A stretch of DNA of 64,000 nt, taken from NCBI GenBank assembly GCA_015345905.1, contig JADDTR010000005.1:1116001-1180000 (forward strand), in the 5' to 3' direction. The translations under genes were made by a program, and so were the position numbers. Positions 1 to 64,000 of this stretch are shown here, in pieces (within the stretch, counting starts at the first letter, position 1; every line of letters begins with the position of its first letter). The notes under the pieces were generated by a model. The model was given only the letters and a program-made list of their open reading frames with translations, did not search any database and was not told where the DNA came from. The DNA comes from Aotearoamyces nothofagi. Its lineage: Eukaryota > Ascomycota > Leotiomycetes > Leotiales > Tympanidaceae.

Positions 1-730
1 GAGGCGTTATGTGCTCCCTGAGATGAATGGCTATAACGTGACATATCTATGGTAGCATATTCCCCACTGCCAACGTCAAACCAAGGCCATGAGTTTCTAT
101 GTTGCGGATAGTCGAGGCTTCACGCAGCAGATCACGGCGACAGGGCCCTATCAGTCGGTATGACTATTACCAATGCCTGAGGTATCAATGAGATGAATGT
201 TAACTTGATGAAAATTGCTGTTATAGATTATACATATATGGACTCCACTGTAGATAAGATTGGCGATGGACGGGGTGGAGTGAAGGTTGGGCGACTGTAT
301 ATATGATATATATAAGGAAATGAGGGAAGCTGTCTGGCACTGAGTGAGGGTAGCTGAGGCTCTCCGGTCTGCCTTGTCCCTTTTCGGGGCGTCTATGCGC
401 ACGGACCATGATCGGTAGTCAAAGCCGATCCGGCCGATCGATAAGAGATCGGCCTAGTAAGCCTTCCTGCTTTGCGTCTAGGCTGGCTCATTTCCTACGA
501 GATTATACGCAAGAGTCCTACAGATTGCGTGTCTCGGACCGCCGTACCGATCATAGACACAGGTAGGATTTATAAACCCGTTTCATTCGTTATCTGTGAT
601 ATCCCAGGTTGACGTGCTCCGTGCCAACCTTCTTCTCCATTTTGTCACTCGGTATATAGGGAAGACTGCCCCCGAGGCTGAGCTGAATTCTTGAGAGCCC
701 GATCAAGTTATACTCCCAGCCGAGACACAT
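1..730. other. Intergenic region upstream of 5-oxoprolinase
   Basis: No convincing gene is visible; open frames here are short and lack family resemblance. The stretch close to the downstream ATG is presumably promoter and 5' UTR. A GATA-type hexamer (GATAAG) lies near 440 inside a short inverted CGGCCGATC/GATCGGCC context, but I cannot assign it a function. Confidence 0.5.
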
Positions 731-3700
731 ATGATGGCTATCCAATCACTTGGGATTCGTATATCGATAGACCGTGGAGGAACCTTTACCGATGTTCACG
801 CATCTATTCCGGGCCGCGACGACATCATCCTCAAACTCCTCTCAGTCGACCCGGCGAACTACGATGATGCTCCTACAGAGGGGATCCGCCGTATTCTGTG
901 CATTTCCACAGGAGAGAGCATTGCCCGTGGTGAACTGCTGGATCTTGTACACATCAAGTCTATACGAATGGGCACAACAGTTGCGACAAATGCTCTCTTG
1001 GAGAGAAAGGGTGCTAGGTCTGCACTTCTAATAACCAAGGGCTTCAAAGATCTCCTTCTAATAGGTAATCAGTCGAGACCGAAGATATTTGATCTCTCAG
1101 CCAAGAAGGCAGAGGTGCTCTATGAAAAGGTGGTGGAAATCGATGAACGGGTCACACTTGAAGAGTACACCGAAAATCCAAACCCACAGCCAATTAGCGA
1201 CTTGTCGGGTTTGGTTGAGGGTGTTACTGGAGAATATGTCAGTGTTCTTACGAAACCTAACCTGGATGTTGTAAAGAAGAACCTGGAAGACCTCTGGAAT
1301 GACGGATTTCGGTCAATAGCGGTTGTCCTTTTATTTTCATACACATATCCGGAACACGAAATATCCATCGGGAAGCTTGCTGCCAGCATGGGTTTCTCTG
1401 TTGCATTATCATCTGCTCTCCAACCTATGATCAAGATTGTACCTCGAGGCATGTCAGCAACAGCTGATGCATATTTGACGCCAATTATCAAGGGCTACCT
1501 CGAATCTATTTCGGCAAACTTCAGAGGAGGCCTCGGATCACAGTCTACCAGATGCGAGTTCATGCAGTCCGATGGTGGTTTAGTTGATTTCCGTAGGTTC
1601 AGTGGCCTTAAGGCAATCTTGTCTGGACCAGCAGGTGGCGTAGTTGGCTACGCACAAACTTCTTGGGATGATAAAGAGCGTGTCCCAATTATCGGATTTG
1701 ACATGGGTGGAACGTCTACCGATGTTTCCAGATATGCCGGCTCGTATGAGCATTCATTCGAAAGCACCACAGCTGGTGTCCTAATCCAGTCACCACAATT
1801 AGACATTAACACGGTAGCGGCTGGAGGTGGATCTATGCTTTTCTGGCGGAATGGCCTGTTCGCAGTCGGTCCTGAGTCGGCATCAGCACATCCGGGACCA
1901 GCATGTTACAGAAAGGGTGGCCCTCTCACTGTTACAGATGCGAATTTGTTTTTAGGACGACTGCTACCTGAATACTTTCCAAAGATATTTGGCCCTAAGG
2001 AGAACGAGCCATTGGACTTTAAGATCACAGCTCAAAAATTTGCAGAGTTGACAGAAAAGATCAATACAGAACAGATCGAAATTGGTGGTTCACCTCTTAC
2101 AGCCGAGGATGTTGCTCTTGGCTTCCTCAACGTTGCAGATGAATCAATGGCTCGACCTATTCGAGCACTTACAGAAGCCCGTGGTCACGATGTTTCTGCA
2201 CACAACCTTGCTTGTTTCGGTGGAGCTGGAGGTCAACATGCCTGCTCAGTTGCCACAGTTCTTAACATTTCGCGAGTTGTCATTCACAAATACTCCTCTA
2301 TTCTATCTGCGTACGGCATGGCACTGGCTGATATCGTCCATGAGATCCAGCGACCTGCAGCTCTAATATACAACACATCAACCCAGGATGAAGCTCGCCT
2401 TACACTACTTCAACTTGTTGATGAATCTACAAAAGAGCTTCTCTCACAGGGATTTAAACCCGAAAAGATATCTCATGAATTATACCTTAATATGCGCTAT
2501 CAAGGCTCAAACACTGCCCTCATGATATTGAAGGGTGACAGCTGGGATTTTGCCACAGAGTTTGAAAAGAGACATCAGCTAGAGTTTGGATGCATCTCCA
2601 AGAAACAGATCATTGTTGATGATTTCCGTGTTCGAAGTACTGGATCGTCCTTCGCCAAAACTGAGAAAAGCCCTTACGAGCAAATGACAGAGGTGACGCT
2701 TAGAGATGTTCCCTCAAGACAGGCAAAGGAGACTGCAGAAGTGTACTTTGGAAAAGATGTCGGTCGCACCAAGACACCCCTTTTCTTACTAGGAGATCTA
2801 GAGAAAGGCGGTAGAATTGCTGGTCCCGCCATGCTCATTGATAATACGCAAACAATTGTGGTCTTTCCAGGCGCCGTCGCCAAAATTTTGGAAAGCTGCG
2901 TTGTTATCGATTTCAATGAGAAACAGCCATTTGTTGAGAGTAAGTCAGTCACCAGAGATACCAAGATTGATCCCATCCAACTATCGATATTTGGAAACCG
3001 CTTCATGTCCATTGCAGAGCAAATGGGTCGTACTCTTCAAAAAACGTCAGTTTCGACCAATATTAAGGAACGCCTAGACTTCTCTTGTGCTCTGTTCTCC
3101 CCAGATGGTGGACTTGTTGCTAATGCTCCTCATGTTCCCGTTCACTTGGGATCTATGCAATTCGCTGTCAAGTATCAACATAACTTCTGGAAGGATAGAC
3201 TACAAGATGGTGATGTCCTTGTTACAAACCACCCAGCTTGTGGTGGGACCCATTTACCTGATATTACCGTCATCACACCAGTATTTGATGGAGATGAGAT
3301 TGTCTTCTATGTTGCATCACGAGGCCATCACGCTGATATCGGTGGTGTGCTACCAGGATCTATGCCGCCGACCTCAACAGAGTTATGGCAAGAAGGAGCA
3401 GCAATTGAAGCTGGAAAAATCATGACTCGTGGTCATTTTAACGAAGAGAGGATGACTCAGCTATTATTGAGAGACCCGGCTCAGTATGAAGGATGTTCTG
3501 GGACCCGCTGCTTGCAAGATAATCTGTCAGATTTACAGGCTCAGATTGCTGCAAACATCAAGGGAATCAATCTGATCAGAAGCTTGATTGAGGAATCTGG
3601 CTTGAGAAGTGTCCACCGCTACATGTACGCCATCCAGACCACTGCCGAAGTTGCAGTCAGAGAGCTTTTGAAAACTACATACAAGACTTTCGGTGGAAAG

Positions 3701-4588
3701 AAACTTGAGGCAGTTGACTACATGGACGATGGAACGCCAATTAAACTTGCTATTACCATTGACCCTACAAAGGGCGAAGCTATCTTTGATTTTGATGGTA
3801 CTGGCCCAGAAGTATACGGCAATACCAATGCACCCAGCGCGATCACCCACTCGGCAGTAATCTACTGTCTTCGCTCCCTCATCCAGGCCGATATCCCACT
3901 AAACCAGGGTTGTCTTACGCCCATCGACATTCGAATCCCACCTCGCTCTCTCCTTGCTCCGTCTAAAACTGCCGGCGTTGTCGGTGGAAATGTTCTCACT
4001 TCCCAGCGTATTACCGATGTTGTGCTCAAAGCTTTTCACGCTTGTGCTGCTTCACAAGGCTGCTGTAATAACTTGACCTTTGGTACCGGTGGAAAATCCG
4101 CAACAGGCGAGCATGTCGAGGGGTTCGGATACTACGAGACAATCGCCGGCGGGAGCGGTGCTGGCCCAACATGGAATGGCCAGAGCGGTGTGCACACGCA
4201 CATGACAAACACGCACATCACCGACCCGGAAATCTTCGAGAAGCGCTACCCCTGCATCCTTCGCCAATTCGGACTGCGCGAAGGTTCCGGCGGCGAAGGG
4301 CTGCATCCCGGCGGTGACGGCGTCATTCGAGATATCGAATTCCTGATCCCCGTCCAGTGCTCGATCCTGTCGGAAAGAAGAAGCTACAGGCCGTATGGCT
4401 TGGAAGGCGGCGGCAAGGGCGCCTCGGGTCTTAACTTGTGGATCAAGAAAGATAAGAAGACGGGAGAGGATAGGATTGTTAATTTGGGAGGAAAGGGAAC
4501 GGCAAAGTTCTCGGCGGGTGATCGGATCGTGCTGCATACGCCGGGTGGTGGTGCTTGGGGTGCGAAGGCATTAACGGCTGGCGTGTAG
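731..4588 (+). CDS. OXP1: 5-oxoprolinase (ATP-hydrolysing), single exon, full length
   Basis: This intronless 1285-codon gene encodes the cytosolic enzyme that opens 5-oxoproline to glutamate at the cost of ATP, a step of the gamma-glutamyl cycle of glutathione turnover. The order of domains is that of the eukaryotic enzyme: a hydantoinase A/oxoprolinase N-terminal domain starting with the phosphate-binding motif DRGGTFTDV near residue 15, a hydantoinase A domain with GFDMGGTSTDVSR near residue 325 and AHPGPACYRKGGPLTVTDAN near 390, and a hydantoinase B domain from about residue 745 to the C-terminus with GNVLTSQRITDVVLKAF and a glycine-rich GGKGASG/PGGGAWG end. The length matches the usual size of about 1280 residues. 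Two ATG codons stand in tandem at the start and either could be used. No interruption is seen, so the gene looks functional. Confidence 0.97.
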   Translation: MMAIQSLGIRISIDRGGTFTDVHASIPGRDDIILKLLSVDPANYDDAPTEGIRRILCISTGESIARGELLDLVHIKSIRMGTTVATNALLERKGARSALLITKGFKDLLLIGNQSRPKIFDLSAKKAEVLYEKVVEIDERVTLEEYTENPNPQPISDLSGLVEGVTGEYVSVLTKPNLDVVKKNLEDLWNDGFRSIAVVLLFSYTYPEHEISIGKLAASMGFSVALSSALQPMIKIVPRGMSATADAYLTPIIKGYLESISANFRGGLGSQSTRCEFMQSDGGLVDFRRFSGLKAILSGPAGGVVGYAQTSWDDKERVPIIGFDMGGTSTDVSRYAGSYEHSFESTTAGVLIQSPQLDINTVAAGGGSMLFWRNGLFAVGPESASAHPGPACYRKGGPLTVTDANLFLGRLLPEYFPKIFGPKENEPLDFKITAQKFAELTEKINTEQIEIGGSPLTAEDVALGFLNVADESMARPIRALTEARGHDVSAHNLACFGGAGGQHACSVATVLNISRVVIHKYSSILSAYGMALADIVHEIQRPAALIYNTSTQDEARLTLLQLVDESTKELLSQGFKPEKISHELYLNMRYQGSNTALMILKGDSWDFATEFEKRHQLEFGCISKKQIIVDDFRVRSTGSSFAKTEKSPYEQMTEVTLRDVPSRQAKETAEVYFGKDVGRTKTPLFLLGDLEKGGRIAGPAMLIDNTQTIVVFPGAVAKILESCVVIDFNEKQPFVESKSVTRDTKIDPIQLSIFGNRFMSIAEQMGRTLQKTSVSTNIKERLDFSCALFSPDGGLVANAPHVPVHLGSMQFAVKYQHNFWKDRLQDGDVLVTNHPACGGTHLPDITVITPVFDGDEIVFYVASRGHHADIGGVLPGSMPPTSTELWQEGAAIEAGKIMTRGHFNEERMTQLLLRDPAQYEGCSGTRCLQDNLSDLQAQIAANIKGINLIRSLIEESGLRSVHRYMYAIQTTAEVAVRELLKTTYKTFGGKKLEAVDYMDDGTPIKLAITIDPTKGEAIFDFDGTGPEVYGNTNAPSAITHSAVIYCLRSLIQADIPLNQGCLTPIDIRIPPRSLLAPSKTAGVVGGNVLTSQRITDVVLKAFHACAASQGCCNNLTFGTGGKSATGEHVEGFGYYETIAGGSGAGPTWNGQSGVHTHMTNTHITDPEIFEKRYPCILRQFGLREGSGGEGLHPGGDGVIRDIEFLIPVQCSILSERRSYRPYGLEGGGKGASGLNLWIKKDKKTGEDRIVNLGGKGTAKFSAGDRIVLHTPGGGAWGAKALTAGV

Positions 4589-5378
4589 TGATCAATATCT
4601 AGCTATCTAAATCATATAGAGGCCATATTCAAATTAGTCGGGCTTTATCTTCTTACAAACTCCTGCTTGCAATTCAAGCCAACCATTCATTCTTCTACGG
4701 GACAGTTAGCTAGGACATATCTTGCCTTGCCATCGCTTCTTTCGTTATTTCTTCACATGTGATATCATCGTAATCATCGGGCAAATCTCGCCGACACAAA
4801 AGACTGTCACCAGCCCTTCCAAGGTCACCGTCCGCGACTTACTACAACCCTAACCCTAACCATAAGAGGATCATTTTCCAGCAAGTTGTGTAATTATGGA
4901 ATATTTACCGCGACAAGCACACACAGGCAGACTGTACGAAGAGAGATATCGTTAACAACATTTATAAGTAGCAGCATTGGCATTTTGCTTGTAGCTGTTG
5001 TTGACATGCACAGATCGAAGCATGCTCCGGTACTCGAGATCCATGCCTATATTCTTAGGCTGAAACAACAACGTATGACCGATGAGCCAGACCGTTGAGT
5101 GGCGATGGTGACAGTGTTGGAATATATCGCCGGCCAAAGATATTACAGGCATTCGGCTGAAGGGTGCGGGATGAACAAAAAAACAAGTAAAATCGAATGA
5201 ATCGAGTTGGTAACTGTGTCGAAAATCAAGGCGCTAGAAATCCATTTCCCAGTTCTTCGGTTGTTGGCGATAAATGAGGTCATCCGCAGCGCCCAGAAGT
5301 AAGCGTTATAAAGATATTAAAGCCCCGTGGCCAGCAACGATTGATAGATTGGTATCTGTGCTGGGCTTCAGTAACATC
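4589..5378. other. Intergenic region with a short interstitial telomere-type repeat
   Basis: This gap separates 5-oxoprolinase from the GH64 gene. It contains two and a half tandem copies of the fungal telomere hexamer CCCTAA at about 4846-4861. A possible short 5' exon and intron of the glucanase lie near its end: GTAAGC near 5298 and a CTTCAG acceptor at about 5370. No separate gene is visible. Confidence 0.5.
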
Positions 5379-6557
5379 ATGGATAGTCTCACAATCACGC
5401 TCAGGAACCAGACTGCGTTCCGGACGGTTTATGCGCACGTCACGGGGATCCCTCTGGACTCCAGCAGAGGCAATGTCTTCTTTCTCCTTTCCGACGGCAA
5501 AACTCCATATTATCCCACCCAGCCTCCAGCAAACCAGACACTGGTTACCGAGAACATAGCGATCCCACTCGGTGTTCCCGGCTCGCCGCCTACGCAAATT
5601 GTCGTCCCGAGGCTCGCCGGTGCGCGGATCTGTTTTTCCGTCGACACGCCCCTGAAGTTCTTCCTCAATCTCGGCCCAGCCATTGCAGAGCCGTCAATTA
5701 CCAATAATACTGATCTGAATTATAACACCTTGTGGGACTTTTGCGAATTCACCTTCAATGGCCAACTGTTCGCGAATATCAGCTATGTAGACTTCGTGTC
5801 GATACCTATCGCCATGAGCCTGACTGGAAACAGCGGCACCCAGACTGTGGCTGGATTTCCTGCAGATGGCTTGGAGAGGGTTTGTGAGGCGTTGCGAAGG
5901 CAGAATGCTGAAGATGGAGCTGGGTGGGACCGTCTCATCTACGCACCGAATGGCAAGACGATCCGTGTGTTGAGTCCTAACAGTGCAATCGCGGCGCCTC
6001 CAGACCTCGGATTCCCCAAATTCGCTGGATACTGGGAGCCGTACGTTGATTTCGTATGGAGTAAATATCAGTCTCCGAATCCACCATTGATCATAGACAC
6101 CCAAAGCGGAGGAATATTCCGTGGAAACGTCGAAGGTGGTGTCTTCAAGTTCACCGGCAAAGATAACAACGGTACCGATGTGAGCTATACATTTACCAAG
6201 CCCACTTCTCAAGACATCTTCAGCTGCAGCTCAGGGCCTTTTGCACTACCGAATAACCTCCACGGAAACATCGGTGCGCGAGTTTGTGCTGCATTCCATC
6301 GCAGTACTATCGACATCAGTCCAAATCAGCCTCATGAGCCTGATGTAGGGACATATTACCGCCAAAAGTCGCCAGGGCAGAAGTGTCCGACAAATCATTT
6401 TTCGAGAATATTGCACAAGGTTAATGTTGACAAAAAGGGATATGCGTTCCCATATGATGATGTGAAGCCGGATGGCGGGATAGATCAGGCTGGAGCTGTG
6501 GCAGATGCGAGCCCAGCTGAATTTGTGGTTACTCTAGGCGGCTTAGGTGGCAGATAG
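5379..6557 (+). CDS. GH64 family (beta-1,3-glucanase, thaumatin-like fold) protein
   Basis: The product (392 residues from the ATG at 5379) resembles glycoside hydrolase family 64, which cleaves beta-1,3-glucan. Supporting segments are DSLTITLRNQT at the start, GARICFSVD, the TLWDFCEFTFNG and YVDFVSIPIAMSLTG block that carries the family's acidic centre, and FAGYWEPYVDFVW. An ATG at 5274 in the same frame would add 35 residues, but GTAAGC near 5298 and an acceptor just before 5371 suggest that this stretch is a 5' exon and intron, so the later ATG is preferred. I see no clear signal peptide with either start, which is unusual for a wall-active enzyme. The last 33 codons and the 3' flank are duplicated downstream of an unresolved base. 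Confidence 0.85.
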   Translation: MDSLTITLRNQTAFRTVYAHVTGIPLDSSRGNVFFLLSDGKTPYYPTQPPANQTLVTENIAIPLGVPGSPPTQIVVPRLAGARICFSVDTPLKFFLNLGPAIAEPSITNNTDLNYNTLWDFCEFTFNGQLFANISYVDFVSIPIAMSLTGNSGTQTVAGFPADGLERVCEALRRQNAEDGAGWDRLIYAPNGKTIRVLSPNSAIAAPPDLGFPKFAGYWEPYVDFVWSKYQSPNPPLIIDTQSGGIFRGNVEGGVFKFTGKDNNGTDVSYTFTKPTSQDIFSCSSGPFALPNNLHGNIGARVCAAFHRSTIDISPNQPHEPDVGTYYRQKSPGQKCPTNHFSRILHKVNVDKKGYAFPYDDVKPDGGIDQAGAVADASPAEFVVTLGGLGGR

Positions 6558-6976
6558 AAGGAGTTTTGATATTTTATATAGCCTTGACTGACTTGGATTG
6601 GATAAGGTCTTTGTAAAATAAATGTAGGATATACGTTCAAATTTATGGCCCTCGAAACTGCTAGAAGCTGTGCTTAACATTGGATAACCGAGATAGCAAG
6701 GAGAGTGGCTCTGTGTGNATGTGAAGCCGGATGGCGGGATAGATCAGGCTGGAGCTGTGGCAGATGCGAGCCCAGCTGAATTTGTGGTTACTCTAGGCGG
6801 CTTAGGTGGCAGATAGAAGGAGTTTTGATATTTTATATAGCCTTGACTGACTTGGATTGGATAAGGTCTTTGTAAAATAAATGTAGGATATACGTTCAAA
6901 TTTATGGCCCTCGAAACTGCTAGAAGCTGTGCTTAACATTGGATAACCGAGATAGCAAGGAGAGTGGCTCTGTGTG
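6460..6976. repeat. Exact 258-bp direct repeat around a single N (probable assembly seam)
   Basis: Bases 6460-6717 and 6719-6976 are identical throughout, and the only base between them is an undetermined n at 6718. The first copy holds the last codons and 3' flank of the GH64 gene; the second begins in the same codon and simply repeats it. Perfect identity with a lone N at the joint is what two overlapping contigs that were abutted rather than merged would give. A real tandem duplication is possible but less likely. Confidence 0.9.
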
Positions 6977-7874
6977 AAGCTTCCTGGAATCACGATGCAA
7001 ATTTCTTAGCCTCTGAGGACGAGATTAGCTTGGAATATAAAGTATTCCGAAATCACTTCATTCTAGATCGTGATATCTCTACATGTTCAAAACTCCATAT
7101 CTTCAGTACTGAACTTTGTATTGCATTGCATTAGAACTTATTGTGGCTTAATGTGTGCTTTTTCGGATGTGCACCGTTCCTGGATTGCCGGAGGGGCTAG
7201 CGACCGATTTATTTGTTCGCCGACTATACATTAATGAAAATTGCCGAAGAAATCAGGACAAGAGGCTTGCTTAGAAGGCTGAGGCCATTTGCAAAATTGA
7301 TGACACACCTATGTATTTTTTCTTTTGAATATTTGTTGTTACTCAAGGTGGTATCCAAGGGCTCGGCTTTCGTCACATTGAGCAAGCTACACGACCGACG
7401 TCTTATATGCGTTACCGGCGCTGATATAGATGAAAGAACATGTAGATATTTTAGGGCATGATAGGGTGCTTTAAAAAAATATTAATACAAAAATCAGAGT
7501 GTCCAACAATTATAAATTTATAATGATTTTACAATGATTTTATTTGATTATGATTCGTCTGTCATATTTAAATCATTCATTACCCTGAGGCTTAGTTAGG
7601 TTATACAGGGTGGGGATATTTATCAATCATTATATAGAAACAAGAATAACTCACCAAATAACTACTAGCAATCTGATAAATAATTATGAACAACTACAAA
7701 CACCCAGTTGAGGGGATCAATGACAGTGACCATCTCTCCTCAACGCTCGGTAAAAATAGCAGCTGGGCGAACCGAGCCAACCGTTCCGCGGACCTGTTGT
7801 TGCACTCGTATATAGCGAGATAAGCAAAAACCAAGAAAATTCAAACCCCAATACGCGTCTACCGCGCAAAACAT
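6977..7874. other. AT-rich intergenic region
   Basis: No gene is recognisable. The part from about 7450 to 7700 is strongly AT-rich with short imperfect repeats, as often seen for decayed repeats in fungal genomes, but I cannot name a parent element. Confidence 0.5.
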
Positions 7875-8006
7875 GGTTCATTGGTGTAATGGTCAGCACG
7901 GTAAGCATTTTCCGGTGAACATAAAAATCGTAAAGATTCTCTGCTGATTACTCATAATAGTCGGATTCTGATTCCGGAGATATTGGTTCGATTCCTATAT
8001 GAACCT
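7875..8006 (+). tRNA. tRNA-Gln (anticodon CUG) with a 60-nt GT-AG insertion between D-arm and anticodon arm
   Basis: Acceptor strands GGTTCAT (7875-7881) and ATGAACC (7999-8005) pair perfectly and are followed by a discriminator base. The A box TGGTGTAATGG and the B box GGTTCGATTCC fit the Pol III consensus. The anticodon stem is 7961-7965 with 7973-7977, and its loop TTCTGAT reads CUG, for glutamine. The T-stem has one T-T mismatch. Bases 7901-7960 lie between position 26 and position 27 of the tRNA; removing exactly these 60 nt gives a normal 72-nt tRNA. The insertion starts GTAAGC, ends ATAATAG and has a CTGAT branch-like motif 13 nt before its end, like the short mRNA introns of the neighbouring genes. 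Eukaryotic nuclear tRNA introns normally sit at 37/38. The alternative is a disrupted tRNA copy. Confidence 0.8.
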
Positions 8007-8035
8007 CATTCATACTGAGGATTCACGTGTGCTTC

Positions 8036-8042
8036 TTTTTTT
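8036..8042 (+). terminator. Candidate Pol III terminator (T7 run) for the tRNA-Gln gene
   Basis: A run of seven T residues lies about 30 nt downstream of the tRNA 3' end. Pol III stops at such runs. The spacing is longer than typical but acceptable. Confidence 0.5.
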
Positions 8043-9115
8043 GTGAAACTTTTTTCTTTTTCGGGGAGTTTGTGTTGTGTTCGCTAATTTTTAGCTAAGC
8101 GTCACTTCGCTTTGGAATTGAGTTTTCTTGATTACCCTAAGGCATGGAATCTATGCCTCAGGCACACACTCATGAAACGCAAGTTGTCGATTTAGAGACT
8201 TATTGTACAACTTCTCTATTTTCTTTTTGGCATACGAGAATGATGCTGTAGCTTATGACGGTTCAGGATCGATGTGCTTTTGTCAGAAGATATCTCTATG
8301 ATCAGCTATTAAGCTTATATTATGAAAACCTACTTCATGGCCTCATATCTGCACTCTTCAGTTTACCTAGGTATCATGCTAGCCTCTTTGTACGGTGTAC
8401 CTATCAAATCCTTTTGCCCAAGACTTTTCCAGATCAAGCTCTTCTTTATATTCAAGCGATATGATCCTTTGCAAGCTGAACTGACGATCGAATTCTAAGA
8501 GGGATTAGGAAGCGGTTAAGAAACCGGGTTAACACGGTTAGAGGCTTGATATATCTCTTTTCAAGTAGATGCTTGTGCTTTTTTATGAATATATCTGGCT
8601 TGAAGATACTGCAATTCGAGCTCGACCCAACACCTGTCAGTCCAAAGCACTCTGTCAGACCCGGCCAACGTTTACTCATCTTCGAAGGCTTTGCACTGTC
8701 GGCGATATTTCCCACCAGTCTTCGGGGGGTTTGAGTATGCCATCGCTAATGCAACTAGACCGAAACATAACAGAGTTGCCGCTCCATGTATCCCCAGCTT
8801 CCTTATTCCCTATCCCATGTCCTCTGTCCCTAAGCCTTACATCAACGGTGATGATCCACATGCTATTTTAGTACTAGCCCCATCACCCCACGATGACACG
8901 ATCCACATGCCATATCAGGACTAGCGTATTCCTGGTATAATCCTCGCCTTCGAAAGTTCAACCTCCTCTCCTCCGACAATCATTTTTCCTCTTGACGCTC
9001 TTCTTTCGAGTAATCAGAACCTTCTACCTTATACAGCTTCTTCTTCACAGGAGCGGCAAATTTTGTTGTCGCTCGTCAAACCGTGTCCGAGAACCCCAGC
9101 GATCACCAACAATGC
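8043..9115. other. Intergenic region upstream of the first bZIP gene
   Basis: No protein family is recognised. The last few hundred bases are pyrimidine-rich and probably include the promoter and leader of the bZIP gene; upstream coding exons of that gene cannot be excluded. Confidence 0.4.
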
Positions 9116-10254
9116 ATGCCCAGCCATCACAAAAGTACGTGCTACAATACCCACCATAATCTTCACGATTACGGTCGGTCAACGACTGACTCAACTTCGT
9201 CTTCTGCAACTTGTCTCTGGTATCTACGCCCATATGGCTGCGCCCATGAACGTGCACGTTCCGGTGCCCCATTTATTAATTCCTGTTCTTCGTTACGCTG
9301 CTTCCAGTGTGCCGGAGATATCACCGACCCTTTAAATACTGATGGTATTGCTTCTTCTTCGTCTACCATCAGTGATCTCGTCTCGTATCCTCAGTTTATT
9401 GCCTCTGATTCGAATTTTGGCACTGCGCCCGTCTCATGCAATACTCATGGTTCTTTTCAACAAGCTCGCAATCCCGGTGTGGGAGACGATCATCTCCCGA
9501 TCTCTGTACAGCAACACCATGGAGGATGCAACTGCCACAGGCCTCACTGTCTCAACGTTCTGCTAGATAGGAGAGGTTTAGAGTCCTCGAAAAGCCTCCA
9601 ACAATTACCACATTGCGATTCCTTTTCGTCGAATGCTTTGGATCAAACAATTTCCCTGGAAACTCAAGACTCTCATGTTGGCACATTTGAAAATCCATTC
9701 TTGGAAGAAGATTATGATATCAACATGTCAACGCCCGACCTTTGGCAGTTTGGGTAAGCTTTATCAACTTTATGTTATATACGATGACTAAGATTAATAG
9801 TGGCTCATCGCCTAACTTCGATATGGAGTCCAATCTGTTTGGCTTCTTACCCTCATTCCCAGATACGAACAATCCACAGGATTATCTTCCAGATCTATCT
9901 CCATTCGAGGTTGACATGCCGGAATCTAATCTCAGAACCCCATCACAAATATCTACCTCTGGATCTACGGAAGCCACTGTAGCTCCATCAAGTCAAGATT
10001 CTGCAACACAGAGCATCCCCCCCACTCCATCTCCCGAAGAAGACGTCAGTTCAGGTTTCTTGTTCGTAGATAACAACGACAAGAAATTGGCTGCACGCTG
10101 TCGCAACACTCTCGCAGCCCGGAAATACCGAAAGACCAAGATGTCAAAGGTTGCAGAGCTCGAAGAGAAACTTCGAGCTATGGAGGTGGAGAAGGATAAG
10201 TGGAAAGCTAAGGCACAGCTCTGGGAAAGGGCTTTGCGGAATTCGGGAATGTGA
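9116..10254 (+). CDS. bZIP transcription factor, C-terminal GCN4-like basic region
   Basis: Two exons, 9116-9753 and 9801-10254, joined by a 47-nt GT-AG intron (GTAAGC...ATTAATAG) keep the frame and give 363 residues. The C-terminus has a basic region, RCRNTLAARKYRKTKM, directly followed by a short zipper-type coil (VAELEEKLRAMEVEKDKWKA), so the protein should bind DNA as a dimer in the nucleus. The middle is rich in Ser, Pro and acidic residues (SIPPTPSPEED), as in activation domains. Class and position resemble GCN4/CPC1-type factors, but the long N-terminal part is not familiar. The N-terminus is uncertain: 9116 is the first in-frame ATG, and the Cys-rich stretch coded at about 9215-9325 may contain an unrecognised intron. 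Confidence 0.75.
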
Positions 10255-10722
10255 TTGATGCAATGATGGATGATGGATGATTGATTGATTGATTGAATAA
10301 ATCGTTGAAATTGCAGCAAGGAATTGCTAAGCAGTTTGCTTAGAGAATATTAATTTATTTTCTATCTATTCTATGCCTCGGTCAGATTTTGCCTACTAGA
10401 TTGATGCAGGTGATTACAAGACCGATATGTTGGGTTCATCCACCTCGATTACTTAGCTCCCGCGTATTTGCGAACTGAAACTACTACGCCCATCCATCTT
10501 CCTACCCAGAACGTTAATCGTTGCCTATGAAAATAGCGTCAAGTCTAAAGAACATCTTGCATCTCCTCAGAACGTTAGGTCGGCAGCACGAAAGAAACAG
10601 AAACAGCAGAGGTCAGAGAGAGAACATCATATAATATCATAATTCATTACGTCTCCCCTATTACGGACTAGGAATTACCTCTCTCCCTTTATCTATTTCG
10701 CTACTAAACGACTAGGACCCGC
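10255..10722. other. Intergenic region between convergent bZIP and permease genes
   Basis: 3' flanks of two convergent genes; a short ATTG/GATT-rich run occurs near 10270. No further feature is seen. Confidence 0.5.
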
Positions 10723-12560
10723 TCAAAACAGCCACCTCAAGACCTTGACGGCCTTGCCCTTCCAGCCGGGCCTATCCTCGAGCTCGGGCACGTCGCCGGG
10801 CCGCGCGTGATAGACGTCCGTCTCGAGATCCATGTCGTCGAGGGAGACGAACTTGGTCTTCTTGAAAAGCTTCCAGCCGAGGTACATGACGAGCATGATG
10901 GGGAGCTCAATGTAGTAGCTGACAAAGTCGACGCCGCTGAACGAGGGGCTGAAGCTGCTCCAGCCCTGGACGAGGACAATGACGATGTTGAGGAGCACGC
11001 TGAGCCAGGGGCCCCAGGGGTAGGTCCAGTTGGTGTAGGGGAGGAGGTGCGTCTTGCCCTGGCGGGTGAGGGCGGCGCGGAAGCGGAGCGAGGCGATACC
11101 GATGGCGATCCAGGCGAGCTGGTTGGAGACGCCAACGATGTTCTGGAGCCAGGTCCAGGCCTGGCCGGCCCCGGCGAAGCTGATGCCGAAGAGGGCACCC
11201 GAGATGATGCTGGTGGCGACGACGGCAACCCACGGGACCTTGTTGCGGTTGAGGCGGCCGAAGAGTTGAGGTGCGTGGCCCTGCGCGGAGAGGGTGTAGA
11301 GGAGGCGCGTGCCGGCGAAGAGGGCGTGGTTGCCGGCACTGATTACCGAGGTGAGGATGACGGCGTTGATGAAGGAGCCGGCCACGGAAGAGCCGGCCAT
11401 CTCGAAGACGATGGTGAAGGGGGAGGTCGAGGCAGTTTTGGTCGAGAGGTTGGCCGTGTTGTAGGGGACGTTGAGACCGATCAGGAGGATCGAGATGACG
11501 TAGAACAGGAGGATACGCCAGAAGACGTTCTTCACCACGCGCGGCAGGTTCTTGGTTGGGTTCTTTGTCTCGCCAGCCGTGATGGCAATGGATTCAGTGC
11601 CGCCGTCTGAGATGTGTTAGTGGTGATGGAGGACACGAGTCACGTGATACGTACAAGCAAAAGATGCCGTTACAAAAACAGATGCGAAACCACCGATTCC
11701 ACCGACGAATGGCGCATCACCGATATACCAGTATTTGGCACCGATGTAACCGTATCCCTCGTTTCCACCAGCGTTTACAACAATTCCCAAAACGATGAAG
11801 ATCTGATCGTGTTAGTATATATTACCGAACGCATTTTGGTTACAGTATACGTACTGTAATGGTAACAACTTTCAACAAGCTGAGCCAGTATTCAAGCTGA
11901 TGACATAATGTTAGCCGATATCCGAATAGATGTGCATTGCATGAACCCAGAAAGGACGAGTGGGTCCGCTGTAAATGATGGGGTAAAGGTTTGCGTAGAA
12001 CTCACCTCGCCATAAGCCGCCACAGTGATAATATTTGCGACAACAAGGAAACCCCAGAGAATGATGCTGAGAGCATAACTCGGGAAATTCGTATTCCAAT
12101 ACTCGAAGACCAACTGTAATGCGACCAGATCTGCTGCAGTCGAGACAGCGTCGTTGAACCAGTAATTCCACGTGAGGGCGAATCCAAAAGCGTCATCGAC
12201 GAAGCGTCCGGCAAAGGTACAGAAAGACCCTGCAACGGGGATGAAAGCTGCCATCTCGCCCAGCGCCAACATGGTCACAAAGACGATGAAGCCGACAATC
12301 AGATACGCAATCAGCATACTCGCTGGCCCTCCCGTCGCCAGTGATTTTCCTGTTCCTAGAAAGAGGCCTGTGCCGATAGTTCCACCGATGGCAATCATCT
12401 GAACCTGTCGCGCAGACAGCTTGCGCGCGAGACGATCCGCGCCGATATGAGGTTCATGCTTCTCATCGTGCACATCTGTCGGCAGGCCGTTCTTCTCGAT
12501 GTCATGATGCTTGCCCAGGCCGTGACCGAGACCATCCCCCAACTCGAGGCTATCTCCCAT
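10723..12560 (-). CDS. Amino-acid permease, fungal YAT/APC family
   Basis: Four exons on the minus strand (12560-12006, 11896-11855, 11802-11655, 11606-10723) keep the frame and encode 542 residues. This is a plasma-membrane proton-coupled amino-acid carrier. The first transmembrane segment carries the APC signature MIAIGGTIGTGLFLGTG near residue 55, followed by GGPASMLIAYLIVGF and the ALGEMAAFIPVAGSF segment. The YGE-LEYWLSLLKVVTI junction is rebuilt exactly by the splice model, as is YGGTESIAITAGETKNPTKN. About 12 hydrophobic segments are visible and both tails are hydrophilic. Substrate is not predictable. The last exon is much richer in G and C at third positions than the first three, which creates long spurious open frames on the opposite strand. 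A GATA-type or amino-acid-responsive promoter was not identified. Confidence 0.93.
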
Positions 12561-13581
12561 GTTGAATCAGAGTATCTAGACCCGTATATAGCCGAATTCA
12601 CGAATCCCAACGTGAGCGTCTAAAGTAGTATTCCAGCAGCAGAAGAATCTGGAAGAATTCCAGAGGACGGGATAAGAATATGGGCGATTCAAGACGACTT
12701 GATTTATAAGCACCGAAATGCCAGAAAAGGAAAAAAAACCAACTTTCCTGCTCATCCTGATCACCTGCAAGCACGCAATGCGGCATCTTCACGGTGCTGA
12801 CTGTTGCCGTGATGGCTGCCGACTGGTAAGTGGGCGCACGGCAAGACTATTACGTTCGGCTTGCGATTGCGTGCTCGCCAAAAGCGCGGTAAGGCACTGC
12901 CGCGCCCTTGAAATTGGAAAGTCGCATCATGAGTACGTACCATGAGGCGAGATTTTTCGAGGTAATTTTTTATGAGGATGAAGATATCGAAATGTAGTAG
13001 TGAGGGTGTGGAGAATGCGCTGGGATGCTGGGATGCGCAATAAACGCAGGGGGGCATCGGCATGGGATTGTTGGAGGGGAATTGGAATTGGCTGAATCAA
13101 GTAGCCGAGCTAATCGCGAGTGCGCCCGGCTGGAAGGCGTCATCGTTTAGCGACTTTGAGCCGCCATTTCGCCTGGCGGGAAGGGAGGGGAGCAATGTCA
13201 CGTGGCTAGATCAGGTGACGAAAACCAGAATTGATGCGTTTTATAAGAAGAAGCGTCACGGGACCAGCCGGGATCAGCCGAGGGACCCAGATGACGCTGT
13301 GATGCTTCATGAACGAGGGTCTAAACGTTCTAAGGCCGGAAGAAAGGTCGGAAGAAAGAGCTGGGGCGTGGAAGCTGAAGGCGATGCGCGGTAAGCGAGT
13401 GTCACCTAACGCTGCTGATATATGTGATGCCTGGAGGGCCTAAGGATTTATTCATGTTTGTATACTGAGGGAGGATAGAGATGCTGAATTGAATGAAGAT
13501 GGTGCACGTGAAGATAGAGATACTAAGACGCACGGGAAGGTAGATATATTAAAGTCACATGTGATCCACATATCATGTTGT
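12561..13581. other. Intergenic region upstream of the permease
   Basis: Promoter side of the permease. An open frame of about 110 codons at 13062-13394 has no resemblance to a known family and is probably chance. Nothing else is seen. Confidence 0.4.
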
Positions 13582-14070
13582 AGCTCGGCTAGAGTAGAGA
13601 AAAGTTCCGCTACAGTAGAAAAGGTCGACTAAGTAGAGAATTGGACCCATTTAAACCCTTGCTAGACAATTTGATAGTGTATATAAATTGAGTATATACC
13701 GAGTATATTCTCAATTCCTAGAGTCCTGTTCTAGAGAATAATTCCAGAGTACTGATCACCAAATACTCGCTAATTTGTAGAATTTCAGGATATTGATTAC
13801 TAAATACTGTAATTTCAGTTGCTGATTTGTGGAGTTCTAGAGTACTGATCACCAAATATTGTAGTTTTAGTCGCTAATTTGTAGAGTTTTAGGGCACTGA
13901 TCACTAAATATTACAATTTCAGTTGCTAACTTGAAGACCTTAAGGGATTTAGAACTATAATATACTAGTAACTAATCTAGCTAGCCTCAGGTTGAACTCG
14001 GCTAAGTAGAGAATTAGTGGATGTGTGGATCTCTTTCTCTACTGTAGCGGAACTGTACTGTAGCCGAGCT
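13582..14070. mobile_element. Small non-coding TIR element (MITE-like)
   Basis: The left end begins AGCTCGGCTAGAGTAGAG and the right end, read on the other strand, begins AGCTCGGCTACAGTACAG; both continue with TTCCGCTACAGTAG. A second block (CTAAGTAGAGAATT) occurs at both ends in direct orientation. The element is about 490 bp, AT-rich and has no coding capacity. Inverted ends, small size and lack of genes fit a miniature inverted-repeat element. I could not define a target-site duplication, so the family is unknown. Confidence 0.6.
13751..13947 (+). repeat. Four-copy minisatellite (about 52 bp per unit) inside the TIR element
   Basis: Units start at about 13751, 13792, 13844 and 13896 with variants of ACTGATCACCAAATA and continue with TTTCAGTYGCTAATTTG-like sequence. 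The first unit is about 11 bp shorter. The copies have diverged by scattered substitutions, so the array is not recent. Confidence 0.75.
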
Positions 14071-15078
14071 GAGACCCCCTCTCCGCTCCATACCCCACAC
14101 AATCAGTTTGCCGTCACGTGATGAACCCTCCCACGAAGCCCAAGAATGAATGTCTCGAATCTCATCGCCAGCCCTCCCCTCTGCCGCTTCTCACGTTGTT
14201 TATCGGCACTCGACATCCCATTTGCCCTCGCTCCCTTCACGTCCTCCACGGCATGCTCGGTCCATACCTTACCATCACGGCCCCCCGACTCGGATACTGA
14301 GATATAGGGTTAGCCGCAAATGGACCCCAGCATGCTAGAGAGCAGAGCAGAGCTATGTGCCGCATCGCTGAAATTCCAAACACGCAACACCAAATCGTCG
14401 CGGTTGAGTGGGGTTTATGCGTGTTTGGGAGTCCTGAATGTGGTTGTTCGAGAGGGAGGTGATTTGTTGGCAGAGGGAGAGAGTCTTGCATGTAAAAGGG
14501 TCATTGATCTTATATGCCGGCTTACGAGGTTACACAAGAGACATGAATCCCGCAGTCTCAATTCGTCCAAAGTGATTACTGAATCACTGATGATTCCAAT
14601 GAACCGTCTCCATAAAGCAGTGCCGAGGTTCAAAAAGGTTGTTAGAGTAGCATCTTGAAAATCGTTTGGACCGATTGAGTGTGCAAAATTAGACATTGAG
14701 AAGAGCAGTGCCAGATAGGGTAGCCTAATAGTGAAAGCTAAAGCAGGGACTAACATAGCATCGTGCACGGGATTACAGACCTATCTATACCTTCCATCTG
14801 GGAGCGCTTTATCTTCTATTTTGTTATCATATTGATTATGTTGAAATCTGAGGGCCAGTACCGGTCAGTCAATAAAGCAATGCCTTAGGCAGTAGTAGGG
14901 GGAGCCACCTTAAGTGGTATTCCCACCAACCTGTAACTTAAGCCTTAAGCTCGCAAGCAAGCAACATCAACTACAAAACACCGCAGCTCACAACAGATTA
15001 TATAAGCGAATTCCATGGATTGACCCTCCGACGTTGTCATAAACTCGCCCTGCAACGAGACTTGTATCAATCACAGGT
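14071..15078. other. Intergenic region upstream of the arsenic-group bZIP gene
   Basis: No gene is recognised. The last 150 bases are probably promoter and leader. A half site resembling the palindrome found before ACR3 (CCTAATAG) lies near 14724. Confidence 0.4.
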
Positions 15079-16058
15079 ATGCTACCATCTACAAAGAAAA
15101 AAGCAAGTATGCCTTGACGTTACTCATGAAGAAGGCGATAGCTAATTGAACAACCAACCAGGCTGCTACACTAACCCGCGTCCGCAACAATCAGCGCCGC
15201 TGCCGCGCTCGCAAACGCGAGTACGTCGCCGAGCTCGAGAAAAAGATACAGGATATGCAAGCTGCTGTCGCGCAAGCCAGCGCCCAAAAGCCCAATGATG
15301 TAGCGAAGAGACTCGAGGCTGAGAATCGTCGACTGCAGCAGTCCGTCTCTCAGCTCGAACAGAAGAGACAGGATCAACGGGCTGCTGCGACGCTAGCAGA
15401 AACGGAGAGCCAGAATACAATACATCGACTTGAGGATGAGAATGGAGAGCTGCGGGAGATGCTTGCACGAGCAGATTTTGGCCAGTTTCAACTTTTAGCA
15501 GGATTGGAAAAGAGCGGCGGAAATCTGGAACTTGGAGATCACGGCAACTCTGCGGATGGACAGTCCCTTCCCCCACCAGTCCAAGACGAGCTCGTCTCAA
15601 TGCCAGACACTTTGGTTTCCAACACATCTACAAACTTCGAAGACCTTCTCGGTGCTCCGTTCCTAGATCCTCCGGTGGGCCTGTTTGACATAATCGATTC
15701 TAATTATGACAATCTCGGCGATGTTACACCAGCTACAGCACGAACTATAGATGGAGTATCCGACTGCTGCCCCTCAAACTTAACGTCTGACTGTGGACAC
15801 GGGTGGCCATCAGTTATGGACTCGTTCACTTCTGACCAATCTCGGCTCTCTAGTATAGGTAGTTCGAATTCTGATAGCGATACAACCTTATGCTCCGTAG
15901 CCTACGATCTTTTACGGCAACACAACAATAGAGGACTCGATATGATTGAAATCGGTATACGCTTATGGAACGGTTTTCGAAAGGCCAGTAAAGACGGTGA
16001 AGGCTGCAAAGTAGAGAACAGGCTGCTATTCAGTGTCCTGGAATATATTAGTGGCTGA
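15079..16058 (+). CDS. bZIP transcription factor next to arsenic-resistance genes
   Basis: Exon 1 (15079-15102) codes MLPSTKKK and exon 2 (15162-16058) continues with AATLTRVRNNQRRCRARKRE. The 59-nt intron starts with GC, not GT (AAA|GCAAGT) and ends with CCAG; no GT choice in the neighbourhood keeps the frame. The 306-residue product has the basic region immediately at the N-terminus (RVRNNQRRCRARKREYVAEL), a leucine-zipper-type coil with further coiled coil to about residue 130, and a Ser/Asp-rich C-terminal part. It should act as a nuclear DNA-binding regulator. It converges on ArsH with only 76 bp between the coding ends, and ACR3 is close by, so control of the arsenic response is a reasonable inference, by analogy with yeast Yap8, but it is not an obvious Yap8 sequence homologue. 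Confidence 0.82.
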
Positions 16059-16134
16059 CACCACGACTCCGGCGCACGCCTATATCGCAATCATTAATCT
16101 TATGACGCCTTTCTTTGAGAAATCGTATAGTCCT

Positions 16135-17253
16135 TCAAATCTTCCCGACCTCAACACCATTTACCGCTCCGTCTCCCTTCTTCTCTGCATGCTCCGTTCT
16201 CTCACTCCACCGATCACCAAACAGCCCAAAATGGGGCCTTATCAAAATCGTATATTTCACAAATTCCTCCATACAATCTACAAGCCTCATCCTATTCCCG
16301 CTCGCGATCATTCGACTGCTCCCTTCGACCGGATCACTTACGTCTTCGTTTGTAAACTGGGTATATGCCTTCGGCACCGACGACTGATTCGGGATAACGA
16401 ACATACGCATCCAACGCCCCAGTATCCGCAGCGAGTTCACTGCATTGAATGACTGCGATCCACCGGACACCTCTGCGACGGCGAGGGTGCGGCCTTGAGT
16501 CGGGCGTACAGATCCAACAGAGAGGGGGATCCAGTCGATCTGGTTCTTGAAGACGGCGGTCTATCAGATGTGAGCGGAAGAACAGCATGAGCTGTTTGCG
16601 AGCATAGATGTAGGAGGAGTGACAGACCAGAGTACCATGCTGCTCAGGGGAAATCCATACTTGACCATCGCTCCAGCGGCTGAGATCACGCAACTCTTGC
16701 ACCTTCTGATGCTCGTGCTGAACATCGTCCTTAATAGGCAGGCCGGTAGGATCGAAGACACGAACATCGCAGCCGAGGTGAAAGAGGATGCGTGAGGCTT
16801 CGAAGGCGAGGAGCCGTGAGTAAGATCTGTATACCCATAGGCAATTAGCCTCGCTCCTATACTTCCATATCCCTTCCTAGCTGCTCCTCTATCTATCACC
16901 CAGAACAAAACCTCAACGCAAAGGGAAAGCGCCCCAATATGTTATAAAACCCACTTCTTCCTTAAGCTCCCATATAGCACCAGCACCTTAAGCCGTTCTC
17001 CCGTTGTACGTATATCCGCCTCCGCCATCTTCACCACCGTGCTGAGTTCTAACCTACTGACCCAATCGGTGACCATAATCTGCTTGTCGAGAAGGAAAGG
17101 CCGGTACATCTCTCGCACGACAGGGTCGTCGTATTCTTCGGTCAAAGCGAGAGAGCGGTAGGCATATGAAGGGTCGACAGGTGATGGTGGAACGATACGC
17201 ATAGCTGATGTGTTGTTAAGGTCGCCGTTTATAGTGATGCTCGTACTTGCCAT
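16135..17253 (-). CDS. arsH: ArsH-type NADPH-dependent FMN reductase (arsenical resistance)
   Basis: Three exons (17253-16955, 16826-16628, 16560-16135) encode 307 residues. ArsH is a flavodoxin-like FMN protein that oxidises or detoxifies trivalent organoarsenicals and reduces quinones with NADPH. Visible family segments are [19 protein letters not shown] (FMN phosphate loop), [46 protein letters not shown], and [19 protein letters not shown] followed by [11 protein letters not shown]. The N-terminal extension [18 protein letters not shown] is also typical. The first intron (128 nt) begins GTGGGT. The gene is tandem with ACR3, which lies upstream on the same strand, and converges with the bZIP gene. 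No interruption is visible. Confidence 0.93.
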
Positions 17254-18014
17254 GGCGGCGAGGGAGTTTAGTTGTTGAGATGGAGCTGGGAAGGTATGGC
17301 GATGGTGCTGGCCCGTGACGTGAAAAGTGGCAGGCGGTACTGGAGAGGCCCATCGTCAAACCTTGCAGAAACGAACGTAGATGAGATATGTATCTGTATA
17401 TACACATATAGAAACGTGTCTGGCACTTACTCTTTGCACTGCCAAAATGGCGATATGCCCCTTCCTATTTGAAGTTCCTGGCGAGAAATCAGAGCAGCGA
17501 ATGTAGTCGTGTTGAGCAGCAGTACGAGATGGCGGATGTAACTGTACGTATAGAAGTAGAAGTGCTCTCGAGGTCTGAAGCCGAGAGCAGAAGCCATCTG
17601 TATTGACAGCCGTCGCCGCCTTTGCATGTCACCAATGCTACTGCTGATATGTCACTCTCGGGCGCTGATTGGCCGCTGGGTTTTGACAGAGATCCCACGG
17701 TGCTGCACGATTGCAGTGCGATGACTATTGGTGCTTACGAATATCTGATTGGATTGGCTCAATGAGACGTTAGCAATCTCCTGCATACGTGACGGTGACC
17801 TTCCGATCTTGGCGCCCTGATGCTCAAGCAATTCGCTACTGGTGTCCCTGATGACACACTGAAAGAAGGGGCGGAAACAGGACAGATGTTGATCCTTCAA
17901 TGTTACCATTGTATATACTTCTACGTAATATATTATATGCAATAGAATTAGCCCAGCTACATCTAATTATGCTACGCAAGAGCCTCTACGCAAATCAAAT
18001 TACATGCCTCCTCA
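17254..18014. other. Intergenic region between ACR3 and ArsH (ArsH promoter)
   Basis: Contains the 3' flank of ACR3 and presumably the promoter of ArsH. I saw no copy of the palindrome found before ACR3 and no gene. Confidence 0.45.
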
Positions 18015-19406
18015 TCAGTCCTCCCAGGCCCTCCTCTGCGCAATCCACTTCACCAGATATACAAGTCCGAGCAGTACAGGTACTTCGATGAGAGGCCCAA
18101 CGGTAGCCGCCAACGCCTGGTCGCTATTCGCACCAAACGTCGCTACAGCCACAGCAATGGCCAGCTCGAAATTGTTACTCGCAGCCGTGAAGCTCTGCGT
18201 CGCTGCCACCTTGTACCCATACCTTAGCTTACGAGTAACCAGCAGCGTAAATGAGAACATCACGGCGAAATATACCACCAGTGGTGCGGCAACGCGGATG
18301 ACGGAGACGATCTGGTTTACGACCTGATGCCCTTGCGACGCAAAGAGCACAAGGATCGTGAATAGGAGGCCGACGAGAGACCAGGGGGTTGCGAAGCGCA
18401 GGAAGACAGTGCTGTAGAATTCTAGCCCGGCGAGCTTGACGAGGGCGAAGCGCGTAAGGATTGCGGCGGCGAGGGGAATACCAAGGAAAACAGCAACGGA
18501 GGTGGCGACGGTTGAGTATGAGACGCTGACGCCTGGACCTGCACGAGGGATGACTCTGATGAAGAGGAGTGCAAGTGGGGCAAAGAGGATTATTTGGAGG
18601 AAGGTGTTTACGGTGACGAGGATGGCGCAGTATTCGCTGTCGCCGCCGGCCTAGAGGATTGAACTGTCAGTGTGGTCGCAGCGGTTTGGGGGTTTAGGAG
18701 CAGTGATGCACCAGTCCGGTCCAGATCAAAACCATGGCTATACACCTAGCGATGCCCACGAGAATAAGGCCTTCTCGCAATCCTTGCTTGTCGGGTAGAA
18801 AAGCCCACGCAAGAGCCATCTGAATCTGTCAGCAGCTGCTCCGAGCAGAAGGGAGGTCCCAACTTGCCATTATCAGTGGCGCGACAATCCAATTCATGAC
18901 GATGCTGAACCCGATCTGGATCCAGATCTCGCGCTTCCTCAAGACGTAGTGCAGGGACTCGTACTGCACTTTACAGAGAATGGGATACATCATGACGAGC
19001 AACCCGATCGCTGCCACGATTCTTAGCACGGTCTTTCGACAGACATGGGAGTGGACAGCTGACCGATTGGAATAGATACGCCAGCAAACTTTCCTTTCTG
19101 GAGAGCAGGGCCTACGTTTTCGACGAAGTTGCCGAGTAGGATACCGATGAGCATAGCAAGAAAGATCCATAAGGCTAGGAAACGGTCTAGGATCCCCAGC
19201 GACTTGAAGGCCGAGTCTTTCTTGTTCTCATTGGCAGCCACGTTGTCTGCGGGGGTTTGTTCCTCGATGTCTCGAGGATTGTTGTTGGGAGTGTTGCTGC
19301 CGATCAAGGATCGATCTGGTGCTGGAGGATTGGCAGCTCGGGCCTCTTGTTTGTCCATCATTGCAGACTCAGTCATCGTTGGCAATCGTTCCTGGAAGAT
19401 GGGCAT
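18015..19406 (-). CDS. ACR3: ACR3-type arsenite efflux transporter
   Basis: Four exons (19406-19064, 19010-18868, 18819-18712, 18650-18015) encode 409 residues with ten hydrophobic segments of the bile/arsenite/riboflavin transporter superfamily. ACR3 exports arsenite, and in yeast antimonite, across the plasma membrane. Family segments are DRFLALWIFLAMLIGILLGN, IGLLVMMYPILCKVQYE, WIVAPLIM-MALAWAFLPD, the GIARCIAMVLIWTGL segment with the conserved essential cysteine, FAPLALLFI, and QSFTAASNNFELAIAVAVATFG with the conserved glutamate. Intron 2 (18867-18820) is a GC-AG intron (GCAAGT); introns 1 and 3 are GT-AG. The hydrophilic head of about 75 residues is usual for fungal members. A second ATG at codon 11 could be the true start. 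Together with ArsH and the bZIP gene it forms an arsenic-resistance group; no arsenate reductase is seen nearby. Confidence 0.95.
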
Positions 19407-19511
19407 GTTTGAAGAGGAGTAGTAGAGTGGCGGACGGACTGCGTATACGTGTTGGGCCAGCTTGTCGCTGGGTTGGTCTCAAAGTTAGTGTTTCCAGCTG
19501 GAGCTGAGCAA

Positions 19512-19529
19512 TCCTAATAGATATTAGGA
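19512..19529. promoter_or_regulatory. Perfect palindrome upstream of ACR3, candidate regulator site
   Basis: TCCTAATAGATATTAGGA consists of two exact 8-bp inverted arms around GA and ends about 105 bp before the ACR3 ATG. Dimeric regulators such as bZIP proteins bind sites of this symmetry, and the yeast Yap8 site before ACR3 is likewise an AT-rich pseudo-palindrome. The link to the neighbouring bZIP gene is inference. Confidence 0.45.
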
Positions 19530-21623
19530 GAAAGAGTTTATACTGCACAGAAACTATAGCTTAGTAGAGAGATCACTAGAAGTTGTCACCCTTTATATAG
19601 CCAGACAACGAATGAACAGCGGGCGGTGACATGCTGTCTACTCGCCTGCTGGCCTACTCGCCTGCTGGCCTGCTCGTCGCTAAACAACGCAAGCCAAAAA
19701 AAGCGCTGATACAATCTCTTCTAGGGCCTTCTCAATGCTGCCCCCTTCTAGACCAAGAATTCTAGACTTCCATTTCCTCGGCAGCAGTGGTCGTAGATGA
19801 GATCGATGTTGCGTTGGAACCGGAGTAGCGAATAGAGCAAAGAGGTCACTGCACAGGCCAATCAATGGTGCCAGGCCTATTTAAGCTCAGCCAACCAGCG
19901 CCTGGCAGTGACATACCATTCAACGTCACGTGAAACCCGAGTATCTCCTCGACCCCCTCGACTTCTATACCTTTATAGCCGCTCGAGGCTATTAGTTTCC
20001 TACTCTTGGAACTATAATTACTACTCTGCATTTTGACCTTGGCTGCCTTAGCATACAGCCGTAAAATGTATCTGAAATCTTAAATCTCTATCTTCTTGTC
20101 CTCTGGCCCTCGTTGCCGTTGCTCAGTCGCATCAAAGATAGATCGTCATACAGCAGTACTACTACCGCCAGCAAAGAGCGCAGGCATGCATCTTGATATG
20201 CGCCATACCTAACCGTCAAAACAGCACCGATTCGCTCCATTACTTGTGCTGATCTTCTGCGGTTGTATGAGCTTCGTGCTGGTAGATATAAGAAGGACTG
20301 GCCATGAGGTTCGTTTCCCATTCTTGTCTTTGCATTTTGCCAGTGGATTTGCTTTTCAAATTTACCGCTGTGTTTCTTTTCCGACTCGTTACCCCGGGAT
20401 TGTTATTCCGATACAAAATGATAATCAAAGCACTTTACAAGGGGGCACGACTAAAGGCTCTATCAACCACCCCGTACAGAGCCTCTACGACTTCCTCCCA
20501 ATACCATATACGCTCTTCTCGAAAGCTAATCTCTATACCGTTATCTGCTACTATAGTAAGCTACCCTAAATTTCAGCCTTCCACCTCAGCGCGTGTACTA
20601 GTGGTTGGTAATACTGAGGGTCTTCGCCGCGACAACCGCGCTGGTTCGTAATTTATCATGTGGAGAAGTCTCGGAAATCGAGGCAAAGTATAACTCTACT
20701 CGGGGCATCTATGCTTGGGTTGCTGGTAGGGACGAGTCCACGGTCCTGTAGCGTTCTGCAGTCCCATTTCAAAGTGGGAGCAGAGCAGTATTCGTAACTT
20801 ATCGGCCGTCAACTACGACAATACCGCAGCGCGAACTCGTGTATAAGGGCTACAGCCTCTTCGGACTAAAACAAGCACTGCACCCAGCGGTCCAAAGACT
20901 GGGGCCGGGAAGGCAGGCACGGAGGGGATGGGGTGCGCTCCGCTGCGGCACCAGCGCTTTAGTTGCACCGGCACCGGCACGGGAACATCATCGTGCCTTC
21001 ATCGAAGAATGAGGGCGTTGAGTTGAGACAACTAATGTGAGTGTTGAGACTTTGCGTGTTCAAGAACGCGACAAATGCGATAATGCGCCCTTTAATCCAT
21101 TCGGCCACTAGCACTCGATTGCCAGCCGCAGGATGCTTTCAGCGCGGATTCTTTCCAAATTCCACTTGAAGTTTGATTTTCGATTCATTTGTTCGCATTA
21201 CCTCTCTAGGGCTTCTGGCTCCTATTTCGTGACACAGGGGAAAGCGATGCGGCAGGTGAAATGTGATGTGCTGAATGAGGCTTGCTTGAGATGCGATCTG
21301 GCTAAGGAATAATGCAATGCAGGCACTATCCTCAGCGGAAGGAGTGGAGGGACAGAAGTCAGGGAACCAGCAGCAGTTGTTGGAGTCGAGCAGTGGGCTG
21401 GCTTCGCTGTACACCTTTATTGTTGACACGGAGGGTGTGAAACCTATTATCGCAGTTCCGATTTATCAAAGAATTGGCCTGCCTCTATCGACTACGACCT
21501 GCTCTACAGACCCGATCCAGCACAGTTCTCATGTCTCCATAAAGGTAAAATCCACGGATTAAGCTCTCCCCGCCAAATGGCAAACTTGCCGGCAGCTATC
21601 GCGATTCGATGCCCAAAGGAATG
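19530..21623. other. Gene-poor region
   Basis: No gene is recognised. A short direct repeat (ACTCGCCTGCTGGCCT, twice in about 35 bp) lies near 19640-19665. Open frames here are short and unlike any known family. Confidence 0.45.
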
Positions 21624-22237
21624 TAGGGACCAGTATCAAAATGAATCAAATGAATCAAAATACAACCATGCTATTTCTCCAGCCAACTGCATAGGATCCT
21701 CACCCCGGATTGCCAAGCTCAGGGCGGGAATGAGTGGCGACGATCCGGTAGACACAACATAGTCCGGGGGCACTTGTCGCTAAATCAACTGTGGGCATTT
21801 TGGTATGGGTGTTTGGGTATTTTAGGTATTTTAGGTTTTAATTAGCCTTCCCTTACATGTGCCCAGACATTCCATCTCGATCGGCGCCTCAAACCCGCCA
21901 CGCATATCTCTCAAGCTGTCACATTGTTGCTCTACTTGCTAGAAACGGTTGTTTGTGGTCATATCCAACACGTCTATCCAGTAACAGCTAGCCACTTTCC
22001 TTTGCCGGACAGCCCATAACGAGGCCTACTCTGTACCCGAACTCTATCATTGCCTGTTGAGACAGTGCTGTCAACACCTACAATGCCCGGGATCAAGCGT
22101 ATTCGAAGGGGGCTCATTCCCGCCCCGAGCTTGGCAATCTGGGGTGAGGATCCTATGCAGCTGGCGCTTTGGAGAAAGTATTTGGTTGTATTTTGATGTA
22201 TTTTGATTCGTTTGATTCATTTTGATACTGGTCCCTA
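21624..22237. repeat. Inverted repeat with arms of about 110-125 bp around a 380-bp spacer
   Basis: Arm 21624-21734 is the reverse complement of 22113-22237 with scattered differences and a small indel. Shared blocks include TAGGGACCAGTATCAAAATG, ATAGGATCCTCACCCC and GCCAAGCTC. Each arm contains a GAATCAAA-type short tandem motif. The spacer has no coding capacity. This could be a non-autonomous DNA element or a fold-back structure; no family is assigned. Confidence 0.7.
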
Positions 22238-22635
22238 GGGGGCTTTGATGCTTTCCTATGAGAATTGGAGACGGAGACTAGAAATACAGGCCAGCTTATA
22301 GCAAGTTTGGTTCGCTCATTGGTGATGGGTCTTTGGTCAGGAAGAAGCCAGACTTCTAGACGGCGAGCATGTGGACTTCCACTGCAGACTTAGCTTCATG
22401 CCCAATGTCCATCAGCATGCCTGACACGGTGAGCCCTCTGCTTCTATCAACACTGGATTTCCTAATCTACCAAGAGTTCTGAAATGTACTAGCAATACAT
22501 TCTTTCGCCGTGTATGTCTCGCCCTTCCACAGGATATAGTTTTGCCCTCCTCCCCGAGATGTAAGAAACCGTAGGTCAATTCTCACGTCTTTCTCTACTT
22601 TGCAATCGGTGCACTCACGCAATCCCTTTCTGGCC

Positions 22636-24334
22636 ATGTTGTCGTTCATTTCAGTCGGCGTCCTATTCGCAGGTCTCCTGCCATCCGTCTCAGCTGCTCA
22701 GAGCCTCCAGAATAACGCACCGAGAGATGTCTGCACTCCGGAAAATGGACTGCTGGGCGTCGTTTCCGAGTTTGCTGTGGTCCAGCCTGTGGTTATCAAT
22801 AATTTCTTTGAGCACAACACGATTATCAATATTGGAGGAGTTACCATCAATATCAATAATGCGCCAACTCTGCTGGTCACTACAATCACGGCTACTACTG
22901 CTTCCCAGTCTACATCTCTGCTAACTGCCACTACGACCGCCCCTGCGGCCGCGTAAGCTATCATCTCCAGCTTAGCAATAACAGCAACTAACCTATAACA
23001 GCTCTACCACTGCTGCTGCAACTGTTATAACGAGCCTTGAAGATTTTCTACTATCCATCAACGCTGTAGCAAATACCAGGAGACGCGACAACTTCAGACG
23101 CCAAACCACGAATGGATTTATCGGCGACGGAGCCGCGATTTCAACCAACTGCACAAATGGCATGCTCTTCACCCTCTCGAACGGCACTCTTTCCACCGAC
23201 GGTTTAATCATCTCTTCCGAGTCACACACTACTTTCAATGCATTCATCGGATCAGGAAATCCTTCAGGAGTCTCCACGACCTTTACTCTCGTCGACGACA
23301 TTCTCACCTGGAGCAATGCGAGCTTCACTAATGGAACAGCCCTCTTCTGTACCGACGAGGAAGACAAGTTGGTCGCGGTCTTCAATGGAGTATATCCTTC
23401 CGGATGCACACCAAATGAAGTTGGACTCTTCCCGGGTAAGTCCAAGCCTCGCTCCTAGATTCCCCTTCTAATTGTCCCAGTTTCTTCATGTCCCGACTAC
23501 TTCCTGGTAAATCCAACAACCACGGCATCTACTGCCACCTCAAGTGCAGCTCAGAGCTCGGTGCCCACAAGCGTACCCGCAAGCACTTCAGCGGCATCAA
23601 GTACTTCGGCGGCACCAAGCAGCACATCATCCAGCATACCCACCAGCACCACCGCAACCGCAGCCGCCAGCAGCTCAACCGTCACCACCGCCCCGGCTTC
23701 CGAATCCTCAACCGCCTCCCCGTCAACCACCACCTCGACCACGACCACAATCTGCACGCCGCTCGCCTGCGAGACATCCATCCTCGCTGACGGCGGCTTC
23801 GAAGCCAGCGGCGCCCAAGGTGTCAGCCAAACCAACTGGAAATTCATCGGCGACGCCTTCATCAACGCTAACACCCCCATACGCCGCAGCGTGAACCCTT
23901 CGTCCAGCCTCGACCGGCGCATCTTAATTGCCCAGTCGCGCAGCGGCACCTACTTCACCCAGCTCCAGGTCGACGTCGAGAACGGCGTCATCCTGTCGGC
24001 CGCCGACAACGGCTTCTACCAGAACCTCACGTACCCGCTGTGCGGCGGCACCTCCTACTCGGCCATCGGCTACTACGAGGTTGCAGCCCTCTACAGCGGG
24101 GCCCTCACGTGCTACGTCAACGTCTACATCGGCGGCGTGCAGATCCTGTCCAACTCCCCCACGTCGACGGAGACGGGCGTGTATTTGCGATACGAGATCC
24201 CCTTCACGGCCATTGGCGGCGAGGACAGCGTCCAGGTCAATCTCTACTGCGATCCGGTTCCGGCGGTCGTGTATACCGGGTCAGCCGTATTTACGTTTGA
24301 CGACTTGGCGATTTCGAATGAGGGCTGTTTGTAG
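22636..24334 (+). CDS. Secreted Ser/Thr-rich protein with C-terminal carbohydrate-binding-like domain
   Basis: Three exons (22636-22952, 23002-23435, 23481-24334) encode 534 residues. An N-terminal signal peptide is clear (FISVGVLFAGLLPSVSA). A Cys-containing domain with FIGDGAAISTNCTNGMLFTL and ending VSSCPDYFLV follows at about residues 150-260; related domains are found in many fungal secreted proteins of unknown role. Then comes a Ser/Thr/Pro-rich, probably O-glycosylated linker of about 80 residues, and a last domain starting CETSILADGGFEASG with a beta-sandwich look like CBM4/9-type modules. There is no clear GPI tail, so the protein is probably released or wall-associated. The last exon is much more GC-rich than the first two. 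Function is not known; binding to polysaccharide is inference. Confidence 0.8.
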
Positions 24335-24797
24335 CCAGGCCGGCAGGGCCTCTGCTTTCTAGAAGCTTGCCTTCTTGACCTTCTTGGTGCTGGGTTTGGT
24401 GGTTCCGATGCCGCCTTTCTTTTATCTTTCTCGTGTAGATATTGCTCTCTACTTCCTGTATAGTAACTCTTTTATGCTCCGAGACAAAAAATCCAATCAT
24501 AAGACTTCTGATAGATCCAGTCAGCAGATTCTCATCACCCTTTCCATCTCATCGTCTTCTTCCAAACCTTGCTTGCTCAGGCGAGGATAGCGTGGGTCTT
24601 CATTGGCAAAAAGAAGCGTAAAGTGATGAGATTGCTTTTTGAATGGCTAGTGGGGCAAAGGCTCTATGTTGCGTGTATGCACCTTTGTGTGGTATCTGTA
24701 CTTGTGCCTTCTAGACCTATGCTAGAGCTCTCTATATATATTACTGGTGTACCGTTCGGGGATACTTAGGGTCGATAGTCTTTTCGGTTATTTCCAG
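24335..24797. other. Intergenic region between the secreted protein and the NLR
   Basis: 3' flanks of two convergent genes. No feature is seen. Confidence 0.5.
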
Positions 24798-27700
24798 CTA
24801 TTTGCTTCCAGCTCTGTTACCTCTCCCATGCTTTTCTTGGAGTTCTTGGAGTCCTTTCACCACCCGTTTGAAATAGTCTCTATTATCCTCATCAATTTCT
24901 CCATATTTAAGAATTCTGTTGAGGAACTCATCCCACGCAAGACCCGGCTCGTCCGCCGTAGCTCCTCGACTGATTAGAAGATTTGCAGCATCTTCGTAGC
25001 CTCCTACAGTTGCAGCTTGTAGTGCATTCCTATACAATCCGCCATGTGTATTTATATCAGCCCCGCGATCAAGCAAGAGCTGAACAACTTCCTTGTGTCC
25101 AGAAAAGGCAGCTGCTTGCAAGGCGTTCTCGAAGATGTCGCCGCCACCTTGTGCATTGGCACTCTCTCCATTTTCTAATAGAACAGACGTCAATCCAACC
25201 CAATTGTACTTTGCAGCATAGACCAATGCTGGTTCTACAGGATCAAATATATACACCTTTTGGTTGTTTGAATCCGAAACAGAATTAAGAGAATTCTCTT
25301 GGCGGGGCAGAAAAAGTCTCATGATAAGCTGAATTGTATGTTCAGTCCATAGGTCTCGCTCAACGAATTCTAAATGAATCGTCCACGCTGCCTTTGCATA
25401 ATTCCAGAGTGTGTAGTCTGCGAATTGACTTCCATTGGGCTCTGAGATGGGAGTTGGGACTTTTGTGTCTTTGATTACTTGCAAGATGTATACCAGGCAC
25501 GATTCTGAGATGAATAAATGCGCATTTTTGTGGCTAAAGCCGAACTCTGAAGTCACAGATTGTTGGATGCGCTTAGAAACCAAATACTCTTTGATGGAGA
25601 AATGAGCAAGTTGAATAATCCTGCGTTCATATTGGTTACCGTATTCCGGAAGGTAGAAATCCTCTGTATCTTTTAAACTGACATTGTCATCTTCCCTGTT
25701 TTGGATCTCAATATCTTCGACCTGGTCATTTTCGGTGACGTTGTCCGGATAATAATATGGATTATACACAATCTCAACAGTTACAAGACCTGGAAGAAAG
25801 TCCAATATCGCATTCGAATAGACTGGCCTGTTTCCCTTATCGAATGGCTGCTCATTGCCGGGATCGATAATCGAAGCCTCTGCCAATTCATCAACTCGCA
25901 GTGGTCGTTAGGAAAAAGCGGGCCATTTCAAAGCTCGAATGGCTTGGCCATGTTTTCTGGGAGGGATACTTTGTAGCATCCGATCATATGTCTCGTCAAG
26001 TCCTTCCGGAAGATCTCGGAGGGCATTTTCGACATCCCTATAGGACGAAGCGATCCGAAGTGCCTCAAACTGGCAGGCAACATACTGGAACCTGTCTCAA
26101 GTTAGCAATACTCCCTAAGCTACTAGATCTTGCTCTACATACATGCCAGATGCCTTGTCCATTACAGAGTTCTTTATGTTGTTTTGTATACCCGGCGGCC
26201 AAGGGAATTTGGACGACTCGATCTGGTCATCAATATACATGGCAATATCGCTATTGACCTTGGCTCTGTAGTCTTGGAGGTTGATGGATGATGTTGCAGG
26301 TGAGCAAAACAGTGATGACAGGTCGTCCTTGATGTCGGGCTCTTCTCGGCTTGTGACCAGTATGTGCAGGTGGGCCAATTTCCAATTGTGCATACATCTG
26401 AGAGTGGACAAAAGTCTTTTACGTTCGTCTTTGTCATTTGGGCATTCATCCAAAGCGTCGACAACTAAGTATACATGCTGGAAATCTTGTATTGTCGCAT
26501 ATAGCGTAGTCTGAAGCATTTTTAAATCCGGGCGATGGTTTACAGCTTGGAGCTTTTGCAGGTCCAAAAGAGGATTTGGCGTGTCAGGCCTACTTCCGCA
26601 CAGTTGTACAATCAAGGAACTGATCATGTTGGCTGTAGTCTGCTTCCCTGGATCGTTGAAATCCATGTAAAAGTAAGCTAACGCACTATATGCGTCCAAC
26701 TTATAGCCAAACTTGATATGATTGATAATCGAATAACTGAGCATTCATTAGTGATAAACTTTTGACCGAAAGGTCTCCCATACCTCAAGAACGACTTGCC
26801 GCAGCCAGCTTTGATCTTCATCAGCTGAGACTTTAAATACAGAAAACTAGTAAAAGAGAGAGAGAGACAACCCACTACCATACAGCCATAGAAATGAATT
26901 TGGCTCTTTCCTCCACCGCCTAAATTCGCAATTTTCTTTAACTAACCAATCTCCGGTGCTAGTTCGATGCCTTTCGCTTGCCGAGTTGTAATTTGACGAC
27001 GGGTCCACCGATGACAACCATCTCAGTAAGTCGGTACGTTGTCCGTCCTTCTGTGCTTGCTCGACAGCATGGCGAAAGCGCGAGATCTCGCTCTCAATGG
27101 CGTCGAGGCTCTTGATGTGCTCTTGATGCCTTATTCTCTGTGAAGCACAATCTTCTTCATACTTTGTATCTTGCCACATATCATTTATAGAAGCAAATGC
27201 TACTTCTCGATCTTTCACTGCTGCTAACAACTTATCCCAGTCCTGCCATACTGCAATGTCCGATATGCCTCTACCGAAGGAACTTTTTGAAAGATGGCAA
27301 ATACTAGTGGCCTGGAATTCTAGTATCTTGATGTAGAGATCTTTCAACCCACCCTTATATTCAAGATGTGATTGCTTGAAATAACCATCAATCGTGCGGT
27401 TGCTGTTTTCATTTTCATATCTCCGCATATAAAGTGCTTCTCTCATGACCGATTGGCTTAGAAGGTCGGCAATGTGCTCCAATGCTGCTATTTGAGCAGC
27501 TTCTTGTTTTGAGGGATTCAAGATAAGCTGTAAGGTTAGATAATATAGAACAATAATTCCGAGAGGCTACTTACTGGAAGCAATAGGCATGTGCCTGCCC
27601 AGGCCACCGACCCATAAGGTGACGATTCCAAAGCACTACTTACAAATCCCTTTGCCCACTCTATAACCCCGATAACCGGTTCTACCAATTCCCTAACCAC

Positions 27701-28129
27701 TAAATCATGCCCTTTGAAATTAATGATCCATTTCTGGCTTTCAATTTCTTCTATCTTCTGCTTGAGAAATACTCTCATCTGGTCGCATCTCTTTGTTTCT
27801 CCTAGGGCTGCGACGTCGATGTTTATGCCACGAGCCTCGAGATAAGCTTCATAATTCTGGACGAGCTGTGGTTCTCTAGTCTTCAACTCAATATATGCCA
27901 CGTTCCACAATTCGGTGATTGACTGTATCTCTTGGGCTTCAGGCTTGATATCTGGTGGATGCACCTGTTGGCTTTGCAGGACGAGACGATTTCTACCATC
28001 GTCATTCGCAGCCAAACTCCCACTAATATTGTCACCTTGTATATCTAGTCTAGTGCGAGACGCATCCCTACTATTGAAAGAAAGCTTCAAAGCCAACTTG
28101 AATCGCGAGATCCGGTTCTTTGGTGACAT
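24798..28129 (-). pseudogene. NACHT-ankyrin NLR (STAND) gene with one in-frame stop between NACHT and ankyrin parts
   Basis: Exons 28129-27575, 27527-26876, 26808-26784, 26736-26143 and 26091 onward keep the frame. The first about 400 codons match the N-terminal domain found before fungal NACHT domains (LVVRELVEPVIGVIEWAK, WAGTCLLLP). The NACHT domain follows with GCGKSFLSYSII (P-loop), HVYLVVDALDECP (Walker B), LHILVTSREEPDI (sensor 1) and LRDLPEGLDETYDRML. Frame then meets TAA at 25908-25910, where relatives have a glutamate (AFS-stop-RPLRVDELAEAS). The frame stays open for 369 more codons with HFSIKEYLVSKRIQ and about three ankyrin repeats (ENALQAAAFSGHKEVVQLLL). Such NLRs act in cell-death and non-self responses. 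With the stop the product is 669 residues without ankyrins. The P-loop is split by an intron and a 25-nt microexon, and in the simplest model it is one residue short. Confidence 0.8.
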
Positions 28130-28800
28130 GTCTGTAGGAATCGTGGCGCTCAGCCTTGCTGGCTTAGAATCTGGTTAGCTGAGGCGACTACTAGCAAAGA
28201 TCTATTAGATATATAATATATTGCCTCAAGTGTGCAAGTCTGAAGAACTGTATTTCAAGAGGTTATAGACTTGTGTCCATTACACAGAATTTGTGCGGCT
28301 AACAGCGACCATGAGGGTTAAATTTACCAGCGCAATAAATCTCAGGGATCCAACGATACTCGCAGGCGCTTACATGTCATGATAGTTGGTGCATAAGCGA
28401 CCACAGGCTACCACATGTGCTATTTATAGAGAAAACAACAAGGTTGAAGTGATAAGCTGAATGTCTCGGGAGATTTACTCGAATACACGTGACATTGATA
28501 TTTCACGTGGTAGACCTGTCTATTCTACAAGCACCCAACTTTGATTTTGCGGCGACAAATCCCTCGTTCGTAGTAGACCTTCTTACCATCCTTATTAATC
28601 CCCAAATCTCATACATAACAGCCTTAGGTCTTCTATGCGGACACGAGCGGCCAAAAGGCCAACAAGTGTCCACTGTGGTAGGCAGCAGCAAAACGGCCAT
28701 ATAAATGCCGACCATTGCTCGCTATGTCAATCGTCAATCAATTGCATCCGCTTCCTACAGTCGTTGCATTCTACAAAGAGTATACAGGCACAGAGCATAG
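28130..28800. other. Divergent intergenic region between the NLR and the F-box-like gene
   Basis: Likely holds both promoters. No further feature is recognised. Confidence 0.45.
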
Positions 28801-29415
28801 ATGGCACAACCCATACGAGCCGCGACGACAATCATGTCCCTCCCACCCGAGCTTCACCTCGCGATAGCGTCCCATCTTCCATATCCTGACGCGCTCTCGC
28901 TCAAGCACACCTCGAGCTATTTCTACCGCACAACTAACACTGGAATTGACCTGAAGATCGACTGGCTGATCGAGCGACGAAAACTACACCTCGAGTGTCC
29001 ACACGACGGGCCGTGCATTCTCAAGACGGATCGGGATTTCTGCAGGGGCAGTATACGCCTGCTGATGCTAAGGCGCAGACAACATGGAGAGTGTGAGGCT
29101 AGACCGGGTGGAAGAGGCTGTTTGGTGCTGGGTACGAAGACTTGCGAGTGGAGGAGACAACGCAGGCTGGCTGTGAGAGTGCAGTTATGGGCCAAGAGAT
29201 ATAGGGAGGCTTTGACCTGTCTACTCGTCGTCGCTCTGTCAATCGTCCTCATGGCAGGTATTCAGTCGTTGATGAAGGATATAATGTTCCGGGCACGCCG
29301 GGAACTTGTCGAGTTGAGCTTTAGGCCTGGGGTTCGCGGGATACCCAACAATTCCACCACGATGTCCCCCTCAGAAGTACTCATCAAGTTCAACATCATA
29401 TCTCAGGTAGACTAA
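28801..29415 (+). CDS. F-box-like protein with a C-terminal hydrophobic segment
   Basis: This 204-codon single-exon gene starts with an F-box-like motif (LPPELHLAIASHLPYPDALSL) near residue 14, followed by a Cys-rich stretch (LECPHDGPCIL, GRGCLVLGTKTC). A hydrophobic segment near residues 140-155 (LTCLLVVALSIVLMAGI) could be a membrane anchor. Ascomycetes carry many such short F-box proteins, thought to link substrates to SCF ubiquitin ligase. A second ATG at codon 12 (28834) would start directly before the motif and may be the real start. No target can be inferred. Confidence 0.7.
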   Translation: MAQPIRAATTIMSLPPELHLAIASHLPYPDALSLKHTSSYFYRTTNTGIDLKIDWLIERRKLHLECPHDGPCILKTDRDFCRGSIRLLMLRRRQHGECEARPGGRGCLVLGTKTCEWRRQRRLAVRVQLWAKRYREALTCLLVVALSIVLMAGIQSLMKDIMFRARRELVELSFRPGVRGIPNNSTTMSPSEVLIKFNIISQVD

Positions 29416-30511
29416 ATATTCAACAGCTATGTCGCCGCGGTCTCGTATTCATATATCGCGGTCCAGGCTTGCCGTCCTGCTCGCCTGATAACTAGGAATT
29501 GGAAGACCCTTTAAGGAACAGAACCACTTTACAGATCTACACATCGCAATCGGTTGTCACATTCATACATAGACGGTTAAGAATCGGCGGGTCCTTTTCT
29601 ATTACACTACTATGTCACCCATCTTAATAATACCTACAATCTCGAGGCACGTGAGGTCGCTGGGTTGACGCAGAGTTATTTCATTTTTCCTATAGCCTGT
29701 TTCAGGATAGCTCACCCATTTTCCAAAACTTGTTTCAGGAAATAAAGGTTGAGCTATATATAAATAATGTCTCAGGTTGCAAAAATGTGGACCTAGATTG
29801 CCTTGGGTGCTAGCTCAGAATCTTTGCGATCAATAATAGCCAATCAATTCCATCAACTACAAGCGTAACGGCCATCCGTTCTTTGACCTCTTTCTGTTTG
29901 CTGTCCCCGTGACTAGAGTCATAATTCAAGTTCTTATTATAATAATTGATTCTTTCTTTAACTCGATCGATTACTCTACAATCCTGCGTAGGTATATTGT
30001 TGTTATCAGTCGGAATGATTGTGATGCGGATGATATTAGAGTTGGAGGTCGCAGTAGAAGTTTTACAATGATAAACAGATATATGAACAATTGATTGATG
30101 AGACGTAAATTCATCTTGCAGTCAGCTTCATCGCAGGCGTGACTTCAATTTTAGGGATTTCCTCTTTAGGATTAATTTAAGGTCATGTGAGAGCACAAGA
30201 ATGATGACGTCGTCGATGCTGTAGCGATACCTTACGCCTCTACACGTGGCATTCTAAACCTGAAAAGCAGCTACTTACTTATGACATTGTAGATTCTTCC
30301 TGCTTTAACTAAACTCCTCGTCTCCTAAACTTGTAGGTAATTCTCAATTCCCTTTCACTTCCTACATAAAAGCTCCAGCATGAACATCACTCAGGCATCT
30401 CTCTCAGTCAAGGCCATATATCACACCGATTTATTCACTGACAAGCCCACATCATAGCGCTAATTCACGAATCTATTAGAAAGAAGACATCTCACTACAT
30501 CATCAGTCAAG
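29416..30511. other. Intergenic region with a small hairpin
   Basis: AT-rich gap. An imperfect hairpin at about 29707-29757 pairs ATAGCTCACCC with GGTTGAGCTAT. The 3' end is the promoter and CT-rich leader of the BLI-3 gene. No gene is seen. Confidence 0.45.
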
Positions 30512-31259
30512 ATGGCATTCTCCAACACAGACACAGGCAGCAAGAATCCAGATCCGTATACGGAGAAGAACAAAGACGAGCCCAGCCTCAAGGAGAAGAT
30601 CGAAGATCTCACTGCCTTCATTTCCGATTGCAAGTTTGGCATGTTGACGACGAGAGATTCGAAGACTGGTACGCTGGCTAGTCGATGCATGTCTTTGGTT
30701 TCAACAGTACGTCTCCCGTTCTCATCCATTCTCGTCCACCACAACAGCAACTACATAGAATGCATTCCTCCTCCACCTCCCATTGCCATCTCTGCATAAA
30801 CGAAACGGTCATCTAACAACCCCACAGGAAAACGGCGGCATCGACCTCCTCTTCCACACCAACACCGAATCCCACAAGACCGACGATCTCGAATCCGACG
30901 CCAACATAAACATGTCCTTCCTCAACTCCTCCGGCGAATGGGCCTCCCTCGCCGGCACCGCACAAATCCTAACCGACCGTGAGAAAGTCAAGAAACACTA
31001 CTCGCCCACCCTCAAAGCCTGGCTAGGCGATCTCGGCGACGGTAAACACAATGGCGGCCCTGATGATCCGCGGATCGGCATCATCAGGGTCAGGGCTGAT
31101 ACTGCGATGTATGCGCTCGTGAGGAAGAATTTTGTGGCTAGGGCGGCAGATGTAGCGCAGGGTATGGTGACAGGCGCAACGGCGACGGTTAATAAGTTGA
31201 GAGAGGTTAGCTCGGAGGAGTTTGAGACTTGGAGGAGTAGTCAGAGGATGGTGCAGTGA
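30512..31259 (+). CDS. bli-3: BLI-3 / pyridoxamine-phosphate-oxidase-like flavin-binding protein
   Basis: Exons 30512-30706 and 30828-31259, separated by a 121-nt intron, encode 208 residues. The protein belongs to the general stress protein 26 group of split-barrel flavin-binding proteins. In Neurospora the homologue is BLI-3, the product of a blue-light-inducible transcript. Segments seen are IEDLTAFISDCKFGMLTTRD, LASRCMSLVST-ENGGIDLLF, ANINMSFLNSSGEWASLAGTA and YSPTLKAWLGDLGDG followed by PRIGIIRVRADTAMYA. Its length agrees with that of the family. Biochemical activity is not established for fungal members. No defect is visible. Confidence 0.92.
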
Positions 31260-31731
31260 ATCCTCTAGGTTGCTGGTTGAACGTGATGGCACGGCAGGCA
31301 TATGACGCTGCCGTTCGCAAATGAAAAACAAGTTCCGTTGATGTCACTTACTGACAAGAAATCTTCTTTTAACTCGCTCTCTACCTTGATCTTTTTGTGC
31401 TGCTTCGATTCTCGACATCACTATTAGCTGTTCTAAGTCACCTACAAGTTTAGCAAAGTAATATCATCAATCTCAGCACCTCACCTCACATAATATCACC
31501 TTTACGACTAGTCCCTATACAACCCAAGATCAAATCACGTAATAAATATCGCAGAATCATGTTACTACGTAGTTAATTCGTTCAACTACTGAATCCACCT
31601 TGATCGATCTGATCTATGCCTGGTATCGTGCAACGCCCCTATACTGACAGATCCGCTTCCATCCATAATGCTGCTTGCAAGATAGGCCTCAGTTATTTGC
31701 TCCATGACGCCGTGAGAAATGAGCCGACAAT
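31260..31731. other. Intergenic region between convergent BLI-3 and SPT3
   Basis: 3' flanks of two convergent genes, AT-rich. No feature is seen. Confidence 0.5.
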
Positions 31732-34700
31732 TTAGATCTATGCACAATGTTAACGCTGTTACTGGGTGAGGAGCGCAGATAACTTACGAGCACCAATGGA
31801 TTCCGATACAAGCCTCTGTTGCCGTTCGTCATGGCTGTGGCTCTCTTGGGTTTGACCTGAAGGCGGCGGAAGGCTTCTTGGATGTGTCTCGGCTCAACAG
31901 GTGTTCTGCCCTCGGATGGGGGATCGAACAGGCCTGCCTGCGCCTTACGCTTCTTGACTCCAGCATTCTCGACACCGCTTCGCTCCTTATAGAGATCCTC
32001 CTGCTCCTTGATCTTGAGTGCCTCCTCCGTAATAGTCTGGACGATCTCAAAGGTGAGGAAGCCAAGAATGTCGACAATGTCGTCATTAGGCTTCGACTCA
32101 GTGACGACGCCAAAGCCGGCCCATTCCTTGAACCGCTTACCCTTGCGAAAGGTGAATGAAGCCTGGCGGTATTCAGACCAGGTAACATACTCCTCCTTGC
32201 TCATGACCTTAGTACGCTCATCAGCCTTCCTAAGTCGTTGAAGGGTTGCGTAGTTCATCTCTTCCTCGTCTTCGTCCTCTTCATCCTCGCGCTCCGGGGC
32301 TTCCTGGTTATACAGAGATGAGACATCCCATAGAAGACCAACCGTTGCCTTTTTATTTTTCTTTCCAGCGTCGCCGACTGGACCACTACCTGCAACTGCA
32401 CCGACTGGTTCATCTCCAGTACCTATGTCAGCTTCACCACCCTTGTCATCAGAGTCCTTGACATTTTTGCGAACATCTTTCCATGAGAGAAAGGTACGGA
32501 GACGAGAGACCTTTGCCGAGTCATGACGGATAAGGAAAATGAGATCGTCTGTGGCGATTGACTTGCTACCTCGGCGACCAGCGTTCTCGGTACAGATACG
32601 CAGCTGTGGAAAGTTAGCATTATTAAGATTATGTAGATAGAAAAAATGGTATGTCGAGCTTTACGCGTGGTGATGTAGCCAAACGCAGAAGGAAAGGATT
32701 AGATCAAAGAATCAACATACCATTTCAATAACCTGCTGACGAACGATTTCCTCGACCATGCCTGTAGTATCAGAGGACGGTTCGGCGGTCTCACCAGAGA
32801 CATACATCATCTGTATAATATTACACATTAGTCGATCCTTGTAAGCCGGGAAGTCTTCATCTTCATAAGGATCATTGCCAGAGGGATCTTCCACGAAATT
32901 CTCGAATAAATCAAACACCAGTGGAGTGAGTTGAGGGAAGGCCACAGGAGCATGACTGGATGATGAAGCCCTGGGAGAAGGATGAGGGGCATGACTGGTT
33001 GATGAAACCTCGAGAGCAGGCTGAGGAGCAGGCTGTGGAGTAGTATTAGATGAGGAAGCCTCCTCATCTGAGTCTACTGAAGAGACAGATTCGGCACGAG
33101 CTTGTAACATTTGCCGACTAGCAGGCCTGCTAGATGGGCTCTGTTGAGTGTTCATTGTAGCAGAGATAGATGAAGGTCTAGAGTCTGCGATGACTATTGT
33201 GTCTGAGTCCACCAAAGAGGTGGTGTTTATGACGGGGGTATTTGTTCGCTGAGTAACCGGTCTACCGTGCAAGCTTGACTGAGCGTTTGTCGTCGTGCAT
33301 CCACCCACGTAAATGTCTGAGCCACTCGAACTATCATTCACCAAGTCATGCGTGGCCATTCGAGTAACCGGTCCTTTCCTAGGATATTTACCCCCTTCCA
33401 CTCTATACTTCAACACAGTAGATTCTCCTGATGCTATATATCGCTCGATTCCAAGAGGTGCAGCCATGGCCATTTCGTTAGGATTCGCAGTAAGGAGGGA
33501 GTCACTTCGAGGACACTCTCGTGCGGCAGATGATGCTGTATTTCGGGCCAACACGGACTTGGGAATCAAATGCTTACGACCAGCCACAGATTGGGCTCTT
33601 CGATGGGTTTCATAGCCTAACCTGCTAGAGGAGGCAGCAGACTTAGGAGCAATAAATGGAAACTTTCCACCAAGTTCATTGACAGAAGCCATGGATGTCA
33701 TATGCTGGAATTCATTCGTATTTCCCTCCATGTCCATCGAGGGCGAGGGTGCAATGACTGGAAACCTCCCTCCAGGTTGATTCACGGCCATGAGGCCAGC
33801 CATAGGTGCAAGGTTATTAGATCCACTGACTCGTCTACCGGAGGGTGCATCAGGAGCCGGCATAGGCATAGCACTTTCAAGTCCATTGATTGATCTACGC
33901 GCGGCCTCGAAAGTCAAATGAGCTCTGCCGGCTTCATTGAATAGTTGGTTGGCAGTCGCAAAAGATGGCAGCGTATCTCCAAGAGATGGTCGAGCGTGGC
34001 CAGTGATGCCTTCAGCAGGGGCAATGCGTATCAAGCGTGGCTGTACGTTGGCATTTGATAGAGAGTAATTTGGGTTCAACAGTGAAAGGTCGATAGGAAC
34101 GACGCCTATAGCTTGGTTTGAGGCAAGGGGAAGTGGACGTTGCTGATCGTGGACTTGTGGAATAGCAAATACGTTCTGGGCTGATCTGGTCGGCGGCGGC
34201 TGAGAGAACACAGTATTGTTCGAGAGAGAGATAGCAACAGCAGGGCCCCCGCCAAACTCGTTCCTAGCTTGGAATGACCATGGATCGTAGCCGCCAACAG
34301 GTTGCTGAGGAAGACCAAAGAAGGTCTGGTTGGAAAAGGTAGAAGGATGTGTTTCCGTGTTGAAGCCAAGAGGTGAGCCAATATAGTACGGAGCAGGGGG
34401 CATATTTGCATTATCCCATACTGAACGACCATAGGTACCATAGGTATTGTCGAAAGTTGAACTGGGAGATGGGCCATGTTCTTCGCTCGGTGTTTGGGTA
34501 GAGGGACAGTATGCCTGGCTCAATGGAAGCGCGACGGGAGCTTTGCGAGGACCCTTCATGGAAGGATTACGAGTGGGCTTCCGAGCTCCATGACCTTTGC
34601 CAGGGTCATACATAGCAGGATCGATGCTATGATGAATGATTGTAGTTTGCTATGCAAGAGGGGTTTGGTGGATGCGGTCTGTTGTGAAGTTGTCTGGAAG

Positions 34701-35802
34701 AGAAATTCCGCCTGAGGTAATATAGGAACTCTTGAGATAAGCGGGCATTAATACAACAACAACACAATTGAGATTTCCCCGCAGAGACAGGACCTTTCCT
34801 GCTGCAAGAATCCTATCCCGCTTGTACACCGACGACAAAGCGACAGGATTGATATCAGTCGATCATATGCAATTGGAGAGAGCATTCGTATAGGGCGTTT
34901 GCGTACAACAGCAAAAGGATTCGACGCACAGCAGTTCGTCGGACCTTGAGGTGGTGATAAACTCCTTTGCCAGACCATGCCCATTGCACGAGTTCTTCGG
35001 TGACGTGCATTTGATATTCGACAACATATCATATGCAGGACATGCCTCTTTACGAGCATACATCTCTACGTCTCCAGGAAAGGCATTGGCCACGAGATGC
35101 ACACCTTCAGTTTGGATAGCTTCCAGCGCCGTTTTACCACTAAACAAGGCCCCTCGTTCAGTTCCAGACGGCTACAGAGCGTGTAGTAGATCAGCAACGA
35201 CTGTATTTTCCTGCGAGTCTCTTCTCAAACGCCCATTGTTGACATTGCTCTTAGTATTGCCAGAAGGTTACATTGAACCCAATCCACAACTGCGCCATTC
35301 TTCGATAGGAGCTCCTCTTTCAGTAGAGGGAGCAACCTCCAAAGTTCAAGACATTTACACACCATACTGATGCACCATAGCAGTGACAGTTTTTTGACAT
35401 TGTGCCCTTCTAGCAAAGAGGCCTACTCGATGTATGCAGTGGCGAGGGGTTCCGTGGACGAAATCTCCCCCTTGGGATATTCCTACGGCTCTGCGACAGA
35501 GCGGCATTGCGGCCCGAACGACGCCATCCTCTCAACTCCATTTCGTCCGAAGTACATAGAATTCCCTCCACCACGCAACACTTGCCGTCAGCGGCAGCAC
35601 CCTCATCAACCAGCGTATCGTTCCTTGTGGCACTGAAATCCCCATCATTCCAGTAGTCATACCACTCAACCACACTCCCATGCCATTCCAGATACTCCTG
35701 TGGCGAGGAACTTCACAATTCGAAGAAAGGCAATACACACGCATACAAAATCGAACTCACCTGCTGGATCTCCTGCTTATATTTCGCCGTCTTGTCCGAC
35801 AT
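31732..35802 (-). CDS. SPT3: SAGA subunit SPT3, with a 2.95-kb first intron and a 6-nt last coding exon
   Basis: Exons are 35802-35761 ([14 protein letters not shown]), 32810-32721 (from [13 protein letters not shown]), 32603-31788 and 31737-31732 (Ile and stop), giving 317 residues. SPT3 is the histone-fold protein of the SAGA coactivator that helps load TBP on promoters. The first histone fold is [24 protein letters not shown]...[10 protein letters not shown], followed by [18 protein letters not shown], an acidic linker, and the second fold region [14 protein letters not shown] and [22 protein letters not shown]. Exon 1 ends in a perfect GTGAGT donor and exon 2 starts after a good acceptor (branch GACTAAT, end ATACAG), so the first intron is about 2950 nt, some fifty times the local norm. 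It contains the separate open frame at 32712-34613. Confidence 0.88.
32712..34613 (-). CDS. Long disordered-protein frame inside the SPT3 first intron, in frame with SPT3 exon 2
   Basis: From an ATG at 34613 the frame is open for 633 codons, through the acceptor at 32811 and across SPT3 exon 2, and stops just behind the exon 2 donor. A chance frame of this length is very unlikely at about 48% GC, so it is a coding sequence. The first about 600 residues are rich in Ser, Pro, Asn and Gln, with basic [15 protein letters not shown] at the start, a repeated [10 protein letters not shown] / [10 protein letters not shown] motif near residues 280-325, and an acidic end ([20 protein letters not shown]). 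No domain is recognised. It may be a nested gene, or an alternative 5' exon giving an N-terminally extended SPT3. Conservation or RNA would decide; I cannot tell from sequence. Confidence 0.65.
   Translation of the reverse strand: MYDPGKGHGARKPTRNPSMKGPRKAPVALPLSQAYCPSTQTPSEEHGPSPSSTFDNTYGTYGRSVWDNANMPPAPYYIGSPLGFNTETHPSTFSNQTFFGLPQQPVGGYDPWSFQARNEFGGGPAVAISLSNNTVFSQPPPTRSAQNVFAIPQVHDQQRPLPLASNQAIGVVPIDLSLLNPNYSLSNANVQPRLIRIAPAEGITGHARPSLGDTLPSFATANQLFNEAGRAHLTFEAARRSINGLESAMPMPAPDAPSGRRVSGSNNLAPMAGLMAVNQPGGRFPVIAPSPSMDMEGNTNEFQHMTSMASVNELGGKFPFIAPKSAASSSRLGYETHRRAQSVAGRKHLIPKSVLARNTASSAARECPRSDSLLTANPNEMAMAAPLGIERYIASGESTVLKYRVEGGKYPRKGPVTRMATHDLVNDSSSGSDIYVGGCTTTNAQSSLHGRPVTQRTNTPVINTTSLVDSDTIVIADSRPSSISATMNTQQSPSSRPASRQMLQARAESVSSVDSDEEASSSNTTPQPAPQPALEVSSTSHAPHPSPRASSSSHAPVAFPQLTPLVFDLFENFVEDPSGNDPYEDEDFPAYKDRLMCNIIQMMYVSGETAEPSSDTTGMVEEIVRQQVIEMVC
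34614..35754 (-). other. Upstream part of the SPT3 first intron, with coding-like scraps
   Basis: This part of the intron precedes the nested frame. On the minus strand short stretches look protein-like in more than one frame, for example [20 protein letters not shown] near 35130-35070 and [20 protein letters not shown] near 35655-35595, with stops between them. They may be undetected exons of the nested gene or a decayed ankyrin-type gene. The promoter of a nested gene would also lie here. Confidence 0.35.
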
Positions 35803-37328
35803 CTTTGCTGTTCTTCTCTTTCCCTCCCTATCTATTTCTCCGATCGCTTCCTTGCTCTCTCTTCTCTTTCCCAATTCCTCTACCTCTTTGATCAACTCTA
35901 CAACTTATCGCGCCCCCCGAATATATTCCTACGTTGGATTGCCAGTAGTCACGCCGGATGGAGGTTTATAATGACGTTGGAAATAGAAGTTAGAGTTCCC
36001 TAGGACAAACGTTACCGACCGTAGGCTACGGAGACCCGGGCGAATTCTCTCCGTTCGGAAAATTTCACGGCCCGAGAACGCTAACGCTAATAGGCCGTGT
36101 GGGATGTTCTTGCGGACTAGAGATTGAGCTGATATGAAGTAATGGATTGGAAGGGGAGAATTTAGAGATATAAGTGGTGATGGGGTTGCTGGGGTGGGTT
36201 GGTGCGCGTGTGGGTAAATGTGGTTGGATTGTAAGGGTTGATATAGGTCACGGCGGTTGAGATCTCCAAGGGCGAGAAATCATGAATAGGGAGCAGATTA
36301 TATATAAACAGATTAGGATGATTGAGACTGATTAGTAGGGCGCACATGTTTAATTGATTCAGCAGTTAACCCAAAAGAAGGAGATGACTGAGCGGGTTAA
36401 TTTGAATTCAATCTTATAAGTCACGTGATCATGTATTGGCCTCGAGTTTGTCACACTTTAGCAGCGGTTAACAACTTGATTGATTAAGGATGGCAAGAAG
36501 CCGAGATGGATAGGCTATATAACTACGGTAGCTGTGAAATTCCTCGTTTTAACAGACTTATTGGACTTTGATAGAGGTTAACGACCTGATTAAGTCCTAG
36601 CACTCGTTCCCCTCTATCGGTACTCTTAATCATATCATCCTAACGAATCACAAAGCTCCCATCAATATATGCCATACCGTCCGAGCCTCAGCCTACCACT
36701 ACGTCGCCCTCTCTAAGCGACCAATGATCAAAGGCATTCATTCAAAGCTGCAAGCTGCGGCAAAATGACAGCCATTACAAAGCTAGATCAGATCAGTACA
36801 GCAATGATCCCGCACTCATACAAGCTGGGCGAAGATGGATGGGTCTATAGGTTATAGAAAGTCTAGAAGTTTGCAAGAGAGTCCTTCTTGTCCTAGATGT
36901 TCCCTAAAAACGACGGCAAGAGTACTATCGGTGACAAGCTAGTCCCTAACGACGACAAGATAATAACCGACAACGGCAAGACACTAATCTGCGACAAAGC
37001 TTCCTCCATCCTCATCAGCAACAAGTCTCAACGACGCTTCATGTGCAAATATGCACACCGGAGATTCTAGCGCGGTTATTTGCAGCACACCGCACTTATA
37101 CGACAAATGCTTCCTGGAATTCGAGCTTGCGATGCCGGCTTTCAGCAGCGCGATAATGATATTTATATTCGCATAACCGAGATCCGTCTCTCGGTTACCA
37201 TTCCGGGCAGTTCGGTCGTTAGAGACGGCGGTCAGAAGGGGCTTTTTATCACATGTAGCAGAATAATAGAGTTTGCATCACGATAATGAGCCGCTATCGA
37301 TAAATATGTACTTTGATTCCTGCTATTC
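35803..37328. other. Intergenic region upstream of SPT3 and downstream of the MFS gene
   Basis: Promoter of SPT3 plus a gene-poor stretch. A short repeat of CGACGGCAAG/CGACGACAAG-type sequence occurs at about 36910-36985, coding-like but too short and broken to name. The stretch 36160-36350 is rich in GGTTGG/TTGGTG runs. Confidence 0.4.
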
Positions 37329-39095
37329 TCAAGAGCGGATCTCTGTAGTGCTGATACGATTGAGACCCTTGGATCCAACAGTCTTCTCTTCCTCGTCGGG
37401 AAACTCCTCGTCGGACTCCTGGCTTGGCAGCGCAGGTTTGGTGGGATATCGGATCGAGAACCACAAGATGGCGGGGATTCCAAGGAGGTAGACGCCCCAG
37501 AGTGCGGCATTAACCTGGTAACCATGTTTATAATTCGGAGCCTCGCCCGATGGATACAGAAGCAGAGGCACCCAAGCATTAAACACATAACTATCACCAA
37601 CTAATTAGTCTGTAGTCGCAAAGAGAGCTAGGGGATGAAATTACCCCATAGTATTAAGCCAACCCAGCAGAAGTGCCCGCTCCTCCGCACTCCCCGAACA
37701 AACCTCGTTGCCCCAGGTAAAGAGCAACGCGCCACCACCAACAGGCGCAAACGTCAAAAACCAGGCAAAATACCTCGCGCCGAAAGGAATGCTCTCGATA
37801 CTAAGCAGAATGCCTCCTAGAAGGCCCAGGCTGGCACCCGTCATGATCATCGGCCATCTCACGCCGATAGCATCGGAAACAATGGCATATGTCAGCGCGC
37901 AGACGATTTCAATCGCGTACCCGCCTGATGGGATGACGTTGATCTGGGCCACAGAGTAGATTTTTAGCGATTTGAGCCAGAGATTCATGTACGAAGCGAT
38001 ATGGAGCGCCATCACAAAGGAGACGTAGGGGACTACGAAGACCCACATCGGCCAGTGGGTGACGATGGCACGGATCTTCTTCCAGCTCAGGGGTGAAGCT
38101 TTGGCGCGGCCGGCGCGGTCCATTCTGGCGATGGCTGTCTCGCGGTCGATCTGTTTGAGGTACGGCGCGTGCGTGTTGGAGGGCGAGTCTGGGATGAGCC
38201 AGAAGCCGAGCATTGCGATGGGCAGAGAGATGATGCCGTCGAAGATGAAAAGCCAGCGCCAGCCACGGAGCCCCGAGGCCCCATCCATCCCATTGTAGAT
38301 GCCCGCCTGAAGGAACCTGCGCGTCTTGTTAGTTGAGCTCGTCATCAGGTGAGGAGTTACATACCCGCTGAACATCTGGGCGACTGCACTGCTCTGCTGG
38401 AAGATGACGGATCGCTTGCCGAGCTCCTGGGGAGTGTACCAGTTGCCGAGAAGCGTCATCATGCCGGGATATGCAGAAGCTTCACAGATGCCAACGAGGA
38501 AACGAATGGCGTAGATCGTCTCGACGTTGGGTGCTGCGGCCATACACATCACGAGCGCTCCCCAGATCAATTCCAGCGCCGGAAGCCACCTCGAAGGGCG
38601 GATCTTCATCTGCACAAACTGGGATGGAAGAGTCCCAATAATATATCCTAAATCTCATATTAGTCATGCATCCACTGAGAAAGAATAAAATCATATCTGT
38701 TATATATCCATTAGGAAAGAACAACGACTTACCAATCGTCCAATACGTCGTCATGTAATTCAAATCGTTCCCATGCATGCTTAAATCCTCCTCCATACCG
38801 CTCACGTACGCATTCGAGATATTGGCTTCGAGAAATTAGCTCGCCTCACTCTCCAATTTTCATCCCAACATAACATACTGGAGTCAAGATACATGACGAA
38901 ATAATAAAAGCACGCCCATATCAGAAAGCACGAGTCCAGCCTCCTAACCAGGCGATGTTCCTCCGGACTCTTGTCATCCAGAGAATCCCACAGCAGGCCC
39001 AGGATCCTCTTCCCTAACGACGGCTTCTTCTTCACTTCGCTAATCTTGAGAGCATGCGCGTCAGAGACGGCTGCGCTGGCGGGGATTTGCTCCAT
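37329..39095 (-). CDS. MFS transporter, allantoate/pantothenate permease (Dal5-like) family
   Basis: Five exons (39095-38879, 38825-38733, 38647-38365, 38316-37645, 37590-37329) give 508 residues. The anion:cation symporter branch of the major facilitator superfamily imports organic anions such as allantoate, nicotinate, pantothenate or biotin precursors across the plasma membrane. Diagnostic segments are FYYFVMYLDSTNISNAYVSG (TM1 and the following loop), MTTYWTIGYIIGTLPSQ, RFLVGICEASAYPGMMTLLG, YTPQELGKRSVIFQQSSAVA and WLFIFDGIISLPIAMLGFWL. All intron phases agree and rebuild these conserved blocks. The C-terminal tail is acidic (ESDEEFPDEEEKT). The substrate cannot be predicted from sequence alone. 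Confidence 0.93.
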
Positions 39096-41008
39096 CGCGA
39101 ATGTTGGTCCTTCACGCGCAGGCGGGAGCTTGATTCGACATGTATATCTCGACGTCTCTCAGTTCGCAGCGCGCATTCATCAATCTATATACATCACAGC
39201 CCTCCACCAGCGCTGCATCGCGCAGTCATATCTATCTGACGCGATCGCCATCCTGGATTACGTGCTGCGCAACGTGCTCGAGGAGAAAAGCCTCTACGAC
39301 ATCCCCCGTTCTCCTAGAAACCTGTTTGACAGCAATGTCTGCCGATATGCCCCTTCCGCGACGATGGCATTGCGAGCTACGGCGCGATGCAACGAGGTCG
39401 TCGGCGAGCGGTCCGACCAGAATTGTCGCAATGGGTAATATCGGCCCTTTGTCTGCCGTCGAGGGCTGCGTGGAGCCGAAAAAGCTTTCCCACTGCGGTA
39501 ATTGTAGTGGGGGCGGGTGTGTATGTGCCGGCGGCGAAAGGCCGCGTCGAATGTTGGTGGCCTTTGAAATAATCTCATGATATATCCCGAGTGGGTGCCG
39601 AGATGTTGTTTGGTGTTTGCTAGCGATCGTGGTTGATTGCGATTATGATTATCACAACACAATCTGCAAGGCGAACACTGCACTTTACAAGCCTTGTTGG
39701 TATCGAATACTGAGCAGCAAGATGATGTTTATCTAGCCATCCCTACTCCCTATATTCCAGCTTTATAATTCCCATAAAATCTCCTTCGTTCAGTGTACAA
39801 TACATCTAAACATCCAACCCTAAGCGATTCCATTCAGAATCCGGCAATGATAAGATTTCACTGCAAGATATCCAGATACCATCATCACGTATCGCATCAA
39901 ACCATCGCCACCCCAAAGCCCAATCCAGGCTTCTTAAACCAACAGCCATCATCTTCCGATATCATTTCCAGCTTCTGATATAATCTCATCTGCTTTACAT
40001 CGGTATCAAAAACGGGCTAAAATCAAATCTGGATAAGAATTCAAAGTGCAAATAGTCTAAATGTCACGGTTTATTGGATAATATAATTAAGCAAAAGTGA
40101 ATAAAATATATTTTTCAGAGCAAGCTGTATGAATTATTATAATCCTTGTTATAAAACCAGGTTTATAAATATCCTATCTTTAAAATTTGATCCACTACAG
40201 CAGTAACCAGCTCTACAATCTTCGCGATAATTCTATTACAGTTGTAATCCTCCCAAAAAAAAAGGCCTTCTCCAAAAAACCCCTTCTAACAACTTTCTAA
40301 AAAAAAAAAAGCTTGCTTTCTATACCATCTTCTAGCCTTGAATGATCCAGCTCTAAACGATTCCGCAATTTCTCAACTATTTCTGAAATACTAATAATAG
40401 TCTATAATCTTCATCAATCATCAATCACCCCTCTCCCAACCAAAGAAAACCAAGTCGTCATCTATCCTTCATCTATATCTATATCAACCCGAACCCCAAC
40501 CCACCCCTCCTGTGAACCCAACCAAGAAACAACCCGGCAGAAATATATGAGAAGAGCCCGATTCCCGATTCCTAAACTTTCACGATTTCCTGATTTCCGA
40601 ACTTTACAAATCACACCCGAGTCACGTCAAAGTCATGCCCAAGTCATGATACACGGCTCACGACTCACGTCTCTCCGTCTTCCTTAGATCCTCCTTTCGT
40701 TGAGCTAGGTATATAGTACCCTACCCTACCCCAGCCTGGCTGTTCGAGTGAGATCTAGAGCTTGTAGCTTCTGGCCAGCTTAGACCTATGAGTGAGCGCT
40801 GTATGTTTCAGGGTGCATCTTGCGGCCTGCCTCGCGAAAGAGCATGCTTCAACTTCACTTCAGTCACAAGCAGTATTCTCTCTACATAGTGATTAAAAAT
40901 CCCATTGAATGATCTGGTAGTACCCATTTGTGTCTGCCATTCTTTTTACAATCTCCCATCCTCCAATTTCCCACTCCTGACGCCCTATGCATATCATATC
41001 ACATCATA
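39096..41008. other. Gene-poor AT-rich intergenic region
   Basis: The first 500 bases are the promoter side of the MFS gene. From 39700 to 40900 the sequence is AT-rich with homopolymer A runs near 40255 and 40300. No gene or known element is recognised. Confidence 0.45.
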
Positions 41009-42182
41009 TCATGAATCCGGCAGAGCACGCATCCCAGGACAATCCAGTGTCCACCCCCGAAAGCTGCCCTTCATATCCTCATCCTCTCTGAAGCCCCAGA
41101 CAATAAGATAATGCTGACCAAGCATTTTCCATTCCTCCAACTCATCCAACATTTCCAGTCTTGAAATCCTCTCCTTCTCCAGCGCTGGAATCCATGCCTT
41201 CCACAGCCAATCAATATTCCCTCCATCGCGTCCATTCGAGAAGCCGGCGAACTTCAGGCGTTCCATCTGTGCCTCAAATGATGAATAAACGTCGATGGAT
41301 GGCATGTAGAGATTCCTTGCGGCGAGGTTGGTTGCCATCGTGCGCCCGAAATCAGAGGTTGGGTTTGTAGGTTCGTAGATTGCAATGCCGATGGTTGGGA
41401 TTTTGCCCGTGAAGAATCTGATGACGTTCTCAGCTTCGGCCTTCTGGAGATAGCAGAGACAGCATTCGGAGATGAGGAGGGTTGGCATGTTGCATTGGAT
41501 ATCAGAGAGGGCTGCGGACGCTGTAGGCATTTTGCGAAGGTCGAGAGGGTGGAAGAGGTAGCCGTTTGTACGTTCGAGATTGCCAAAGAAGCCCCATTTT
41601 TCAACTTCGGGATTGACAGGCCGGGTGTGCATGTGGTAGAAACCGGTGTCTTTGGCGGAGAGAACGGCCGATGACATGACGGTTGCGTATTTCTGTTTGG
41701 AGATTTGGGGAAAGTCGATTTCGTGGTAGAGGACGCGTCTGGCCATATTATTCTCGCGAAGACGGAACCAGCGTGTGTCGGTGCCAGCACCCAGAGATAT
41801 GATCTGTACATCGCGTAAGAGGTTTGAATGAACGAAGGACTCGACAAGGCGGTCGATGGCTGTTGTGCGGACATATGTGCCTTTCGCAAGTTAGCTAGGC
41901 CCTACTCTATGGTAGATGCAACCGACCTCTGTTGATGATTGGGAATCGACGAGTAGGCACGTCCAAGACAAATTCACCAGCATACAAGTCGTTCAAGTAG
42001 CCCATATTGACGGCGCTCAAACGTGATATACTTGCATCACCGTCTGTTCCTTGGACGATCTTGTCCTTTCGCGCTTCAGGGTTTCCTTCAGCGTGAAGAG
42101 CATGAGAACCGCCGCGACCTCGTCCACCGCGAGAACGGCCTCCGCGAAGGGAGAGGAGGTTTGGAATTTGCGGTGCAGCCAT
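41009..42182 (-). CDS. PPM1: Leucine carboxyl methyltransferase (PP2A methyltransferase)
   Basis: Exons 42182-41927 and 41880-41009 encode 375 residues. The enzyme uses S-adenosylmethionine to methylate the C-terminal leucine of the PP2A catalytic subunit, which favours assembly with B-type regulatory subunits. Matches are [34 protein letters not shown] (rebuilt across the intron), [18 protein letters not shown] (SAM-binding loop), [27 protein letters not shown] and the ending [10 protein letters not shown]. The N-terminus has an Arg-Gly-rich patch ([13 protein letters not shown]) that is absent from most homologues that I know. Fifty nucleotides of intron separate the exons. The gene looks intact. 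Confidence 0.95.
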
Positions 42183-43960
42183 CGCTAGAAGGGGTGGTGT
42201 TGCATTTGTGAGGGTGCGAGCGTCTTCAGTGACGTAGTTTTGTTATTTGGCGAGATGAAGATGACTGATGGAGGGATCATTCACAGTGAATGATAAGGCT
42301 GCAATGCAAGGCTGCCAGGCCACAAACAAATCCAATCGACCTGCCCACCAACCGTATTTTATGCTTAATCCGAATTCTCTTAAGGTTTTAAGGTATTAAG
42401 GAATGTAGACTATGCTAATGCTCGATTTTATGCTTATATTCGGTTCTGTAAACCAGCGGACGTCAGGTGCCTGCAGTGCATTACCTGAGGCAGCCTCTCC
42501 ATGTTGGCAGTTTTATACAAAGGAAACACCTGTTATTTCTTGATCTTGTTCCAATGTTGTTCCAATTTTGTTCCAATATTGATATTAAAATCAATCGCCA
42601 TTCGCTGACGACGGCACATGAGAAAGATCTGGAGCTAACGCATAGCTATCCCTTCCTTGCTTCCTTGTTTCTGGCCGGACCAGTATGGGGAAGCACCGAG
42701 TGGCGATTGGCAAGACGCGACCCAAGAGGTTAACGCGATATGCCACCCGCAATCCAACACGGCCGATATGAGATCGAATCGCGAATTAAACTTTCCACAA
42801 TGCACTATAACAGCCGTTAGCTGGCACGGATAAGCTCTTGTGGATGTTTCAGGCCGAGAGTAAGTCTCATCGAGAGTTCCAGTGACTCCTTGCTTCAAGG
42901 CAAGCGACAGCCATGGCGACGACAACAACAGTGATAGGGATAGCAATAACAATGGCAATAGCGACAGCGACAGCGACGGCAACCTCGAAGCAACCAGTGA
43001 TAATGTCGCATGAATAACCCAATCTCTTGTCCCGGCCAGGGGAGGAAATTTGATCGGGGAGGAGAACAGCTGGATTGGGCCGGAGGCGAAGCTTGAGGTG
43101 AAGCGTGAACGGGGAACCGGGGCTGGTCCATGCTAACGCCGTCGCTTAAAAGAAGGTCGAAGAAGGTTCATTTCAATGCAGGTCCGCCGGCACTCTGATT
43201 CGCCCGCTCGATCCGATGGCTTGCCCAAAAGAACTAGCCAACGCGCCCGTCACACCTCATCGGGAGCTGGCCCAGATGGCCTCCTCTGTGCCTCTGCATC
43301 GGCGCCTCTGACTGGCCCAGGGCTGCGATGAGTGGAGCGACGCAGTCACTGGCGCATCAGGGGAAATTGGACGCCCGTTACGCAGTCACGCATCAAGCCA
43401 ATCCCGATGCTCCCCCCTGATTTCCCCCACCGTGTGCGCTCCCGTATCTGGTTGTGGAAGAGCGGATGGACCAGAGGCCACCAGAGGCCACCAGAGGCCA
43501 CACTCTCAGACCCTCAGACCTTCCATGCTGCCGTGCTTCCACTGTCACTCTGCCTGTTGCCCTGTCAGAGGGCCGTGGCAATCTTTGACCTCTTCCCTGC
43601 CACTTCATCTCGCACTTCTCCTCCCAGTGCTCCCTATACAATGCTCTCGGCCCTCTCGTCGCTCTCCTTCTCTCACTCCTCCTCTCACACCTTCACCAAC
43701 CACACGCTCGTTACGTTCTGACCGTAGTCCTTCATTTCTACCCATTTTCGCCTTTCTTCGACTGCGAACCTCGTCAGCGGACGGTACGATATAATTGCAT
43801 ACTTGTGAGGATATATTATCAGGTTACGGGGAGAACCAGCCAACCACGTAGTCAAGCACAAACGGATCACCCACGCATCGTTGGAACTCAATTGACGACA
43901 GAGCTCACGAAGGAGGAATCATTGGAACGGACCCGGCCATTGCAGGCTTGTTGAATCACG
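42183..43960. other. Divergent intergenic region between PPM1 and the SUN-family gene
   Basis: Contains both promoters and a long CT-rich leader before the SUN gene (about 43590-43720). A GCGACA/GCGACG-type hexamer run lies near 42960-42985. No gene is recognised. Confidence 0.45.
43471..43500 (+). repeat. Three exact tandem copies of a 10-mer
   Basis: CCAGAGGCCA is repeated three times without change. The unit is partly palindromic (TGGCC/GGCCA). No function is assigned. Confidence 0.9.
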
Positions 43961-45562
43961 ATGAGGTTTTTGGATAGGCAGGCTGCTGTGGGGGCCGCAA
44001 TCTTATTGTTGTCGGCACCTACACTGGCACACAAGCATGGCATGTCCCATCTGGACGTCCTGGGGAAGAGACACTCACACAACCATATGGATGCGCATAC
44101 TTCGCCGAGGATGGAAAATAACAGTGATGTGGTGGAAGGAGAATTGAAGAAGCGCGGTCAATGTGAATTTCCTACCGACGCTGGCTTGGTCGCCGTCACA
44201 CCAGACAGCCAGAATGCAGGCTGGGCAATGAGTCCGGATCAGTCTTGTACACCTGGCTCGTACTGTCCATATGCCTGCCCACCAGGCGAATTGATGGCTC
44301 AGTGGGATCCTGATGCAACTTCATATACCTATCCGGAGTCCATGGTATGTTCTGAGTCTCGTCCTTTTCGAGAAGTGGTCTAACCAACATAGAATGGCGG
44401 TCTCTACTGTGATGAGAGTGGGGCTATCAGCAAGCCATATCCAAACAAGCCATATTGCTATTCCGGAACTGGTGCTATCAATGCAGTTAGCAGCTGTGGA
44501 AAATCTGTCGCATTTTGTCAGACGGTCTTGCCAGGAAATGAGGCCATGCTTATCCCGACAAACGTTGATAGCTCGGCCACGTTGGCTGTTCCAGGCACAG
44601 ACTACTGGTGTTCAACGGCAGCACATTACTACGTCAATGCTCCTGGAATTTCAGTCGAGGAAGGATGCATATGGGGAGATGGATCCCAGCCAATTGGAAA
44701 CTGGAGTCCTTATGTCGCTGGAGCCAATACCGATTCCGACGGAAACACCTATGTCAAGCTGGGCTGGAACCCTATATACACTGGAGAATCAACATTCTCA
44801 AATGTCAAGCCAACCTTTGGGTTGAAGATTACCTGTGAAGGAGATGGTTGCAACGGCTTACCGTGCAGCATCGACCCTTCTGTCAATGAGATTAATGGTG
44901 TCACTAGCTCTGATTCAGCAACAGGTGCTGGAGGCGCTGACTTTTGTGTTGCTACCATACCAAAGGGGAGCACAGCGAATATTGAAATCTTCGAGGTTGG
45001 CAGTGATTCGGATTCTGGAAGCAGCAGCAGCGAGTCGGGAAGCAGTGAATCTTCAAGCGCAGCTGCATCATCTTCAGCTGTTCCAACTTCAACACCTACA
45101 CCAACCCCAACTCCAACCCCCACCCCGACACCTACGCCTACACCGACACCATCATCAACATCAACATCGATATTGACGTCTAGCTCTAGCCCGTCATCTT
45201 CTAGCAGCTCCTCATCTCCATCTTCATCATCGTCGCCATCTTCATCTTCCTCTTCTTCTTCATCACTCGCAGCTCACACAACCACTACCCTGACATCAAG
45301 CTCAACCAATCACGTATACAGCAACGCACCTCACATTCTATTCGAGAACGTCACAAGCGCAGAACTAGTAACCGGCAAGACTGCAGCAGCATCAGCATCA
45401 GCATCAGCATTAACATTATCATCCGCGTCTGGAAGTAGTACAGTCCTCTCATCTGCACCCGCAGCGACATCAACAATCGGCGCCGCCTCAAGCACCGTGG
45501 CGTCTCGTACCACAGTCTGCTTTAGCGCCATGGTTGTTCTCGCTGCTACCTGGATTTTGTAA
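43961..45562 (+). CDS. Group-II SUN-family cell-wall protein (GH132-type) with GPI-type tail
   Basis: Exons 43961-44344 and 44393-45562 (48-nt intron) give 517 residues. After a signal peptide (AAVGAAILLLSAPTLA) and a His-rich pro-part comes a Lys-Arg site (LKKRGQ) and the SUN domain: CEFPTDAGLVAVTPDS, CTPGSYCPYACPPGELMAQW, YPNKPYCYSGTGAINAVSSC and AHYYVNAPGISVEEGC, with many conserved cysteines. SUN proteins act on beta-1,3-glucan in the wall and take part in septation and cell separation. The last 150 residues are a Thr-Pro repeat and Ser-rich stalk ending in a hydrophobic tail (AMVVLAATWIL) with a small-residue site before it, so the protein is probably GPI-anchored. Confidence 0.93.
45088..45150 (+). 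repeat. Thr-Pro codon repeat in the SUN-protein stalk
   Basis: About ten ACN-CCN codon pairs in tandem encode a (TP)n rod. The third positions vary, so the protein repeat is older than a simple DNA expansion. Confidence 0.85.
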
Positions 45563-46680
45563 ACGTCTACAGCCCAGCTTGTCTCGTTTATATATACTTC
45601 ATACACTCGCCAAGAGTACATCTAATTGACTCTTGATGGCAGCCATTTGTACCTTGAACAAATGGTCTTATACATATGATAATTTTTATTTTCTAATACG
45701 TCCGGATTACGTATCGGCACAGCGTGCGCTTGAAGCACAGCAATTTTCTACCACATATACCACGAATAACTGCCAGTCGAATTTCGACATGACAGTTCCG
45801 GCCTTTTTTGAGTCGATTTCAGCGCCTTCTTTACGAACTTTACTACGTCTTATGAATTTGAGCCCTTTTCTTCTTCTTCTTCTTCCGCGGTGATTGATTG
45901 GGAGAAGATTTTAGTGTATTCCATGTGAATAAGAAGAAGTAAGAGAAACGGAAAGAAAATGCGGGACCGTGGACCGGGCCTCCAGTTGGGTTGTGGGTTT
46001 GGTTCATAGTCTGTTTGATGTGAAGTGGTGGATTTATCTAGGATTCTAGCTAGGCTGGATTGGATATCCGCGGGTGTATACAGTATTTATCCAAGACATT
46101 CGGAATCTTTTCTTTTTGATGCGATGGATAGATTGTTCTGTAGCTCAATTCATTGAGTGTAGTGTAGTGTTTCTTCAAGACGCCGATCCCCTTCCGTATT
46201 AAGCTTAAGCGAAAGCGAAAGCGAAAGCGCGAGAAACTTGATCTGTACAAGTACAAGCTCTTTTCAACGGTCATTTACCCCAATTAGCCTGACTGAGTGC
46301 CTGACTGGCGCTGAAGTAGTGCAGTGCAGTGCGCGAACTCGGAGCGGAGTAGAGTGGAGCGGAGCTGTTTGCTTGCATGGAAGTACTGTACTTTAAAAAC
46401 GAGAACCGAGACTTATGCATGAGTGGTGTGTATACAGTATGTCCTACTTTGCCGAGTAGCCGGAAGGATTGATTGATTGATCTGATTAGATTGGGTGTAG
46501 ATTAGAGCAGGTTCGATTAAAATATATACCCTACTACCCCCCCTGAATAATCTTGTGAGCCAGGGTGGTTTTCCAGGTCATCAGCAAGGGTATCAACTGT
46601 GGATATTCTCTACTTATACCTGGTGATATTTTCATATACAACAGTAGATCAATTTATGCAGTTTATATTATACGCAATGA
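45563..46680. other. Intergenic region with short simple repeats
   Basis: Three tandem GCGAAA units lie at 46209-46226 and CTT runs near 45870. No gene is seen. The 5' part of the Tc1 scrap that follows may extend into the end of this stretch but cannot be recognised. Confidence 0.45.
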
Positions 46681-47029
46681 ATTCTTGACAACAATATCAA
46701 TGTTATAACTTGGCCTCCTTATAGTCCAGATCTTAAACCAATTGAGAATCTTTGGGCAGTTCTTAAAAAAACTATTTATAAAACATATCCCGAGTTGGAA
46801 CATACTTCTAATTCAGAGGAGACATTTACAAGATTAATTGCAGCTGCTCAGGAGTATTGGGCAGCATTGTCAGATGAGCTACTTTGTAAATTAAGTGATG
46901 ATATGAATAATAGAGTTGAGGAGGTAATCAGACGCCAGGGCTAGTACACTATATATTAGAATTACTATCTACCAGGCTATTACTACTTGGCCTGCGCACG
47001 ACCGGACACTTTTGTCATCCCACTGTACC
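46681..47029 (+). mobile_element. Remnant of a Tc1/mariner-type DNA transposon (transposase C-terminus)
   Basis: An open stretch from 46681 to a stop at 46942-46944 encodes VITWPPYSPDLKPIENLWAV and the following helical tail, the hallmark C-terminal part of a DDE transposase of the Tc1 group. A TGA stands directly before it in the same frame and the catalytic domain upstream is missing, so only a scrap remains. About 60 bp beyond the stop, CCGGACACTTTTGTCATCCC followed by ACTGTACC looks like a terminal inverted repeat; I found no partner on the left. It cannot code for an active enzyme. Confidence 0.85.
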
Positions 47030-49061
47030 TAGGTGTCCTCTAGTACAAAATAAGGTAGCGAGTAAGGTACCTTATACAGCAGTACTAAATACCCTCTAAA
47101 CACCCTCTAAATACCTTCTAAAAAGCCTCTCTTTCCGAGCGAACCTAGTCGGAAATTTAGCGATATTTTGGGTGTGGGCAGACCCTCTCCGTCCACCGGC
47201 TTATAATGTAATACAGTATAGTGGATGCGACCTCATCAGATGCCGGCTACGCGCTGCATGCTACGAGTGCGCTGAATAAGTGAAGCCTTGGGATATGCGT
47301 GGCATGAGTTGAATCAGCGCATGATTTTTTGCTGTGCTGTTATAACATGCGTACATATATACTTGTCGGAAGAAAGAGTCGCTCATAGGAGTCAGTCGCC
47401 GACAGACAGACAGACACCACGTCCGTAGTACCTAATTCCTTCGATTTTTCTAGCAGTTGCGCTTGTCTATAGTATCCACAATCTCCTTTGTGCTGCCTCT
47501 CCGTTGCGCTAGCGAGGAAGGCGCAGGTCGCCCATTGTGGGTTGCGCCAAGAGGCGCTTCGGAAGCGTTAGCCGCGTTGTTGGGACGCGCGCGGGATGGG
47601 AGAGGAGAGGTACCCTTTTTGGGGATGTTGATCCGGCTGGGTGGTGCGGGCAGTGGTGATTTGGGGATGGGTTTTTTGGGGATTGAGCTGGCGGAGGATG
47701 CGTGTGCGGATATCGGTTTGGAGGTTTGGCGGTGGGTTTTGTGGTCGAGAGGATTGGGTTGGGTGTGTTGGATGGTATGGTTGTTGGAGTCTTGAGGGCG
47801 GCCTCTGCTTTGCTTTTATTTCCGTTGCTTTGCGTTGCTCTTGCCGGTGCTGCTGGTTGGATGCAAGTATCGTGTCTGTCTGTCGGACAGCCATGTCTCC
47901 CTGGTCGGGGATTTCACTGGGACCTGTTCTATTCTATTTTGTTCTTCCCGGGGAGCCGGGACTATCGAAAAAAAGAGGTTATCGTATTGGCAAAGAGCGC
48001 TGGATCGAATACGAGGCGAGCTAAGACGGAAATACACGGCATTCTCCGATCGGATGGACGTTGTGATGAGGGAGTGGGATATGGGAGTTTAATCTGGGGA
48101 TGTTCATCGAGGTGTGCTTTTGGGTAATAGGACTGGATATATGACTTGGTTATAGCCGGTGTTACGGAGAAATATTGAGGATTTTTACAAACGAATATCA
48201 CGGCAGAACCCCTAATCTTTTTTCATCTACTATGCATCAATGTAGAAGAACAGCCAAGAGAGAAGAAAGAGAGGAAGTTAGAGAGGTATTGCATGGGGGA
48301 TTCTCCCCCAAACCCCCTGTCCTCGCTGCGCTCGCTGGAAATATGAATGTGGCAGCTCTTTGCTTCTCGTTACGAGAACAGCCCAAGTTGATCCATCCGT
48401 CCAATTCTTGGCACCGACATGCTCTCATGCAGGTACAGCCCGTTTAGTACAGCCCTAAACGAGCTCTTTTTGTTTCATGCTGTCCTTGGCGGCTGCTGGA
48501 TACGCTCCCCAAGCGGGATAGTTAAGCTTAATCTCTAATCTTAACTGATCCATCTGACAATCTTATCAGATCGAGGTTGATCACCGACGATAGCGCCTTG
48601 TGTCCTATACCAACCTTGATGGCTAGGCTCGCCATATACATTGTTCCAGCGGGCGCAGCGAGGACAGGGGGTCTGGGGGAGAATCCCCCATGCAATACCT
48701 CTCTAACTTCCTCTCTTTCTTCTCTCTTGGCTGTTCTTCTACGATACTATGTTCTGGTGCTGCGTACACTATGACATAACAGCAGCCGGTGACGTCGGGA
48801 ATCACGCAAAACTCCACTGCGGACTTGCAATAATACCCCGCCCGCTCTTGTTATGGAGTCTCTAGCAGCTCTAACATGGTTTGATCTGACGATACCGGAG
48901 GGCGGTAATAGCGGAGGGCGATTTGGATGCCTGCAGTCTACTTGTATAAAGGTGATCATGTCTTTATTTAAAAATCTCCTGTTCGTATCCATGCGGCTTC
49001 AGCAGCGGACCTCGTTGCCCTACACTCGTTTCTCGGTTTCGACCCCTAACTGTTCGGAATT
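47030..49061. other. Repeat-bearing intergenic region upstream of the subtilisin gene
   Basis: Holds the inverted repeat described separately and a G-rich strand at 47550-47800 that is open in several frames but resembles no family. Four diverged 10-11-bp units of CCTCTAAA-type lie near 47090-47130. The promoter of the subtilisin gene is at the right end. Confidence 0.45.
48242..48742. repeat. Near-perfect inverted repeat with 99-bp arms and a 303-bp spacer
   Basis: Arm 48242-48340 and arm 48644-48742 are reverse complements with only two differences. Each arm has a purine-rich outer half, a small internal palindrome (GGGGGATTCTCCCCC) and a CG-rich inner end (CCTCGCTGCGCTCGCTGG). The spacer shows no coding capacity and no tRNA. 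High identity implies recent origin or a constraint to pair. A small fold-back DNA element is the simplest view; a long hairpin RNA is possible. Confidence 0.9.
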
Positions 49062-52000
49062 ATGAGGTTTACTTCTTTACTTTCGCTGGGTGCTACACTC
49101 TCTATTTCAGTCACTACTCTTGCACAGAGTGCTGCTGCTACGGGCCTTCCGGACCCTGTTCTTGGCGGTAACAGTTCTGCTTCATTCCCGACAACTGGAC
49201 GTTATATCGTCGAGTTCTCTAAAGCCGGATCAGCCAAGTTCCGGAAGCGTGATGGGACTTCAGTGAGATATCCTATTGATGTGTATGAGCATCTTTGCTG
49301 ACGTTAGCAAGGACCATGATGCCTTTTACAAGACACTCGAGGATGGTGGAAAGGCCGCTACACCAGCTCTGAATATCACCTCTGACATATTCCACGGTGT
49401 CTCGTTTGATTTGGCAAATGCAACGGACTCTTCACTGAAAGAAATCCAGGCTCTTGAAGACGTTGAGAGAGTATGGCCAGCACAACTAATGTCTGTGCCT
49501 CTCATTGACGATTCCGAATCCGACGAAACTGCATGGAATCCACACAGTACTACGGGTGTGGATGTACTACATGAACGTGGATGGTCTGGTAAGGACGTGA
49601 TTGTTGCAATTGTTGATACGGGAATCGACTATACCCACCCAGCTCTTGGTGGTGGCTTCGGGCCTGGTTTCAGGGTAGCGTCTGAACTCTCTATTTACAT
49701 CTTCCCATTCTGACATTGATTAGGTCGAGAGCGGATATGATTTCGTTGGCGATGGTAAGAAATATCAGACCGATGGAAGAGCGCGCTGACCCGATGATAG
49801 ACTACGCGGTTGGTGACGCTTATATACCTGACAGCGATCCGATGGATTGCAACGGTCACGGAACTCATGTGAGCCATATATCACTGCGTCATTAAAGAGA
49901 CGCTGACAATTAAAGGTTGCTGGAATCATCGGCAGTAATCATAGCACGTAAGGCTTTCTTGAATCCTATAAAGCATAGAGGTTGACTTTAAGTAGCCTCC
50001 AAGGTGTCGGACCTGGCGTACGCCTGCGCTCCTATAAGGTCTTCGGTTGTGTTGCTTCAACATATGAAGATGTTATAGTCACAGCCTTCGTACAAGCGTG
50101 GGAGGACGGCGCCGATATCATAAATGCTTCTCTTGGTTCGGATCTAGGATTTCCCGATAACGCCCTTGCCCTTGTGGCATCTAGGATCGTTGAGGCTGGC
50201 GTCTTCGTAGCTTTCGCTGCTGGCAATTCCGGAGCCAATGGCAAGATTTCTGTGTTTCTATACTATGAGCTGATGCTGATGATGATATTAGGACCATATT
50301 ACACCTCTAATGGTGCCAATGGCGAGTTTGTCACAGCTGTTGCCAGCGTTCAAAATACTGCTCTCGTTGGTTTCCAAGCTGTAGCCTATGCTAGCGATGG
50401 CACAAATCGGACTATTGTATGTCAACCAGTCTACTGCGATTTTCAATCTCCTGACTATCTAGACATACCTTGCTTCAGATGGGGTACAATGGGATATTGA
50501 GGGCAACTTGACTGCCGTTTTCCCTCCAAACGTTGCATCACTTAATGTCTGCACAGACAACATTGATTTAACGAGGCAAACTGATGCTTTAGTGATAGCC
50601 CCGTGAGCAAATATCTTTTCCTACCGAGATTATTATTGACAATAGCATCATAGTCGGAGTGCATCATGTACATGGCAATTTCACGATAGTGCGTTTTATG
50701 GAAAAGCACAGTGGTTGTTTTACTACAATCTTCCAAATACCACCTTGGAGTATCCTGCCCGCATTTACTACTCCGAATCACAACCACAAGGATGTATGGG
50801 TTCCTCATTCCATTATTGATATTCCTAGTCGATCGCTAATTTACTCGCGATAGTTGCTCTCATTAGCTACGAAGATGGGATGTGGCTTGTTGATATGGCT
50901 GCCGCTGGTACAGATATCACTTTTGAGTTTGTAGATGATAATAAAGCGGTCTCAGTTACAAGCCTAAGTGAGGCGGCAGGCAAATTGAGCTATTTCACCT
51001 CTTGGGGTCCAACCTTGAACAACAGAATGGTACCACAGATAGCTGCACCAGGTATGAATTTTTCATTGCCCGTGCCTCACTGCAGGACTGATAATTTAAA
51101 GGTGGATCGATTCTATCAACTTACCTCATGAGCTCAGGCGGCTGGGCCGTTTTCTCTGGCACTAGCATGGCATCTCCATACGTATGGATTCAAACTCTGC
51201 ATCAAGACTGAAGTACTAATAGCCATCGTTAGATTGCTGGAGTAGCAGCTTTGTATTTTGAATCGCACGGAGGCCGACAATCTCTTGGCACAAATGCTGG
51301 AATACTTGCCCGCAACAAGATTATCGCAAGTGGAACACCTCTGACTTACTACAACGGAACTGCAGCTTCAGGGTGTTGCTCTGTACCGTAGGTCTTCGGC
51401 TTGTATATAAGTATTGATACTGACCTGATTTAGGGGTCTCTTAGCCCCTGTTGCACAACAAGGAGCCGGGCTCATCAACGCTATCAAAGTTGTGGAATAT
51501 TCAACAACCATCTCTCCTAGCAGCCTCAACCTCAACGATACTGCCCACTATACTGGTACTAAAAGTATACTAGTTAGCAACTCTGACTCTGAAGATGTAA
51601 CATACCAGATATCTCATATCCCTGGGCTAACCTTCAATACATATTCCATTTACATTGAGGTCTCCGTTAACCCACCAACTCTAATGACAGGAGATGGATC
51701 CCAGGCTGTAGTCCAGCTATCCACAGACTCACTTACAGTCCCAGCAGGCAGCTCCGCGACCCTTTCAATCACGTTTGAAGCTCCCGAAAGCTTGAATTCT
51801 ACTTATCTTCCGGTTTATGGAGGTTCAATACAGCTTGATGGGAGCAATAACGAAACTGTCCGAGTTCCATATATGGGTTTGTCTCTCGGATATTTTGGAT
51901 ATGCATCTCTAACTTGCTGCAGGCGTCGTGGGGAGCGTTTATGATTCAGATATCTGGAACCTGGCTAAAGGTGTGCCCTTGATGCTGAATGGATATGGAG

Positions 52001-54815
52001 GCATTGTTGAAGAAGGTCACGTATATTCATTTGAAAATGATACGGATGTTCCTACGCCATATTTTAACGTGCTCTGGTCAACCAGCGAGCTCAGTTTCGA
52101 TGCAAGTACTTCTCTACCTTCTCAAGACAGATTCTAACAAACGCACAGCTTGTAAATAGCACTTGGCAACCTAGCGACTGGGTCTATCCACCTGTTGCCG
52201 GAGAGAACAACTGGATCGGCTCAATCAAGACTCGGACAAACGTCTTTAATCAGCAGACTACCTTTCCGATATACGGATACCCACGCTACTCGAGCGGTCA
52301 ATACGTCTACTCCTCGTCCCAGCTAGCGGATGGTACGGAGATTAAGAATGGCCAGTACAAGATCCTTGGGAGAGCTTTGCGGACGTTTGGGGACAAAAAT
52401 GTCCTTTCGGATTGGCAGACGAAGGAGAGTGCTTACTTTAACATTGTCAGAGCTGATACCGTGTCGTCGTCATCGTCGTCTAGTTCGATAGTCTCCACAA
52501 CAAGCCCTTCATCAACATCCACAATCGCCAGCCCGAGCTGCACCCCCTCAACCTTCACCATCCAAGCCACCGTCGGCACCTCCACCACATCCTACAACAC
52601 GTACATCTACGGCGGCTACCTCCTCAATTACGACTTGGCCGGCACCCACACCGCCTCCATCTTCAGCCTCACCAACACCACGTCCCTCACCAGCGGCGAC
52701 CGTTTCGCCACAACCTGGGGCACCTACACTGGCTACCTCTACTTCTTCCAGGAATCCGCCATCACGGGCTCCTACATCAAAGTCGCCTGCGCCATAGACT
52801 CCAGCAACAAGCTCACGTGCTCGGGGAACGACAAGTCGACCTTCATGGTTTGCTCGTCGGCGCTGCAGATCTCGTTTGGCAGCGGGGTCACGAGCGGCTG
52901 CGACGAGGCCTTCTTGGGAGTCACATATGTCCCGGACGAGTCTTGTCCCGCGGCGTCTAGTTCTAGTATCGTGACCGCGTCTACTACGGCTACGGCGGTG
53001 GCGACGACGTCTTTCGCGACCAATTACACATCGGCGGCGCTCACGAGTACCTCCACGGCCACCCCGTTGTCCCAAATCACAAGCTCCGTCTCGAGCAGCT
53101 CTAGCTCGACGTCTGCGGCCCTGACGAGCTCGATATCGTCTGCGCCTTCCTCTGGAAATACAACTGCGCTGTCGTCGAGTACTGGTTCTGGAAGCTTGAC
53201 GACGACGAGCTCGGCGGTTACGGGTACGTCGGCTGTTGCGAATTCGACGACGGCGAGCACGAGTACGTCGGTGCTTTCGTCGACGGATGGGTTGTCGTCG
53301 TCTAGCTCGGTCCTGGAATCGTCTTCGGCATCTTCTACTGCGGTGTTGACGAGTTCGGCTTTGTCGTCGTCGTCGTCGTCTAGCTCGATCTTGGTATCGT
53401 CTTCGGCGTCTTCTACTGCAGTGTTGACGAGCTCGGCTTTGTTGTCGTCGTCTAGCTCAGTTGCAGTGTCCTCGACTTCATCTTCTACTGCAGTGTTGAC
53501 GAGTTCGGCATCTTCTACTGCGGTGTTGATGAGTTCGGCTTCATTGTCGTCGTCTAGCTTAGTTGCAGTGTCCTCGACTTCATCTTCTACTGCGGCGTTG
53601 ACGAGCTCGGCTTCATCAATCTCATCTCTAGCATCAACAAGTAGCTCGCTGGGAAGCTCTTTGTCGGGTCCTCTATCATCTTCGACCCAGACAATCGCCA
53701 TTTCAAGCAGCACAATTTCAAACGTCTCATCGCCCTCTACACTGTCACCATCCAGCGATATCACTACATCGTCTTCCACCGGAAGCTCAACCATAATCAT
53801 TGATCCATCGACTTCCGTCACCACAACGGCGAACAGGAGTTCCTCTGCCGATCCCTCAACAAGCCAAGATCCATCTGCAGTCACAACCTCCTCCAGCCCA
53901 TCAAGCTCCACCAGCCAAATTCTATCCATCAGCTCCACCGCCGCAACAAGTGGATCCCAATCCCCAAGCTCAGCGATAACTGCATCGTCGACTCAGACTA
54001 CCGCTACAAGCTCTGTAGAAGAATTGTTCTCTACGTCGACTGTCTACGCTACGACGGTCTATACGATATCATCCTGTGCATCAACGGTTACAGCTTGTCC
54101 GTATGGGTCTGTGACTACGGAGGTGGTGAGCTTGTATACTACGGTCTGCCCGGTCACTGCGGTATCTACCTCTGAGCCGGTATCTACTCCGTCGACAATC
54201 TCAGCCATCTCGACTGTGTCAACTGTCTTCTCAACAACAATCTACACAATAACAGCCTGTCCTGAAACAGTCACGAATTGCCCATACGGCTCCGTGACTA
54301 CAGAGATAGTGAGCTTGTATACTACTCTCTGCCCGGTCACAGATGTAGAAGAGACGCAGGTAAGCAAAGCGACACATCCTACACCGGGCGTCGTGACGGT
54401 ACCAGTTATTACTGAAGGCGTATATTCGTCAGAGTATCCGTCGTCGGCGGAAACCCCAAGTCTAAGCAGTGTTACGGGGGTGGAATCGCTTCCAGCTGAG
54501 GCATCGGGGGCTGTATCATCAGCTTCGCTTGTCAGTGCGGAAACTATATCCTCAGCTTCGGTTGAAGCATCATTACCTAGCGTGCCGGCGACGACTGGCC
54601 TTGCTACTGAACTGCCAAGTGCAGCTTCATCTTCTGCACCTGCACCCTCGCCTGCAGCCACGACCCCATCCACGGCTTCATTTCCCGCTACATCCTCTCC
54701 CACATCCTCGGCTACATCTTCCGGACCCGTCTTATCGAATTCAGGAAGCAAGACTGGAGCTGTGGGGCTCGTGATGGGTGCGGTGGTGATGATGTGGGGT
54801 GTTTGGTGGTGCTGA
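49062..54815 (+). CDS. Subtilisin-like serine protease with a very long Ser/Thr-rich GPI-type stalk
   Basis: Exons that I could fix are 49062-49262, 49312-49674, 49724-49754, 49801-49868, 49916-49947, 49996-50240, 50292-50416, a part to 51051, 51102-51181, 51233-51387, 51434-51876, 51923-52101 and 52149-54815. A signal peptide is followed by a pro-region and an S8 protease domain of the Vpr type with all three catalytic motifs: IVAIVDTGIDYTHP (Asp), DCNGHGTHVAGI (His) and FSGTSMASPYIAGVAA (Ser). The Fn3-like C-terminal domain is followed in the same exon by about 800 residues of Ser/Thr-rich stalk, a Cys-containing domain (CTPSTFTIQATVG...), two copies of an YTISSCASTVTACPYGSVTT-type unit, and a hydrophobic GPI-type end. 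Two introns (50241-50291, 52102-52148) are GC-AG. The part between 50417 and about 50850 (PA-like insert) could not be resolved and may be damaged. Confidence 0.8.
53260..53640 (+). repeat. Tandem Ser-rich repeats in the protease stalk
   Basis: Copies of a block coding SSTAVLTSSA and SSSSSVAVSS-type units recur every 60-100 bp with TCGTCGTCTAGCTC cores. Such arrays change length by slippage and recombination, as in fungal adhesins. Confidence 0.8.
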
Positions 54816-55475
54816 ATTAAAGTGTGAACGATGGTATTGATAGGAGGAGTAGGAATCTGCTAATTCTTTGTTCGAAGGGGCAGGAGTGAGGAGGTGGAAG
54901 AGAACAGGAAAAGAGGATAGGAAAAAGAATAGGAAAAGAAAAAAGGATAGGAAGAGTACAGAAAAGGAGAATAAAAAAAGAAAGGAGAGTAAAAGAGGAT
55001 ATGAAAAAAGATCAAAGACAGAACCAGAGCACATATTTTTTTCTTTCTTTGTAGATATTATAATTCAATTTCAAGGATTTATTGGAGGCTTGGTGCGCAA
55101 GGAAGAGAGCTCTGATAGTATAGTATATATATAATACGATACGATCTTGGATCACAATGTCAAGAAGTTGAGTACTGAGAAAAGAGGAGAGGAGAGAATC
55201 CTAGCATAGCAAGGATGGAGAAGGGTGATTTCGTATAATGACCATACGTTTATGTTCTCCTATCCTCTTCGGTCTGCATGCTGCTTGAGAAATGACGAGA
55301 CTTTGTAAACGAGGGAACCTTGGTGAGGTAGCTACTGATGCCGGTGTCGAGATACTAGATGGACATTTAGGGGTATAGATATAGATTGCAATATAGTAGA
55401 TAGGGCATAGAAGGCACTTTCGATAGAGACGTATAAGCAGTAGGCTTGAGGACCGGAATACAAAAAGCAGAGGAC
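54816..55475. other. Intergenic region with a purine tract
   Basis: 3' flanks of two convergent genes. From about 54895 to 55015 the plus strand is nearly pure purine (GGAAAAGA-type units). No gene is seen. Confidence 0.55.
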
Positions 55476-56966
55476 TCAATTTTCCCCCTCTGCATACTTC
55501 GGCTTCTCCTCTCCAGCCGCCCACCTAAACCGCCTCCCCGGATGGTCTAGCGGCAGCCACGGCGACCCAGTAATCGCCTCTCTCGCACTCACGCCCTCTC
55601 TCTCAACCTCGTTCCTAAACAAGCCCCTCCTCCGCAACTCGGGAAGCACAAACTCGATAATGTCCTCAAACGAGCCCGGGTTCACGACATGCGCGAGGTT
55701 GAAGCCGTCCACGTCCGCCTCGTCGACGAAGCGCTCGAGGATATCGGCGACGGTGGCGGGGCTGCCGATGGCCTTGGCGCCCTGGCCGCCAGACAGGATG
55801 TACTCGGCGATGCGCGCCTTGGTCCACTTGAGGTTCTCGCTCCCGGGGACGGTGGCGCTCCAGCGCTCGATCATGGAGTGCATGGCGGGGAGCTTGGAGA
55901 AGCGGAAGTCCTCGTCGTCCGAGTGCGAGGAGAGATCGATGCCGGACCAGCCGCCGAAGAGCGCCAGCGCGCCTTCCCTGTTGCCGTAGGAGATGAGCTC
56001 GGCGTGCTTGGCGTGCGCTTCCTCGTCCGTCTCGGCGACGACGATGGTGATGCCGACGACGATCTTGATGTGGCTTGGGTCGCGGCCGTACTTCTCAGTT
56101 GCTAGTTTTCGGAGACGCTTGACTGCGACGGCGACGTTTGCGGGGAGCTGGCCGCCGACGAAGATCACCTCTGCGTGCTTGGCGCCGAATTCGCTGCCGG
56201 CGGGTGAGGTGCCGGCTTGGAAGAGGAAGGGGGTACGCTGGGGCGACGGTTCGCAGATATGCGGTCCTGGGACGGTAAAGTATTTGCCCTTGTGGTTGAT
56301 CTGACGCACACGTTCTGGCACAGCGTAGACGTCGTTCTCTTTGTCCTGGACCACTGCGTCATCTCTCCAGCTTCCTTCCCAGAGCTTGTAGACGACATCC
56401 ATGTACTCGTCCGCGATGCGATAGCGCTCGTCGTGCTCGATCTGGGTATCGAGGCCGTGATTCCGCGCCGCGCTTTCCAGATACGAAGTTACGATATTCC
56501 ATGCAACGCGGCCCCCGCTGAGGTGATCTACGGTTGAGAAGCGGCGAGCGTGCGCATATGGCAGGTCATATGTAGTGCTCGCAGTGATTCCAAAGATGAG
56601 GTTCCTGGTCACCATGGCCATTGCCGGAACGGCGTAGAGGGGATCATTGACGGGGAACTGAGCACCGGCGGCGAGTGCTGGAGCTGTATTGTGAGGCCCC
56701 TTGTAGACGTCATAAGCGCCCAGAACATCTGCCACGAACAGGGCGTGGAAGTTGGCTTTATCAAGAAGCTGGGCCAGATCAGTCCAGAACTTCAATTTGT
56801 TATATCCTTCCGGTCCTGTCGTCTTGTTTCTTGGGTGTTTCCATAATCCGGGAGCCAGATGAGTGGGAGTATCCATTACGAAGGCGTTGAGAATCAACTG
56901 TTTTTTTGCCCTCGCTGTACCGTTGCCATTGCTGCTCGGAGCGGGCGGATCACTGATTGAAGCCAT
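55476..56966 (-). CDS. FMN-dependent luciferase-like monooxygenase, nitrilotriacetate monooxygenase (NtaA/DmoA) type
   Basis: The intronless gene encodes 496 residues of the bacterial luciferase-like superfamily, in the branch of nitrilotriacetate, dimethyl-sulfide and dibenzothiophene-sulfone monooxygenases, which use reduced FMN and oxygen. Typical features are LILNAFVMDTPTHLAPGLWK at the start, FWTDLAQLLDKANFHALFVAD, RRFSTVDHLSGGRVAWNIVT and YFTVPGPHICEPSPQRTPFL followed by FQAGTSPAGSEFG, and the C-terminal GSFEDIIEFVLPELRRRG. Such enzymes need a separate flavin reductase; none is next to it. Lack of introns, high GC and the bacterial family point to an old transfer from bacteria, although many ascomycetes carry related copies. 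Substrate is unknown. Confidence 0.93.
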   Translation of the reverse strand: MASISDPPAPSSNGNGTARAKKQLILNAFVMDTPTHLAPGLWKHPRNKTTGPEGYNKLKFWTDLAQLLDKANFHALFVADVLGAYDVYKGPHNTAPALAAGAQFPVNDPLYAVPAMAMVTRNLIFGITASTTYDLPYAHARRFSTVDHLSGGRVAWNIVTSYLESAARNHGLDTQIEHDERYRIADEYMDVVYKLWEGSWRDDAVVQDKENDVYAVPERVRQINHKGKYFTVPGPHICEPSPQRTPFLFQAGTSPAGSEFGAKHAEVIFVGGQLPANVAVAVKRLRKLATEKYGRDPSHIKIVVGITIVVAETDEEAHAKHAELISYGNREGALALFGGWSGIDLSSHSDDEDFRFSKLPAMHSMIERWSATVPGSENLKWTKARIAEYILSGGQGAKAIGSPATVADILERFVDEADVDGFNLAHVVNPGSFEDIIEFVLPELRRRGLFRNEVEREGVSAREAITGSPWLPLDHPGRRFRWAAGEEKPKYAEGEN

Positions 56967-57545
56967 CTCTAGTCAACACTCTTATATACAATCCCCTTTT
57001 CGGCAATCAGATACACAAATAAGACTTCTGAAGCAGAAGAAAAGATCGACTACACCTTAGGACCCTGAGATAGGGGAGCAGTCGTTCATCGGATGGATCA
57101 TCTATCGACTTTAATTATACAATGCCTCAAGCACGTGCTTAGATGCAGAGCACGCAATCCGGCTACCGCCCTGTTATCGGCCTACCTGTCTGATACGCCA
57201 GTATCTGCGTTAATTGCGACATTTTAACATTTTCTATTCTCGTTCGGCATAAATGAGGTATCAAAAGACACAATTGAAGTGGGGTGCTTCATGGCTACCG
57301 TAGTATGCGACAGCCTTATAAATCTCTGCTCCTAGACACCATTAATTAATCAAGTCGTTAACCTCTACAAAAGTTTAACAAGACAAAGCATGGCCAATCA
57401 TCACGTGCCATCATAGGGAGCAGTTGTAAGTTAGGTGGTAGATGAGATTTCGCTTCAAATAGGGCAATAGATATATATCAGAAGAAACCTACAACAGAAG
57501 AAATGATATCATTAACAAACCGCTACGCCTCCCACAGTCTATAAT
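56967..57545. other. Intergenic region upstream of the FMN monooxygenase
   Basis: Promoter side of the monooxygenase and 3' flank of the next gene. No feature is recognised. Confidence 0.5.
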
Positions 57546-59162
57546 CTAGGGACGTGTATTCCCCCAATATCCACGTCGACTTAAAACCTCGCTGCTATTC
57601 CGACATTGTGGATTGTCATGATCCTCCGCTCCACCCCATGGCCAGATCGCCACAAAACAAACTTCATCATAATCGCACTGACGGCAGCCTTTCCATTGCG
57701 TCCAATCCAGCCATTCAATCAACTCTTCAACAGGCTCGATTGGGGATTTGGTTTGTTTCCCTGATTCTCTAGCTAACAAAATCTCGCGAACATCGAACAA
57801 TGTAGTACAGATTCTGTTGGTGACGGTGTTGATAGCGGCGAAGATTAAATGGTCTTGGGGAGTATAGAGCCGGGCGGGGAGGAGGTAATGCGAAGCGCAT
57901 TTCTCGATTGACGTTTCGATTGAGAGGGATGAATAGTCAGTGAATGAATTTAGAAGAGTGTTGATTTCGGAGAGGATGACTTTGTTGCTTGGTGCTTCGG
58001 TAGCAATGAATTGTAGCCGATCCGCATAACGGAAGACTATCATATCGACAAGCCCCTGCCAGCCAAAGCTTTTGGATTTCGGTTGAATGAAGACATCTAG
58101 AATATCAGACCTGATACTTGCTAGATCTCTTGGGTCGGTAGATACGAGCCGTGGGAGATTGGCAACTGATGGGTCGGGGTTGGAGATGTTGATGGGATAG
58201 AAGAATGCCGATACCATAGACGAATAATCAATTTCGACCCTAGATCCTCCGATGCCATGATAGCGATTTGCAATCGCACGAACATATTCAAACATACCGA
58301 GCTCGTTATAAGCTTCAGCGAGTTCGGATTCCGGCTTTTTGTTGTGAGAAATAAGTTCTAGGCCGTCGGTGAAGTTGCACTTGATGAGTTCGAAGCCGGC
58401 TTCCATACGGATGACACCTTCAATGTTCCATTCCCCGCTCAATTTGCACAGTTCTTGGGCTCGAGACCAGTCGTTTAATCGCGCGTCGGATTCAATCAAG
58501 AGGAGATCTTGCGTATCAAGAGTACCCATGTTGGTCTTTCCTGCTGACATGCCGTCGATGTACAGCAAGCGTGAGAGTGGTCGAGTTGTTCGGTAGGTGT
58601 GAAGGTAACCTGGCGTTCCATGTCCTCGCCCACCGCCTGGACCACCACCAGGACCGTGCCCTGGCTCTTTACCTGGATCACCACCTGGGCCACCTGGAGG
58701 ACCATAACCTGGAGGACCACCACCTGGAGGGCCACCACCTGGAGGGCCACCACCTGGAGGACCATAACCGGGGGGACCACCAGGCCCATGATCCGGATCA
58801 TCTGAATCGTGGGTATTCTTATTAGCACCACGACCACCAAAACTTCTTGCAAAAACTTCAGCGTGTTCAATCTCAAACGCAAGCCACTCCACGCCCGTCG
58901 GCTCCTCGGTGGTCCCCCGTCCATGGTACAAGAGCGTGCCTTCCGGTATTGTAGCAGGGAAAACCGACATTCCATTATGATGCAGGGATGATCCCCACTG
59001 TCGCATCGAAGAGTGGATGGCGTTGAAGACTCGATTTCCGTTCTCACTCGCGCTCTCCGTGCTTGCGCCATTGTAAATAGCTCCTGCTGCTTGCAGTGGC
59101 TCTTGGGGAGTCCCTGCCAGAGCAAGGCCCAAGAGCGACGCGAGAGCAAACTTGATAGCCAT
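57546..59162 (-). CDS. Secreted protein of unknown function with a Gly-Pro-rich insertion
   Basis: The single-exon gene encodes 538 residues with a signal peptide (FALASLLGLALAG). I do not know a function. The N-terminal third contains RQWGSSLHHNGMSVFPATIP and EGTLLYHGRGTTEEPTGVEW, LAFEIEHAEVFARSF, and after the insertion GYLHTYRTTRPLSRLLYIDG and MSAGKTNMGTLDTQDLLL; I recall similar proteins in many ascomycetes, often in several copies. The insertion at about residues 120-180 is a run of GGPPGYGPPGG-type units, collagen-like in composition, placed between two parts of the conserved domain. The LLYHG element recalls ADP-ribosyltransferase folds, but I see no full catalytic set, so this is only a hint. 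The C-terminal half is cysteine-poor until CRQCDYDEVC. Confidence 0.8.
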   Translation of the reverse strand: MAIKFALASLLGLALAGTPQEPLQAAGAIYNGASTESASENGNRVFNAIHSSMRQWGSSLHHNGMSVFPATIPEGTLLYHGRGTTEEPTGVEWLAFEIEHAEVFARSFGGRGANKNTHDSDDPDHGPGGPPGYGPPGGGPPGGGPPGGGPPGYGPPGGPGGDPGKEPGHGPGGGPGGGRGHGTPGYLHTYRTTRPLSRLLYIDGMSAGKTNMGTLDTQDLLLIESDARLNDWSRAQELCKLSGEWNIEGVIRMEAGFELIKCNFTDGLELISHNKKPESELAEAYNELGMFEYVRAIANRYHGIGGSRVEIDYSSMVSAFFYPINISNPDPSVANLPRLVSTDPRDLASIRSDILDVFIQPKSKSFGWQGLVDMIVFRYADRLQFIATEAPSNKVILSEINTLLNSFTDYSSLSIETSIEKCASHYLLPARLYTPQDHLIFAAINTVTNRICTTLFDVREILLARESGKQTKSPIEPVEELIEWLDWTQWKGCRQCDYDEVCFVAIWPWGGAEDHDNPQCRNSSEVLSRRGYWGNTRP

Positions 59163-59670
59163 GCTGGACGTGGTGGCTTCAAGGACGAAGAGGAAGTATG
59201 CGCATCAGGTGTTATAGAAGAGAAGTCAATCAGATAAGAAGTCTTAGCACTTTGTTGGCAGACGACGCGTGGCAGATAAGATTAGATCGGCCTAAAGCGG
59301 ATAGATCTTCTCGGGCCGCGTCAGGCATCAAACGGTTTTGTATCATAAGAACACTATATTGTATATATTCTACGGTTAGAATAAGTATATAAAGTTATTT
59401 CACATGTGGTAAAAACCGCCCACTGTGCTCTAATTGTATAGGGCTGGATAAAATAGACCGCCACGGATTTGCCATGTGCCAAACATCTTGACAGGCGACG
59501 CGTGGCCGGGTCCGATAAGATTAGATCTAGGCTAACTTCTGCCGAGTGAGTCGGAAGCTTGATTGGAGACTGCGCTCATTGCGCTGTCTTGCTCATTGCT
59601 TTCAAGCGACGCCTTTTAATCACGCCTTCTACCTTTGACATATATGTCATGGGAGTAGGGGCTCGATGTA
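59163..59670. other. Intergenic region with two copies of a GATA-containing block
   Basis: A block with GACGCGTGGC followed by GATAAGATTAGATC occurs at about 59257-59286 and again at 59498-59527. GATAAG is the site type of AreA-like nitrogen regulators. The region is the promoter side of the unknown secreted protein. Confidence 0.55.
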
Positions 59671-61215
59671 TCAAGTGTCTGCCAGCTTCTCCTCCCTGAT
59701 ATGCCTCCATCTTGGTCCATGAACCATCTGCACAACAATCAGTCCCAGCGCAAGTATCATGATCCCCACAAACAGCGTAAACGTCCATCCAGCCCCGATC
59801 GCATTAACAATTGGCAATGCTGCCGCTGTACCACCAGCCCCCATCAAGCAGCGCGACAGGTTCAGTGCCGCGATAGCACTGGCGCTACTGTTCGGGAAAA
59901 TATCTACCAAAAAAGTCGTGATTACGCTCTGGATCGAAGTTGAAGACCAACCCAGTATAAAGGTGGCAATAATTGGCACGGAGATATGAACTCCTTTGTC
60001 CAGAGTCCAACCGAAGACCAAGGTCGACGCGCATTGCAATGCACTCCAGAGCCAGATGGTTCGCAGCCGAGAGCGCTCGAGTGGGAAGTTTTCGGGGCTA
60101 CCAGTATATCTGCTTTTGGCTTTCTGGTAGTCATAGTCCATGATCTTCCCACTCATAAGCGTCCCTACAATGGCGCTCACACCGTTGGCGATGAAGGTCA
60201 GTCCGATATCGATTTCACCCAAACCATAAGTCCGTTTGAAGAGTGTCGACATGACCGTAATAGTCACTACCCAGTTAGTATAATAGATGGAAAGGAACAT
60301 AATAACACAGACGGTATCAATCCCAAACACAATCCGCAACGGGCCTAAGAAATCTAGCGACGCTTTCTTCCTCGACGGTAAATCGTCCATCTGCTGCGCC
60401 CCATTGCTATTCCGGCGTCGCGCGATATATGCCAAGGGAGATGCAGCGAGCCCTTTAGCAGGGATAGATCCATTGCCCACGAGCGACCTCAATGTTTCCG
60501 GTAACAACAAGAACAGCATGGCGAGAACAACACCACTAATAATCACCAGAAACCAGAAAATCGCTCTCCAGCCCAGCGTCCCGGCAAGCAGCCCCCCAAT
60601 AATCGGTCCTGCGGCACTCGGAAACAGTAATCCGGCCTGGAAGATCCCCATATACCCACCCCTCTCCTCTCTCGTCGTAATATCTCCCACCACACCTGCG
60701 CCGACGGCAATAGTACTCGCGCTCCCGGTGCTCTGCAAGCAGCGCAAGATAACCAACTGATAATAATGTTTGGTTTCTGCCAGCCCGATACAAGCGCAAA
60801 AATACGTTATAAAGGTACACAAGTAGGTAATTCGGCGGCCTTGCACGTCGGCCAACGAGCCCCAGAGCGTCGGCGATAGGCCCTGGAAGATCATATACGA
60901 TGTAACCGTGAGATTGACGAGCTCGGTAGAGACCGAGAGATCAGACGCTATAGTTGGCAGCGCCGGGAAGTAGATGTTTGCTGAGAAGCCGGAAAACGTC
61001 GCTGCTACGGATACGAGCGTGATGATGAGCGCTTTCTGACGGGACGTGAAAATGCTATAAGGCACGGGAGCGGGAGTCGGGACAGGAACCGGGTCCTCGA
61101 CCAGCGATTCCTGCTTGGTTTCTTCCGAGGCCATAGCGGAATACAAGAATTCGGCCTGGGCATGGGAATGGGAATAGGAATGGGAATGCCTTTGTTTGGA
61201 GATATCTTGGTGCAT
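59671..61215 (-). CDS. MFS transporter, DHA1 drug:H+ antiporter family (Qdr-like)
   Basis: This intronless gene encodes 514 residues, or 488 if the ATG at 61137 (MASEETKQ) is used; the longer start adds a His-Ser-rich leader. Twelve membrane segments are visible. Family features are FSGFSANIYFPALPTIASDL in TM1, WGSLADVQGRRITYLCTF (motif A), RCLQSTGSASTIAVGAGVVG in TM4 and FQAGLLFPSAAGPIIGGLLA (motif C of antiporters) in TM5, and LGWRAIFWFLVIISG. Members of this group export drugs, polyamines or carboxylates such as citrate from the cytosol. The actual substrate cannot be read from sequence. The long central loop (residues 235-275) is charged, as usual. Confidence 0.93.
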   Translation of the reverse strand: MHQDISKQRHSHSYSHSHAQAEFLYSAMASEETKQESLVEDPVPVPTPAPVPYSIFTSRQKALIITLVSVAATFSGFSANIYFPALPTIASDLSVSTELVNLTVTSYMIFQGLSPTLWGSLADVQGRRITYLCTFITYFCACIGLAETKHYYQLVILRCLQSTGSASTIAVGAGVVGDITTREERGGYMGIFQAGLLFPSAAGPIIGGLLAGTLGWRAIFWFLVIISGVVLAMLFLLLPETLRSLVGNGSIPAKGLAASPLAYIARRRNSNGAQQMDDLPSRKKASLDFLGPLRIVFGIDTVCVIMFLSIYYTNWVVTITVMSTLFKRTYGLGEIDIGLTFIANGVSAIVGTLMSGKIMDYDYQKAKSRYTGSPENFPLERSRLRTIWLWSALQCASTLVFGWTLDKGVHISVPIIATFILGWSSTSIQSVITTFLVDIFPNSSASAIAALNLSRCLMGAGGTAAALPIVNAIGAGWTFTLFVGIMILALGLIVVQMVHGPRWRHIREEKLADT

Positions 61216-62530
61216 CGAGATGGCAGCATCATTATATCCGGGGCCCCAGCTTGCGATATCGGAGTCCCGTAGCTTATATCCACCCAGCTTAGAAGATAAC
61301 CTTGATCAGGTCTGCGCAGATCGATTACAATTCCGCATAGGTGATAGGCTGCTGCGAAGATGATTTGTTATGTACAGTACGTACCATTTCAACATAGCTG
61401 TCTAATCACGTGTGTTGTGCAATACATTTCTTCGTCTTGCCTGGGAGTAGTCGGACGGCGACAACCAGTAGTCACGAACTCTTAGATATTTTTGCGCGAG
61501 CTACATTGAAGAAAACCTTATTATCCCGAGTACGCAGCTTTCTTCTCGATGGCAGGAGTATTATTTTCTAGTTGGATTGAAGTTCTGATTATTCTCCGAC
61601 TAAGAAATGTCTGCGTCGACAGCAAAATGCGACCAGTTGAGCTGAAGCGACAAAAATAGCAAAATAGTTACAAGGTATGAGATAGATGAATGAATGTAAG
61701 CTGGTTTATTGAAAGACGCTATGCATGCAAACTCAAAGACAACATCTTTAGTGGACTTAGTTTCTTTAGTCAACAGTAAACATGGTATACGTTGCATCAT
61801 GAATTGTGTATATAACTCTGCAGCCCCGTTCTTAGGGAGATAGTTGAAAGTCAATATCCACCTTCGTCATCTTTCCTCGAGAACATGACCAGACTTCCAT
61901 TCCGTCGCAGCGATTCAACGGGCCTGAAGACAGCTAGCTACGGGCATTATTCCGGCACTAAACGCTCCAGCTGCGACTCTACTTAGCTGCGATATTCTGA
62001 ACTGGGTCAAGGATCACATAAACGGCTCTACTCCCTGGATCGGTCTTACTAGCTGTGGAGGACAGCATTCAAGCACAGCGTGTCCGCATCAATCTATGTT
62101 ATCCACGAGAGTACGGGGTTTCGCACAAAATTGTTGCTCAGGGGCTTCCGGATGAGGGCAAGTCAAGCCAGGTAATATTGTAACTGCAGTAGTAGGTCTC
62201 CGCTCCTAGCGATGGCGTGAATGCGGAATTGAAGTCTTCCTAGCAGTGAAGTCTATTTCAGCGCCTTTGATAGCGGAAATGAGAAAACATTGGAGCTAGA
62301 CAGAAACGCTTGTTAGTCATCGATGATAGCCTTGAAGTCAATCATGTTTAAACGCTGTGAGAACTTTTGTAAAGGGCAAATACCTTTGACTCTATTACGC
62401 CGGAGGCGTCGTTTAATTTTGCCACAGACGTTGGAATCGATGATATCGTCGGGACGGATGAAACGACTCCAAGACCCCCATTAACCTGGTTTGTACATGT
62501 GCCGTCCTCAAATAAGCCGCAGCGGAGATA
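61216..62530. other. Intergenic region between MFS and SNU23
   Basis: Contains the MFS promoter and the 3' flank of SNU23. No gene or repeat is recognised. Confidence 0.5.
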
Positions 62531-63247
62531 TCATTTCTTTGAGGAGCCGAATCCTGAAAAGCCCAACTGGGTGGCCATGTCATCAGCATCACCCTCTTCA
62601 CCCTCTATCCTAATATCATCTCCCAGATCATAGCTTTCCTGCTTGATCTTGATCTGCTCCTTCTCCTCCCTCTTCCTTTGGGCAAGTTCTTGCCGCTTCT
62701 TCCGCTTCTCCTCGCGTTCCTTCTCCGTCTCCTCCCTCCTGATCTCTAGCCTCTCGTGTAATGTCTGAACATCTTTATGCTTCTCCTCCGAGATTTTCTC
62801 CCACAAACGTGTAATCCGATTGTGGACATCTTCTGCCGAAGCCATTTGGACTTTTCCTGTCTGGCCAATTGCCCTCAGATGCTGCATGCTATTCTCATGC
62901 TCTACCCACTGCAAATTATCTTTAAAAGTAAGATCGCACATCTCACAGTGAAATCCAGCACCCCTGCCTCTCTTTCCCACAGCTGCTCCAGCCGGCACCA
63001 GCATAATCTTCCCGACATTGCTTGATACATCGAGTCGACTCGCACGAGCTTCGGTTAAGGTCTCTTCGCCGGTGAGTGGAGCATAATATTTCTTGCCAGC
63101 GAGCTTAGCCTCGTATCGCAGTCGGCCTTCCTCCTTCTCCTTTGATTCCCTGTCTTTTGCCTTCTGGGCATATTCTGCGCGATCATACTTCTTCCTGAAG
63201 TCGGTATCTGAAGCCACCGTGTCGTAAGCACCCTTGCGGTCGGCCAT
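62531..63247 (-). CDS. SNU23: Spliceosomal tri-snRNP zinc-finger protein SNU23 (ZMAT2)
   Basis: The single-exon gene encodes 238 residues from the ATG at 63247; the frame is open further upstream but without a better start. SNU23 belongs to the B-complex proteins of the spliceosome, joining with the U4/U6.U5 tri-snRNP near the 5' splice site. Seen are DTDFRKKYDRAEYAQKAKDR, ARASRLDVSSNVGKIMLV, the matrin-type C2H2 zinc finger FHCEMCDLTFKDNLQWVEHE-NSMQHLRAIGQ, and a long charged coiled coil ending in MATQLGFSGFGSSKK. Length and order match animal and fungal homologues. Confidence 0.94.
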   Translation of the reverse strand: MADRKGAYDTVASDTDFRKKYDRAEYAQKAKDRESKEKEEGRLRYEAKLAGKKYYAPLTGEETLTEARASRLDVSSNVGKIMLVPAGAAVGKRGRGAGFHCEMCDLTFKDNLQWVEHENSMQHLRAIGQTGKVQMASAEDVHNRITRLWEKISEEKHKDVQTLHERLEIRREETEKEREEKRKKRQELAQRKREEKEQIKIKQESYDLGDDIRIEGEEGDADDMATQLGFSGFGSSKK

Positions 63248-63619
63248 GGTAGCCAAGGTAATCGACGGAGGAGGACGAGTTGCTTCGCAGGTAGTGCAGG
63301 GGGGATATACGGGAATGTGCTCAATCAGGCCCACGACTGTAGCTAGAATGACTGCTGTGAATGCCAGAGGTCAAAAGCCGTTGTAGATGGTAGCTGTGAA
63401 GTTGGAGATAACAGCACGAAAAAACAATGTAGGGGTCGCCATAAAGTTCCCTAGTTGTACCCCGCCAAAATATTTAGCGAACAGCCGCAACGACACCCCT
63501 GCAAGCCATGAAGAATTATCGTCTTATCAAGTTTGCTGTGTTTGTACCGTTTGCAGGTGGGCATTTTGAAATTATTTCCCCTCACCACAAGGAGCTATAC
63601 AGTTCTCAAGAGGTCCAAG
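63248..63619. promoter_or_regulatory. Shared promoter region of divergent SNU23 and DPH5
   Basis: The two genes are transcribed away from each other and their start codons are 372 bp apart, so both promoters must lie here or overlap. No specific motif is assigned. Confidence 0.6.
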
Positions 63620-64000
63620 ATGCTCTACCTTATAGGGCTAGGCCTCTCTGATGAGACCGACATTACAGTAAAAGGGCTAGAAATTGTGCGCAAAGCAGCG
63701 CGTGTCTACCTCGAGGCTTACACCAGCATTCTCCTCGTTGACAAGGCGGTTCTCGTACGTCTCTGCTAATGCTGAAGCCATTCCGCGAACTGACGCTGAT
63801 GGGAAGTAGGAGAAATATTATGGACGAGAAGTGATTCTCGCGGATCGCGAATTGGTCGAGTCTGCCAGCGATGACATCCTCGCAGATGCGGACAAAGTAG
63901 ATGTCGCATTCCTGGTCGTAGGAGACCCATTTGGGTAGGGCGATCATAATGACTTTCCCCAATGTAATGCTGATGTGATAATGAAGGGCGACAACACATA
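63620..64000 (+). CDS. DPH5: Diphthine methyl ester synthase DPH5 (5' part; continues beyond the window)
   Basis: Exons 63620-63754, 63810-63934 and 63987 to the window end encode the N-terminal 91 residues: [51 protein letters not shown] and [20 protein letters not shown]5 methylates the modified histidine of elongation factor 2 with S-adenosylmethionine during diphthamide synthesis; the [11 protein letters not shown] and VVGDPFGATTHT blocks form the cofactor site. The introns (55 and 52 nt) keep the frame. The rest of the gene lies outside the window. Confidence 0.93.

Follow-up and report, generated by a model that had tools for sequence, protein, structure and literature searches.

GT-AG introns of mRNA type in tRNA genes of the fungus Aotearoamyces nothofagi

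Introns in tRNA and other non-coding RNA genes

The U6 snRNA genes of some fungi contain spliceosomal introns, which are spliced out. Like the introns described here, they are mRNA-type introns in a gene of RNA polymerase III (Pol III); a single snRNA is concerned there, whereas at least twelve tRNA genes are concerned here. In the rDNA of lichen fungi, ectopic spliceosomal introns have been described that are removed from Pol I rRNA by yeast spliceosomes (PMC8527467, available text). These too are spliceosomal introns in genes for structured non-coding RNAs, excised from a transcript that is not made by Pol II; the host genes are Pol I rRNA genes, as opposed to tRNA genes in the present case. 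With the lichen Pol I rRNA introns and the fungal U6 introns as precedents, spliceosomal excision is taken below as the simplest account.

Non-canonical tRNA introns of eukaryotes are placed in Cyanidioschyzon merolae and in nucleomorphs by PMC4090602, in whose available text the word stem “spliceosom” is absent. According to PMC4090602 and PMC3978253, nuclear and nucleomorph tRNA genes of such organisms likewise have introns outside position 37/38, sometimes several per gene. Those of C. merolae are assigned there to BHB motifs and the SEN endonuclease, and many of the nucleomorph introns are very short, with a mechanism given as unknown; the introns reported here, in contrast, have GT-AG ends and a branch site. 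For tRNAscan-SE 2.0, the detection of non-canonical introns is described for archaea (PMC8450103, available text), and the accessible portions of PMC3978253 and PMC11782384 report no spliceosomal intron in a tRNA gene. In the literature covered, with subscription papers mostly outside its scope, no tRNA gene was described as carrying a spliceosomal intron, and a prior description is possible. In tRNA genes, and at the scale seen here, such introns appear to be new; in other non-coding RNA genes they are known.

The tRNA-Gln(CUG) gene

We analyzed a 64,000-nucleotide stretch of contig JADDTR010000005.1 (positions 1,116,001 through 1,180,000; herein the window) together with searches of the genome, which comprises 25,475,336 bases in 55 contigs. 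The tRNA-Gln(CUG) gene on the + strand of the window consists of a 5′ exon (7875 through 7900; tRNA nucleotides 1 through 26), a 60-nt GT-AG intron (7901 through 7960; C5:1123901-1123960) at tRNA positions 26/27, and a 3′ exon with the anticodon CTG (7961 through 8006; nucleotides 27 through 73); the boundaries given in the initial annotation proved exact on re-reading. The intron opens with the 5′ splice site GTAAGC (7901 through 7906), ends in ATAATAG and, by splice-signal comparison, contains the branch-site motif CTGAT (7944 through 7948). The predicted branch A (7947) sits 13 nt before the intron end, in agreement with the distance originally noted.

Removal of residues 7901 through 7960 leaves a 72-nt product that ARAGORN calls tRNA-Gln(CUG). 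When 504 excisions of 56 to 62 nt were ranked with a custom cloverleaf score, 7900 through 7959 and 7901 through 7960 tied for the top score and gave an identical product; the GT-AG ends belong to the second. The initial annotation held that a complete tRNA-Gln fold follows from removal of these 60 nt; the excision is indeed the best of those scored, while the fold is not perfect, because the T stem contains one U-U mismatch. A stem with a single mismatch is also present in three uninterrupted tRNAs (Thr-AGU, eMet and Ala-UGC). Apart from this mismatch, the locus has the attributes of a functional tRNA gene: a cloverleaf, an A box (TGGTGTAATGG; 7882 through 7892) that is unbroken in the unspliced DNA, a B box (GGTTCGATTCC; 7985 through 7995) located by the B-box pattern search, and a run of seven T (8036 through 8042) that is a probable Pol III terminator. 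An upstream element (TATATAGCGAGATAAGCAAAA; 7809 through 7829) is almost repeated before the initiator tRNA-Met gene and is probably a Pol III upstream promoter. A GH64 β-1,3-glucanase gene (5274 through 6557; Pfam E 4e-121) lies upstream of the tRNA gene.

Genes of this kind can be overlooked by tRNA finders. ARAGORN in its default mode, without introns allowed, reports no tRNA at the unspliced Gln(CUG) locus, and the Rfam default threshold gives no match in the 64-kb window, this gene included. With anticodon-loop introns allowed (-i), ARAGORN proposes a tRNA-Ile(GAT) with a 38-nt intron at 31/32 and a 95-base product; we rejected this reading because the anticodon stem would then be mismatched and a long extra variable loop would have to form. 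Group I and group II introns have a ribozyme core and are usually longer than 200 nt. No Rfam match to such a core was found in the window, the Gln(CUG) intron has just 60 nt, and at ten loci with other interrupted genes Rfam returned only three tRNA matches.

Twelve interrupted genes, their signals and their paralogs

A GT-AG intron of 50 to 76 nt outside 37/38 is present in 12 of 43 recognized tRNA genes. The initial proposal that a tRNA gene holds an intron of mRNA type is supported, and it now extends beyond a single gene to at least twelve. Eight sites are used: 8/9 in Gln(UUG) (C4:484746-484801), 9/10 in Leu(AAG) (C5:279231-279280), 10/11 in Cys(GCA) (C14:53504-53557), 13/14 in Arg(UCG) (C1:874836-874911), 18/19 in Thr(UGU) (C29:231360-231416) and in the first and second copies of Lys(CUU) (C25:230819-230882 and C3:1382498-1382556), 24/25 in initiator Met (iMet; C11:207052-207118) and Ala(AGC) (C13:638364-638416), 26/27 in Gln(CUG), and 51/52 in Ser(AGA) (C2:1424172-1424230) and Asn(GUU) (C34:148915-148966); the site numbers and the Ser, Leu and iMet identities were set by eye from the sequence. 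An additional insert at 37/38 occurs in seven of the twelve (the second Lys, Ala, Leu, Ser, Asn, Gln(UUG) and Arg). Excision restores the tRNA in every case, as judged by script for eight genes, by ARAGORN for two, and by eye for Ser and Leu, the spliced Leu also being near-identical to its paralog.

The 43 genes were drawn from the places matched by the Rfam tRNA model (36, with 31 above the cut-off, among the best 63 of 791 candidates), from the part of the pattern matches that was read, and from an own-genome covariance model run on 85 sources. The B-box pattern GGTTCRANYCC matches 151 places, as against 152 for the reversed control, so most are chance matches; as about half of the 151 were read, the list of tRNA genes is incomplete, and 12 of 43 should not be taken as the proportion for the whole genome. 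A wider scan of the fetched DNA gave no thirteenth interrupted gene, none of 12 short fetched stretches was tRNA-like by eye, and tRNAs for Trp, Phe, His and others were not recognized in the DNA examined. A single query combining seven tRNA sequences, for which there was no positive control, gave no matches. Counted as uninterrupted among the 43 is an uncertain tRNA-like locus (L028, 1501 through 1644, − strand; C23:266621-266764), which has a good T arm, an ATAAGC-like upstream motif, an odd anticodon arm with the anticodon TCT, and a 72-nt insert at 37/38 that, by eye, could fold into a long hairpin. Left out is L073 (1971 through 2030, − strand, contig C4), where a tRNA-type upstream element precedes a short hairpin-like segment whose outer stem is GGGCGGG/CCCGCCC; a normal T arm is lacking, and the model score is weak (14.7 bits).

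All twelve introns start with GTNNG, end with AG, and have a YTRAY motif whose A lies 9 to 14 nt before the end; of the few boundary placements that yield an identical product, those with GT-AG ends were preferred. The 5′ splice sites are GTAAGT/C/A, GTATGT/G, GTCAGT or GTGAGT, and the branch motifs are CTAAC, CTAAT, CTGAT, CTGAC or TTAAC. In 400,000 random draws of genome segments with the lengths of the first ten introns, same-product shifts being allowed, GTNNG...AG was matched at a frequency of 1.3e-3, and 1.7e-4 when the branch motif was added. None of the twelve is at 37/38, the position of canonical nuclear tRNA introns. Canonical introns are found in the same genome and, as noted above, even within the same genes, but differ in position, in length and in their ends: the 37/38 introns of class I tRNAs (n = 21, a set that leaves out class II tRNAs, Gln(UUG), Arg(UCG) and L028) have 10 to 42 nt, none starts with GT and one ends with AG. 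Ten mRNA-intron candidates in the window, taken from a crude ORF-joining heuristic that favors such signals and unvalidated, are 45 to 97 nt long with a median branch distance of 10, to be compared with 50 to 76 nt for the tRNA introns. Five consecutive T are absent from all twelve tRNA introns, which is not telling because they are also absent from all ten heuristic mRNA introns.

The spliced Gln(CUG) 72-mer matches only its own two exons in the genome, and no intact intronless tRNA-Gln(CUG), which the initial annotation would have counted against its reading, was found elsewhere in the genome. A pattern for the Gln 5′ half, with up to two mismatches, matched 38 places (48 for the reversed control); judged by the matched letters, no other tRNA-Gln was among them, and the tRNAs recognized were the Gln(CUG) gene, two tRNA-Glu and Val(CAC) (18 places were read in their sequence context, and the covariance-model scan took in 28 of the 30 places, out of 38, that had loci). 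Nor did the 38 places include an uninterrupted Gln(UUG) sharing the known 5′ half, which has two mismatches to the pattern; Gln(UUG), the other glutamine tRNA, is interrupted too. Eight spliced tRNAs, Arg(UCG) and Gln(UUG) not being among these queries, gave 19 matches in genome searches that score only the best candidates. No uninterrupted iMet, Cys, Thr(UGU), Ser(AGA) or Lys(CUU) was among the 19, and the assembly may lack copies; both copies of Lys(CUU) are interrupted, and uninterrupted-type paralogs appeared only for Asn, Leu(AAG) and Ala(AGC).

Comparison of the Asn, Lys and Ala paralog pairs shows 10 altered stem pairs, all of which are still paired, 8 of them by double change. In the Asn pair, one acceptor pair and one T-stem pair co-vary across the intron that lies between their halves. 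In Asn and Ala, such compensatory substitutions may have arisen before the intron was acquired. The two Lys genes have a common intron site. Their exons are identical at 70 of 73 bases; their introns agree in 45 of 74 aligned columns (61%), within the shuffled range (mean 55%, maximum 64%). Conserved exons with diverged introns are what one would expect if selection acts on the spliced product, and there may also be a contribution from independent insertion or from gene conversion of the exons. In both Lys(CUU) genes (L097 and L060) the anticodon stem retains a U-U mismatch, and another pair of that stem differs between them (A-U in one, G-C in the other).

Proposed transcription, excision and origin of the introns

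A full A box (8/8) is present in the unspliced DNA of 9 of the 12 interrupted genes; unspliced Leu and Gln(UUG) match at 7/8, and the A box of Arg(UCG) is truly split by the intron. In Lys, Thr and Cys it is the first G or the final TAG of the intron that rebuilds the A box. The B box is unbroken in the genes found by pattern, in a search that itself demanded a B box. Runs of five or more T lie 4 to 38 nt downstream in 10/10 interrupted genes and within 48 nt in 30/30 uninterrupted ones. By a weak criterion, TATA occurs within 75 nt upstream in 10/10 interrupted and 19/30 uninterrupted genes. A loosely defined ATAAGC-like motif, often after TATA, lies 20 to 32 nt upstream in 27 of 41 tRNA genes; it is more distant at Thr(CGU) (46), iMet (41) and Gln(CUG) (55), in the last case about 28 nt further upstream than usual.

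We regard it as highly probable that the Gln(CUG) locus is a functional nuclear tRNA gene with a spliceosomal, U2-type GT-AG intron at 26/27, one of at least twelve so interrupted, and that it is probably transcribed by Pol III. Points that weigh against this reading are the T-stem U-U mismatch and the displaced upstream element of the Gln(CUG) gene, the split A box of Arg(UCG) and the slightly changed ones of Leu and Gln(UUG), and the uninterrupted-type paralogs of Asn, Leu(AAG) and Ala(AGC). The same introns might instead be spliced by the spliceosome from Pol II transcripts, longer capped RNAs being cut by RNase P and RNase Z. Pol II transcripts are the normal spliceosome substrates, as is well established, and yet A and B boxes and nearby T-run terminators are retained in the interrupted genes as in the uninterrupted ones, and most interrupted genes have TATA or ATAAGC-like elements upstream; many of them were found by a search that required the B box, which limits the weight of that box here. 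On this evidence a Pol II origin of the precursors seems unlikely. A SEN tRNA splicing endonuclease of relaxed specificity, as in Cyanidioschyzon and nucleomorphs, would make the GT-AG ends incidental. Introns outside 37/38 do exist in C. merolae and nucleomorph tRNA genes (PMC4090602 and PMC3978253, available text), and 3 of 10 introns scored have BHB-like pairing of 7 to 8 out of 10. The mean BHB score of the ten GT-AG introns (5.4) is near random (5.2), in a test that separates poorly because ten known 37/38 introns average only 6.0. The uniformity of the GT-AG signals, complete with branch motif in 12/12 introns and with GT-AG ends in 0/21 of the 37/38 introns, makes excision by SEN less likely, and we give it very little credence.

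Two further explanations concern how the inserts arose and whether the genes work. The 60-nt insert could be an introner, as the initial annotation allowed, or some other mobile element with copies throughout the genome. In keeping with such spread, many tRNA genes have been struck, sites recur (18/19 three times, 24/25 and 51/52 twice each), and among 45 intron pairs compared the top six align with z values of 3.0 to 5.1 against partial shuffles in which the branch motif was not fixed. A genome search with the Gln(CUG) insert, however, recovered its own copy only and so gave no sign of an introner family, and by eye the introns have little in common besides the splice signals. For this insert the single-copy result already largely refutes the introner explanation, which we consider highly improbable. 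The least probable reading is that these are decaying pseudogenes with chance or transposed insertions. PMC4090602, in its available text, regards insertions in the D and T arms of eukaryotic tRNA genes as mostly pseudogenes, and the T-stem mismatch of the Gln(CUG) gene would fit; against decay stand the solely interrupted copies found for iMet, Cys, Thr(UGU), Ser(AGA), Lys(CUU) and Gln(CUG), the stem pairing held by compensatory change in the Asn, Lys and Ala paralogs, and the uniform splice signals.

For functional genes with spliceosomal introns, we infer Pol III transcription, actual splicing and use of the product as follows. Pol III would transcribe the gene from its A and B boxes together with the upstream TATA element and would stop at the T run; the spliceosome would take out the GT-AG intron, the tRNA endonuclease would separately excise the 37/38 intron where there is one, and RNase P and RNase Z would trim the ends. 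Precursors of one Lys, one Ala, one Leu and one Asn tRNA, and those of Ser(AGA), Arg(UCG) and Gln(UUG), would have to be processed by the tRNA endonuclease as well as by the spliceosome. Since iMet, Cys, Lys(CUU) and all Gln tRNAs were found solely in GT-AG-interrupted form, translation initiation and the reading of several codons would rely on the spliceosome to process transcripts made by Pol III, and it is fairly probable that the spliceosome is here an obligatory enzyme of tRNA maturation. This suggests that protein synthesis in this genome depends on the mRNA splicing machinery.

Introns of mRNA type in initiator and glutamine tRNA genes would tie the capacity for translation to the activity of the spliceosome. 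They offer a natural test of whether spliceosomes can process transcripts of Pol III and of the route by which introns reach new genes; one idea is that they reverse-splice into structured RNAs. For U6 snRNA, another Pol III gene, this genome has two above-threshold places, which span 107 and 111 nt and cover the entire model, so that no long insert is present. At C22:218611-219418 (L012), three tRNA-Ile(AAU) genes lie within 0.8 kb; their exons are identical and their 37/38 introns are different.
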